In this document: positions 1-64,000 of the stretch, one piece after another
Layout: each line of letters opens with the position of its first letter
Position numbering within the stretch: position 1 is the stretch's first letter
Assembly (NCBI GenBank): GCA_029717555.1
Contig: JAMDHS010000013.1
Span: 248,001 to 312,000, forward strand
Direction of reading: 5' to 3'
Length of the DNA stretch: 64,000 nucleotides
Source of the DNA: Peribolospora baueri
Lineage: Eukaryota > Basidiomycota > Peribolosporomycetes > Peribolosporales > Peribolosporaceae
Program-made: the position numbers and the translations under genes
Notes under the pieces: model-generated
Databases searched by the model: none
Told to the model about the DNA's origin: nothing
Seen by the model: only the letters and a program-made list of their open reading frames with translations

Positions 1-591
1 ATGGACGCCTTCGGGCCGAGGTGCGGCGGGCGCATCGGAAGAAGCAACGGACACGCTACGGGACGGTGTCAGCGGTGTAGATGTTGATCTAGAGGCGGAG
101 GCCGTCATTCGTTGACGTTTCGGGGAGGGAGAGGTAGAGTAGGACGCAGCTTTACGCTTGGCCGACGATTCTGGGTATCGGGGAGAGGGTAAGCGACGAA
201 CAAAGCACTGCATGAGACTAAAACCACTTAAAACACAAATAAACGGTGAATGACACTCACCACCAGCCAAAGGCTCGTCTGGGGAAGACAGTCGGGAAGA
301 CAGCGAGGGAGACTGGGGACCAGACGCCTTGTCATCGCCACCGTCCGCGCTGGCGGGTGCGGTGGCCTCATCCGAAGGAGTGCCCATCTGGGCGTAAACC
401 AACGCTAGGAGGACGGAAGGAGAGCCAATGTCTGCCCAGGAAGCAACAGACAGAAGATCGGATCAGCCGTCGATGTTGATGTCCATGAGGAAGGGGAGAA
501 AGGAAAGCGATAAACCGTGGAGATGGCGCGCTGCTGCGGTAGCCAAACCTCGCTCGGGCCACCCGTCGATCGGCGCAGAGACGTCTTCCAT
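1..591 (-). CDS. Unknown Ser/Pro-rich protein, 5' part (runs off the left edge)
   Basis: I do not recognise this gene. Three exons can be joined in one frame: 591-549, 431-261 and 170-1, with GT-AG introns at 548-432 and 260-171; both joins keep the frame. The start is the ATG at 591-589. About 128 residues are visible: a short N-terminal stretch beginning MEDVSAPIDGW, a small hydrophobic patch (VLLALVYAQ), then a disordered region rich in Ser, Pro and Ala. A KRKAA...PKRQR cluster near residue 80 looks like a bipartite nuclear signal, so a nuclear role is likely but unproven. The ATG lies only about 95 bp from the divergent TRAPPC1 start, so the two genes probably share a promoter. The rest of the gene lies outside the window. 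Confidence 0.55.
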
Positions 592-685
592 TCGCACCCA
601 TCATCACTTCGAAGTCGAAACTACTCCACATTCCTCTCTCGTACTTTTAACTACGGCCTCGTCACTGCAGTGCAAGTCAGTCCAA

Positions 686-1963
686 ATGCGTGAGTTATAA
701 GCATGTGGAGACAGGCGAGGGAGGGCCCGTCCGGAGATTCGTCCTCTTGCCTCACGTGGCGTGCTTTCCCAATTCGTTGACCGGTCCATCCGACAATGAT
801 GCGACTGAACGGACTGTTCACTTGCTTTCTTCCCCCTGCTCTCTGGTTTTCCTATCGATGGCGAATTTGCCCACGCCTCTCCTCTGCTACCTGCACAGGT
901 GCCTGGTCATTGTGGATATTCGATCGACACTGCGAAGCCATTTTTCACGCCGACTGGACCCACGGTTTCGGAACCGGATCAACTAACAATGCGAGGGTGC
1001 CTGGCGCTCCGACGAGGCGCCGGACAGGAGGGACCACCATGCCTTCTGTGACCCGGTCCGTTGTTGTCTCCGGGGCTGACGGGTTGGCCGCCGTGGCCAG
1101 CGATGGTGGGCTTGCGGGAGCAGCGGGGCCAGGGGGAAGTAAAGAGTTGCCGTTCGACGAGGAGGCAAAGCTGGTGTACGGAGTAGTGTTCTCGCTGAGG
1201 AATATGGTAAGGAAGCTGGGTGGGAAGTGAGTATGTTGCTCCATCCGTCCGTCCGTCCAGAAGGGCGCGTGCTGATCATATCGCTCTCGTCTTTTCCCTT
1301 CCGTACCGCGCGCGCAGAGACGAGACATTCCAATCCTATACCACCTCGACGTACACGCTCTCTCATCTCCACACGCCCACCCAATACACTTTTGTTCTCC
1401 TCACCGACCCACTCCCATCCCACTTACCTCCTTCCGCCAACCCGTCCGCATCTTCTGGTGGCGCAGGCGGAGGCTATTCCACAGCCTCCGCCTCATATGA
1501 CCAGCCCTCTTCGGCTAGCCTGCGTAACGTCCTTCGACAGATTTACACGGGCCCCTTTCTCGAGTTTGTCGTTCGAAACCCTATCGGGAGCATGGAAGGG
1601 GAAGGGAAGAAGAGAGAGGAAGGGGTGGATTCGGACATGTTCAGGGAGGGCGTAGAAGCGAGTGAGTAACGTCCGAGTCAGCGCTAAGGCGCGGCCGACC
1701 TACGCCACATAGGAGCGTGTATTCAAGCGTAAACGAGCCGTGTGACGGTCGACGTAAGCTAACCTGCCCGTCTTCCGGTCTCGCCCTTCGCCACATCGTC
1801 CCGAACCACAGCGTTAGCGCACAACAAATTGCAAGCGCCCAACCTAGCGCAAGGCCCCGTCTGATCTCGTCCACGTACAGGATGCGACGAACGCCACATG
1901 TACTGCACATCTGACTCCGGGGAGGAAACTACAGAGCTGCGATACCCTCGAGGAAGCCTGTGA
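686..1963 (+). CDS. BET5: TRAPP complex core subunit Bet5/TRAPPC1
   Basis: Small longin-fold subunit of the TRAPP tethering complex, the Rab (Ypt1) exchange factor of ER-to-Golgi traffic. The signature is clear: WSLWIFDRHCEAIFHADW at the N-terminus, then EEAKLVYGVVFSLRNMVRKL, then YTTSTYTLSHLHTPTQYTFVLLTD and LRQIYTGPFLEFVVRNP, in the order and spacing of human TRAPPC1. The first coding exon appears to be only four bases (ATG C, 686-689); intron 690-898 then joins to give MRAWSLWIF. A second intron is 1227-1317. A low-complexity Gly/Ala insertion sits between the first two motifs, which the yeast and human proteins lack or keep short. The 3' end is less certain: either the frame stops at 1669 (ending GVEASE) or an intron 1661-1934 leads to a short last exon ending at 1963. 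Confidence 0.88.
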
Positions 1964-2450
1964 TCGTGGTCCGTCTGAGGGCCGAGTCTTCTCCCACAAG
2001 CCCCATCAAACTTGCTGGGAAGTAGACAGGTTGTACTTACGCTCATCTGCTCCGTCTTCCCCGCCCATCATTATTTTTCTCTGTTGGGGCTCGAGTGAAA
2101 AGACGTGGTAGGCCCATCTAGTCTGGACGCTAGGGCCGATCCGTGCACACAAGGTGGTTAGGTCAATACCTCAGATGGTATTCCCTGGTTATGTTCTGCA
2201 TTAATGTATTGTGCAGGACATACAGATGGTCATCACGAATCCGAACTGAGAGAGGGTATCATCTTAAAGTGATGCGGTCTTCCCTCGGCCCAATCCCAGA
2301 CCGCCTCGGGGTGGCTCGTGCGTCGACTGCGGCCGCTCGTAAGAAGCCATTCAAAAACGACCGCGTCTCGTCGTCTGTTTCCTCTTCCTGCGCCCGTTTC
2401 CCCCGTGTCGTTGAAACTCGAGCGCCGTTGACGCAGATCCCCGGAACGAG
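1964..2450. other. Intergenic, 3' end of BET5 and promoter of the axis-like gene
   Basis: About 490 bases with no supported gene. It should hold the BET5 3' untranslated region and the promoter of the gene starting at 2451. I see no convincing TATA element or repeat here. Confidence 0.4.
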
Positions 2451-5400
2451 ATGGACCTCTTAAAGGCCAAAGGCCTGGCTCTGGCGTCCCGTTGCGACGC
2501 CTCCCACACCCTTCGCGGCTTAGCCGAGCGCGTCCAGTTCGCGACTTTGGAGGTGGTAAGTTGCCTGTCGCAAGTTCGCCCCGTTTCAACGCGCTTTCTT
2601 CGTTTCGACGAGGAACCTGAGCGCGTGGGCTCTCCTGTACGTTTCTTTGCTCGCGCCGCTTGGTTTTTCCGCTTGTCGCAGCTCGACCCAGCCTACGACG
2701 CCGCCGCGGTAGACCCGGACATTGAGCGCTTCTTCTCCATCGACCTCGCGCCGGCGTTCTCCTCCTTCCCGGACGAATCATACGCATACCTAGCCGCCTT
2801 CGTAAGATGCATCTGGGGCGACAAGCTCGTAGAGGCAGAGAGGAACCATGACCGCGACGCTGCCCTACGCTGGGACCGGATCCTTGAGCTTGCGCTCGAT
2901 CGCAGCTTTAGCGTCATCAAGCCGGAGCACAGTGAGCCGGTCGGATATTTAAACGCTTTCGGACGGAGTCTTCACGTCGAGTTGAGACAGCGCTCACCCT
3001 TCCTGCTCGGCTCCTTTTGGTATGGAATGGCCGGCGTCAGAGGGTACGGCGGGCGTTCACCTTACCGCCATCCTCTTCGAGCTCATCACCGCCTCTCCAT
3101 TGGAGAGGGTGGGCGACCAGGCAATGGCCACGGTGAGAAGACCTCCACTCCAAACCTCCGCTTACTCTCACGTCTGAAAGTCGCCGTAGCCTCAGTTCAT
3201 CGCTGCGAGAGCCGCTGTATCCGGACCGCCTTCTCATTTCTGTTCGTATTTGCGTGTTGGGCGAGATAGTGCATCGATGCCCTCCTCTGTTTGCTGGAAG
3301 GTCCATCCAGCAACACGGAGCGCCTCCGAGATCCTACCTCCTTCGATGCGCAAGTGGCTCCTCATTTCTGACGCTCACCATCTCAGCGATTATACCTCTC
3401 ACGCATTCATAACCGTCTTGCTCTCCGAACAGGCTGCTCCTCGGACGAGCCACCATGCGCATGCCCAGTGCGCCGCATCCACCACCGTTTTAGCTATCCT
3501 GTCCAGGTCTTCTTTACTGGATACTCACTCCCACTGTTTTTCCCTCCATCGCTTTCGCAGAGTATAGCCTCGCTTTTTCCCTCCTCGAGGTCGCCTTTCG
3601 CATCGGCCAAGCCGCTCCCCCCGCCGACCGACTCCGATTTCACACCCGCGTCTTCTCCGAGCTCGACAACTGGCGCGGGACACGGAGAAGCAAGGCCGAT
3701 GTGGAGGGCTCTAACGAGATGGCACCAGAGGATGCGTTGGCGCGCAAGCTCTCCGACACCCCCAGCGAAGGCTTTGACGCGGTGAGACGAAGCTTAGTGG
3801 AGCGTCGATGGTCGTACCAACAAAAAGAGGCGCATATATTCACCTTGTTCATGTGCTTCTGAGTGCCCGTGCAGACCGCATGCGAGATTCTGATGGAAAT
3901 TAGCACGTTGAGCTCGGAGTGGTGAGAGGGGATCCACGCAAGCGGTTCGTTCAGAGGACGTCGACCCTGACCCGGGGCTCCTTCCGTCATTCCCCATCAC
4001 CAGTCCCATGCCGTTCTCATGCACACGCATCGCCATGCGCTACCGAGACGGAGGCGATGTGCTCCTCGTCCCACCGTACCGGATGCCGAGGCATCTGCTC
4101 TGGCTTAATAGGAACGGTTTCGAGTTCGATTGCAAGGACCCGGACGTGAGCCGCAGAGTTGTCGGTCCGGTAGATCGGCTGAGCCGCCCCAGTTCCCCTG
4201 CCTTGTCCGCCTCTGATTTCCCTTCCTTTCGCTCTCCCCACCGCAGGGCGTACGGGAAAGCGAAGCGCAAGTCGAAAGCGTCGAGACTGTGACTTGGGAT
4301 GGCGGATTTGAGAAATTCATCTCGTTGGCTATAGACGAGCGTGGACGTGAGTGAACGCGCCAGCTGTATGCCTTGTCCACGATCTTAGGCACGCTCTCAC
4401 CTTTTGAATACATCCCTCCCCCGCTTCGCCATACCCTTCCCGCGAACGCAGCCCGCTCCAGGTTGCAGATCGACGTGGGGGAGCCGGTCATTTTCTCCGC
4501 CGTGGTTTCGACGCCACATAGCTGGACGCTCGTATTCGAGATGGAAAAAGAGACGTTTTCGAGGTTGCAAAACGCCCTAGACGAGAGGCTAGACGTGAGA
4601 CCACGGTTCGTCGTCATTTCAGCCAGCTGCGCTGCCTCACCAAATATACCCTTTGGCACCTACACACGTACAGGAAGTTTCTCGCCGCCTCATACCGTCC
4701 ATCACGCCCTCCGAAGTGTCCGCTCAACTGGAGACAAAGGTTCTTCTCGAGCTGGCACTAAACACTCCTTTAGCGGACGTCGAGGTGAAGGGACGCAAGG
4801 CCTCGCAAACTGTCGCCATTTTCATCGAGCGCAAGTCTCCATCGCCTTCTCCGCCTGCCAAGGGAGCTCGGAAGTCCGAAGCGAACGTTGACGGGTCGTC
4901 GAAGGCAACTGGCGAGAAAACCATATGCAACGTTCTCAGCGAAGTAGCCGTTCGCGACCTAGACGGAGACACAGATCAAGATGGCATCGAGGACGTGCCC
5001 TCGCCCGCACCGACTGAGGCGTCTGAAGAGAAAGACGACATCATCCTCAAGATCCTTAGAGCGCCGTCTCCTCCAACTCCCGCCGGTCGACGCGAGATGT
5101 GGGCTCGACCGAAGGTAGCGGCAGACTCTGAGATCTCAGCCCGTCTCGAAGCGCAAGAGCTCGCGCGACCCTGCACTCAGCTCGCCACTCCTCCGATGAC
5201 GTCTCCACCGAAGGTGCACAAGAGGCCTACCTCGCCTTTGTCGTCTTCGCCCGCGCGCAACCTCCGCAAACGCGGTCGCGACGGTAGGGCCGTCCTCCCG
5301 AGAACTTTGCAGCATCCACTCGTCTCTAAGACGCCCAAGCAGAAGGAGGCAAAACGAGTCAGAAACAAGAAAGGTGCGGGCGTTAGGAAGAAGAAACTTC

Positions 5401-6634
5401 ATACGCAAGAGCAGCCGCAGGCGCAGAACGGGTACTCGTCCGATCTATCAGAGCTCTCCGAGCACTCGTCTTCGTCATCCGTTCGACGTATGCCGGAGCA
5501 GCCAGACGTTCGGCCGGTCGAGCCGTCGACAGTGGACGGGGGAGAGTCTAGCACCCGCAAATCGGTTCAGTTCAACGTCTCGGAGAGTCCGTCCGAGTCA
5601 TCGGTTCAGACCTTGTCGCGTCCCGCTCAGGAAGACGAGGTGACGAGTGTGGAGGAGGGGAAGTCTCTTTCGAACAGAGAAATACAGTTCGACGACCTGG
5701 ATCGTGCACGTCAGCCGGTAGTTCAAAGCGCGTCGCAGCCAGCCCACGGCGACAATCGGATGACCGAGGAGGATGATGAGTCTCATGGGCACATGCTGTC
5801 CCAATCCAAGAATCCCGTCCCGGTGCTACAGCTGTCTGCTGCACATGAAACTCCAATGCGCTCGTCGAAGCGCGACGACGATCCGGTGACCGCAAACGAG
5901 GATGAAGAGCCCGAGGACGCGATCCTCTTGCTTGGCTCGCCTCCCCCTCAGGCGTTGGATCGCCGATCGGAGGGCGGTCACGGTCCGACGACACCAGCCG
6001 AGATCAATTGTAGTTCGCGGAAATGGGTCGATTTCGAGCTACCGCCGGCAACAGTACGGTCGTCTTTTCGTGCAGCGCCAGGTCGCCGACAGCAACGCGA
6101 GGATGTATCTCGCTCGCTCGACGGCGTCTTGGACGCCCTTCGAAAGGTCGCGGAGGCGAGTCACGCTCACCTTCCACACTTGTGGTGCCTTTGAAACAGA
6201 AATGAGCTGACTTCCGGGCCTCGGCTCGCTTTGCCAAAGGCGGCGGTAGTACGCATCGCGAGCAAGGATCGGTTCGTGAAAAGCACCTCTGAGGAGAGTG
6301 CCCGTCGCGCGTCCTTGGAGTTCGGAAGCTTGCTCGACAAGTTCTGCGAGAACAGGTACGCTTCCGCTCCGTTGCGGGTGCTACTATAGCGAGCAGCACG
6401 GCGCCGTCTGACCTGCTTGCCGCGGTCCTACGTCCCATAAACAGCGTCGCAGTGCAACAAACGCTCCACGATCGTTCCCTCCAGCGGGATCGCGCTAGCG
6501 CCGAGGTGCGGTCATCTCTTCACAAGTCTAGAGACGGCGTGGAAAGGACGCTCGGCTTGATCGCCGACCTTGAAAATCAGGCGGGCGTGAGCGTAAGGTC
6601 AAGGCTTCCGGCTCATCTCTTCCAGTCGGCTTGA
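2451..6634 (+). CDS. Large multi-exon protein, candidate meiotic axis core protein (Red1/SYCP2-like architecture)
   Basis: No family is recognisable from sequence identity alone. Secure exons include 2451-2555, 2682-2931 and 3041-3132, giving a helical N-terminal region (MDLLKAKGLALASRC, then RFFSIDLAPAFSSFPDESY and GVHLTAILFELITASPLERV). Around 4030-4600 a beta-rich stretch (RIAMRYRDGGDVLLVPPY, LLWLNRNGFEFDC, DVGEPVIFSAVV, WTLVFEMEKETFSRLQNAL) reads like a PH-type barrel closed by a helix. From about 4680 to 6100 there is a long Ser/Pro/Glu-rich disordered segment with basic clusters. The last two exons (to 6359 and 6448-6634) are charged and helical, consistent with a short coiled coil, ending at the TGA 6632-6634. 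ARM-like, PH-like, disordered and coiled coil in that order is the layout described for Red1 and SYCP2. The existence of the gene is well supported; the identity is inference, and exon limits at 3200-4000 are uncertain. Confidence 0.6.
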
Positions 6635-7083
6635 AAGTATTACGTCAAGGATTTTTCATGCCTGCATCGCTCGCATCCATGTCGGACCAAGGGAAAAATC
6701 GTCGAAGGTGGTACGGCAGCGCTCTTTCGTGAAGGATGGCCTGAACGGGACAGCGTGCGGATGGACGAGAGAGAGCGCTGCTGCACCTAGAGCTGATAAA
6801 CGGGGATAAGTCCCACTTCCCCTCCGTCGGCCACGATGCACTCGACACATGACCTAGTTTTGATACGATATCCGAGCCTTTTTCCAAGGGACGATACATG
6901 AATGGGCAGCGGTGGGCAGCGGGCTCCCTCCGAAGAGAGTGAGAGTAGGCTTCGAAAAGCCCTAAGCGAAAGGAATCTGAAGCGGGATATAAGAAGACTT
7001 GCTCCATGGACAAGTTAGCTGAGTTGGGCTCAGCTGGGCCGGTTTGATACGGGCGTGGCTCGATTTGGCTAGACTCTGCACCG
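6635..7083. other. Convergent intergenic region
   Basis: About 450 bases between the stop of the axis-like gene and the stop of the cystathionine lyase gene. It contains only short chance open frames. I expect two 3' untranslated regions. Confidence 0.4.
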
Positions 7084-9262
7084 TCACTTATGCGCCTTGT
7101 CGAGCGCCTGAGCCAGGTCGGCGATCAGGTCCTCGGCATCTTCTATGCCGACCGAAAGACGGATAAGGTTCTGCAGGAAGGGAGAGACACGGGCGTGCAC
7201 ATATACGTGGGGTCAGCCTCCCTCTCGTCCGCCCGATAACCCATGCACCACCGCCGCCGTTACTCGAGTGGAGCATTAACCAACTCACGTGCTCGATGCC
7301 GAGCTTTTTCCTTTCGGCGTTGCTCAAGCCACCGTGCGTCATGAGCGAGGGAAGCTCGGCGAGCGATTCTACGCCGCCGAGAGACTGTGCAGGGGTGGGA
7401 TGGGCGAGAAGAAAAGAGGTGTACGACGTCCCGTCCGTACGTCAGTGTCAGCGGGGGAAGGGGAAAGGGGAACGGATGAAAGGCAATAATGACCTGGAGA
7501 ACGCGACCGGTGCCGCGCCCCCGTCTACCTTACCTCCGCGAGCGTGAAGATCTTCAAGCTGGCCAAGAACCTGTCCGCCCTGACCGGGTCCTCCTCGCCT
7601 TCGTCGAGTCTGAATGTCACCATGCCGCCGTAGGGGAACGCTCCGTCCTCAGCCGTCTCCCCCGACCTCACGGCACCTCCCACCCTCTGCAGGTCCTTCC
7701 TCGCCCTCTCCGCCAATTGCGCCTTCGCGGTCTCGAAGCCGGGATGACTGGGCAGGCCCGGGTAGATGACCTTCCGCACGCCGGGGTGGGATGAGAGGAA
7801 GCGAGAGACGAGGAGGGCGTTGTGGCCGTGCTCGCGCATCCGCACGGCCAGCGTCTTGAGGCCCCTTTGAGCGAGCCAAGCGTCGTGCGGGGATGGGACG
7901 GCGCCGTGACTGCGTCGTCATTGTCGTCAACCGCCGCCATCCAAAGCGGAAGCAGCGAGCGTGGAAAGAGCGAACGAAAAAAGGTCAGAGGGATGTTGGT
8001 CACTTTACTTTACCCTTTGTCCTGCCCGTCAGAGGCGTCAAGTCGACTCACGCATTCTGCAAGAACCTGAGCCTCTCCACCACGTCATTGCTCAAACCCC
8101 TCCTCGTGACGAGGGCGCCCATGACGACGTCGCTGTGTCCGTTGAGGTACTTGGTCACGCTGTGGCTCACGATATCCGCGCCCAATCGGAGCGGCTGCTG
8201 ATAGTACGGGGAAAGGAAGGTGTTGTCGACGACGACGAGAATCGAAGGGTCGTGGGCGTGGACGGCGCTGGCGATTTGAGAGATGGGTGCGATGCGGAGC
8301 GTCGGGTTCGTTGGCGATTCGAGCCACACGAGCTGTGAACGGGGATAAAGAGAGGATGAAGTCAGATCGGTCTAAGATGCTCTCGCTTGGGAGGGGCGGG
8401 AAAGGAAAGAATCTACCTTGGTCTCAGGCCTGATCACGGCTTTCAGCGCGGCCTCTACGTCTCCATCGATGTCCAAGAAGGTCGTCTCGACCTGCTGCAA
8501 TTGTGTGGCGACCTTGGTGAAGTATCTGTGCAAACGCGACAAAATGGACGACGCCAGATTCACCTATGAGTACCGGCGTTCCAAACATAACTTCACCCTC
8601 ATCGTTCCTTCCTTTCTCTCACCGATGCGTTCCGCCGTATACGTCAGCGACGCTGACCACGTGCGCCCTCTTTCCATCGGCCGTGGGGGCGCACAGGGCT
8701 TGAACAACAGTCGCTGTAGCGGCGGAGCCGGAGGCGAAGGCAAAGCCGTGCTCGCCTTCTTCGAGGGAGGCGACCAGTGATTCAAACGCTGCGCGGTTGG
8801 GGTTCGAGGAGCGCGAGTATTCGAAGCCCTGAAGGACGGGAGGGGGACGGGTGGAGAAGAGAGGGGGAGAGCGAAGTGAGGAGAACGCTCGATTCGATAG
8901 AGCACGTAGCAGATATGTCGACGCCAGACAAAAGGCTCAACTCGGAAGACGAACACCGAGCTCACCATGTGCTTGCCAACCCGGGTCTGCTTGTAGGTCG
9001 TGCTCAAGCTGATGCCGGGAATGACGGCCCCCGTCTCCTTGCTCGCTTCCGAGCCGACGTGAATGGCACGGGTAGCGAAACCCCATTGGGCGTCATCGTC
9101 CCCGCCGGTGACACCTTCAAGGGCGGAGGCTGGTGTGGTGACGCCGGTTGCGGAAGAGCGAGGGGCGAAGGAAGGGGAGGACGAGCAGGAGGAGTGGAGC
9201 GAGAGCGAGGCAGGCGTGCTGAGGTCGGTGGTGGGTTCCAAGCGGTGGGCGTTGGCGTGCAT
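7084..9262 (-). CDS. CYS3: Cystathionine gamma-lyase (PLP-dependent trans-sulfuration enzyme)
   Basis: Cys/Met-metabolism PLP enzyme, cleaving cystathionine to cysteine, 2-oxobutyrate and ammonia in the cytosol. The N-terminal exon gives WGFATRAIHVGSEASKETGAVIPGISLSTTYKQ, later exons give FEYSRSSNPNRAAFESLVASLE, FAFASGSAAT, the substrate and cofactor motifs MWLESPTNPTL and VVVDNTFLSPY, and the PLP lysine in HSVTKYLNGHSDVVMG. The C-terminal part includes LGGVESLAELPSLMTHGGLS and ends IRLSVGIEDAEDLIADLAQALDKAHK. The stop is the TGA at 7086-7084. The N-terminus carries about 60 extra Ser/Thr-rich residues, so a later start is possible. The family also includes cystathionine gamma-synthase and beta-lyase; the motifs fit the gamma-lyase branch best, but this is judged by eye. 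A cluster of CACGTG sites lies about 530-630 bp upstream. Confidence 0.85.
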
Positions 9263-9789
9263 GGCGGACGGTGGTGCGGCGAGTTGGGGTCCGGGAGATG
9301 TAAAGGCCTAAGGGTGCTCTATATGTATATCGCAAGGGTGAAGGGTGCGTGAGTGGACGGGGGCAGTTGGTCGTCTAAGTCACCGAGCCGAGACTGTCTT
9401 GTGCAGGTGCGAGAGTCCGTCGCGGGGATTACAAGTCCGTAGGCGAAGGGATGCGGGATTGGGTATGTCAGACCCGTGGCTTATTTTAAATAGAGGTGGC
9501 ACCAAGCCAAGACGGGGGTGGGATGGGGATGGCAGATGGTGGGGAGGAGACGAGGATGGTGGCGAGTGTAAGATGGCCGAGTCGCCGCGTCGTTCGTGTT
9601 TCTTTTGTTTCTCTCCTCCGCCCTCCTCGCCGGCTTTCTTATTCGCCGACGTCATTTTCCTCTCTTCGACATTCCATCCTCGACACCCGTCCAGATGACT
9701 CCATTCGGCCGAGACCATCGACGACGACGACGACGACGATCCCTCGGACTACTCGCGAGCGACGCGGAGAAGATGGCGCCATATCCCCG

Positions 9790-9894
9790 CAAGCACGTGG
9801 CGGGCACGTGCTTGATGGAAGGATTGGGGGTGGCGGAGGTACCACTCCCGCTTTTCCATGCGCCTGCTCGCTCACACGTGCGCTCGTCCACGTG
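9790..9894. promoter_or_regulatory. Three CACGTG sites, two in a perfect 10-bp inverted repeat
   Basis: The arms caagcacgtg (9790-9799) and cacgtgcttg (9805-9814) are exact inverse complements around a five-base centre, so each arm holds one CACGTG. A third CACGTG lies at 9889-9894. They sit upstream of CYS3 (start 9262, minus strand). In yeast Cbf1 binds CACGTG with Met4 and Met28 at sulfur genes, which makes this a candidate control site. The site also lies just past the 3' end of the DJ-1 gene. Confidence 0.5.
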
Positions 9895-9997
9895 CATGGA
9901 GACGTGCGAGAATGACGATGAATTCGCTCACGACCGACAGCAGGACGATCCTACAGGATAGGGTTGCGGTTCGCGAGGCGACGCCACCTTCGCCGCC

Positions 9998-11011
9998 TCA
10001 AAGCTCGCCAGCAAGTATCATGGGCCCTTCGATCTCCCTCCTCTTCTCTTGGCCCGCCACGCGCTCGGCAAGGGTGAGAGCGAAGAGGAAAGCCGTCCCA
10101 GGACCGCGACTGACAAGAGAGACATAGAGGAGAAGATCACGAGATGGGCGAGACCGAGTCGAAATAGCGATCGATCGAGAGCTGGCTGTTGTTCCAGCAC
10201 TGACTCGGAGATGGGAAGCAAGGAGCACTCACGAGGTGACGAGGTTTTCGGAGACAACCACACGATCTTCCGAGTAGTCATAATCTGCAGAGCCATGATC
10301 GCGAGGAGAACGTGGAGGAAATGATGAGCGATCCCATCTCCTTTCATTTCATGGGAAGAGATAGGCTTGCTGCTCAGCAGCGCAGAGGCACGCGCTTCAG
10401 ACCGCCATCTCGCCTTTTTCGAGATCTTGCTTCACGCTCGGGTGGCTTGTAACCTTTTTCCCTTTTGCGATACCGCTGGTCTTGGCTACGAGTGTTCCGG
10501 CGCATATCATGCCTACCGTCTTGGCAGGATCACCGTAGTAGGTCTGCACAAGCGATTGCACGAGAGAAGCCTGAGAGAGCGTCGCTGCGCCGGGTCCGCC
10601 GCCGGGAATGACAAGCAGAGAATAGGAGCGCTGCGGAGCAGGATCGAAAGAGGAGGTAAAGATAATAAGGGAAAAGGGAGGGTTCAGTCTCCGCGGGCCG
10701 ATGACCGTCCCACCCATCCTTTTTCATCAAACACTCACGGCCTTCTCCCCTCCTAAATCTTCCAGGTCAACGTCGGGGATAATGCGCAACCCCCTAGAGC
10801 ACACTGCGGGGCCTTGTTTTCCGTTCTTCAGCTGCACGCCCGCAGCGGTGACCTTGAGGCCGGCTCGGACGAGGACGTCGTAGGAGATGGTGAACCTGTC
10901 CGGGTGGGCCGCCCAGGTCTGAGCGTGCAAGAAACGGGTTCGCGAATTGCGTTTGTTCACTCACTCCATCTCCTCCGTCCCGTCTGCAATGAGAATCAAA
11001 GCTGAAGCCAT
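9998..11011 (-). CDS. DJ-1/PARK7-family protein (class I glutamine amidotransferase-like fold)
   Basis: A small DJ-1 superfamily protein, a group tied to oxidative stress, glyoxalase-type activity and deglycation claims. The first exon (from ATG 11011) reads MASALILIADGTEEME and ends in a GTGAG donor, matching the DJ-1 start with the conserved acidic residue after the first strand. Following exons give YDVLVRAGLKVTAAGV, CSRGLRIIPDVDLED, LLVIPGGGPGAATLS, the nucleophile-elbow cysteine in VGMICAGTLVA, KVTSHPSVKQDLEKG, then SEDRVVVSENLVTSRGPGTA and FLFALTLAERVAG. The stop is TGA 10000-9998 after ILAGEL. The cysteine (DJ-1 Cys106 position) and the RGPGT motif are both kept, so an active family member is expected. 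Length, close to 190-200 residues, is normal. I cannot choose between glyoxalase III and other DJ-1 functions. Confidence 0.88.
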
Positions 11012-11399
11012 TTTCCTTCGATTCAGGCGAAGTTCTGAGGGGAGCGAGGTGTGAGTCTGGCCGGCGAGGCGATCGTCAACGTCGGTCGAATTACATCATC
11101 CGGCTCGCTTACTTTACGTTTACGCGCTTTACAATGAAATTGAAGTCGCGACGGAGCGCGTGAAGCTCCGGCGGACGCGTCGTGACGCTCCGGCGGATCA
11201 CGTCGCGACTGCGGCGCGCGCGCGAGGCTTTTAAGAGTTGGCGCGACCTGTCCTTCCTCCTCCCTTTTACCATCACCCACTCCGCGTCCCGGTGTCTGCT
11301 CATACCTCGCCGCCCCTAGACCTGCCGTCGCTCCGCGCACACCACTGCTCGACGAAGATGCACCGCTAGACAGCAGATAAGCCCACTCCATCCGTCCAG

Positions 11400-11419
11400 C
11401 TAGAGGCTTCTGCCTCTAG
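11400..11419. repeat. Perfect 8-bp hairpin
   Basis: ctagaggc and gcctctag are exact inverse complements around the loop ttct. It lies in the gap between DJ-1 and the repeat region. Function unknown; it could mark an element boundary or a transcript end. Confidence 0.6.
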
Positions 11420-12356
11420 GGCTCGCCTTCCGCGTCGCCCACTCGCGCCCCCACCCTTCTCGCCTAGCCCAAGGCCACACGGCTCCTCAGCCCATCCTCG
11501 CGAGGCCTCACTTGCTCGGAAGCACCAACGACAGAGCACGCCGCGCCCCTATGGATTCCTCAACCAGGGCGCATGCCGCGATGTCCGTCGCGAATGTCCT
11601 TCGCCACGCCGCGTGCCGCGCTCTGGGAGAGATTACTAACCCTAAGTGTTTTTGTTGACGCGAGTGAGTTCGCTTTCTTAACATCGAGGACGCGACAAAG
11701 GCCGGGGTGCCGACGCACTCATCCGTCTCGCTGCTTTCCTTGCGCTTCAGGCTGGAGGCGCCGCAGGTCGCGTAGGGAGCACCGCACTTCGCTCAAGAGC
11801 GGGTTTGGGAACCATCAGATGTCATTCGCGGAAGGACTTCTGCTTTCGCAGGCCGCGGCGCACGAGTCAGAACTGTGGACAAGTGAATCGGTGATCGGTG
11901 ATACGATGCACCTGCGCAGCCCCGTACCCGTTCGCTTGACTCGACGGACTCCCCCTCTTCGCTTCGCTACGGGCTTCTTCCCCCGTTCCTCCGGATACCA
12001 AGAGCCGGCTGAGCAAGCCGAGACTCGGTAGAGGATTACGGTCCTGGAAGAAGCGGCGATGAGAAGAGCCGGTGTCCGTCGTCGGCGAAAGCGGGACGGG
12101 GATCGAGACCTGTGCGTCATCGGTCCTTGCTCTCCTATTTTAAAGAAAGGGAGATGCGCTTCTGGGTGGTTCGATCCCATCCGTTCTGCTCGTGGCCACG
12201 GACCGTCGCGTCAGCGTCGTCCTCCGTGGATGCCCTGACGCCCGCTCTAACGTGGTCGCTGGAGAAGTTTCTCACCCTCGCGTTTCACGTCTCTAGCGTT
12301 TCGCTCTTATTTCTCTTCTTTGGAAGGATCGAACGAGTGAGCGCAAGCGTGGAGCC

Positions 12357-12700
12357 GGGTATCCCGTTCGGCCTCCAGCGATGTTCCTTTGGGCCGCCAC
12401 GAGGCTCGGACGGAGATTCCAACTCGCGAGGGTGGCATGGGCGTTCCGTTCAGCTTCCGGCGAAGTCCTACGGGCCGCCTGCGAAGCTCGAACGGGGCCC
12501 CAGCCCAGACCCACCGCGTTCACAAAGACGAATCGGTCGTTGGAGGAGCCTTCCGGCTCCTCTCCCTTACTTCCCGCGCGTCTCAAGCGTCCCGCTCTTC
12601 GTTCCCTTCTTTGGATAGGCCCGGCGAGCGGGCGCGTCAACGGGCGTTCCATCCAGCTTCCAGCGATGCCCCTCGAGGCCGCCGTGCGGCTCGGATGGGC
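12357..12700 (+). repeat. Three diverged copies of a roughly 58-bp unit
   Basis: Copies start at about 12357, 12439 and 12642. Each runs from a ggg-t/cgtt-cc start through a (c/g)agctTCCagcga core to gggccgcc..gaggctcgga-gg. By eye they agree at roughly two thirds to three quarters of positions. The first two are close together; the third is about 200 bases further on, with similar flanking sequence before copies one and three (gct...tctcttctttgga and gct...cccttctttgga), which suggests a larger duplicated block of roughly 280 bp. No protein domain is seen in any frame. Confidence 0.5.
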
Positions 12701-14861
12701 GCTCAACCCCGATCTTCGTTCGGATTACCCGAGTTCCCGGGGCTGGCGCATTTTGCGAGCTCTTTTCGGCGCCAGGGACAGCGGCCTTTTTGGTCCATTG
12801 CCCGAGCGCTTCTCCCACCTCTTTTCAGCGCTCGGTGTGAAAGCTGTTCGAGGTCAGTTGGAACCCGCGTTCGAGAGAGGCATGCGCGCCGTGACGGTCG
12901 TGCCGACAAAGCAGTTTTTCGTCGGCCGCTCTGTCGCGAACGCGCTTGGGAAGGCACATCGGAAAGGAGCTCTAGGGCGCGGTGCTCTCGTCGTTGCTTT
13001 CCTTGCTCTCCTCCTCGCGAGGCGGGCTTTGGACGACAGCACAGAGAAGGTGGCCGTTTGTGCGTTTCGGAGCTGGACGATAGACGACTAAGTTCGTCTG
13101 GTGGCGATGTTCGTCGGTGGGTGCGGAGTCGAGCAGTTCGTGCGATGGCACGTTGTCGTGGGTCAACGGGCGCGAGAGTGATGTCGTCTAGGTGACACTG
13201 GCCCGGCGGCTGGATCTTTTCCTTCTTCCCTTCCTTCAACTCGTCTTCCAGTGCCTTCATCCAGGCCATCCTTTTCGCTTCATGGGTTCGCTGCTTCACT
13301 TCTTCCTTCTGCTATGATCGCTGTCCTATCCTCTTCAGTGCCCTTCGTCGGTTGATCGTGACGGCGGGGCACGATCGGTCCCCTCTTCTCGCCTGACGTC
13401 AGAGTCCTCACGCAGGTGTTCTCCTTTTCCTGCCCCGCTCTTTGCCTTCCTCGAACCGTCTCTGGTTGACGATGAGAGTAGGCCAAAGAACGGGAGGAAA
13501 GGCTAGACTCGTTCCCGTCTCTCTGCATTCTCTCTCCCGCTCCAGGTTCTGCTGCCATTGCACGATCCTAGTGCTTGTTCAGGTGTCTTGCTCGCCTCCG
13601 CGTTCGCACCGTGCTATCGTCGGTGACGGGTAACCCTGAAGGTGCGACTTCAGTCTCGAGCGGTTCCCTCCGACCCTTCTTCCACCTTAGTCCATCAACG
13701 TTCCCATTGAGGTCAAGACCGAACTCTGGGACGGGGCTTCCTTGGCGTACTCCTTCGCGACTGGATGCGAACACGGGAAAGTCCGGATTTGATCCCTTTC
13801 GCGCGTCCTTCGTCTCTTCGTAGAACGAATGGCCGCGAAGGGAATCACGGACGGGCAATGCGGCCCCTTCGGGTGTTGGGAGAACCATGAGGGCTCGTCG
13901 ATCACCCCGCCGCGACGGTTAGTCCTCTCCCTCCTGGAAGGACGATCGCAGGGCTTTGCCTGCTCGGGAGCCACGCTTCGCCGAAGCGGGGTCGTCGGAG
14001 TGGTGCAGAGCTCGATGCGCAGATTCGGTGGTCGGCTTGCTTTCGCCGCATTAGAGCTACGTGCTCGCTTCGCCCGCCCGGTCCGGGCTCTTGCCCTCGT
14101 TCGGTCGCTTTATCGTTTTTCGTCCACTTCCAACGCGGTGACTCGCAGGGAAGCTGGGGGCGAACGCGAGGGGCGATACGGATGGGACGTGGAGCTCAAG
14201 TGGCCTTCCTGCACTTCCGTTCAGGTGCGCGTTGGGGCGATCGCCGCTGTTCTCATGAGCTGCACCTCAGGCTCGTCGGACAGCTGGATCGAGGTGGTCG
14301 AGGAGAAGGTCGGTGGGAGTCTGCGAGGTCCGCGCCTCGTTGTTCCGGTGATACGGATCGGCACGACGTGCGACGGGCGATCTTGGAGGAAGCTTGTGTG
14401 CACCGGCGAAAGCTGGGATGGCGGCTGGACCTGGTGCCGGAGGTGGCTTTGCGAGGAGACGGTCGAGCGAGGAAGACGGCTTCGCGTTCCGCTCGCTTTC
14501 CTCCTGGGAGCGGCGGGAGCGAGGGGATGCCGATCGAAAGCGTGAAGGGCATGGACTCTTTTCGTGCTGAGCGCGTCGAGGGCGCGATCGATGTCTCCCC
14601 TTCCTCTATGGGCTCTCAGGGTGAGGTCGTCGCGATCTCTCACACTTGTCGATTGGGGGCGCCACGAGGTGGAAGGTTTGAGCGGGATGCAGAAGCGCGA
14701 GGGGGGAGGCGGTGTGCTCCTGGGGAGGAAGGAGGGTCCCTGAGCGGAGGGACGAAGACGGGGAGGAGAGAGGTGTGACGGAGGCGCCCTGCCTCTTTCC
14801 GAGGTTCCAGCAAGGGCTAAAGGGAGGAGGGAAGGGAAGGGCCTGAGTCGATCAAGGTCGT

Positions 14862-14925
14862 CGACGAGGAAGGCCCGTCCTCTGCCCTCCCTTCCTCGTC
14901 GGCGAGGCGGCCCGCCTCGCCGACG
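14862..14925. repeat. Nested strong hairpins followed by a T run
   Basis: cgacgaggaagg (14862-14873) pairs with ccttcctcgtcg (14890-14901). Overlapping it, cgtcggcgaggcgg (14897-14910) pairs with ccgcctcgccgacg (14912-14925). The second stem is followed by a short run of T (tcttttttc). The two folds are mutually exclusive at 14897-14901, so the RNA could switch between them. The shape resembles a structured RNA end, but intrinsic termination of that kind is not used by RNA polymerase II; it could suit polymerase III. Confidence 0.45.
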
Positions 14926-15914
14926 TCTTTTTTCAGATGAGTATACGTTCGCTTCTCCGCTTCTGGCTAGGTCCATTGCACAGCGTGCTTATTCCCTCCA
15001 CCTTCGTCGTTCGTCGTATCTTGCGTCAATAGGTCACACTCGTTCCTCGTCTGGCGCCTCGGTCCGTGCGGAAAGGCATGCGGGCAGCATTATGCATTGT
15101 GCGTTATGGTGAGTAGCTGTCGGGCTCTTCTCGTTGCTCTGCCTGTTGGTCTGGAGTCGTCCGTTTTCCTCGAGCGAGTCGGAAAGCGCCCGTAAAGTAT
15201 TAGGATAATCGAAAAAATGCCTTTTAACGAATGGTGGCGGCCGCAAACGTCGAGCGTCAGCTGAAGACGAGCAGATAGCAGGCAGAGAGGGCCGCGCGCG
15301 GTATTTGGTATTTGCCGAAAAGTCGCACACCACGAATTCTCCGAAACCTTCCTCGATGAGATGGTCAAGTGTGGCGTTGTGCCCTTCGTCCGCTTTGAGG
15401 CCCCTGACGAGTTGATAGGATCATGGGGTAATAATTGTGTCTTTGTCTCTTGCCTCAATCGCCCGCCTCTCGCTCTCGGTTGCCCTTTGGCATACACGGT
15501 TGAGTACGCGTTCTCACATCACCTCGACTCCTATATAAGTAGACGGTGGTATCCCAGAACGAGAACCGCTGCAACGGCTCCATCCATCCATCCATCCATC
15601 TGCAACGTGGGAAAGAAAATCAAGTGAACGGCCCGGTCCTTGGGAAGTTGTCGGAGATGATACGCGCGGACACTTTGGCTGGCTGGACCTTCTTTACTGC
15701 TTTTTCCTTCTTTTCATTCCCCGCACGACTTTCCTTCTCTCTTCGCGCTCGCGCCGTTGAGTGAAAGATGGAGGCGACATAGCGTAAAGGCGGACGAGAG
15801 AAGAGCTGGCTAGCTACCTTGCCCACTGTTTCGGCAACGAAGATCGCTTCGGAAGAAGGGACGATTCCGTTGGAAATATGGAATATGGGCGATAGGATAG
15901 GGTGCCAACGCTAT

Positions 15915-17018
15915 TCACAGGGCGCTGTTGGCTTTGGCCGCCGCGGCTTGGCGAGCGGCGGCCTTGGCCCTTGCTCGAGCGATGATGGCCTCCTGCGTAC
16001 GGACGGGCGACGGAAGCCATGTGCCTTGGGTGAGTGCGACAATCGGTCGGGACGATGACGGACGAACGGGCGGACGACTCACCTCGTCAAAGGTCTTTGC
16101 CCAACTGGGACGCGCGGAGACGACGTCGAGCCATTTCTTGAGCCTGGCAAACTCGGGGGAGGTAAGCTTGTCGTGAACCTCCTTGGATCCCTTCTCCCCC
16201 GCAAGGAGACCCTTGGAGGTGAGGAGATACATGCGGCCGATGAAAGGCGAGATGGCCAACTCGACTTGCGAGTAGCGCTGGCCGAGGAAGAAGGGGCCTT
16301 GGTTGGAGCTGGAAAAGAGGAGGTCCTGGAAAAGGGCGAGGCCTTCGACCAGTTTCGGAAGGCTGCTTGCGTCGCCGTCAAGGTGAGCTTTAGACCAGTG
16401 CGACCCGACGAGTTGGGTGTAGCGCTCGATGAGATAGCGGATGCGGGCGCGGGTGAGAGGGCTTTGCGGAAGGGAAGGAAGGGGGGACGAACGAGTGAGC
16501 GAAGACGAGTGGCGGAAGGGAGGCACGGGGATCGGAAGAGAAGAGTTGCTCACTCCTCAGGCAAGATCCCGTCCTTCTTCACGTCGGCGATGTACTCGAC
16601 GATCACCAGGCTCTCCGGGAGATTGTACTCGTTCTGCTTGCCAGGGTTGATCACCAGGACGGGCACCTTGGAGGCCTCGTTCACCTTGGTGTACCTGGTG
16701 TGTGGTCGGAGAGGGCCGAACGGGTCAGTGTCTAATCGGATGATTACGATTCAACGCTGGGTTCGCATGAGCGTGAGCGCAATACTCACCAGGAAGGCTT
16801 GTTTTGAAGGTCAACCGCATAAGGCTCATACGTGAGCCCGCTCTCCTCGAGCGCCAGGAGCGCCCGCTGCGCGTAAGGGCAGACCTGTAGCGGAGCCAGC
16901 TAAGTTAGTCAGCCGACGTGATGCGGGGGCGAACACAGCAAGACGATGTTGAGATGGTGCGCACCCCCGCGGTGTAGATGAGGAACTCCTTGTCGGTCTT
17001 TGTGATCCCGTCGGCCAT
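15915..17018 (-). CDS. Glutathione S-transferase, omega-like
   Basis: Glutathione transferase of the Cys-type omega-like/Gto group, likely cytosolic, acting in thiol transfer or dehydroascorbate-type reduction. The first exon (ATG 17018) reads MADGITKTDKEFLIYTAG, then an intron, then VCPYAQRALLALEESGLTYEPYAVDL with the catalytic cysteine in the CPYAQ motif typical of omega enzymes. The next exons give KVNEASKVPVLVI and YNLPESLVIVEYIADV, the glutathione-binding cis-Pro and ES motifs. A helical C-terminal domain follows (RIRYLIERYTQLVGSHW to KKWLDVVSARPSWAKTFDE), and the last exon ends AAAKANSAL with a TGA at 15917-15915. Size and domain order are normal. It is divergently arranged with BTA1 across a 1.5-kb region. 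Confidence 0.85.
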
Positions 17019-18565
17019 GGTGGGTTGGGTGGCCGGGGTGATGGTCGGGGGAAGAACTGTGGGGGCCTCCACATGACGGACTGTCTCTCTTTTCCACCTG
17101 CGCGAAGAAGGCTTGAACGCCTAAGATAACTCAAGAGCCAAATCGATCAGCGAAAGGTCCGTCTCCGTCATTCACGGAAAGCGTCATCGATCTTCGATTG
17201 AGATTCACCTCCACTCTTCTCTCGGCCGTTCTCACCCCGAGCAACTCTCGATCACGTCTTTCCGTTCGGCTGAACGTCTGCCCGGAAAGCCGGCAGCCGA
17301 CCGATTGCCGCAGCACAGCCGTTCACGTGACTAACCGCAGCCCCGCAGCGAATGTCTCCGGCGATCCTCATTCGTTCGACTGCGCTTCCCGCCGCGGCGG
17401 TTTTAGATGGTTGGATTTTTTTTGTGGACGGACGGACAGCGACGGGGGGATGGGGGGACGGCTCGGCGATGGACGACGACGTCCGATGGTCGAGTCGAGC
17501 CAAAGTCGACGGCGTGAGCCGGCGCGGCTGTGTCTTGGTCATCTCTTTCGTGCTCGTTCGTCAAAGACGCGGCGCCGTCTGAGTGAGCGAGCGCACTGTG
17601 GAGACTCGGGCGTGAGTTAGACGCTATCCGACAGCCGTCGCGGGGGTGAGGAGGGTGTTCCTTGGCGGCTATCGCGGCCCTCAGTGAAGATGTCTCTGTC
17701 GTATCTATACGTACGGGCGAGAGGGTGAATGGAACGATGTTCGAGGTGCGTCGAAGAGGCGGACGAGATTGCCGTGGGGACAAGCGCGGGACCGACGTTA
17801 AGGAGGACCGCATCTCGGCCCGGTGGAGAGCGAAAGCGAGGGCGAGGACGGGCTACGGGTGAGGTTAGATTAGATGGCTAGCTGTACGTATGTGGGCGAC
17901 AGAGGACTACGGTGGTAAATGGAAATACAGGAGACAGACAGCGGCGGGTGGTGGGCGATATGCGTTGGTGAGGGAGGTGTGGGCCACGTGCGGGCGCGCA
18001 CGTTCGTTGGGATCGAAGAAGAACGTGAACGTGTCGAGTCGTATTCGTCGTATTCGTCGTTGACCACGACGTCGCCCAGCCTCGTTCGTTCGTCGTCTCG
18101 CTAGCTTCGTTCGGCCGTCTTATGAGACATTCGGAGCCCAACCGTCGTTCGGACGGCCGATGCAGGACGAAGCCGGAAGGAAGGGCACTACTAACTTGCG
18201 GGCGGTATCTGATTGACTACAAGATAACGCTGGCTTTACATTCTCTCATCTAGCTATAGCGTCTAGTTACTTCTCTAGCCGTCCGACCCCAGAAGTCGCG
18301 GCGCCCAAGCCACTGTCCAATCTTGCTTGACCTCGCTCGCTCGAACCCCTCCGCCGCTCCAGGATGCTGCGATGGGCGGGCGGGCCGGCGGGATGGGACG
18401 GGACAGGAGGATGGCGGGCTAGAAAAGGCTGCCTTCCTCCAACCACCACCACACTCACCCCCGCCTCGTCCGTCCATCTTCTTCGACAGGTAGACAGACG
18501 TGCGCTCCTTTCGCCAGCTCACGCTCCAGTCTGTCTTCTCTGTCCACCTGTCCCTTCTCTTCACC
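17019..18565. promoter_or_regulatory. Divergent intergenic region between GST and BTA1 with two CACGTG sites
   Basis: About 1.5 kb without a supported gene. CACGTG occurs at 17324-17329 (inside tcacgtga) and 17985-17990. Short duplications such as cgtattcgtcgtattcgtcg near 18041 are also present. Open frames here look like chance frames in GC-rich DNA. It should hold both promoters and long 5' leaders. Confidence 0.4.
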
Positions 18566-21500
18566 ATGGCTTCCCTTCTCCCTATTCCCCTCAAACTGCC
18601 CGCTTCCTTCCATCTCCCTGCTTCCCTCCACCTTCCCGCTGCCGTTGCCCCCCACTCGGCCCTCCTCGCCATCCCCAGCCTCGCTGTCTTCCTCCTTGTC
18701 ATCCGCAAGCCTCTCGAGCCGCTCATTCGTTTTGCCTGGTCATGCTTCCTCCAGCCGATCGGAAAGACGAACAGCCAGGCGGAGAGGCTGGATAGGTTTT
18801 ATAAGAACCAGGCAGATGGTGAGGTGCTAAACCAAAGCGCCCTCCGTTCGTCGCCCGCCGCTGCGTTCGCAGGCGCGCTCACGCACACTCGTTTTCTTCC
18901 CCGTGGTGCAGTCTACGATACCACCAGGAATCGCCTTCTCCGTGGTCGCCGGACGATGCTCAAGTGAGTCAATCCTCTCTCTTGTCTCCTCGACTGGCCC
19001 TTAGCGGCCGCGGCGGAGCCTGCTTAACGTTTTCCTTCTCCAGGATGTGTGCCGCTCATCTGATGGCCCAACAGCCCAACTGGAAGGAAGGCGGCTTGAT
19101 CTGGGTGGACATTGGCGGTGGTACAGGTGAAATACCATTCATCCTCTCTTTCCCCGCCATCGATCGAGGGGCTCAACCTCCTTATGGTCCCTCTTCGCAC
19201 AGGCTGGAACATCGAAGAAATGGCCTCCATCATGCCTCTCAGTGCATTCTCCCACATCTACCTCATCGATCTCTGCGAGCCTCTCCTCGAGGTGGCGAGG
19301 AAGCGCTTCGAGGCCAAGGGCTGGAAGAACGTGCATGTGTTGTGCCAGGACGCTACCATGTTCGACCTTGTCGGATTGGAGAAAGGTGGTAAGGGCACCG
19401 TGGATTTGGTCACGATGAGCTACTCGCTTTCGATGGTGAGCATAGCAGAGCACAGCAGTTCGCCCGGAACAGAAGAAAGCCAAGTTCGCTCACCTAGCGT
19501 CTGCCCACTCGACGGTTCGTTATGCGCGAGCGCAGATCCCCAACTTTTACCAAGTTGTGGACCGCGTGTACGAACACCTTGCGCCTCAGACCGGCTTTTG
19601 CGGCGTCTGCGACTTTTGTGAGTGAGGTTTTTTCTAGATATTATTATCCAGACTTGCTGCGTCGCTCTCTCGCCCGTTTCAATTTATGCGTCACGCGTTG
19701 TTCTCTCGCTGATCGAACTCTTCGCCCTATGACGGACGCGCCTCGCATTCGTGCCGGATCGTCGTCTTAGACGTCTCCTCCAAGGACCCTTCGCCTTTCG
19801 AACAGGTCGTCGGCGGCAGCTCCTCGCGCCGCTGCCACTGGTTCAGCGGATGGTTCTGGCAGACCTGGTTCTCCTTCGATCACGTCAACTTGCACCCCAA
19901 CAGGCGCGGTGAGTCGCTCGACGCCCGTCCGTCTACGTTTGTCGCCAATCTCATCGACCCTCATGATTCTCCATTACGCCACCCGTAACACGCAGACTAC
20001 CTCGAGTACAAGTTTGGCACCGTGAAATGCTTCAACGGCCGGAACCACTTCCTTCTCCCCTTCATCCAAATTCCTTACTACATCTGGCTCGGCGTCTCTC
20101 GCGAGCGAGACACGTCCGAGGCGGTGAAGAGGTTCGAAATCGAGGCCGGCAACACCGTCGCTTGTCCCCCTAGTTTCCCGGAGCTCAGCTATTCGCACCT
20201 CATCGAAAGCTCGCGCAACAAGTCGCAAGACCCGGGCGCCGGAATCAAGGAAACGCACCTCGGGCAAGCTGGCGTGGCGAAGAACCGCAAGGAATTGGCG
20301 GAGATGTCCCTCGCCCTGAGCCCTACGACCTTCCCCAACAGCTCGTTCCACTACCAGCACAAGCACTGGAGGCTTCCCTACGTGGACAAGGACTTTGACA
20401 AAGAATTCAGGACTTGGATGTGAGACCCGTTTCGGCCTTGTCCGCCAGTTTAATCCTCCAGTCGCTGATCCCACCGGATGAACTTGGGAATCCTTTGTGA
20501 CCCTTTACCGCTCTTCCCTCAGCTACTCCTTCACGTGGGAGGATCCTGAAGAGGACATGAGGCACCTCAATCTCTCGGAGGACGACAGCATGCTCGTCAT
20601 CACTTCCGCCGGCGACAATGCCTTGCACTATGCGATCGAAGGAAAGCCAAAGAGGTGAGTGCACAGGTCACAGTCGTCGTCGGATCTGGACCCTGCCGCC
20701 GAACGCGCACGACTGACGTGCTGCCTCCTCGACCCCCCTCTCTAGGATTCACGCCGTCGACATGAACGCTTGCCAGGGTAGTTTGCTCGAGCTCAAGTGC
20801 GTCACATCTTCTTTTCATCCTATACTCGGTAACTTTCCGTCTTGTCATCCTAATGCTTCCACTCGCTCGCTTGCCTACACGCATCAGGATGGCCGCCATC
20901 GCCTCTCTCCCATACGATCGCTTCTGGCACCTCTTCGGCAAAGGAAAGGCCATCAACTTCCGCGACGACCTGGACTCGAAGATCTCTCCGTTCCTCTCTT
21001 CCCACGCGTACCAGTTCTGGCGTCAGAACGAGCACTCGTTCGACTCTGCTTTCTACCTGCGAGGATACAGCGGCCACGCTTTGCGATTGGCAAAGGTGAG
21101 CGAATCCAGCCGAGGGCGAGCGCGGAGCGCGAAAAACGACTCGAGCCGCTCACACCGTCCTTCCTTCGTTCCATCTCCTCTACTCCATCAACGTCCAAAG
21201 TTCCTCTTCTGGCTCGCCGGCGCTTCGAAGCACGTCGACGAGTTCTGCTCCGCGCCAACGCTCGCGGAACAAAAGCGGATCTGGGAGACCAAGCTCCGAA
21301 GGGTCCTCCTCGGCCGCCAGCTCGTCCGCGCCGTCATCTCCTCCCCGATCTTCACTTGGAACGCCCTCGGCGTGCCTTGCAATCAGCTCGATTGCTTCCG
21401 GAAAGAGGGTGTGACCGCTTTGCAGGTGGGCAACTCCTTTTCTCTTCATTTCGCCAGGCCTTGCAATTGACTCGCGCATTTGCCGTTCATAGTTTTTGGA

Positions 21501-22476
21501 AGACACCATCGATCCCATCATCGGTCGGGCGCTCCTGAAAAACGAAAACTACCACTACTACTTGGTTAGTCTCAAACTTTTTGACATGCAGGCCTGAACT
21601 TGAGCTACCCACCGTTTTGCGAACCGTCCGAGACGCTTACTCTGCCTCTCTCGCTACGTATGCCCACAGTGCCTCAAGCAGCAGTACTCGAAGGAGTGCT
21701 GCCCCCGCTACTTGCAGTCCGACGGTTTCGCCGCGCTCAAGGCCGATAACGCCGCTCTCTTGGATCGGATCATGGTGAGCGTCCTTTCTCGTGTCCACTG
21801 CTGATCCGACTCACGACAAGCCGGGCGTGTCGACTTATTATCGTTCTCTCCGTTCGCCATTCCCTCCCCTCAGATCCACACGGCTAGCATCGTCCAAGTC
21901 TGCCGCGGCCTCGAGTCCGAGTCTCTCACTCGGGCGATTTTGATGGACCACCTCGACTGGGCCGATCCGTTCGACTCGGACGCCACTCCCGCCCCCACTT
22001 CCTCTACCGCCCCGGGCATCTCTTGGGTCGACTCAGAGATCTTCGAGCTGCGCAGGGTCGTCAAGAAGGGAGGAATAGTGTTCTGGAGGTGCGTGACCGG
22101 TCTTTGAGCAGGCCAGCCCAGCGCTGCGAGGTCTTTGCCAACCATGGCCCGGAAACTCATCCCATCCGGTTGGTTGGCTCACACTTGCTTTTGCGTTCGC
22201 ACCTCCACCCATGACATCTGCAGGAGTGCGGCAAAGCACCCTTGGTACAACGCTCGCTTTGCCAAGATGGGCTTCAAGGTGGAGGCGATCAGCATTCGGG
22301 AGAGCGGCACGAGCATCGACAACGTGAACATGTGCGTTTTGGCGGGCAACACCGGTCGTTTATCGTTCCAAATGCTGGCCCGTGTCGTCCGGTGCTGACC
22401 GACGCTTGTTTTCTTTCTTCCCTCTCGCGATGGCAGGTACGCTTCCTTCTACAAAGCAACCAAGCTGGACGCTTGA
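18566..22476 (+). CDS. BTA1: Betaine lipid (DGTS) synthase, fused methyltransferase and aminocarboxypropyl transferase
   Basis: Makes diacylglyceryl-trimethylhomoserine from diacylglycerol and S-adenosylmethionine, a phosphorus-free substitute for phosphatidylcholine; membrane associated. From ATG 18566 a short Pro/Leu-rich start and one probable membrane segment (LLAIPSLAVFLLVI) lead to the N-terminal methyltransferase: WVDIGGGTG is the SAM motif, followed by FSHIYLIDLCEPLLEVARKR and VDLVTMSYSLSM. The C-terminal half is the BtaA-type (DUF3419) part: SFTWEDPEEDMRHLNL, LVITSAGDNALHYAI, IHAVDMNACQGSLLELK, YDRFWHLFGKGK, and near the end TNVNMCV-type and FYKATKLDA with the stop at 22474-22476. 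Many introns. The methyltransferase comes first, the order known for fungal enzymes and the reverse of the algal one. Full length by eye. Confidence 0.9.
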
Positions 22477-22888
22477 ACGCGGGCTACGCACTAGAATTCG
22501 GATCGCAGTTACAGTACCCGAGTACATGTAACTAATTAAATACCCGCTGAGGGACATTGCTTGTAATCTGCACGCCCGCCCCGGGCGCACTGTGTTCATA
22601 TGATGATGCTGAAGAAGCGAGACCGTTAGTGAGCGAGCGCCCGAGCGATCCTAGTCGGCGTCGCGTGGCCGGGTAGTGCACGTGCACTCCACGTGGCATC
22701 GAGGTGAGCGACGTCTCCCATCGCCGGCGCCGCCTCCGCTGCTTTCGGTAACATCACGTGCTCCGGTCTCACCACTAACATACCATCCACCCCTGGGCTA
22801 GAGAGCAGCCGTCACCCGTTTACTTGGCCACATTCCACAAGCGAATCGAGCGACCGGACAGGGACTTGCCTTGAGCTCGCTCGCCAAG
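22477..22888. promoter_or_regulatory. Intergenic region with three CACGTG sites and a 14-bp palindrome
   Basis: Between BTA1 and the MFS transporter. A perfect 14-bp palindrome, agtgcacgtgcact, lies near 22675-22688, followed closely by ccacgtgg and, about 60 bases on, by tcacgtgc. Three CACGTG cores within about 90 bp upstream of the transporter ATG at 22889 suggest a bHLH-type binding region. Confidence 0.5.
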
Positions 22889-25800
22889 ATGGCCCCCCTT
22901 TCCCCGTCTAGCCACCGCTTCCCTCCCGCCACCTCCATGTCCTCCTCGGGCCCCCTCGGCGCTCAGACTCCGGACGGCGACGAGAACGACAACGACAACG
23001 ACGACGACGACGACGTCGACGTCGAGCCGCTCGTCGACCTTGGCGATTCGACTGCTGCTTCCCCCGCTCCCACCCTTCACACGCCCGATCCTCATCTCCT
23101 CTTGGCATTGCCCGACGAAGGGACCCCTGGACGTCTCCAACGTCCTCGCCGTATCAGTTCACCCGTCACCCCCGGCCAGGGCACAGACAAGCGTCGCCTC
23201 GCGGGAAGGATGCTGTCCGAAGGCGCCGGCGGGGACGAGGACGCTGTGGATGACGCCTCTGTCACCGATGCCGGCTTCTCCACGCCCGGCCGCGGAGGCG
23301 ATCGCGTTCGTCGTCTCTCTTTCAAGAAGCGCCGCGCTCCCTCCCGGTCTTTCGCCTCCAACCTCGGCAACCGAGCCAGCCGGCTCCTTGAACGGGCGAG
23401 CTTTGGTACGTTGGGCAGGACGCGCAGCCAGGGGTCTCCCAGGCCGAGCTTCAACGAGGGCATGGACTGGCGGGCTGTCGTTGGGAGCCCCATGAACGAG
23501 AGGCCTCCGATCCCCAGCTTGATCCCCAACGCGAACGCTCCGCCCTTCTCCAACCCCATCCCGACTTTGCCGCTGGTGGTGCTTTGTATCGTGAGTGGCG
23601 CGATAGGGGGCACAAAGAACGCCTGCTGGCGGGCGTTAAGGACGATTCTGGCCTGCGCTCACCTCACCCTTTGCTTCCTCCGTCCCTTTTCAGACGATCT
23701 TTGGCGAGTTCTGTTCGGCTGGTGTGGCGGGACCGTTCATGTTTTTCATGATCAAGGACTTTGGCGTAGGCAACGGCACCGGCCCAGATGGTACGGACGA
23801 CGAGGCGGCCGTCGGCTTTTGGGCCGGCATCACCGGTGCGTACTCCCGCCTCCATGTCCGCTGGCCGTTCAGGCGAGCGTGTTCAAAATCTCATTGGCCT
23901 CGCTTCGTCTCCTTCTGTCGCTCCAGGCTCCGTCTTCTTCTTTGCCCAGTTCCTGACCTCCCTTCTTTGGGCCTCCGTGGCCGAGAAGCACGGTCGTCGG
24001 GCGGTTCTCTTCGTCTCCCTGCTGGGAAACGCTACGACCGTTCTCATCTTCGGCATGAGCACCAACCTCGGCATGGCCATCACCGCTCGCCTCGCCCAAG
24101 GGCTTTTCAACGGCGCCGTCGGCGTGGCCAGAGGAGCGGTTAGAGATCTCACCGATTCGACCAACGAGGGCAGGGCATACGCTATCCTGGGGTAGGTGAT
24201 CGGCGCCGTCGTTGGAGCCTGGGCGATCTGCAAACCGACCATTCTGTCTTCTGTCTCTCAGATTCTGCTGGGGTATGGGCGGTATCATGGGCCCGATCAT
24301 GGGTGGCCTTTTGGAGTGCGTATCGAAAGCCCCTTTTTCATGACGTTCGTCTTGAGGTCGATTTTGATCGGTCGTCCTCGGCTCATTTTCATTTTTTGCA
24401 CACTAATTTTTTTTCCCTTTCCGGGTCTTACAGGCACCCTGCTGAGAACTATCCCGGTCTGTTCGGACGCACCGAGTTGCTCAAGACGTATCCCTACGTT
24501 CTTCCCTGCGCCATCTCGTCCGCCATCGTCTTCGCTGGCGCTTTACTCTGCTGTTTCCTCGGGTACGATGGCGGCGTTCGGACCGGTGCGATTCACCTCC
24601 CAATCGAGAAGGACAACGTCGAGCGTGCAGTCAGTGCAGCGGGCAGCATCAGGCGCAAGGTGTCGAAGAGGCTGAGTGGTTATTTCGTGAAAGGCGGCAA
24701 AAGGACCGATGGGGAGGCCACGCCGTTCAATCTTGATACCAGGCCAGGCAGCGCGGCCTACAGTCCCTTGTCCATGGCAAGGACGGACACTCGGGAGGAG
24801 GTCACCGGCACGCCTGCCAGCCAGCATACCGTCCTGACCCGGACGGAAGACCCCACTTTGGAGGCTCACGGCGGCCGGGGCCGGCACTATTCGTTCGTGT
24901 CGCGAACATCAGCTCGTCATCGCGGCATCCTCGGAGAGGGCTCGGCGTACGGCTACGAGCCGAGGCGCTCGGTCAATTTTGGCCGAACTTTCAGCCAATC
25001 CAGTCTGAGCCAGGGCCTGCATCGCAGGGACACCGGACAGTCCATCTACCGTGACCCACGTCGGGTCAGCTTTATGAGCACCGACCCGTACGCGCCTGAT
25101 ATCGAAGACGTCGAGCGCCGGGAGATGGCACGCCAGCAGCCGCAGAATCTCAACTTTGCACAACGCTTCCTTCTCGCCAACGACGACAACGTCTTCTCCA
25201 TCACCGACCTTTGGGTCTCCGCCGCGATCAACAACGACGAGGGATATGAGTACAGAATCGAGGATGAAGAGGTGTTCGACGACGAGACTGAAGACGACAG
25301 GGACGACGACGACGATTACTTCGATCGTCAGACCCTGGACGCGGACGACGATGATCCATTTGTCGGATCTACCCCCACCGACCTCTCTCCGCTGGGTCAC
25401 CGGCTGCCCGGCAACGCCGTATCCAGGCGCGATCGGCTTCCCTCCGCATCATCTAACTCTGCCTTGAACGCTGGATCACGCGCAACCTCACGTCGCAGGT
25501 CCTTCAGCCCAAACAATGCGCGGCGGCCATCGGCCTCAGCCGGCGGACTCGGACTCCACGTTCCACGACCTGGAATGATGAGACGCACGTCCAGCACGAG
25601 CAATCGCATTCCCAGCATTTACGCCAACACGGGCTTGCAAACTCCTTCAGGTGGCGTGCCCACGGCGACCGCCCCTGGTTCGCCTGCGGCTGGCTCGCTG
25701 GGCGCCGGAGGGTTTGAGCGCGATCCGCTCAGCCTAGCGCCAGGGCTGGGCGTGATCGAGGAGAGCAGACCTGGGATGAGGCTGCCGAGCGGGGAGGTCT

Positions 25801-26964
25801 CCGAAACCAGTCAATGCACGGGTCGCGCGGCCTCGGAGGCGACACAGAGACAAGGAGCGACGGCGGCGGCGGCGGTGGAGGAGAAGAAGCCCCCGAGTCC
25901 GTTCAGCCTCTTGCCGTTGAACGTGATCGCTCATTTCGGCTTTATTGGGTTCATCTCGACCGTGTTCGATCAAGTGTTCATGTGAGTGCATGCGGTGTCG
26001 CCGAACTCGTGGTCAGACGGGGCTCGTCCTGACCCCCTCCCGTCCCGCGTTCGATCATTACGCGCTCGCGCAGGTCTTTCCTCGTCACCAACTATGCCGC
26101 TGGCGGATTGCAGCTCACGGCCGCACACTATGCCGAGCTCATCGCCGTGAGTAAACCCGGTGTGTGAAGAGCAGCGCTCAGTGCGGGAAGAAACTGATCC
26201 GATCCGACATTGCGTGCGTTCCCCTGCAGTGCATGGCCTTCGCGCAGATGTACTTCCAGTTCCGCTTCTATCCCAAGGTCGGCCCCCCTCAGGGCCCGTT
26301 GTCGCACTTGTCGATGTATCGCATTGGCCTGGCCGCGTACGTGCCTTGCTATCTCTTGTTCCCCTTCCTGCGCGCCTTCCTCCACCCGGTGAGTTTCGGT
26401 CGTTTGCGGGCTGCCTTCGACGTCATCGATGCTGAACGGCCTTTCATGTCCTTACGCCTCCCCGGCCACGCAGCACACCGACTTCTTTGTCATGACGGCC
26501 ATGATCTTCTTCACCGCGATCCGCTACTTCAGCAACGTCTGCGCCTTCACCGCCATCACCGTGCTCATCAATGCTCAGACGCCACCGCATCTCATCCCTC
26601 TCGCCAACGGACTCGCTCAGACCGTCAGCTCGGCGGCGAGGTTCGTCGGCCCGATCCTGGGAGGAATGGTGTGTTGGCATCCCCTTCCTGTTGTTGAAGT
26701 GGTGCACAAGCGCTGACGGTGACGGTGATTTGGCTTCTTTCTTTGCCTTGATAGGTTTGGGCATACAGTATCGAGGGTGGCCCGGACGGCAGACCGTTTC
26801 CGTTCAACTATTATCTAGGCTTCTACACGTGAGCGCTGACCGCCCTGTTCCTCGCCTTGTCCCTCTCGACGCGAAACCTAGACGCTCACGTCCCGCTCCT
26901 TTTCATACGCAGCGTCGCCCTGCTGTCCTTCATAGCGCTCGTACACAGCGTCGTGCTACGATGA
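22889..26964 (+). CDS. Major facilitator superfamily transporter with long cytosolic N-terminus and central loop
   Basis: An MFS transporter with substrate unknown. The start chosen is ATG 22889. The first 220 or so residues are disordered and acidic (a run of Asp near residue 40) with possible phosphosites and a basic stretch (RRLSFKKRR). Membrane segments then begin: TIFGEFCSAGVAGPFMFFMI, then GSVFFFAQFLTSLLWASVAEKHGRR, the MFS loop 2-3 signature, and TARLAQGLFNGAVGVARGAVRDL with the loop 4-5 region. After six helices comes an unusually long loop (about 450 residues, encoded roughly 24590-25900) rich in Ser, Asp and Glu. The second half resumes at NVIAHFGFIGFISTVFDQVFM and ends SFIALVHSVVLR, stop at 26962-26964. 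The overall plan resembles the fungal YCR023C-type vacuolar/plasma-membrane transporters, but this is a loose match. Confidence 0.82.
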
Positions 26965-27850
26965 TGATGACCTTTCCCTCGCCCAACTCGGCGTCCGTCT
27001 CTAGTCTCCTCGATCCACCGGAGTTTCTTCTTGAACACTTGTGTACCCCTCTTCCCCTGTACAATCGATTCGTTATTTCTTATTTCTCCACCATCGCAGG
27101 TTCCGAATATCTGCATAGTAATGTGGCTTGGGGGAGAAAATAGCGCCGATGCGCCACGAGGCTATCGACCCAGTAGGGTAGGGCCAAGGTCGGGCGGGAC
27201 CCAGCTCGGAAGCCGACAATCGCACGACCGGGACCTGCTCGCAACAAGCGCCACCAGAGGGACGTCGTCCTTGACATGACATATATGTACAACGTAGCGG
27301 AGGTAGAGAAAAGGATTGGGCCGGAAGACGGATCTGTACGAGTGAAGAGGAAGTTGGGCGTCTTGAGTCTCACCCCGCCCATGTCTCGTGTCCTTTGGCC
27401 CTTGGCAACCCGGCTGCTCGGGACTTAAAGGCCCCATCGGCTTGTATCGATATGGGCTGTTCGGAAGTGCCCTTGTGCTCCACTCATCATCAACTCGGGT
27501 TTTTCGCCTGCTCCCCCCTCTCCCATGCCCTGCCTAATCATATTTTCTAGTCTTGCGACAGCTGCAGAAAATGACGCGCGAAATGTGACCTCCACTTGTA
27601 GCAAGATCGCAGCGCTGGGTGTACGAGGTGTAGAGAGAAGGGCCTGCAATGTGAGTAGATGGCGGCAAAGTGGCCCGGCCTCGTGTGGCGCTCCGGCCCA
27701 CCGCCGACGTACTTTTTTTCTGACCTCTGGCTCATATTCTGTTGCGGACGACAGGCACCGACGGCTACGTTCAAGGATTAAAGGATAGGAAACTCAACCG
27801 GACTGGCAAGCGGATCGAGTTAGCAAAGTGAGGGTCGCTGAAGACGTTAC
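26965..27850. other. Region before the transcription-factor gene, possible 5' exons
   Basis: About 890 bases after the transporter stop. A stretch at 27645-27720 reads RRACNVSRWRQ...SCGAPAHRRR, which resembles a fungal Zn2Cys6 cluster (RRACDxCRxRK...CxxC) with key cysteines missing. It may be a degraded zinc cluster, a misread intron, or chance. No ATG-led frame joins it cleanly to the downstream exon. Confidence 0.35.
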
Positions 27851-30352
27851 GATTCGCCATTCTCGATCTTCATCCTTCTGACCATGTTGACGACTGCCTC
27901 GCACGACCTGTGAACGACCATAGAGCGGCATATGGTGATCCTCGCACCTCGTCCTCGCACGGGCCACCTGTTGCCTCCCAGAAGACCCCCGAGCCCGGGC
28001 CTGGCATCGTTGTGACGCACCTCATGTCCCAGTTCGTCGACACGGACCTGGCTCGGAACGCGTTCAATGTGTCCTTCACCTCGCACCTCGTCAACAGCTA
28101 TTTCCACACCGCCAACTTACAGTTCCCCATCGTAGACCGGCGCGCCTTCTACGAAACTTTGGCCGCGGCTCAGTACCAACCCACCAAGATGAAAGGACAC
28201 GGACCGGTCCTCGTGGCCACCATGCTGGCATGGGGTACCAGGTTTACGGACACGCCGATCGTGTTCGATAACAGCATCTTGGCGAAAACCACCGGCTCTT
28301 CGGGCCCCGGATCGAAACCCGATTATGGCTTGGCGCGGGAAGGGTTCTGTTGAAAAATGCTTAAACAAGCACTCGATTTTGCTGACAGGAGGGGGATCAT
28401 GCGGTGAGCACGGGACCTTGCCAAACCGTGCGCTCCCTCTTCCTTGCAGCTGGTTGAACGTCCTCCGAATTTCTTCGCCCTTGTCCCTTTTTGACGCACG
28501 GCCCCGCATTCGCAGGGATCCAACCCCAGAAGGCGTCCAAGCTCTCATGATCCTCGCTATCCTCGTCAACGACCCGTCTCAGTCCGTCCTCATCAACTCG
28601 ATCGCCTGGGAGCAGGTGACGGCGCTGCACTTGGATAACTATGTGGACCTTGGAGGCAGCGAGGTGGAGAAGGTGGACACCGTCTTGTCGAAGATTCGTT
28701 CCAAAAGGATTTTTTGGTGTGCCTGGATCAAGTGAACTCCTTGCCTGGTCGGGCGTCACAGCACATCATCAGATTGTTAAATTGCCCGGCTTGCCGACTG
28801 GCCTTGTGTCATGCTCCTCTTTCCACGGGTACTCCCGCAGTGATGCGATGAATTCTTACGCCTTGCGGCGTCCACCTTACTTGTGCGTACCCATATCCCA
28901 GTCTCCTTTTTTTGTCTCGTCCTGGACGTTGATGGCCTCACCCTGCGGACGTCCACAGCGATTGCGAGAGTCCAGTCCTCGTCGCCCCCGAAGTTTTCCC
29001 CCTGCCGATGGAAATCACTGGACAGGACGCAAACTCGAGTCCCACTGAGGCGATCATGGGCATCAACAAAGACATCCAGCTCACCTCGGATGCGGGCACC
29101 ACCTTTCTCATCATCGGCTTTCCCCAGATCGGTATGATCGCCCGTTTCATAGGCAAGCACATCACCAGCACGCCCCTTTTACGGACCGTTCGGCCTAGCG
29201 GTGGGATAGAGGTGACCCAGGCGAGGGAGCTGGTGAAGACATGCGCACAGGCCTGGGAGTATTTGGAGACTTGCTAGTGAGCTTGGCCGAACTGGACCGC
29301 ATCGTCTTCTGTCCGCTCGTCTTGACCCTGACATCGTATGTCGATCGATCATTCTCTGCAGCACTTTCTTCGACCGATGTGTCGTTCTTGCTCGACCTCA
29401 CATACACAAATTGGTCCCCATGACGCCCGTGTCCTATATTGGTGAGTCGCAAGCATATGTACACATGCTCTCTCTCCGATCTGCAGCTAACTGGTGACCA
29501 CGTCTGATCGGCCGGCGCGCAACAACTGGAATTAAATCGTGCCAGACATCCCTCTACATCGTCACCCACCTCATAATTGAAGAAATCTTCACCAAGAACG
29601 TTCTCGACCGATCAACGGCGTCCGTCCGCCGCTCCGTCCCTACGGCGGCCGGTTTGGGCGATACTTCGCAGGACGAGGCGACGGCGTTGCTCACGAGCGA
29701 TACTCGTCGCATCACACGCTCTTGTCGGTCAGGAGGATGGCCAAACTGGTCTCCCTCCTCCTCCCCACCAAATTCCTTCGCTCCGGAGGACAAGTGATTC
29801 GCAACATCATCACCCACGTCGCCGTCTGGGTCGCGCACATGCCGACGAGGGAGAGTGGCGCGGCGTGGGTGCAGCGCAAAGGTTTGGCGACGGAGGACTG
29901 GACGTGGGAAACGAAATGCCGCGAGGTGGGATGGTTGCTGGAGGGGATGGGAGGTGAGCAGCTCGGGTGCTGTTGGGGCATCATCGGGGAGATGGTGACC
30001 CCAGGTGAAAGGGATCCTGAAGAGTGTCGAGGAGAGGGATACCGGGAGGCTCAGGGCCGCTGCTGCCGCCAGCGCCGCCGTTTCGGGCCCTCCTGTCTCT
30101 TCACTCGCGGGCGCCACGTCGACAGGCGCAGGCCGTCAAGCCGACCGTCACTACCACGGTGGGCGAAACGCGCTGCAGGACGATGGGTTCTCTTTCTCGA
30201 CCACCGCGGTCAATCTTCCAGACACGATGTTGCTGCCTCCTGCCATGTCGGCCCGCGTCCGAGCCGAGCTGCAGAAGAACCCCATGTTCGATGGTTCGCC
30301 CGGTTCGGACGCGGCCCTGTCTTCTTCTTTGGACGGCGAAAGAGTCGTTTAG
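27850..30352 (+). CDS. Fungal-specific transcription factor domain protein (XlnR-like regulator), start uncertain
   Basis: Looks like the middle homology region of a zinc-cluster regulator. Motifs: HLVNSYFHTANLQFPIVDRR with AFYETLA, then GHGPVLVATMLAWGTRF, PTPEGVQALMILAI, EKVDTVLSKIRSKRIFWCAWI, and FPLPMEITGQDANSSPTEA. Later exons can be joined: EYLETC to YTFFDRCVVLARPHIHKLVP, then YIGESQAY to TSLYIVTHLIIEEIFTKNVL. The C-terminal exon (about 30002-30352) reads KGILKSVEERDTGRLRAA and ends DGERVV. The 29600-30000 part is open in two frames and I could not join it with confidence. No intact zinc cluster was found at the N-terminus. If it binds DNA, the cluster exon lies in sequence I failed to read; otherwise it is a regulator without a DNA-binding domain, or a damaged gene. 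Confidence 0.6.
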
Positions 30353-31004
30353 GTCTCGTCCTCCCTCCGTCGCGTGTGCCCCATGTGCGGCGCCCTATTC
30401 TTCCCCGCTCATCGTTCTTTTCCAAGCCGGCGGCGTCGTCGTCCCTGCACGTGTACCCATTGTACTTGATCACCCACCCCTTCTGTGTACCCCTCGTATT
30501 GTAGCTGGGAGCTGCCTGTGTTTGTTCCGTTGGCTTAGTCATCATAGTCGTCATCGTTCTGGTATCTTCTGTGATCGACCAGGCGCGCAGTTAGGCGGCG
30601 CTGCGCACGTCTCTCGCACGCGGACCCACACCGTCACTGGTGCCCGCCCCGCTGGCGGCGAGGCTGGACAGGCCGGAAGAGGGATCGTCGACGTTACCAC
30701 CACCTCCATTCCCACCACCACCTACCCACTTCACCACGCATCCTTCTATACACGAGTGAGTCCATACAGCGCTCGACTCGCCTCTTCTTGCTTCTCGAAC
30801 GCGCCGCCCCCAGCCAGGCGAGGCGGGCGCGTTCGTTGATCGGAAGCCGATCGTCCTTTTTTTCTTTTTTTCCGTTTCTTCCTCGTGCCCACTTCCTTTG
30901 TCCGTTCACCAACTCGCTTCGCGTCACGCTTTGACTTCGCTCGCGCTGCTCGTCTCGTCTAGATCTGCTCCCATCCCTGACCCCTCTGCTGCCCGCTCCT
31001 TCCC
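30353..31004. promoter_or_regulatory. Intergenic, probable cyclophilin promoter
   Basis: About 650 bases. An open frame continues here in another phase but shows no domain. The region before 31005 is C/T-rich, as is common upstream of strongly expressed fungal genes. Confidence 0.35.
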
Positions 31005-31619
31005 ATGTCTTTCGCTCGTCGCTTCCTCTCCACAGCTTCAACGGCCATGTCCAACGTCTTCTTCGACATCGTGAGTCCCCATTCCATCTCCTGCTGCCCT
31101 CCTCGTGCAGAGACGCCGCTCGCTCACCTCTCCCGTCTTTCACCACAGTCCTCCAACGGCCAGCCCCTCGGCCGCGTCACCTTCAAGGTGCGTGTTCACG
31201 TTTTCAGCCCTCGGTCGCGCACGTTCTGAAGCGAATCGACGTGTGACCACGTGGGCCGGCCACTTGCTGTCCCTCTCGGCATCCACGATTGGAGTTGCTC
31301 ACCTCGAGTTTCGCAATCTTGCTTGATGAATTAATTGACTTTCGCACATCCAACAGCTCTACGATGACGTGAGTATTGGCTTTTCCTGCTGATCTGCTGA
31401 GAAGGTCACCCGCATGCTGACGAGCTCTATTCTCCCACACTACGTGATCAACCATTCAGGTCGTGCCTCAGACCGCGAGGAACTTCCGTGAGCTCGCCAC
31501 CGGCCAGCACGGCTTCGGCTACGAGGGCTCCAGCTTCCACCGTGAGTTTCTGTCCCCGAGGCCATGCCTTCTTCTTCCCCTCGCTCACCGGACCTCTACC
31601 ATCGATCGAATCCTTAGGC

Positions 31620-31652
<33 letters not shown>

Positions 31653-32265
31653 TTCACCCGCGGCAACGGCACTGGCGGCAAGTCGATCTACGGCGAGAAG
31701 TTCGCTGACGAGAACTTCCAGATCAAGCACACCAGGCCTTTCCTCCTCTCGATGGCTAACGCTGGCGTGAGTCCTGACTCTTGTCGTCGTCCGACGAGAG
31801 CCCGCAGGTCGGCCGACTGCTCAAGAGTTTCTCACCTGTTTACGATAACTGCCCCCCTCCGCTCTGTAGCCCAACACCAACGGCAGCCAGTTCTGTGAGT
31901 CTTATTACCAAGTCTCCACCGATAAGTTCTCCTTGATCTTCACCTTATTTACTGACCTCGACCCGTTTGACCTTGCCGTCGGCTCTGCTTCCGATTCTTT
32001 CAGTCATCACCACTGTCCCCACCAGCTGGCTCGACGGCAAGCACGTCGTCTTCGGCGAGGTCGTCGAGGGCGTTGACGTCGTCAAGCAGAGTGAGTAAAA
32101 AGATGTGGCCGTGTCGTTTTTGAGGACAGCCACCATGGGTCCAGGTCTGACATGTCCTTACGCACTGTGCTCTTCACGCCATCCCCGTCCGTAGTCGAGG
32201 GTCTCGGCTCCCAGAGCGGCAAGACCAAGGCGAACGTCAAGATCGAGCGCTCTGGCACCCTCTAA
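31005..32265 (+). CDS. Peptidyl-prolyl cis-trans isomerase, cyclophilin A type, with possible mitochondrial presequence
   Basis: Catalyses proline cis-trans isomerisation and is the likely cyclosporin A target. At least seven exons: exon 1 31005-31070 ([22 protein letters not shown]), then [13 protein letters not shown], a 12-base exon 31357-31368 coding [25 protein letters not shown], then [20 protein letters not shown] and [22 protein letters not shown], a 25-base exon 31870-31894 (PNTNGSQF), then [23 protein letters not shown], and a last exon ending [10 protein letters not shown]. The active-site set (R in TARNF, F and Q in FMLQGGDF, the W in [12 protein letters not shown]) is complete. 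Met 1 precedes a basic, Ser/Ala-rich stretch free of acidic residues, a typical presequence, while the ATG at 31047 gives the cytosolic form MSNVFFDI. Two products from one gene are therefore likely. Confidence 0.92.
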
Positions 32266-33412
32266 ATTCGGACCGGTTGTCAGCCTGTCGGCCTGATGCG
32301 CGGATGACCAGGATATCGTATTCCTTTCGTTTCAACCTCTGTCCACTCCGTTGGGCTGTTTCTCGCTCTCAGTCGTTTAGTCGTAGCGGTCTCTGCCGGA
32401 TGACCGTCGAGTGGACGCTGCATATAGAGCGAGGAAGGTCCGATGACGTCGAATGAAATTGAATCCCAGCGTGACTTGGGCGTCTGTGTGGCGGAGTGGG
32501 GCGACGGGGCAAAGGTGACGTCCGTGCCGGGTTCGAAGCCGACCGTCGTGGTCATGGTTAAGGCCGCTCACGTGGAGGTGAGAAGCGTGGGACGGAATAT
32601 GTGTGAGTACGCCCATCCGACAGGCAGCCGGTCAGGCGTGTGTGCATTCCTTTTTCGATCGGTAGCACCTACCACTGCCTCCGGAGACAAACCTATACGC
32701 GAGGCAGGAGGCGAGCTTGTCAAAGTGCCCGAGGATTCCGTCATGTGCTTGATCCACGGGTGGGTGCCTGCCGTATGCGCCGGCGGCAGAGGGGCGCACG
32801 CTGAGCTTGATGAGATGTATAGATGTCGAGTAGCGCTGCGAGGAAGTAGGCTTTGCTTCAAGACGACGAAGGAATTTGAGGTACGTCGTCCTCCTCCTCG
32901 TCCTCGTCCTCGTTCGTCGCGGTTCCATTTCCTCATCATCGCATCGCAGTGGTGCGGGAGAGACAAGACAGACAGACTGACATCACATCGACGATGACAA
33001 AGACCGAGTCGGCCGAGACGAACGAGGCAAGCCGATGAGACAAGATCAGCGTCCGTCCTCCACCTCCACCGACGAACACCAACCATCTCGTCCCCGTTTC
33101 CGTTCGCCGCCGAAGGCTCGTCCTAGAGCGGTCCTAGAGCGGTCGCACCGGTTCGGAGGACGAACCACCTCCACTCTTCGGCTTGCAGAGCTCGACGACG
33201 GATGAGATAGGAAAGATCGATCGACGAAACCGCTGGCTGGTGAAGGGACGGGACGGAGACAGACATGAATGAAAAATGGGCTCGTCCCTCCCAGATGCCC
33301 CTGCCCATCCCGCTCACCTCCTTTCTCTTTTCCTGCCTTGTGCGTCCTTCTCGCTCACCCACCCATCACTTTCCCGACAGCTTCCTGTTTCGATTTTGTA
33401 AGGCTCGCAGGC
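32266..33412. other. Intergenic region with a doubtful open frame
   Basis: About 1.15 kb between the cyclophilin stop and the dehydrogenase start. A 184-codon frame on the plus strand (32443-32997) is GC-rich at third positions and includes ELVKVPEDSVMCLIHGWVPAV, but an opposite-strand frame of similar length overlaps it and neither has a known domain. I do not call a gene. Confidence 0.35.
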
Positions 33413-34938
33413 ATGGCTGACGCCCTCAAGAATATGGTCAACAAGGTTGCCGGCAAGGACGACAAGAAGCTCATCCTCGTCACCGGCGTGTCCGGCTTCC
33501 TCGGGGCACATGTGTGAGCAGCAGTGGCGATTTCTCGATGGGCCCTGCCAGCCAGGTACCAATCACGTCGAGCCAGAACTCTTTGTTGATTTTACCCTCC
33601 TTCCCCATCGCCTTCTCGCTTCGCTACAGCGCCCTGGCCGCCCTCCAACGCGGTCACACCGTGCGCGGCACGGTCCGCTCCGACGCGAAAGCGCAAGCCG
33701 TCAAGGCATCTCCGCATTTCAAGAAGTACTCCGAGGCGGGCAAGCTCCAATTTGCGATCGTCGACGACATCGCCTACGGTGACCTGTCCCAGGCCATCGC
33801 CGGCGTCGACGCCGTCGCCCACGTAGCCTCGCCCTTCCACTACAGAGGCGAGGACTACGAGCGCGACTACTATACGCCCGCCAGGGACGGCACGCTGAAC
33901 GCCTTGAAAGCCGCCGCCCAGGAGCCCAAGGTCAAGGCCTTGGTCGTCACCAGTTCGTTCGGCGCCGTGGGCGACTTTTTCAACGAGTATGACATAAAGT
34001 CGCCCCTCAACGGTATGATCTACACGGAGAAAGACTGGTTGCCCACGACACCGGAGGTGTGTTAATAGCTCGTCCGACCCGACTGACCGACCGTGTGTTG
34101 ACCCTCCACGTATCGCCTCTCGTCCCTCTTTCCTTTCCGCATAGCGAGCCGCCGTCACGCCCATGCAGGGCGAAGCGTACTGCTACTCGAAGAAGCTGGC
34201 CGAACAAGCGGCGTATGACTTTGCACGAGAGAACAAAGTGTCGTACAAGGTCTCCACGATGTGCCCTCCCATGGTCTTCGGACCGGTCGTGCACCCGCTC
34301 TCCAACTTGTCCTCCATCAACGAGTCTAGCACGGTCGTCTTGGATATCATCAACGGCTCCCCGCCGCCCACGAGCTTCCCGGCTTACGCGGACGTGAGAG
34401 ATGCCGCTCTCGCTCAGTGAGTGCCGCTTGATTTCGCCCTTTCCCTTTCCACCCCGGGCACACGCGTCATCGCGAGCTTAAGCCTAACCCCTCCCTTTCC
34501 ACCCATCCCGTCCCGTCCCGTCCCGCCCCGTCCCCAACAGCGTCCTCGCCCTCGAGCAAGAAGCCGAGGGCCGCTTCCTCATCAACAATGGCCCGTGGGA
34601 CACGCAGCTCATCGTTGACTTTATCCGCAAGACCTACGGCGCCAAGGCGGCCAACATTCCCGCCGGCGAGCCTGGACAATAGTAGTGTTCCCTTTTTCCC
34701 GCTCCTTACTTCCTGCCAGAAGAGATGGATGTGTCTCGCTGACCATCCGTCCTCGTCGGCCCTTCCCTCTCCAATCCACGTCCATTCTCCGAACAGCTTA
34801 ACGGCCAACCCGAAGCTTTACAAGCTCGACGCCTCGCGCTCCGAAAAGGTCCTCGGCCTCCACTATCGTCCGTTCGAGGAGACGTTCAAGGACGCCGCCG
34901 ATAGCCTGTACGCCCTGAAAGAGGTCGTTCCTAACTGA
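33413..34938 (+). CDS. NAD(P)-dependent reductase of the Gre2/dihydroflavonol reductase-like (extended SDR) family
   Basis: Extended short-chain dehydrogenase reducing aldehydes or ketones such as methylglyoxal or isovaleraldehyde. Exon 1 from ATG 33413 ends in ILVTGVSGFLGAHV, the TGxxGxxG cofactor motif; the join through the first intron gives AHVALAALQRGHTVRGTVRS. Then DAVAHVASPFHY, VKALVVTSSFGAVGD, the catalytic YxxxK in GEAYCYSKKLAEQAAYDF, and VSTMCPPMVFGPVVHPL. The last join is unusual but in frame: the exon ends PGQ plus TA and uses the donor gtagtg at 34682, which removes what would be an in-frame TAG and gives GQYLTANPKLYKLDASRS. The protein ends LYALKEVVPN with the stop at 34936-34938. 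Length close to 350 residues, normal. The substrate cannot be read from sequence. Confidence 0.88.
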
Positions 34939-35441
34939 GGATGGCTGTTTGCTCGCTCGCTCCGTTGGACAAGGAAGCGTCCTATGATCCTTGTGGCTGA
35001 TACATGTATGGTAATCGGAATCGGAACATCTCGACCTCTTTTTTTTTAAGTCGCACGCACGCTTTCAACAATTCTGAACGACGCATGGTTTGCTAAGACA
35101 TCATCCATCGTTCAAAGTCGGCGTGACGTGACGCCACCCGGCGAACGGCCGACCGAGGTAATGAACGCAAACGGACGGTCGAACGCTCCTTCCCAGACAT
35201 CGACGCTTCATCTACCACAAGACGATGGAAAGGAAGTGGATACACTATACTCTGGACATACGTATTTTGTACAGTTTCCTTACTATGATAAAGTTTAACT
35301 TAACTCCTCCCCCCCTTCCCTCTTATTTATGATAAGCAAGCTTGCTATGCAATTCACCCAATTTCGGGACTAGATTTATTTTATAATCCTGCTCGCTCCC
35401 CGCCCATTCCGTTCTCCAGTTCCCTCGGACGAACCCGCGTC
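34939..35441. other. Convergent intergenic region
   Basis: About 500 bases between two stops, locally more AT-rich than its surroundings (for example 35270-35400). No gene seen; expected to contain both 3' untranslated regions. Confidence 0.4.
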
Positions 35442-37486
<2,045 letters not shown>

Positions 37487-37675
37487 CTCATGAAAGATAC
37501 TGATCGGAGAGTGATCAAGTCACGTGATCCGCCAATTTTTTTTGGGCGGGCCTGCCTTCTCTGCGAGAGTCGTACATCATTTGCATCACCATCAACGCCG
37601 CAAAATCTGCTTTCACGTTACCTTCCTGTTCTCCATCTTTCTTCCCTTTCCATTCTCATTCCCTAATTTCACAAC
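37487..37675. promoter_or_regulatory. Short divergent promoter of TGS1 and La with a palindromic tcacgtga
   Basis: Only 189 bp separates the two start codons. An 8-bp palindrome tcacgtga at 37520-37527 includes CACGTG. Both genes handle small nuclear/nucleolar or polymerase III RNAs, so joint control is reasonable. Confidence 0.5.
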
Positions 37676-39725
37676 AATGGCTGATACTGCCACTGCCGGT
37701 ACCAACGGCACTGGCGTTGCCCCAGCCGCCATACAGACGGAGGACGCTGCGGGCGTCATGAGCAAGGAGGAGGCTGAGGCCGGTGCGCTCAAGCAAGGTA
37801 AGCGGTTCAAACTAAAGGTCTTAGCGATCGACAGGTCTCTACAGAGGCGTATTCCTTCTTGGCATGTTTGTCCGACCATTGCGCGTTTCGCTTTTGTCTC
37901 TTGTCCATCCTGCCATTCTCCATTTCCGTCCGACAGGCGAGTTCTACTTCTCCGACGCGAACTTGCCCTTCGACAAGTTCCTCTTCATGGAGACGCGCAA
38001 GAACGCGGAAGGATGGGTGGACGTGAAGCTTCTGTCGAGCTTTAAGCGCATGCGGCCCTACACCGACGTGCTCGGTGTCGAGGGCGTGGCTGAGGCACTC
38101 AGGGCCAGCGAAGAGCTGCTCGAAGTTAATGAAGAGGGAACGAGGGTACGCAGGTCCACGGAGCTCAAGCCACCGCAGAATGATCCGTTTGGTAGGAGCA
38201 TTTACGCTGTGAGTGCCGTTCTAGTTGAATACCTCAATTGGCAGCTATTATCCGGTCACAGCTGGTCTGGGAAAGAGCGCAGTCGTCTCACAAGTCGTTG
38301 TTTGTCATTGCGCGCTCACAGAAAGGGTTCGGAGAGGAGTATCCGGGTATACAAGAGGACCTCGAGAAGTTTTTCGCCCAGTTCGGTGACATTGCGGCGG
38401 TGAGGATGCGCAGAGAAAAGGACAAGGCCCACGCTTTCAAGGTATGTTTTGTTCTCGACCAATAATGCAAAGGCCAGAGCTTAATACTAAACCGGGGTCT
38501 CATCCATGACGAACTTTGGTTATCTGCAGGGCTCCGTGTTCGTCGAGTTCAAAGAGTTGGACGATATGAAGGCCTTCTTGGAGCTCGAACCCAAGCCGAA
38601 ATGGAAGGACACCGAGCTCCTCACCATGTCCAAGTGAGTTGAGTGACGGACAACGGCGCGTCACTTTTGCACCTTGGCTTGGCTCACCGCTTTGCACGAC
38701 TTGCGTTTTAATATTGGCAGGGACGCGTACGTAGACATGAAGATGAAGGAAAAGGGCATTGATCCGTCCAACAAAAAGCGCGGAATCGGTTCTGGCCCGT
38801 CGTCGATGCGCACGTTCAACGCATTCCGAGACGTTATCAATAAGCCAGACGGCGGCGCCGGCGGCGGCAAGTACAAGAATGCGGAGGCCGGGCCGGTCGA
38901 GTTCGACTACCACGGCAAGACGTACGTCTGCGACGCGGATGGCAAGGTGGACGAGAGTCAGATCGAATACCCCAAGGGATCGGTGCTCAAGTTCTCCACT
39001 GCAGGGCCAGCTGGGCCGAATTGGTGGAGGGAGCTCAGGGTGCGCTATAGCTGCTCCTTATCGTCTTTGCCTACCCCTTGCCGTCATGTCCTTCACTGGT
39101 AAGGCTCGAGAGTAGCCTAAACTGACGTATCTAATTTTCTCCTTTTTCGTCGTCTCACTTGACCTCGCAATTCACAGACGGTGCTTGATAAAGTCGCAGT
39201 GACTTCGTTCGTCGACCTTCCAGAAGGCACAACCAAGGGGCAGGTGGGCTTCAAAGAAAGTGTGACGGACGGGCAGCTGGATAAGACTCGCGAGGAAGCG
39301 TCCAAGGTCGATGGGATTGAGCTGACGTGGGAGAGACTTGGTGGTGAGTCCAAAGGACGCCGGTATCCTTGCGAATGTCGTCCCTTTCTCTCCTTATGGC
39401 GCATTCTGAACCTCCTATTTCTGCTTCACTTCGCCATCCTCCAGAGGAAGAGGAGCGTGCGTTCCACACCGAACGTGTCAACTTCCGTGCTAACAAGGCA
39501 CTCCAGCAGCGCCGCGACGGTGGCGCTCGTCGCGGTGGTCGTGGTGGTCGCGGTGGACGACGAGGGGGAGGACGAGGGGGAGGACGAGGAGGCCATGGTG
39601 GCGGGGCGAACAAGCGGAAGCGCGAGGGCGACGAAGTCAAAGACACTCCTGCTTCGGCACAGTCGGACAAGAGACTCCCGCCGACGATTAGCAAGAAGGC
39701 TAAGACTGAGGGGGGCGAAGCCTGA
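37676..39725 (+). CDS. LHP1: La protein (RNA polymerase III transcript 3'-end binding chaperone)
   Basis: Binds UUU-OH ends of nascent polymerase III transcripts and supports tRNA and snRNA maturation. The start is ATG 37676 (MADTATAGTNGTG). After the first intron the La motif reads GEFYFSDANLPFDKFLFMET, with KLLSSFKRMRPYT and the helix ALRASEELLEVNEEGTRVRR. An RRM follows: GIQEDLEKFFAQFGDIAAVRMRR, HAFKGSVFVEFKELDDMKAFL. A second RNA-binding domain region seems present (VLDKVAVTSFVDLPEGTTKGQVGF). The tail is an RGG-type Gly/Arg stretch (GRGGRRGGGRGGGRGG) and a basic cluster (ANKRKREG) ending at 39725. Introns at about 37798, 38208, 38440, 38634, 39040 and 39341. Domain order matches La (La motif, RRM1, RRM2-like, RGG tail). 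Confidence 0.92.
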
Positions 39726-41158
39726 GGCGTCTTCTTAATTGAGCGCCGGTCGATTTGAGCATAAAAATGGCCACAGGGGCCAGTAACGCTTTTGACGCCG
39801 TTCGAAGGCGCGAGCGACGTGAGGGAATGTGCACACGGGATGGATGGCCTACCTCTTCGGCGAGGCGCGCGACGCGAAGGAGGGGAGACCGCAGATGCGT
39901 TTATGCGTACGTGTGCGAGTACAGGACATGTGATGTGACTTGTCCGAAACCCTTGGGGCGCTTCTTCTCTGAACATCCTGGCCTTCGCGTGACTTAGTCC
40001 TGGCATCAGGTAGCAACCACGTACAGCTTCCCATAAGCTCGATTTCATCCTGTGGCTGGTCTGATGACTTCCTCACCTTCGGCTTTGGTTGTAGCATCCG
40101 CTGCTGGCCACAAACCTCGGTGGTAGGATGGGAGGAGAAGGGGTGAGGCGGCAAGCACACTCAATGTCCGCCTCGTCCTCGTGTCACGTGCAGCGAGCGG
40201 CGAGGTTCCGCTGCGGCACGAAGAAGAGACTTCTCTCCCCTCTTCCTCTTTTCTCCTTTCTCTTCTCAACGACGAGCGCCTCGTCCTCGATCCGGGAGTA
40301 CGTGGCTCCCACATTGGTAAGAAGGCTCGTTTCTGTCTATCGTCCAACATCCCTTTCGTCGAGTGTCTCTGTTCTCCGTGCGTACGAGCGATTCGCCTGT
40401 CCTTCGACTATCGAGTAAGCACCGCACCGCACCGCACAGCGTCGCACGCCTTGGCGACATTTTTTTTCTTCTTTCCTACCTCTCCTCCTCTTATTCTTGC
40501 CTTCTTTCCTTCCTTCCTTCCTTCTTTCTTCCTCTCACAAACCCACCCGTTTTGCCTAGAGCCCTCGCCTTCTGCCCTCTCCAGGGCGGAAACCTCCCAT
40601 GGCGAGAGGCTCTCAACTGACGGCAGTGGAACAACGATCCGTCGGGGAGTTCCGAGGGGCGGAAGTCAGACACCGCTCTTCGCCCTGTTCCTTCTTCCCT
40701 CGGACGAGGGAAGAGGTTCGAGACGGAGGCTTCGTCCACGCTTGGCGCACCTGCGTTGGAATCTTCTTCGTTGGATGGCGCGTCGAGTACTAAACGTAGT
40801 CGACACTTTTTCCCATTGATTTGCTACTCGCCGGCTCTGCTTCAACGTATGTATGTACATACCTCGCGCTCTGTAGAAGCCAAAGTCCCGGCCGGCCGGC
40901 GGCGAATAAAAGGAAAGAAAATGAAACCCAAATGAGAGAGCCAGGCAGAATCAGGGGTGGCCAAATCAAGGAAGAAAGAAAAAGAGAGAGAGAGGTGGAG
41001 ACTAGAGAGAGCGTGAGAGAGTGGGGGACGAGGGGAAACCTGCGAATAGATGCTACAGCGAGTGTGGACCATACTTGCAACTAGATGAGTGTTTTCTTCC
41101 CGACAATTAAATGCGAATAATAGCCCAGGGAATAAACCGGTTCCATCGACACTACCTC
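39726..41158. other. Convergent intergenic region with simple repeats
   Basis: About 1.4 kb between the La stop and the bZIP gene stop. It holds a TTCC tetranucleotide run (about 40507-40533), a gtatgtacatac palindrome near 40851, and a purine-rich GA run near 40985-40996. A 212-codon plus-strand frame (40181-40819) is mostly pyrimidine-run translation and is not convincing. Confidence 0.4.
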
Positions 41159-44100
41159 TTAACGTTCTTCCCTCCCAACTGCATCGCCCGCGCCGACGAC
41201 CTGCCTCGCACCCACACCCACACCGCCTCCGAGGCTCCTTCTCAACCACCGCGCCAACTCGGCGCCCCTTAGCCTCTCCGAGCCCGTCAAGCTGAACTGG
41301 AGCTTGACGTACTCGAGCGGCTCAGCACCCGCGGCGCCAGAGAGAGACGGAGAGGAGGATAGGTCGAGCGGCAGGTTGAGCCCGTTGAGGAGCGAGTCCA
41401 ATTCCGGTCCGATCGCCGGTCCCCCACTCGTCGTCCCGGCACTGGGGTGCGCCGAGACGGAGGACGACGACGACGATGGGCGGCGAGCGTCGGCGAGAAG
41501 GAGCGAGCGCAGAGGAGCGAGGCGGGGAAGACCGAAATTGAGCACATCGTTCTTGTTGGCGTTGGCCGGAGGCTTGCGCTCCGAGGAAGAAGCGGAAGAG
41601 AAAGGGTGCTGTCGGCTGGGGGAGAAGACGGGGATGCGCCCGGCGCCAGACCTCCCGTTCGCGTTGTCGTTCGTCGGGCCGTCGCCGCCAAAGTCGGCTT
41701 GCTGCTCCGGCTGGCGCTTCTGTGCGGGCAAGTGCGACGAAAAAGACGGAGCCCGCGAGGCAAAGTCGGAGGCGCGGACGGTGTCGTCCGAAGAAGCGGA
41801 GGAGGGTGACAGAGGCCCGGGAGAGGGAGACGGGGAAGGAGAGATGACCTTGTTCACAGCCAACGCCCCCTCCTCATCCTTCTTCTCGTCCCTCGTGGGC
41901 GCACAAGAAGGTGCAGCGGGTAGGAGGATGGTGAGCTTGGTCGCCTCAGGCGCCGCACACCTGTCCTGGTCTCTGTCTCCTCGGAGCCGCTGCCGAGACA
42001 TGTCATCGTCGACGTCGACGTCCATCCTTTCTCCGTCCTTCTCCTCGCTCTGCCCGTCCGAACTGCGCCCCCTCTCCACGTCGTCGTCATCACCGAGGCT
42101 GCCACCGGCAAGCCCACCATCGAGCAACTCGACGACCGGCGGACCCGCAATGAACAACAAGGCCGCCGGCTGCGCGCCGTTCTCCTCTTCCCTCGACGAG
42201 CTGCCGCCGCTGCCGCCGACGGGCGCGGAGACGGGGCCGTCAATACTGAGCAGGCTCAGCCCGAGCTCGCGGCTCACGCGGTCCCAATCCACGGGCTCGA
42301 ACGTGCGCGGGATGAGGTCCGTGTTCGTGCTCGGACGAGGCGCGTCCGTGTTGCTGTTGCGAGGGACATAGTATGCCACGGCCTTCCTCGTCTCAGGGGT
42401 GGAGCCCCCTGACGGCCTATTAGCTCCAGAAGGAGCGGACGAAGAGATGTTCGAAGCCGCAGCGGCGTCGGGCCAGTCGATGCTGCAGACGGGCAAGAGG
42501 TCAGCCACGTCACGAGGCACGTCGGTGATGGTGCACGAGGCAAGGGAGGCGGAGGTTTGGTCGCTGGACACCGGAGAGATAGCGAGGTCGCGCTCATCGG
42601 AAAGGTGGGAGGTGGGGTGGAGCGAGGAAGGGTCGCCGGAGAAGGAAGAGGAGGCAGCACGGTCTCGCGAGCGAGAGCGGCGCAAGGTGGTCGAGGAGAG
42701 GACGCGACCGAGGGAGAAGGAGGAGCTGAAAAAAATAAAACAATGTAAAGCCAGTCATGTCAGATATCTACTCAGAGCGACCAAAGCGTCCAAGCGCATA
42801 CACGCGCTCTTGGACCGCTCCAAAACCCCGTCCACCCACCTTTCAGTCCCCCAATCAACTCTGGCAACACCGTCGCTGCCACCGAGCCCTCCGGCCCCAG
42901 CGCGCTGCTGCTGATGTCCGCCAGGCAGTCCGAAGAGAGCGAAGCTAAACAAGATAACCATGAGCGCCACCCCGCCGGCACCCTTGCGAGCTGCCGCGCT
43001 CTCGGACTTTATCGTCGAGGTGCCGTCGCGGTGGTGGTGGGAGTGGTGGGAGGTGGAAGGAGAGGGGGAAGGGTAGGGAGAAGAGCCTAGGAAGGCGCTC
43101 TCCTCCGAGCTGCTCATCCCTCCGGCACCGAGGAAGGAAGGAGCCGAACGAGGCGAGGCGGATGAGGAGGGCATCGCTGCCGTCGCCGCCGAAGAGGAGG
43201 AATGGTCAGGGAAGAGCGATGCGAACACCCCCTTTCCGTTTTCCGCGTCGTCGACGAATGGAGAAGGCGGCGGGAAAGGGATTGAGACCATCGCATCCTC
43301 TGCGCCGGCTCGCATGCCGTCGGCGGGGCGACGGTGTTGCCCGTGCTGCTGTGAACGCGAGTGCGAGTGCGCGTAGCTTGGGGAGGTGCTGGAGGTTTCA
43401 ACGCGAAGGTCGGGAGGCTGCGCGGCCTTGCCAGAGGACGAAGTCGTCGAAGCGGGCGGGGTAATGGAGCCTTCCTCCATTTTGACAGCTCCAGCCGGGG
43501 CTCCGGACCAAGCATAAGCGCCAGGCATGAAAGAAGTTTCAGAAGTGGCGCCAGTGTACGACGAAGACTGACCTGAGGCCGAAGCCGGCGAAGAACGCTG
43601 GGAGCGCAGAGAGGCGAGCTCGACTTGCAAGGCAGCCTCTCGCTGCTTGATGGCGTGCAGCTCGGCACGAAGCGACTCGATCTCGCGCATGTGGGCTTGG
43701 CGAGACGGGGAAGGGGAGGAAGACGTCGCTGTGAGCGAGTCCATCTTCTCTTTCTTCACGTTCGCCGTCGTCGCACCGGCCCCCTGCCTTCCCGCGTCAA
43801 TCGCCTCGCGAACCAAAGACCTCGTTTCCTCCTCCTCCTTCTCCAACCACTTCTCCATCCCCTCGGAACAAGCGTCGAACGCGGCCGCCCAAGCGCGATG
43901 GAAAGCCTTGACCCTGATCTCGAGCTCCTCGAACTGTTCCCTTTTACGTTGTCGACTGAGGAAGGCCGCCGCGCGGTTCTTCACCAGCCGAGCCTCGCGC
44001 TTGGTCAGACCGGAGACGTCCGGGGGAACGAAGAGAGAGCTGTGACGGGCAGAAGTGTCGATGACGGGGAGGCGATTGCCTGAAGAGGTGGAGTTGGTAT

Positions 44101-45076
44101 TCGAGTTAGAGACGCCGGAGGAGGAGGCGGCAGACGGTGATGCGAACGACTCGTTGGCCGAACACGCCTCGACGGAAGCGCTCCCGTCGTACGATGGCAC
44201 CGGCGTCATCGACGGCGCCTTGCGCTTGTTCGACTTTTTAGCGCTCTCGCCGCCCTTGTTGCCAGTGCCTTTGGGCGAAGCTTTCAAGTTAGGTCGACGG
44301 GACGAGGCCGCCGAATCTGTCTCCTCGGACTCGAGGCGCCTTCGCTTCTCCCGAGGGCTCTGGCTGCTGACGGAAGCAGAAGAGGTGGTGTCGTCAGTGA
44401 ATGGCGAGGCGAGACGGCCGATGCGCGGTGCGGAGTCAGATGAGCCTTCGTCCTCATCGTCCTCATCGTCGTCGTCATCGTCCGCGGCTCCCCTGCGACT
44501 GGCATTGCCCGCACCGGCGCGGAAGGAGAAGATGGAGGAAGGTGCAGGAGCGATGTCGGCCATGCTAAGGGAGACGGGATCGCTCTCGCTGCCGTTCGCC
44601 GCGCCGCTCCAGGTAGGGTTGGAGGCGGAGGAGGATGAAGACCAAGGGACGGGTGCGATGGAAGGATCGAGCTGGTGAGGCTCGACATGCTTCAAGCCCG
44701 CGCCCGACACGAGGTCCCACGGCGAAGGCGGAGGGTGGGCGAAGAGATGGGAGTCAGAGGCAGGGTCGAGGCGCATGTCGTCGTATCCCGTCTCCGCTTT
44801 CACAGCAGCGTGGGCGGTCCCGGACGTCGAGCCTGTGCTGGCCCAGTCGGGGCCGGAAGCAGAGCCGGGAGACGCATAGCTGATGGGGTCGTCATAAGCA
44901 AGGCTGAAATGGGTGGAGAAAGAGGAAGAGTCGAAGGATTGGGGTTGGTCGAGGAGGTCGTCGTTGATGAAGGACTGAAAGCTGGAGTTGGCGTCGTTGG
45001 CGCTTGCGAGGCCGCCGGCGTTGAGCTGCGGTGTCGAAGGCCTGGGAGGGGCAGCACCGGGCTGGAAGGAGGCCAT
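41159..45076 (-). CDS. Membrane-anchored bZIP transcription factor (ATF6/CREB3-like layout)
   Basis: Two long exons joined by one intron: exon 1 ends WGTE plus AG before a gtgggt donor near 42843, and the acceptor near 42726 continues ESSSFSLGRVLSS in frame. The intron is canonical and the join removes the stop after ALSRYLT. The protein is about 1270 residues. Residues 1-350 are Ser/Asp-rich activation-type sequence. The basic region at about 356-385 (LTKREARLVKNRAAAFLSRQ, RKREQFEELE) resembles ATF6/CREB3. A second coiled-coil-like helix lies near MREIESLRAELHAIKQREAA. At about 701-719 there is one clear hydrophobic segment (GVALMVILFSFALFGLPG), followed by some 530 residues that would face the ER lumen. 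A type II orientation with release by proteolysis is inferred. The lumenal part has PLRSLLLADARR, an RxxL-type site, but that motif is common. Confidence 0.8.
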
Positions 45077-46100
45077 AAGGGGAAGAGCAAGGCGCGGTTG
45101 CCTGCTTGAGGTGAGGGAGCGTGCCAGTAACTGGAATGGGTGTAGGAGTGGATGGTGGTGGAGGTGGTGAGAGAAGAGCGGCCGTTCCAGCCCTCTCCTT
45201 CTTCCTTCTCCTTTCTTCTCCGACCTTCCGGTCTTCTTCCGAGGCGGGAGTGGGGGGCGGTGCGCTAAGGCACGGATGAAACGTGCTCGTTATCGAGCCA
45301 AGGTGGATGGAGTAAGGCTAGGTAAGAAGGGATGGAAGGTATGGGACGTGGTGGCTGCAGGGCGAGATGTGCGGTGGGTGTTGGGAAGGAAAGGAGGACT
45401 TGGACAAGAGAGGGTCGTCGTCGTTGTCGTCGTCGTCTTGTCGTTGTCGTCGTCGTTCGTTGTCGTCAAGTAGAGCGCGACGTGGAAGTGGAAGTGGACG
45501 ATGGCGTCCAGACGCGGGCGCACGAAACGCAGCCCAGACATGCCGTGCTGCGGCACATAGACCGGCACGTGATGCGCGCAACCCTACCCCCTTTTCCCCT
45601 TCCACGTCGACAGCCGCCGTCACCGTCAAGATGTCTCTTTCCAGAGCCTTCCATTTGCATCCATGCCGATAGCGGCAGACTCCTCTCCGTGGCCTCAGAA
45701 CGATGAACGTGTCCCTTGTCTCTCTTCCCTGCCTTGCTTCCGTGACGAGCCTTCCTCCGTTCTTTTTTTGCTCGCTCTGTGCCGGGTCGGCTTCGAACGC
45801 GGAGAAGAGGCGAGACGAGACGAGACGAGATGACTTGCATGCCGTCCTCGGGGAAAAGGAAAGAAAAAGGAAAGCTAAGTGCTGTACGTACGTACATACG
45901 GGATCGGAAAGGAGTATCGCATTTGCACATATGCTTGCCTTGCTTGGTGACCGACCACCCTCACCAACGGGTTGCGGGAGACAAGGCAGACTGACATGAA
46001 AACCCGGCGATCACGTGCCCATCTGTGCATTTTACTGTCCACCTGTCCACCTTCTTCGATCGAGGACTAAGTGCTCTCCGTGCACAACCACCTCGACGGA
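45077..46100. promoter_or_regulatory. Divergent promoter region of the bZIP and NYN genes
   Basis: About 1 kb. CACGTG at 45566-45571 and 46012-46017. A run of gtcgtcgtcgt-type trinucleotides lies at about 45416-45460, a gagac pentamer repeat near 45810-45830, and gtacgtacgtacatac near 45887. No gene supported; expected long 5' leader of the bZIP gene. Confidence 0.4.
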
Positions 46101-47970
46101 ATGTCGTCGTCGCCCCTCTGGAGCACCTTTCTCGGTGACTCCTCCTCCGTCAGGACGGCGCGTGCCGCCGCTCTCGCGCTCAGCGTCACCACCACCCTCG
46201 CCGCGTGGCTGCTCTACCGTCAAAGCCAAATAGCTTTTGCGGATCAGAAGACGCAGAGGAAGAAAGCACCGAGTCCAGCGGAGAGCGACAACGTCGAATC
46301 CCTCCGAGAGGCCTTGGACGCTCTCGAGGAGCAGGGGGAGAGGAATGCCTTGACGCTGGATAGGGAGAATGTGATGACGAGGAAGAAGGAGGTGGCCGAC
46401 ACAGGTCGGGTAGTTGGGCTGTTCTGGGATTACGATGTGCGAGACCCCCTCTTTTTCTTTTTCAGTCACCACTTTCCTGTCCTGATTTTCTAACCTCTCG
46501 CAACTGCACGCAGAACTGCGCACCTCCGAAAGGCTCCACGGGCGGACAAGTGGTGGGCAAGCTCCGCCAGATGGCCCAGAGCTACGGTACCATCTCTACC
46601 ATGAAGGCTTACCTCGACATCAACCTCATGGAACAAGGCAAGGATGGCGGCTTGCCCCAGGAGAAGCTCCTTTCCCAGTTGGCTGACTCGGGCGTCAGTC
46701 TGGTCTTTACGCCCAAAAGTGGCCGCAAGAACGTGGCCGATCAGAGAGTGCGCCTGTCGACGACCTTTCTGTGCCCGAGAACGCCTGCCTCACTCCTTCC
46801 TTGCTCTTCCTCCTTTCCTCGACACAGATGATCACCGATCTGATGGCCTTTGCAATCGACAACCCCGCCCCAGCCACGCTCGTAGTCGTCTCCGGCGACC
46901 GCGACTTTTCCTATACCCTCGGCACGCTCCGAAACCGACGGTACGAAATCGTCCTCGTGCTGCCGCCGGTCGGCGCTAACGTTAACGTCAAGCAGCAAGC
47001 CAACAAAGTACTCATGTGGCGTGCAGATGTTCTCGGCATCAGCGGCGGCATCGGCACCCACGCCTTGGAGGAAGAGGCCCCGGCTTTGGCCAACAGCGAC
47101 ATGGCACCAAGCACAAGTTCGTTGGCGTCTCCCAAGAAGAGAGAAAACGCCCCTGAGACGCAAGACACGAGGGCCGATCATAAAACTAAGTTCTTTCCCG
47201 ACGCAGTGTCACCCGCTTCACCCAGCACCCGCACACCAGACGTCTTCGCGCCACTTATCGAAACCCTAAACGAATATTCAAAACGCGGTATCACCCGCGC
47301 TTTCCGTAAACCCATGCTCGCCCAACTCGCGAAGCGCTATCCGTTCGCTGCCTCCTCAACGGGCCTGGGCAAGAACGATTGGATGGGCTACCTGGCTTTG
47401 GCGGAGAGCATCGGTATCATCCAGCAAGGGTCCATGCCGGAAAAGCCAGGATCCGAATGGGTATGGTTCTCCGACGAGCGACATCATCGACAGCAGCAAC
47501 AGCTGCCGCTGCAGCAATCTCCGCTGCCGCAATGGCATCAACAGAAGAAGAGCGTGCAGACGAGCGATCCCGTCACTAAGCCCTCTGGCACCGGCGGAAG
47601 CTCCACCCCTTCGACGCCCTTTTCTTCTCCAATTAAGCGCGGCTCCGACCCGACTGTCCCCGACAACCTTCCTTTCGAGCTTCAACCTTTCCTGCCCCTC
47701 CTCTCCATCCTAGAGGCCCGCCGTCTCGTGGGCGATATTCGCCCGCTTTGCTCCTATGTCGGCGCGCAGCTCGGACAGCTCTCCCTCGCCAAAAGCGGGA
47801 ACCGCAAAGACGTGTACGCCCAAGCGCACACGGACGGGTGGAAGAAATATGCGGAGATCGCCCAGGCGGAGGGTCTGGTTAAGATCGTCGAGACGGACAA
47901 GGAGGGCATATTGGCCGTCAGGTTGAAGAGGAAGTGGGTCGGCGTCGTTCAACCTGCAAATATTGTGTGA
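46101..47970 (+). CDS. NYN-domain (PIN-like nuclease) protein with N-terminal membrane anchor
   Basis: Start at ATG 46101 (MSSSPLWSTFLGDSSSV). Residues about 20-38 (RAAALALSVTTTLAAWLLY) form one hydrophobic segment, so the protein is probably membrane anchored. The NYN domain follows: VVGLFWDYD joins through an intron to NCAPPKGSTGGQVV, then GTISTMKAYLDINLM, SGVSLVFTPKSGRKNVADQ, and, after another intron, MITDLMAFAIDNPAPATLVVVSGDRDFSYTLGTLRNR. The acidic residues expected for a PIN-fold nuclease (WDYDN and SGDRDF) are kept. The C-terminal half has two LOTUS/OST-HTH-like helical segments (FAPLIETLNEYSKRGITRAF and FLPLLSILEARRLVGDIRP with YAEIAQAEGLVKIVE). This is the MARF1/limkain plan: NYN plus OST-HTH. 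RNA cleavage at a membrane is the inferred role. Ends at 47970. Confidence 0.82.
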
Positions 47971-48701
47971 GATGTGTGGGGGCCGGAGTGGCGCGGCGTA
48001 AGAACTCGCAAGGTAGAGGAGCTGCGACATACGATGGGAGCTATACCGTGCACGCCAGGCAGGGCAGGGCTCGAAGGGCATTCCGGCGAGGAAGGGAGCG
48101 GGCGAGGGGGCGTTAAGGCACAATGCCGTATCTAAGTAGTACTCGTCTGCCAGCTGAGCCTTGGCTTAGCTCCGCGACGGTAGCATAAGCTTCCTGTAGC
48201 CCACGTCGGGTATAACCTACACGTTGTCTCTCGTCCCTATCGTCCTGGGCTTGTTATCGGCGCTCATGCCCTACCGCGAGGCATCTATCCGGAGACCCGC
48301 CTGTGCGCGGCGTACTTAAATTTTCATTTTCAATATGAAGTCTAAGAGCCGGTCTCAGGTCGATTTCATCTCATCCTCGATTTAGCAATATCGGGGCGGG
48401 TAAGTCGCGTCAGTTTACCCGCCAGTAAGATCGCGACGCACGTCGAACCGGACCCAGCTGGAATTAAGTGCTCATGTCCGCCACTTGAGACTTGCAATTT
48501 GCACGTATCCTTTGCTCTAGACGATGGAGAAAGCTCCGTCCTGTTCATATCGCTCTACAAGCACCGACCTCTGCCCCTTGGGCCCGCCTCGAATCTTCCT
48601 CACCGGCGCACTCGGTGGAACCGAACAGAACCAACCGTGTACAGTAGAGCGGACAGAGCAGAGCAGAGCATAGCAGAGTGAGCGCGGCTAGGCCGGAGCT
48701 C
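47971..48701. other. Convergent intergenic region
   Basis: About 730 bases with no supported gene. A short agagcggacagagcagagcagagcatagcagag repeat-like stretch lies at about 48646-48676, described here as imperfect pentamers of agcag type. Nothing else stands out. Confidence 0.35.
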
Positions 48702-50580
48702 TCAATGGTGCCTGCCGTCACTTCGGTCGGACGAGTGGCCCTGTGCCGTTTTCTGCTGCAGCGTCGTGAAATCCTCGTCTCCGTGCTTCGACTGAGATAG
48801 CCACAGGCAAGTACCGGGGGGGGGGGGGGCGAAGGAGATTAGACAGGTGCAGAAGGAAAGGGACGGGGGAGAAGGGAAAGGAAGGAGCAACGAAAAGAGG
48901 TACAGGTCAGATGGTTCCATCTCGATGGGTCTACGCGATTAGCCCGCACCCCAACACCGGGAAAGATCTCGGGAAAAATGTACTCAAGCTCACCCCTTTG
49001 ACCATCGCTTCGCTGTCAGTCGCCTCCCGCGAGTACCCATGAGCCTCATGGTGCTGAATGCGAAGGAGGAAGAAACGCATGTGAACGGGAATGGAATGAC
49101 ACATGATCGAAAAGTGATCAGCGACGAATATATTTAGAAACGATTTCCCGTCTCCACCCTTCCCGACGAGATCGTTTGAGCAGAAATGAGGAAAAAAGAA
49201 AATCGTATCGCCTGACTAACTCACATCGAGGTCGTCCTCGCCAGAAACCTTGTGGACGTGCTCGACCGTCTTGCTCTGCAATGTCTTAACGTCCAACTCT
49301 CCGTTGGGGCTCTAGTTAGAGCCGAGCCGGTGAGCCAGAGAAAGAGCCAATAGGGAAGGACGGAACGAGAAAGTTCACGGGTAATAGATGGAGACCCACT
49401 CACTCGCTCAGCTTTGATCTACGACGATGAATGGATCGACGAAAAAGGGAACGAAAGGAGTGTCTCAGAGAAGGACTCGACGGGCGGAACGCATGAAGAC
49501 GAGGTTCCCATCATATGAGGATACGCCATCCCTCCCTCGCCCCACACGCACAAGCACACGCGCCTGCTCAACGTGACCATCTTACCCACCGTTGCCTCGC
49601 TCTCGCTCGCTAGTCTTTCATTCCAGTTCGGCGCTTGTTCGTAGGGAGAGACGGCTTCCATCTGAGAATGTGGATGGGACAGAAATGCAGTTAAATGTTA
49701 GGTGGGAGGTGGGATCGACAACGTTGAAGGGGTAAGATGATGGTGTTCAAAAGGTTAGCGTCCTGGTTCGGCGAAAGCGGTAGCGTAGAAGAACACGAGA
49801 CATCAGTCGTCCCGCGAAGCGAGCCGAAACTTGTCCTCCGTCCACACGACTCCGAAAATACCCCCATGATCCATCGTCTGAACGTCCAACGCAGCATAAG
49901 TCGATATAAAAGCTGATCCATACCCCGAGCTGCTCCCCGGCATCTCCTTTCTCAACTCAAACGCATGCTGACCGCCGAACAACCCAGCTTCACCTTCACA
50001 CGCGCTTCTCCTAAGAAAGAAAGAAACTAAAAGGATAAGGAGTGGGAGGTCTATAATCGTTGGAAGAAGCGTAGAACGTATACAAACATCCCACGAAAGG
50101 GAAAGGAAGAGGACAAGAGAAAGGAGAGAAGGGGAAGGCAGCAACCGTCCCGGATCATCTCCCGCCTCATCTTGATCCCCTTCGGCCACCGCAGCCATTG
50201 CAAACGGAATAATTTCACGAACTGCTCACCGTCACAGTCTTTTTCTTCTCACGATCGACTGAGATCATACGGTTGAAGTCCGAGTTCGCATTTGAGGGGT
50301 CGACGTCTCTTAGACTGGAAGGCGAGGGAACACAGAAGAGAAAACGGGGCCAGGCCAGGCATCGAGCGCCGTTGACGCCCATCAGTCGCCCAATTCGCTT
50401 CTCTTCCCTCACCTTCATCCTCTTTCCGACTCATTTTTGGCGCTCACGACAAAACACCCACCTGACAGGAGTAGCATGGTATGCCTTCGGCGCCGGCGCC
50501 GGTCGCTGAACGAGGGCAACCGAAGCAAGCGGGGCCCGTGGAGCGTGCAGAGCAGAGCGGAGGACGCGAGAAAGGATCAT
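48702..50580 (-). CDS. Small mitochondrial protein with two SEAxxKA...LQxKT repeats
   Basis: Not a named family to me. Exons joined by eye: 50580-50462 (MILSRVLRSALHAPRAPLAS), 50314-50230, 49661-49590, a 15-base exon 49404-49418 (IKAER), about 49311-49225, one near 49050-48990, and a last exon ending TGA 48704-48702. All junctions keep frame and use GT-AG. About 175 residues result. The N-terminus is rich in Arg, Ala and Ser with no acidic residues until about residue 42, a strong presequence. Two similar units follow: NWNERLASESEAT-IKAER with LDVKTLQSKTVEH, and REATDSEAMVKG with DFTTLQQKTAQGH. A further open segment (49803-50198, including GLFGGQHAFELRKEMPG) sits inside the longest intron and might be an alternative exon. 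Function unknown. Confidence 0.62.
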
Positions 50581-50919
50581 GACCGGGTGACTTTGAGTGT
50601 GTAGAAGGAACACAAGCGGCTACAATGTATGATCGAAGTGAGATGGCGGTAGTCAGACGGCAGCGAGAGACCAGCTTTATTTCTTGTGCGTCGTCACCCC
50701 TTCTCGTCTCTATGAACGCTTGATGGCCGGTGAGTTGATCGAGAGAGCGATCGATCGCCGACATCTGACGTCATCGGCATTAAGAAGGCGACTGTCACGT
50801 GGATCGCAACATGGCACGTGACCATTTAGTTCAGGACGTCCTTCGACGTCGTTTCCATTCTCATTCTACATTCTACCTCTGCAGCTTAACATTTTTGGTG
50901 GATTCTTCTCCTTCCCACC
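50581..50919. promoter_or_regulatory. Divergent promoter with a CRE palindrome and inverted CACGTG pair
   Basis: A perfect tgacgtca lies at 50766-50773. gtcacgtg (50794-50801) and cacgtgac (50815-50822) form an inverted pair 13 bases apart. All lie between the mitochondrial gene start (50580) and the IES2 start (50920). The first is the classic ATF/CREB site, the second pair fits bHLH factors. Confidence 0.55.
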
Positions 50920-52874
50920 ATGTCCACCGCGGCCACTCCAGAAGAGGAAGACGCACCGCACATCACAAAGGGAAAGAGCTCCCGCGCCGCCGTACGCCCC
51001 TTCGACACCGAAGAGGAGTCCTCTTCGAGCGATCACCGCCGCCGCGATGGTCTGCACAAGGGCGACGACAGGGATAGCTCCGATCTAAGCGAGGCTGAAG
51101 ACGGTGAGGGGGAGCAGGAGCAGGAAGCAGGGGCGGATGGGGAACCAGAGGATGAGGATGTGGAAATGGACAATGGTGAGGTAGAGGGTGAGTCGGACGA
51201 CAGCCAGGACTCTCAGGAAGAAGAGGATGCATCGGACGAAGAGGAAGAACAAGACGAGGAGGAGGAGGAAGAGGAAGAGGAAGGGTGAGTTTTGGTCCTT
51301 TTCAGCCCACCCAAGGTTGGTGGCTTAGAGTATATTTGCGTGAACTTTCCCTCTCTCATCCACTATCCCGCGACATTTCCGTACGCACAGAGATGAAGAG
51401 GAGGACGATGACGAAGAAGACGAGCTGGAAGACGAACTAGATGTAAGGGGCGAAGAGGAAGAAGGTGGGCAGCAAGGATTATCCCAGGATGGAACTCCAC
51501 TGAAGGTCACACTCAAGGTCAGCGCTGGAGGTGGTGCTGGAAGCGGAGGGAGAGGTGCGGGGTCCACGGCGGTGAAGGACCGGAAGAAGAAGAAAAGCAA
51601 GAAGGGTATGTGTCAGAAGGGCAAAGCGTCTTGCCTAGCGCGTTCTCAGATTGATTCTTCTCAACGTTATTGCTACCATGTTGTCTTTGCCCATACTAAC
51701 GTAAAAACCGTCGTCGCGTCATGAACCCCACCAATCCAACCCTTGCAGCCAAGTCGTCGGCCAGCTCCACCTCGTCCGATGAATCAGATGGATTCACAGC
51801 CATCGCTTCTCGAAAGACGGCTCGTCAACGCGCAAAGGACAATGAGGACTTGCAGGCCACCTTGCTGGAGTTGCCATTGGGTACGTCCGGTCCTCTGTGA
51901 CCTAAGGTCTGATTGGCTCGCGACGCTCATCTTCTATCCCTGTTTTGTTGTCTTCCGACATTATCCATCTGTTCTTCACCTTTCTTCACCTTCCTCGAAT
52001 TTCTCTTCCCCTGTTCACAGATGACCCCTCGAAAAAGAAACAGCTCACGGAATCGGAGATTGCTCTGAGACGGTCGGAAACTGCCAGGAGGCGGAAGAAC
52101 CAGAGCGACAAGAAACTTGAGGATGACAAGGTCGAGGTGGGTGGGAACCATTCTACGTAAAGTATGTCTCCAGAAGTCAGTCGATCGATCTCATGCTGTC
52201 ATCACCGTCTTGTCGCTTTGAATCACTCGCGTCGCCGAACGCAGACTATTAATCGCCTCCTCAAGAAACAAGTCTCGCGCTCCCGCACAAAAGACAGAGG
52301 CGGCGAGGCGGGAGGGGGAGAAGGCGGTCATGGTTTTGAATTCGCGGAGGCGCACAAACTGTCTAGGGCGGAGGAGAAGGCTCTGCCGGGGGGGTTCTTC
52401 CGATACATCAGCGGGCGGGAGGGCAGCTCTCTGAGTGTGCCCCTGCCCACGGGTTTGGTTTCCGGTGTCGTCGGCGTCGTGGGAGGAGCGGGCGGAGAGG
52501 GGGAGGACACCGTCGTAGCTGCTCCGAGGGAGAAGAGCGAGTACGAGCGACTGTGGGAGGAGACGTTCCCTTCCGTCTCCTCCTCCGCCGTCGGCACGAC
52601 GGCTGTCTCATCGGATTCGATGGACGTGGACGACGTTGGGATGAGAGGGGCTCTCGCCGACGTCAATAACTTGCCCAGGTACCCGCCACCTCGACCGAAG
52701 TGCAGCGTCGCGGGATGCGGGCAGGAGATGAAGTACCGCTCCGTCAAGCTAGCGAAAGCGGTGTCAGCGGCGGAGGCGGCTGGTGCGGCGGACGTGGACA
52801 GAAATCGAGGCGTGAGTGCAGCGGCGGCGGTGGCTTGTTCGATGGAGCACCTCAAGCTACTCGACGCGTCCTAG
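50920..52874 (+). CDS. IES2: INO80 chromatin-remodelling complex subunit Ies2 (INO80B, PAPA-1-like)
   Basis: Subunit that activates the INO80 nucleosome remodeller in the nucleus. From ATG 50920 the first 120 residues are Ser/Asp/Glu-rich, ending in a long run of Glu and Asp, continued after an intron (DEEEDDDEEDELEDEL). A basic linker (KDRKKKKSKK) follows, then DESDGFTAIASRKTARQRAK and LTESEIALRRSETARRRKNQ joined to KLEDDKVETINRLLKKQ, which is the PAPA-1 domain. The C-terminal exon has a HIT-type zinc knuckle part (RPKCSVAGCGQEMKYRS) and ends at 52874 (MEHLKLLDAS). Only the first half of the zinc motif is obvious. Human INO80B has the same order: acidic, PAPA-1, HIT finger. At least five introns. 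Confidence 0.87.
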
Positions 52875-53134
52875 CGGCGTCCACGTTTGTGCCCGTCTCT
52901 TTCTGTCTCCATGCCGTCCGACGCGTTTTCATGCCACCTCGTTCCTGTACATGTACGTGTACTCTAAGACAATGTATGCTTCTTAGACATGGACGTGTTC
53001 GAGCACAGCTGGAGCGAGGATGACAAGGTTGAGAGCTGGGCCTCTCGTCGAGAGGGCTGCCGGTCCATCATCTACGCGTACACGTACAGGCACAATGCTC
53101 ACTTCCCCCCGGGCTCCGTTTATCCCTCCCGCGA

Positions 53135-54750
53135 TCAACCTCTCCGCGCCTTCTTCCGAGCCTGCCCGACAGCTTTGTCGAACTTCCCCTTCACCCTTGC
53201 CTTCCCGCCCCCTCCAAACGCCTCCTTCTCGTCCCTAGTCCCTCCAGCTGTCTCCCGCGCCCTCTCGAGTGCGGAAGTCTTCCTACCGCTCTTGCGCAGC
53301 ACATCGTACTCGTCTCCACGACGACCATCATCACCACCGCCCGTCTTGCTCCTCTTCTTCGCCCGGCCCCCAGTGCCGCCCTCGGCATCTCGATCGTACC
53401 CCCGAAGAAGGTCTCCGAACTCCTCCTCATACCCACCGCCCATCCTCCCATGTCTTCCCTTGCCGCTCGTAAGACCGGCCCCGCCGAGCGCAACGTCCGC
53501 CTCGTCCCTCTTCCTTCGCTTGGCGTCCTTCTTGGTCATTACCAGACGCGTCATATTCTCCTCCTCGTATTGCGTCATGCGCTCCAGGGCCTTTGCACGT
53601 GACGAGCGCAGGTGAGAGGTCTGACCCAGGCCAGAGGCAGAGATGCTGTGCGGGTCGGAGGAGAACGAGCCTGCTAGGGTCGAGAGGAGGCGGGACGACG
53701 GCGCCGACTCTCGGTCCTTGCGTTTGCCTGCAGATATGACAAGTAAAGCGCAAGACCGAAGAGGGTTAGGGAAGCTCGAAGACCCCCGTGTCTACCCGCG
53801 CGATACATACCTCTCTGAGCATTTTCGTCGTACGGCATAGGCGCTAGTTTCGGCGGGCGGTACACCTCTTCACCAGTAGAAGCGGACGCCTTGCCCATTC
53901 GTCCTTTCCCTGCTCCTCCACTCTCCTTGTCCTCGTCTCCCTTGTCCGTGGCGTTGCGCGCTCGTGAAGGAAGGAGAGCGGCAGGATTGGGCCGGAAGGA
54001 AAGCGGATCTGTAAGGCGGCAATGAGCCATGGGACAAACAGTATCGAACTTGTTGAGTGATCGCTTCACCGGGCACATGGGCAAAGCGTACGCCAAATTG
54101 GGCGGACCAGGAAAACGAAGACTCACCGATCTCCCCCTCCTCCTCTTCCTTCCTTCCACCTCCCAGCCTCTCCCTGGTCTCCTGATCCTCAGCAGCGCGC
54201 ACGAGCTTGTCGACCTGGTAGCGCAGCTTGCTCTCCAGCGGACGAATCTTCTCGAGCATGAGCCTGATCTTCACCAGCTGCGGGACGATCAGGTACTCGC
54301 TGCCCTCCTCATCCTTCCCCCCGGCAGATGAAGGCGGTGGGAGAAGCGTGGCGGAGGAGGAAAGTTGGGAAGGGGATACATCGGGAGGGTGAATCGGTCG
54401 ACCGCGGAGCTTGGAGCCAACGATAAGGAGGAGGTGATGGAGGTAGGAGAGCAAGAGGTGGTTCTTGAGAGAGAGGATGGAGACGCCTTCCGAGTAAAGG
54501 AGGGAATCAGTGTCGCGGAGTCTGTCAAAGAGGAGAATGTGGGCAGAAAACCGAGGGGAATGGTTGCCCAGTTGAGCGACAGACCCTGGTGAAGATAGAG
54601 GCTAAGCGATCACCTCCAATCCACTCACTTCTCCAGCGTGGGTTGGGCGGAGCCGTTGAAATTCTTGAGTTCTGAATGAATGCTCTTGACGAGCTGCAAG
54701 AAAGATCGGACCTCTTCTGGAGATCCTGAAGGTTCGTCGGCGGTGCTCAT
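53135..54750 (-). CDS. LCP5: Lcp5/neuroguidin (U3 snoRNP-associated ribosome biogenesis protein)
   Basis: Sas10/Utp3/C1D-family protein needed for early 18S rRNA processing in the nucleolus; the human relative is neuroguidin. ATG at 54750 gives MSTADEPSGSPEEVRSFLQL with the helical C1D/Sas10 core continuing after introns: LLLSYLHHLLLIVGSKLRGR, YLIVPQLVKIRLMLEKIRPL and ESKLRYQVDKLVRAAED, which is the family's signature helix pair. Then FRPNPAALL, YRPPKLAPMPYDE, and a basic C-terminal part (MTRLVMTKKDAKRRKRDEAD, FGDLLRGYD, ending ARKKARRG). These short motifs are those used to recognise the family. Stop at 53137-53135. It is convergent with IES2 and about 360 bp downstream of EMC7 on the same strand. 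Confidence 0.87.
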
Positions 54751-55107
54751 GGTTCGGCGAGCTTTTGTCGTCGAAGATGGGGGAGGCGGGGGCGAGGAGG
54801 AGCACGCAGCAAGGAAGCATAGAAAGCTGCATCTCAACTTACTGCGGCTGTCCACCGTCATCCGCCTTCCTCCGCGGTTCTCCGCCACACCAATGCTATG
54901 CGGGACTGCCTAGTCTTCGTACAAGGTTGTCTCGAAACGTATGGATGTCATTCTCGTGCGATGAAAGTATAAGCTGCGCCCTCTGCGGCTACATCTGCGC
55001 CATTATCTACGCGATACCGATGATCCTCGAACCCGTGTGGCCGCTGCAACCCCAGCAAAGTGTCCTTCCCATCGCCCTAAAGAAAGACGCAATAGACGCC
55101 GCTTGTC

Positions 55108-56267
55108 ACCTACCGCCTCCTCTTCGCTTTGGCTCCACCACCCAAGGAAGTCCCAGAAGCAGCGCTACCCTCTTGTTGCGACGTCGGAGGGCCGTTGAGG
55201 AGGCTGTTGAACGCCGAGCCGAAGTCGCCGGACTGAAGTGAGTTGGTCATTTTCGCCATCTGTGCTTGGTTCTCTTGGAAGTCTTTCATCGCGTCCGGGT
55301 CAAGATTATTCTGTGGATGAAGTGTACACCACGGACACAGACGACGGGAATAGGGACGACGAGAAGAGAAACAATTTTAGGGAGGTCCGTCCGCGAGGTC
55401 TCGTCAAACGACGTCGGAAAGGAAACCACGCACCATGAGCTTGGGCAAGACGAACATCATGCCCATGCCCACGACGGCCATGAGCATCATGGGGTTTCCG
55501 AGCAGTCCTCTCAGGTTGAATCCCTCCCTGGGAGCGAAGAAGTCGAACTTGGTTCCGCGAGGCGCGACGATGAGCGGGTAAGGCTGCGCGAACGCCCTTT
55601 CGGTCACCGACCATGGTTGCCCAGGGAAGTGAAGGCGTATAGTCGGAGAAGGGTTTGGTGTCGTGGTAGTGGGACTGGGAATGTCCACGCGGTACTGGTT
55701 GAAAGCGATGTTCCGAGACTGTACCTCCAGCAAGTAGTTGCCCGGCTCAACGTTTGAACTGCAATAGGTGGTAGACCAGGAGCACGTTTGCGCGCGGGGG
55801 TCGACCGTGGTCAGCGGCGGCCAGTCGAACGGCATATCACAAGCAATGGAACTGACAGAACAAAAGAGCCATCTCGTCGGAGCATCGTGCTATGCTTGCC
55901 GCCGTCGAGTACCACTCTCACTGAAGGACCGATGTGACCGGCGTCTGAGAGGACAGACAAAGCAGCGACGCCAGCCATGGATAGGTCAGCCAGCACCGAA
56001 CATCTTCGTACTTGCGTGCAGACATCACCTGAAGGTAGAAGAACACACTAGGCAGAGCTTCGTTCCATTGGATCTGACCCCGGATGTCTGTCGCCGCTAC
56101 AAGAACGAGTGACGGTAGGGCGACGCTAGCCTCGTGAGAGGGAATGCGTTGAAAGGTCCGAGCGCGTGAGCAGACGCACGTATGAAACGCAACGTGCTTA
56201 CCGACGTCTCGTGTTGGTCGGGCACTCACAGCAACAGCAGGAACCGGAATAGCCGTGATTGAAGCAT
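55108..56267 (-). CDS. EMC7: ER membrane protein complex subunit 7
   Basis: Subunit of the EMC insertase in the ER membrane. Exon 1 from ATG 56267 reads MLQSRLFRFLLLL and joins to VALPSLVLVAATDIRG, a clear signal peptide. Then IQWNEALPSVFFYLQ, DAGHIGPSVRVVLDGGKHST, MLRRDGSFVLS, and EPGNYLLEVQSRNIAFNQYR, the beta-sandwich fold shared by EMC7. After PLIVAPRGTKFDFFAPREGF come NLRGLLGNPMMLMAVVGMGM and MFVLPKLM, matching the family's single membrane segment next to a NPM motif. Then NNLDPDAMKDFQENQAQM and a Gly/Ser tail ending AKAKRRR, with the stop at 55110-55108. The order and length match human EMC7 and yeast Sop4. Confidence 0.88.
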
Positions 56268-56592
56268 GCTGTAGTTGAGCGTCGAGCTTTGCGCTGGAAG
56301 GAAGTCTTCTGATCTTGGCGCTGGCAGCAAGCCGAACTGCGATCGACATCTGGCCTCTCTACTGCTGCGGCGCAACACGTTCGTTCGGCTTGCGTTTGCT
56401 TCTCTATCATGAAGAGGTGCTCTGCTACATTCAGCAAGAGGAATGCGTGGGCGAGTGCGACACAGACATACAGGAGTGAAGAGAGCGAGGAGTCGGATCT
56501 CAGAGTCTAAGCAGTTAGTCTAGGCGAAGCGTAGGCGGAATACGTGACGGAGACGCCCATGGCATCTTATGAGAGATCTAACGCTCCCTCCC

Positions 56593-59562
56593 TCAATCCT
56601 TGGACCTCAAACCGGCCAAGATCTCCTTGAGCCTCTCATACTCCGGCTCGTCCTCGAAAGAGTCCTTGGTCCGGCCCAAGAAGGCGCGTACGATGCTCCT
56701 CGCCTGGAACTTCCAGTCCTTCAACGCCGGCTCTGTCCGCCCTTCGCCCTGTCCTCCCTCTCCCGCGGACACCGCCACCTCCCTGGGCCCGAGGTTCTCC
56801 AAATACTCCGCCATCTCCTCCACCTCCTGTGCCGCCTTTCTGAACTTCTCTACACTCGTTTCCGCCCCTCCCGCGTCATCCGAGCCCGCTCCACACCGGA
56901 ACGCCTTCAGGTACGCGTCAATCGCCCCGCGGTAATCGCCCCGCCACAGAAGAAGGCGGGCGTAGGCGCGAAAGGTGCGAGGAGAGGAGGCGATGCGGGG
57001 TAGGATGGCCGTCGTGAACAGGCGCTCCACGCGCGGATACAGACCGTGCCCTTCGTTCGGGTTGTGCTCCACCTTGGTCGCCGTCTCGCCCGCGAGCGCG
57101 GACGGCTCTTGCACGGCATCTTCCTCCCTCGACGGAGCCCGAGTGACGGCGTCGACCAACCTTTCCAGAACATCTTCGTCCACGGCCTTTTCGCCTATCT
57201 TGGGCGCCAGAATGTCCACGAGCCTTGCCATGGCCCGACACGCCTCGGAGAGCTCGCCCACGTCGACAGCGACAATCATATAGTTGGTCCAGATGCGCCA
57301 GCTCTCCTGACTGTGTCGGATGCCTTGGCGGAGCGCGTTGAAGGCGTCGCGCTTTCGAGCGTAGGGCACCCCCGAGGCGGTAGGACGCGTCGAGAGCGCA
57401 CCGTGGCTGAGCGACACGGCTGCCTGCTCTTCATCGTCCTCGTCAAGGGCAGGATCATGAACAGACTGGACTTTGTCCGCACCTTCCTCCCCCATGCGCA
57501 AATACACGCTCGCGAGGTTGTTCCAGCTCTCGCCGTCCTCGTCGTCCAAGGCGACGCACCTCCCGAACGCTGTTGCCGCTTCCTCCCAGTCCTCTGCGCG
57601 CATCGCCGCGCAGCCGAGGACGAACCATGAGCGCGTGTAGAGCGGGTTGATGGATAACGCCGTCTTGAGCGGTTCAATAGACTCCGCAAACTCGCCTCGA
57701 GCATAGTGGTATCCGCCCAGAGAGCGCATGGCACGAGAGCTCTGATGATGAGACACCTCCCATGCCGTATGGTAGTGCTTTGGCTCCTTCTCGAGATCAC
57801 CCAACAGACACCACAGCTTGGCCTTTCTGCCGTCGCTCATCCTGGCCTTGCTCCTCTCCTCTGGAGCGCGCGCCCCCGTCCTGGACTCCGCGATGCGCAC
57901 TTCCACCTCCTTCCTCCTCCCTTCGAGCAAATCCCTGACGACCTCGACGCCTTTATCTTCCCTCTCTAGCAACTGCCAACACGCCACCACGTCTTCCCAC
58001 ATCTCCAGGCGCTCGAAGATCTCCAGCGCCGAGCGCACGACCCCGATGCTGAGGTATCGCTTGGCGAGTTCGTGCTGCATCTCCCACCTCGACGGCAGTG
58101 GCATCGAATGGAAGTATCGCAGTCGCTCCTGAAGCGTCGAGTCTGTCGTCGGCATCTGGTCGATGAGCGCCTGCAGCTGCAACGCCGAGCGCTCGACGGT
58201 GCGAGAGCGGTTGGACTCGAGTCGAGAGCGGAGGAGAAGTGCCATCGTGTGCACAGACCAGTTCATCGGGTTCTCTAGGACACGAGCCACAAACGCCATC
58301 ATCTGCTCCGACGTCAGGCCATGTGAGGGGTTCATGTTGCGGATGTTGAGGCAGAGCGCAAGGAGGACGCATTGGTCAAGCGGATGTAACTTGGGTTGGG
58401 AGCCCGGCTGGATGTGCGAGAGCTTGCCATGCGAAGACTCCGGTTTAGAGGTGGTCGTGTACTTGGTATGTTCCAGGAGCGTATCGTCGTTGAGACTGAG
58501 CGTCGTAGGCACCGCCGCGGCTCCTGTCTCTCCCTCCTTTTGACCAACTACCGTATCTGGAGAATCTTGCTTCTCTTTTCCTTCCGACCGTCGCACCACG
58601 TTCTCCTTGGCCCCTTCGTCTTGATCATTCCTCTCTTCCCGCTCCCTACTTTCCGCAAGCAGGACGAGCTGGCTCAGGTCCTTGCTTTGGAACTTGGTCT
58701 TCCTCCCCAGTGCGCCCGTAAGCACGTACTCCAAGCCACTCTGCCGCGCCGCTTCAACAAACAGATCCGCCGCTTCCCGGTCCTGACCGAAGTGGTGAGG
58801 CACGAGTCCTCGTTCGAGGGTGAGCCGAGCGTGAAGATCTGATCGCCAGGATGGAGGGAATGCAGAAATGTCGGAAGAGGAAGAGGACGAGTCGTAGGCA
58901 AGGGAGGAGAGGAGCTTCTGCACGCGAGAAAGAACGTCTTCGGGAACGGGAACGGGCTCGTCAAGAAGATGCTGATGTACCATTGCGGCTCGAAGTCGCC
59001 ACCAGTGAATAGACTCTAGTCGCTGGAAGGGTAGAGCAAAGACGAGTTGGGCAAGGACAAGGAAGGAGGGGTGTTTGGGAAGGTGGTATGCGGGCTCACC
59101 GCCGTATTGCAGACGGCCGAGCGCGGAGGCGTGCACATCATCTTCGGACGTCGAACTCGACGACGACGGGAGATTCAACACGGCGAGCGGTGTGACGTCG
59201 AGATCAGGGCCGGTCCAGTTGGCTTGAACGAAGGCGTGCAGGGCGGCGACGCCGACGGCGAGCATGATCAGCTCGTTTTCGTCGTCGGAGACGAAGCGGG
59301 TAGACTCCCGGACGACAGAGAGGTTTTCAAAATCGAACACTGAAGACGATGGATCGCGACTGGTCTCAGGAAAAGACGCGGAGAAAAGCTCCTTCGCCCA
59401 CCTCGAGGTCAGCGCTTCAGAAAGGTCTCCGTGGACGACCTGTCGAGCAAGTTGGACGGCTGGAGACTGCGCTGCGTCCTTGTCGTCCACGTCGCCATGC
59501 AGGATCCAAGTACCCTCTATCAAACACCATTGTGCCTCGTTCGGCGAGGCTGAGGAGGCCAT
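56593..59562 (-). CDS. EMW1: TPR protein TTC27/Emw1
   Basis: Single-exon protein of 989 residues, if the ATG at 59562 (MASSASPNEAQWCLIEGTW) is the start. The same frame stays open further upstream to 59838, but that would overlap the divergent eL8 gene, so I prefer the internal ATG. The C-terminal TPR array is diagnostic: RWEMQHELAKRYLSIGVVRS, LWCLLGDLEKEPKHYHTAWE, RAMRSLGGYHYARGEFAESI, LSINPLYTRSWFVLGCAAMR, FGRCVALDDEDGESWNNLAS, IWTNYMIVAVDVGELSEACR. This is the pattern of human TTC27 (CLLGDV.., WFSLGCAY.., AWNNLS..). The human protein is essential and linked to ribosome and thyroid biology; in fission yeast emw1 affects cell-wall integrity and protein traffic. The exact reaction is unknown. 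Confidence 0.88.
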   Translation of the reverse strand: MASSASPNEAQWCLIEGTWILHGDVDDKDAAQSPAVQLARQVVHGDLSEALTSRWAKELFSASFPETSRDPSSSVFDFENLSVVRESTRFVSDDENELIMLAVGVAALHAFVQANWTGPDLDVTPLAVLNLPSSSSSTSEDDVHASALGRLQYGGEPAYHLPKHPSFLVLAQLVFALPFQRLESIHWWRLRAAMVHQHLLDEPVPVPEDVLSRVQKLLSSLAYDSSSSSSDISAFPPSWRSDLHARLTLERGLVPHHFGQDREAADLFVEAARQSGLEYVLTGALGRKTKFQSKDLSQLVLLAESREREERNDQDEGAKENVVRRSEGKEKQDSPDTVVGQKEGETGAAAVPTTLSLNDDTLLEHTKYTTTSKPESSHGKLSHIQPGSQPKLHPLDQCVLLALCLNIRNMNPSHGLTSEQMMAFVARVLENPMNWSVHTMALLLRSRLESNRSRTVERSALQLQALIDQMPTTDSTLQERLRYFHSMPLPSRWEMQHELAKRYLSIGVVRSALEIFERLEMWEDVVACWQLLEREDKGVEVVRDLLEGRRKEVEVRIAESRTGARAPEERSKARMSDGRKAKLWCLLGDLEKEPKHYHTAWEVSHHQSSRAMRSLGGYHYARGEFAESIEPLKTALSINPLYTRSWFVLGCAAMRAEDWEEAATAFGRCVALDDEDGESWNNLASVYLRMGEEGADKVQSVHDPALDEDDEEQAAVSLSHGALSTRPTASGVPYARKRDAFNALRQGIRHSQESWRIWTNYMIVAVDVGELSEACRAMARLVDILAPKIGEKAVDEDVLERLVDAVTRAPSREEDAVQEPSALAGETATKVEHNPNEGHGLYPRVERLFTTAILPRIASSPRTFRAYARLLLWRGDYRGAIDAYLKAFRCGAGSDDAGGAETSVEKFRKAAQEVEEMAEYLENLGPREVAVSAGEGGQGEGRTEPALKDWKFQARSIVRAFLGRTKDSFEDEPEYERLKEILAGLRSKD

Positions 59563-59817
59563 AATGGACGGCGGAAAACGAGGGCTGAGTATGTACAAGA
59601 GGGAAGCAACTCTTCTCTTTCCAAGCCAATCCTTCCCGCGTCGCGTTGCACTTCGGCCTTGCCGCAGCACAATTATCAGTATAAAGCTGCGGTATGCGCG
59701 TAATTCCCACGCTGCGACCGCTTTCTGGCGAAGGGAATTTTCACTCCTTACAAATGTCTTGGTCGAGCCATCACCATCCACGAACTCCAACCTCAACAAC
59801 GACCACCCGCCGTCAAA
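59563..59817. promoter_or_regulatory. Shared divergent promoter of TTC27 and ribosomal protein eL8
   Basis: 255 bp between the two start codons. Pyrimidine-rich tracts lie in front of the eL8 start (caacgaccacccgccgtcaaaATG context). Shared control of a ribosomal protein and a presumed biogenesis factor is plausible. Confidence 0.4.
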
Positions 59818-61009
59818 ATGGTAGGTTCTGTCGGGCAAAAGAAGGAAGAAGGCAGATGCCAGACGTACTATGATGAAGATAAGGATTGCTGTCGACTCAC
59901 GTCGCTACACATCGTTGCATCTTCTGTCTGTGCTCTCCTACTCCCTCCCGCCCATCTTCGCCTCGCGCCCCCTGCCGGCTTTCCGTCTTCTTCTCCTCGG
60001 CCCCCATAGCCCAAGGCCAAGTCCGGTTCCAGCAAGAAGCCCGCGCCCGCCCCCTACTCCAAGGGCAAGGCTGCGCCCAAGACGCCTAAGAACCCTCTCT
60101 TCGAGGCCAAGCCCCGCAGCTTCAGCGTCGGTGAGTATCGTCACTGGTGTTGCGCAACAAGTTAAAGATGGAGCGAGTTTGGAGTAATGTTGCATGCTAA
60201 CTCGCTGAACGTACACCCTCTTAGGCCAGGACCTCCAGCCCGCTCGTGACCTGACCCGCTTCGTCAAGTGGCCGGAGTACGTTCGCCTCCAGCGCGCTCG
60301 GGTGATCATCAACCAGCGCCTCAAGGTCCCTCCCCCGATCGCCCAGTTCTCCCACACCCTTGACAAGAACACGGCCACTCAGCTTTTCCGTCTCGTTAAC
60401 AAGTACCGCCCTGAGTCGAAGCAGGAGAAGAAGGAGCGTCTGGCCAAGCAGGCTCAGGAGGTGGCCGATGGCAAGAAGGAGGACCCGAAGAAGGATGGCA
60501 AGAAGCCCCTCTTCGTCAAGTCCGGCCTTAACCACGTCGTCGCCCTCGTCGAGGCCAAGAAGGCCAACCTCGTCGTCATCGCCGACGACGTCGACCCCAT
60601 CGAGCTCGTCATTGCTCTCCCCGCCCTTTGCCGCAAGATGGGCGTGCCCTACTGCATCGTCAAAGGCAAGGCTCGTCTCGGCGCTGTCGTCCACCGCAAG
60701 ACCTCGTCCTGCCTTGCTGTCCAGGACGTGCGTTCCGAGGACCAGAAGGAGCTTTCTACCCTCGTCTCTGCTGTCAAGGCAAACTACAACGACAAGTACG
60801 AGGAGCACCGCCGCCACTGGGGTGGTGGTGTCCGTGGGCAGAAGAGCCAGCGTAAGTTTTCACTCTCCCTGGATGAATTGAGGAAAATGTACGGACCAGA
60901 CCGAGAATTGCTGACCTTTGTCCTCTATTTCCCTGGCTTCTGTTCTGCAGAGATGCTCCGCAAGAGGGCGAAGGCTACCGGTCAAGCTCTCAAGGATGTC
61001 GCGCTCTGA
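59818..61009 (+). CDS. RPL8: 60S ribosomal protein eL8 (L7Ae family, Rpl8)
   Basis: Large-subunit ribosomal protein that binds a kink-turn. The first exon holds only the start codon: ATG 59818-59820 is followed directly by a gtaggt donor, and exon 2 begins at 60010 with [20 protein letters not shown]. Then [41 protein letters not shown], the L7Ae core [20 protein letters not shown] and [20 protein letters not shown], then [13 protein letters not shown]. The last intron (about 60852-60950) leads to [18 protein letters not shown], stop 61007-61009. Length about 265 residues, normal. A large exon carries most of the codons, as expected for a highly expressed gene with heavy bias toward C-ending codons. 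Confidence 0.96.
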
Positions 61010-61661
61010 ACGAGCTGCAGCGTCCGCACCCTTCCGTTCATCCTCGTTTTGCCATCTCTGCATCCATGATTGTACGCTTCATCATCATGCCTCCTCTCTC
61101 CCCTATTCATCCGTGACGTCCCTCGCCAACCACGTAAAACTCATGGGCGAGAGGAGAAAATCCCATGTATGCCCTCTTCTTTTCTTCCTTTCAGTTCCGA
61201 GTGATGCCTCCGTTGTTGAGCTGCTCGAGACGAATTGAAAATGGGCCTCTGGTCCCTCTCGCTCTTTCACTGGCGGATGCGTCGAGACGGGGTAATGAAA
61301 AGGGTTCTGTATATTTGTTTGCGGATGTATGTGAGAGGGAGATGTGAGGCACCGCTCGTATTTGACGTGTCACGTCCCCGTTCACCTGGGCAAACCGACA
61401 ATAGAGCATAGCAGGCGTTATTTACATCGTCTTGTAGTGGGTGAAGGCTCGAATGCGTCGCTCTTTGCGTCTCTGCCGTCTCCTTCCCAACCCCTGTTAC
61501 TCCTCGTTTGGTCGTTTGTTCAGCCCCAGTTCTAGCCTCGGCCATCATCGTCGGTCATCGGACATCGTTTAGGCTCGTAAAGCCGTCTAGCGTTCGCCAT
61601 GCGACCGACTGTCGCTGAGCATGCATCACACTCCATTCCGATCAGACAGATGCAGGTCAGA
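61010..61661. other. Convergent intergenic region
   Basis: About 650 bases, no gene seen. It should contain the eL8 and Mis18 3' untranslated regions. Confidence 0.4.
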
Positions 61662-63790
61662 TCACATCCGCGCCCTCTTTAACCCCCTACCATTGTCCGG
61701 GCCCGACTCCCACTTCTCCAGCTCCAATTCGAGATCCTCCTCCTCCTCCCCCTTCCCCTCGTGATGATGGCGACCTTGGTTTGGGTATTGCTGTCGCTCC
61801 TGCTGCTGCTGCTTTTGTTGCGCATATGTGTACCGCTCTCTCTCCATCTCCCATTCACCGTACCGTTGGCCTTGGCCTTGTCCTAACCCTGGAAATGGCG
61901 GAGACACAGCGTGTCCATACCCATGCCCATTCCCGGAGTCGTACTCAGAGGGAGGTGGGCCCGTCGTCCTTCCATTCGCGCTCCTACTACCGTCTCCAAT
62001 GTGATAAGGACCGGAGAAAGAAGCGGGAGGCCTTGACGACGGCTGTCCTCGTTCTTGTCCTTGTTCTTCTCCGCGCGAAGAGGAAAGTTTGGCCATGACA
62101 CCGTCGCCGTCGTAGTCCATGGATCTCGGACGTTGTCGTTGGACAGTCTTTCGGACAGCTGTTGACGTCGCTCCCGTTCCCGTTGCGGCGCCGGACGCGG
62201 AAGAGGCTGAAGAAGCGCTGCGCGATGTGGGAGCTGGTGCTGATCCTGCAGACGCACGGCCAGACATTGGGGGAAGTGCCGGCGACGGCGCTCGCGTGGA
62301 CAAGGATGCTGGTAGCGTGGAGGCGGCGGCCGAAATCGGAGGTCGCAATCTGGTCGACGAGGCTCGAGATGGCGGTGGTGCGGCTGCCGTTACTGCGTCT
62401 CCGCTTCCTTGGCCACTTTCATCTATCATCGTTGCCGCCGCCGCCGCTGTTCCCAGAACGATAAAAGGTATGCCGTCACTCTTCCTGACAAACGCCGGAC
62501 ATCATAAACCTCCAGAGTCCGTTATCCTGAAAGGACGTCTCACCACCTCGTCCCCCACCTCGTCCCTTCCCTTTTCCTCTCGTTCCCGTCCCTCCCCTTC
62601 CTCTGCTGCTGCCATCGCTAGTTGAAGTAGATGCTCGGGCTGGCGCTTCTTGATCCTGCTCCAGGTCAACGTCCATGGGTATGCCTACCCATGCTTCGAG
62701 GCGCTCGAGACGTTCTCCCATAGCCATGAGGAGAATTTGGATCTGCAGCGTTGCGGCCGAATGGTTGTGGATGGAGTTGATCGATAGACGAGGTGGAGGT
62801 GAACGAGGTGTGAGACAACGAGAGGACAACGAGCACTTAGCGACGTGCCAGAACACAAAACATGAAAACAGAGAACGGACCCACCTTCCCTATCATCTCC
62901 GCATCCACGACGCTCCTTATCTCTTCATCTTTGCCCTTGCCCTTCCCATTCACATTCGAGGATAAGGGGCGGGCGGGAACGTTGGCTTGGGGTAGGCGAT
63001 TTGACGTCGTACCTAGTGGATAACTGAAGAGGATGCGAGCAATGGACATGGTAATGTGTCTTATGAAAAACATGAGACCAAGACAAGAGACTCACATCGA
63101 GACGGCCTGCAGAAGGAGAGTATACGCATCTCTAGTACCCGACGGGACATTAAGAACGCGTCAGGTCGGGGAACCGAATGTCTCGGGAGCACAGCACGAT
63201 AGGAAAAAAAGGCTCACCGAATTCCATCAAGCTTCGTGGATGTCGTCCTGTAGATCTTTCCCACTCGGGACTTGCAGCCCACGCAAGCTAATGGAGCGTA
63301 GGTGCTGAGAGGAAGGAAAGAAAAGATCGGCCGGTGCAAGATGTTTCAGTCCACAAAACGCTAGTGTGTGCCCGATAGGAATACGGAGCGGCGAACAGTA
63401 CCTTCCAAGGTCAGGAGCGTCCCGATCCCTCGATGTAGACAGCTCGGACAGTTTATCGATGTTATCGGTAACAGCTGTGGAATCCGACGACATATACGGC
63501 CAAAGCAGTCAGTGAAATCTCACGCACGCGCACCAGGGTTTCGATTGCTGCGCAGTACCGCTCTCACCTCTCAAAACGACCGCCTGGAGCTCCTGTTTTG
63601 CACAGATCCAGTTCCAAGAGTCGCCCAGAATGAGCCTGCAAGCTTTGCACTGAAAGATAAGAGGGTTGTGCACTGCCGTCGACGTCAACGTCTCCGAGCG
63701 TCGTTGCCAAAGAGCGTCGCCGTCCCCGTGGCCGTATGTGTATACTTGCGAGGCCTCCCCTGCTGGACGAGATGAGGACGAACGGGCCAT
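61662..63790 (-). CDS. MIS18: Kinetochore protein Mis18 (CENP-A loading factor) with long low-complexity tail
   Basis: Primes centromeric chromatin for CENP-A deposition. The Yippee-like Mis18 fold carries two CxxC zinc pairs. The first, in exon 1 (ATG 63790), is HNPLIFQCKACRLILGDSW. An intron at 63401-63305 was placed because it restores DLGSTYAPLACVGCKSRVGK and IYRTTSTKLDG, the second CxxC with the family's VGKxYRTT pattern. Then a helical part (AEMIGKV and MGERLERLEAWVGIPMDV) that fits the C-terminal coiled coil of Mis18. An exon rich in Gly/Arg (GRGGTGTRGKGKGRGG) follows, then an intron at about 62539-62457 whose phase is right, and a tail of over 200 residues rich in Ser, Ala, Gln and Gly ending EKWESGPDNGRGLKRARM. 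Fission-yeast and human Mis18 are much shorter, so the tail is unusual. Confidence 0.85.
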
Positions 63791-64000
63791 AGCCTGTCGC
63801 CGCCGTTATTGCCCGGCAAAGTCAATTAAAGACGTCCAGTGACGATGCCTTCGTCTTGAGTTGTGCCCGATATGGCGCTAAAGACGCGCCTCTTTCCACG
63901 GTCGTGTACGATGACTGCGGCAAGCGAGGCCCCGGCTCGGCGCCTTATTTCTCCACGGCCGCCGCCGGTTCGCGAGCATTGTCACTTCGCCTCTCCCTTC
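63791..64000. other. Right-edge region upstream of Mis18
   Basis: About 210 bases of probable Mis18 promoter. No gene start is visible before the edge. Confidence 0.4.

Follow-up and report, generated by a model that had tools for sequence, protein, structure and literature searches.

A fungal bZIP gene with one predicted membrane-spanning segment, a candidate for release by regulated proteolysis

Can a fungus hold a bZIP transcription factor at a membrane until proteolysis releases it? In passages of PMC3154848 and PMC6490947, the fungal unfolded-protein response consists of IRE1 and one spliced bZIP factor, and a passage of PMC6025073 places ATF6-type factors in animals, with counterparts in plants. 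The question is raised by a gene in the window, that is, the whole 64,000-nucleotide stretch of Peribolospora baueri DNA that was analysed, for which a preliminary description had proposed a membrane-tethered, ATF6-like bZIP factor. The features of this gene, in window positions, are as follows.

41159..45076, minus strand: whole gene, from ATG 45076 to TAA 41159, a spliced frame of 1267 aa with one intron
42840..45076, minus strand: exon 1, aa 1-745 plus 2 nt, with an acidic, Ser-rich N-terminus, the bZIP, a coiled coil and the predicted membrane segment
43898..44005, minus strand: bZIP basic region and zipper start (aa 358-393), matched by Pfam bZIP_1 and found at the same place in the genome search
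43598..43690, minus strand: second coiled coil (aa 463-493), with a better heptad pattern and 7 of 8 hydrophobic a/d positions
42926..42982, minus strand: predicted membrane-spanning segment (aa 699-717), GAGGVALMVILFSFALFGL
42726..42839, minus strand: spliceosomal intron of 114 nt, GTGGGT...CTGAC...TTTTTTCAG (donor, branch-like sequence, acceptor)
41159..42725, minus strand: exon 2, aa 746-1267 plus stop, the predicted lumenal part without a known domain
41498..41509, minus strand: RSLL (aa 1152-1155), proposed as a site-1 protease site and probably a chance occurrence

The Pfam bZIP_1 profile matches aa 358-393 with 29.6 bits against a cut-off of 27.6, over profile positions 4-39 of 64, and bZIP_2 scores 17.2 bits, below its cut-off of 22.3. 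Beside the basic region, where a leucine zipper of several heptads would lie, the Pfam match stops at position 39 of 64, and the adjoining windows never reach 7 of 8 hydrophobic a/d positions. An unaligned AlphaFold2 model gives a continuous helix over aa 359-433, with a pLDDT of about 90 over most of it, and further helices at aa 441-451 and 457-494. The closest solved sequence is CREB, at a non-significant E value of 0.12, and we take the basic region to be closer to plant bZIP28 (plant group B) than to human ATF6. The gene had been described as an ATF6/CREB3-like bZIP; the bZIP stands, with its Pfam match above the cut-off. Assignment of the protein to the ATF6/CREB3 family is not shown by the CREB match, nor by the C-terminal part, which matched nothing in three libraries.

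The same description placed a single hydrophobic segment at residues 701-719, and such a segment is indeed present, at aa 699-717. In a custom-written insertion-energy scan (glycophorin control, -1.8), it has a dG of -0.95 and is the sole segment below +3 in the 1267 aa, the runner-up being at +3.15; none of 200 composition shuffles equalled the observed best 19-residue window. Seven pieces of the S2P and signal peptide peptidase (SPP) genes of the same genome were scored on this scale, four of them at -0.64 to -1.29 and three above zero, so the scale is an imperfect detector. Among the 14 other bZIP or bHLH open frames of the genome, which are single frames and partial genes, the best segment was at +2.86 or worse in 13; the exception, a bHLH frame (L022) at -3.5, reads as a translated intron, GTGAGT...CAG. 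In the unaligned AlphaFold2 model, aa 698-715 form a helix with a pLDDT of 62-69 by block, the sole helix of at least 4 residues beyond aa 494. The scan detected neither a hydrophobic segment nor a signal peptide before aa 699, and because no hydrophobic segment comes earlier, the protein, if inserted, would most simply be type II; the charge asymmetry flanking the segment is weak. As sequence anatomy, a fungal bZIP transcription factor with a segment of membrane-spanning strength is well supported, and by prediction only this segment is a single membrane span C-terminal to the bZIP.

The part beyond the segment is long, as had been stated, and its length is 550 residues rather than about 530. 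Searches of PDB, NCBIfam and Pfam to an E value of 10 gave no match for it. The unaligned model of exon 2 has a mean pLDDT of 40 and is mostly unstructured, apart from a strand-helix-strand near aa 1218-1253 with a pLDDT of about 70 over most of it. The C-terminal part is acidic (71 D/E versus 56 K/R) and contains 16% Ser, compared with 20% in the N-terminal part. It carries one N-glycosylation sequon, with five in the N-terminal part, and four cysteines, with two in the longer N-terminal part. From its composition and the model, it reads as much like the tail of a nuclear protein as like a lumenal domain. The RSLL motif, for which cleavage by site-1 protease (S1P) had been suggested, lost its standing in this analysis: it lies 435 residues past the segment and is one of three RxxL motifs in 548 C-terminal residues, where shuffled sequences have a mean of 4.2 and at least 3 occurred in 824 of 1000 shuffles. 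No RxxL comes closer to the segment than 60 residues. The looser RxL motif occurs 6 times (shuffle mean 4.2; as many in 222 of 1000 shuffles), and the copy close to the segment, RVLS at aa 753, has a counterpart at that place in 353 of 1000 shuffles. The C-terminal features clearly favour neither an ATF6-like lumenal domain nor S1P cleavage.

One alternative is that the protein is an ordinary nuclear bZIP factor whose hydrophobic patch is a degron, a co-factor-binding helix or a buried core, and whose C-terminal part is disordered and has a regulatory role. An acidic, Ser-rich and mostly unstructured C-terminal part that lacks a recognised domain and has a single sequon speaks for this alternative. 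It also agrees with the literature searched, in which we found no fungal precedent: among the matches listed, mostly from outside subscription journals, none described a fungal bZIP tethered to a membrane. However, a segment with this insertion energy, unmatched in the shuffles, predicted to be helical and within the range of four of the seven pieces of the genome's real membrane proteins, is not readily accounted for in this way, and we regard a purely nuclear factor as rather unlikely, if the strongest of the competing explanations.

We instead propose, with a confidence that falls a little short of one half, that the gene encodes a membrane-tethered type II bZIP factor that is held inactive until intramembrane proteolysis frees its bZIP part for the nucleus. 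The N-terminal 698 residues, comprising the acidic, Ser-rich region, the basic region and the coiled coils, would be cytosolic, helix 699-717 would cross an endomembrane, most likely that of the ER, and the 550 residues after it would be lumenal. Release would most likely be carried out by the S2P of this genome once some protease distinct from S1P has made the initial cut, or alternatively by SPP, and the freed bZIP part would then enter the nucleus in response to a stress or lipid signal. We infer the membrane insertion, topology, cleavage and signal from the sequence and its models. Its mode of action would be like that of ATF6, CREB3 or plant bZIP28, rather than a matter of demonstrated membership in those families. 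That the protein is a regulated-proteolysis factor at all is, in our estimate, about evenly balanced; a role as an ER-stress sensor is a weaker claim than this.

The gene can be compared with known tethered factors. With animal ATF6 and CREB3/OASIS, it shares an N-terminally placed bZIP, a single predicted membrane segment, a long C-terminal part and the presence of an S2P-like gene in the genome. In contrast to them, it has no known C-terminal domain and no S1P was recognised in its genome; in addition, about 305 residues separate its segment from the basic region, and about 70 separate the better coiled coil from it. In the passages of PMC4736632 that concern these families, fungal HAC1 is grouped with metazoan ATF6-OASIS by its bZIP, and the ATF6-specific domain is reported as undetected in fungal orthologues. 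Plant bZIP28/bZIP17 and bZIP60 likewise are membrane-tethered bZIP factors, the tether being a prediction in the present case.

The proteases needed for such a release are partly evident in the genome (22.1 Mb in 178 contigs). One Peptidase_M50 stretch scores above the cut-off and contains the motif NLLPAWRLDG, and HEAGH lies 1.7 kb upstream of it in a different frame; the two are taken as belonging to the same S2P-like gene. An SPP gene was also found. Six Peptidase_S8 stretches represent four subtilase genes, whose nearest matches are TPP2, proteinase K, a subtilisin/C5a-type protease and kexin (one of these assignments coming from the best 60 of 150 matches). No S1P was recognised among these four genes; a gene overlooked by the initial scan would escape this search, as would any S1P if the PDB copy contains none.

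As to what the S2P might cleave, the established fungal client, SREBP, was sought in several ways. The DUF2014 profile gave nothing, and as it is silent everywhere this says nothing on absence. The tyrosine of the SREBP motif EKRYR is found in none of the 8 HLH stretches over threshold, a human SREBP bHLH query matched three places that all fall within these 8 stretches, and the DNA pattern for HxxxEKRYR has no match in the genome; these searches are blind to an intron inside the motif and to a diverged SREBP. Because no SREBP was found, the S2P is without an evident client. Fungal SREBP (Sre1) with the S2P Stp1, as described in passages of PMC12732919, offers a parallel in that a membrane-bound transcription factor is freed by S2P, as is proposed here; SREBP, however, is a bHLH protein with two membrane helices, in contrast to the bZIP and one predicted helix of the present protein, and was not found in this genome.

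It is conceivable, then, that the protein is tethered and yet is no sensor of unfolded proteins, either taking the place of SREBP as client of S2P and reporting on sterols, on lipids or on some other condition of the endomembranes, or residing at the nuclear envelope. An S2P-like gene without a detected SREBP would suit this explanation, as would the fact that IRE1 and a separate HAC1-like gene, described below, could already serve protein-folding stress. But the searches could have missed a SREBP, and loss of Stp1 in Phaffia alters protein-folding genes according to the passages of PMC12732919, so we judge this explanation distinctly unlikely. Those passages report for the Phaffia rhodozyma S2P homologue that genes for unfolded-protein binding and DTT sensitivity were affected, apparently independently of Sre1, in what the authors call exploratory work; the authors consider further membrane-bound factors possible and state that no client apart from Sre1 has been identified. 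The tethered bZIP factor proposed here could possibly, by analogy, be the kind of S2P client postulated in Phaffia. For SPP, passages of PMC13026331 describe lower chaperone expression and increased DTT sensitivity in one background upon its loss in Phaffia, and in passages of PMC6490947 Ustilago spp1 is induced by the unfolded-protein response, with substrates that the authors postulate are yet to be found.

The genome also appears to possess the conventional fungal pathway. Two stretches match the IRE1 RNase domain. Another bZIP gene of the genome, L018, is HAC1-like in that its frame stays open past the bZIP and an alternative frame lies downstream. Two IRE1-like hairpins in L018 would give cuts after positions 2169 and 2255, 86 nt apart, with the frame switch as needed; a pair as good or better arose in 3 of 100 codon shuffles, and a single hairpin as good or better in 15 of 100. 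Because an IRE1 RNase and this different HAC1-like bZIP gene are present, the window gene would be an extra branch. Like the fungal HAC1/HacA/Hxl1/Cib1 factors in passages of PMC3154848, it is a fungal bZIP with a possible link to ER stress; those factors are activated by IRE1 splicing, whereas the window gene has no convincing IRE1 sites and L018 is a separate candidate for that role.

Taken further, the tethered bZIP, not SREBP, might be the main S2P client and form a second ER-to-nucleus route, entered without S1P and running parallel to IRE1 and its HAC1-like factor. We consider this extended proposal doubtful at present. If it were true, the route would either be the fungal equivalent of the ATF6 branch or have been invented independently, and it could explain the SREBP-independent role of S2P in Phaffia. 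Even in the simpler form proposed above, fungi would gain an ATF6-like route, the question would arise whether that route was inherited or evolved separately, and the basidiomycete S2P would have a testable client. For the original idea of an ATF6-like regulated-proteolysis branch in a fungus, the layout, the S2P and the separate IRE1 and HAC1-like genes speak in its favour, and the RSLL site, S1P and family membership do not.

The start ATG at 45076 falls within an 844-codon open frame, which, unspliced, reaches a stop at 42755-42757 inside the intron, shortly past the membrane segment. The intron 42839-42726 matches 4 of 4 donor positions and has 13 of 15 pyrimidines; of three strong intron candidates across the gene, it alone preserves the frame. 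A possible extra in-frame intron at 43776-43696, in the interval between the basic region and the coiled coil, scores 3 of 4 at the donor, with pyrimidines at 12 of 15 positions. As a reference for the donor scores, 11 gaps between matched exons of the SPP, IRE1, kexin and two lyase genes were used, in which the introns are inferred; in 10 of the 11 gaps, the top candidate matched 3-4 of the 4 donor positions. Codon usage, based on a table of 3531 codons from domain-matched frames, most of them lengthened by up to 60 codons, was scored for both pieces of exon 1 and for the four quarters of exon 2, and favours the reading frame in every one of them. It disfavours a non-coding exon 2, and likewise the possibility that an antisense frame of 402 codons is a real gene. 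The claim that the frame runs through a canonical intron and that both halves are one protein therefore agrees with the intron signals and with the coding character of exon 2. That the segment itself might be a translated intron is not supported, as the candidate introns that overlap it match no more than 2 of 4 donor positions. A gene-model error that leaves the segment or exon 2 outside the mature mRNA is very improbable: retention of the intron would produce a short tail, but the best donor overlapping the segment (2 of 4) compares poorly with the inferred introns, and exon 2 is coding throughout its quarters.

Least probable of all is dual regulation as in plant bZIP60, in which the mRNA would be an IRE1 target and its splicing would alter the membrane-bound form: two IRE1-like hairpins, 29 nt apart and with predicted cuts after 42911 and 42882, do lie just past the segment, but an equal or better pair occurred in 21 of 100 codon shuffles, the L018 pair being rarer. 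An IRE1 double-hairpin intron in the window gene was rejected on this count, and unlike bZIP60 the gene lacks a convincing pair of IRE1 splice sites. Strict scans of the gene found no hairpin (shuffle mean 0.24), loose scans found 2 (mean 1.98), and an energy scan found 15, with 5-16 in ten shuffles. Because both hairpins are downstream of the segment, IRE1 splicing would leave the segment in place.

In a paralogue search of its own genome at an E value of 0.01, exon 1 matched only itself. One scan each of viral contigs (12 pattern matches) and prokaryote contigs (383) confirmed no relative, as expected, because neither collection is fungal. The host had been taken for a fungus, and the genome leaves this in place: it contains 26 stretches of the Fungal_trans domain, compared with none in 14 prokaryote controls, and a kexin piece scoring 243 bits against kexin and 185 bits against furin. 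As a taxonomic marker, a 58-aa piece of an aromatic ammonia-lyase in the same genome failed to place the species, since it scored 52 bits against plant-type PALs and 43 bits against 1t6j/1y2m, which we take to be the red-yeast ammonia-lyase.

The better coiled coil of the bZIP gene lies about 70 residues C-terminal to the basic region and shares its heptad register, the distance from L385 to L469 being 84 residues. Splicing of a candidate intron at 43776-43696 could shorten the distance between the two. The coiled coil and further open frames of the window are as follows.

41163-42368, plus strand: open frame of 402 codons that overlaps exon 2 in antisense
43598-43690, minus strand: better coiled coil of the bZIP gene
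46687-47967, plus strand: open frame whose product carries an NYN domain (score 38.4 bits), past the 5' end of the bZIP gene and on the opposite strand
56596-59904, minus strand: 1103-codon frame with tetratricopeptide repeats

Because codon usage favours exon 2 over the antisense 402-codon frame, the latter is probably a by-product of composition.

Loci elsewhere in the same genome include the following.

L018 (G000:C107:104500-108500), 1105-2970: candidate HAC1/Hxl1/Cib1 gene
L017 (G000:C146:52500-58000), about 1588 and 3330: site-2 protease-like motifs HEAGH and NLLPAWRLDG

The candidacy of L018 as a HAC1/Hxl1/Cib1 gene is based on sequence features, namely a bZIP (34.8 bits, Pfam), an overlapping alternative C-terminal frame and two IRE1-like hairpins with cuts after 2169 and 2255, spaced 86 nt apart. 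In the genome that carries the L017 motifs, neither a site-1 protease nor an SREBP was recognised. The bHLH locus L022 (G000:C146) shows a strong but false membrane segment that reads as translated intron, a caution for scans of unspliced fungal DNA.

Aromatic ammonia-lyase is represented by two loci (L037-L044; G000:C113, C116), each broken into many matched stretches; for one piece, plant-type PALs outscore 1t6j/1y2m.
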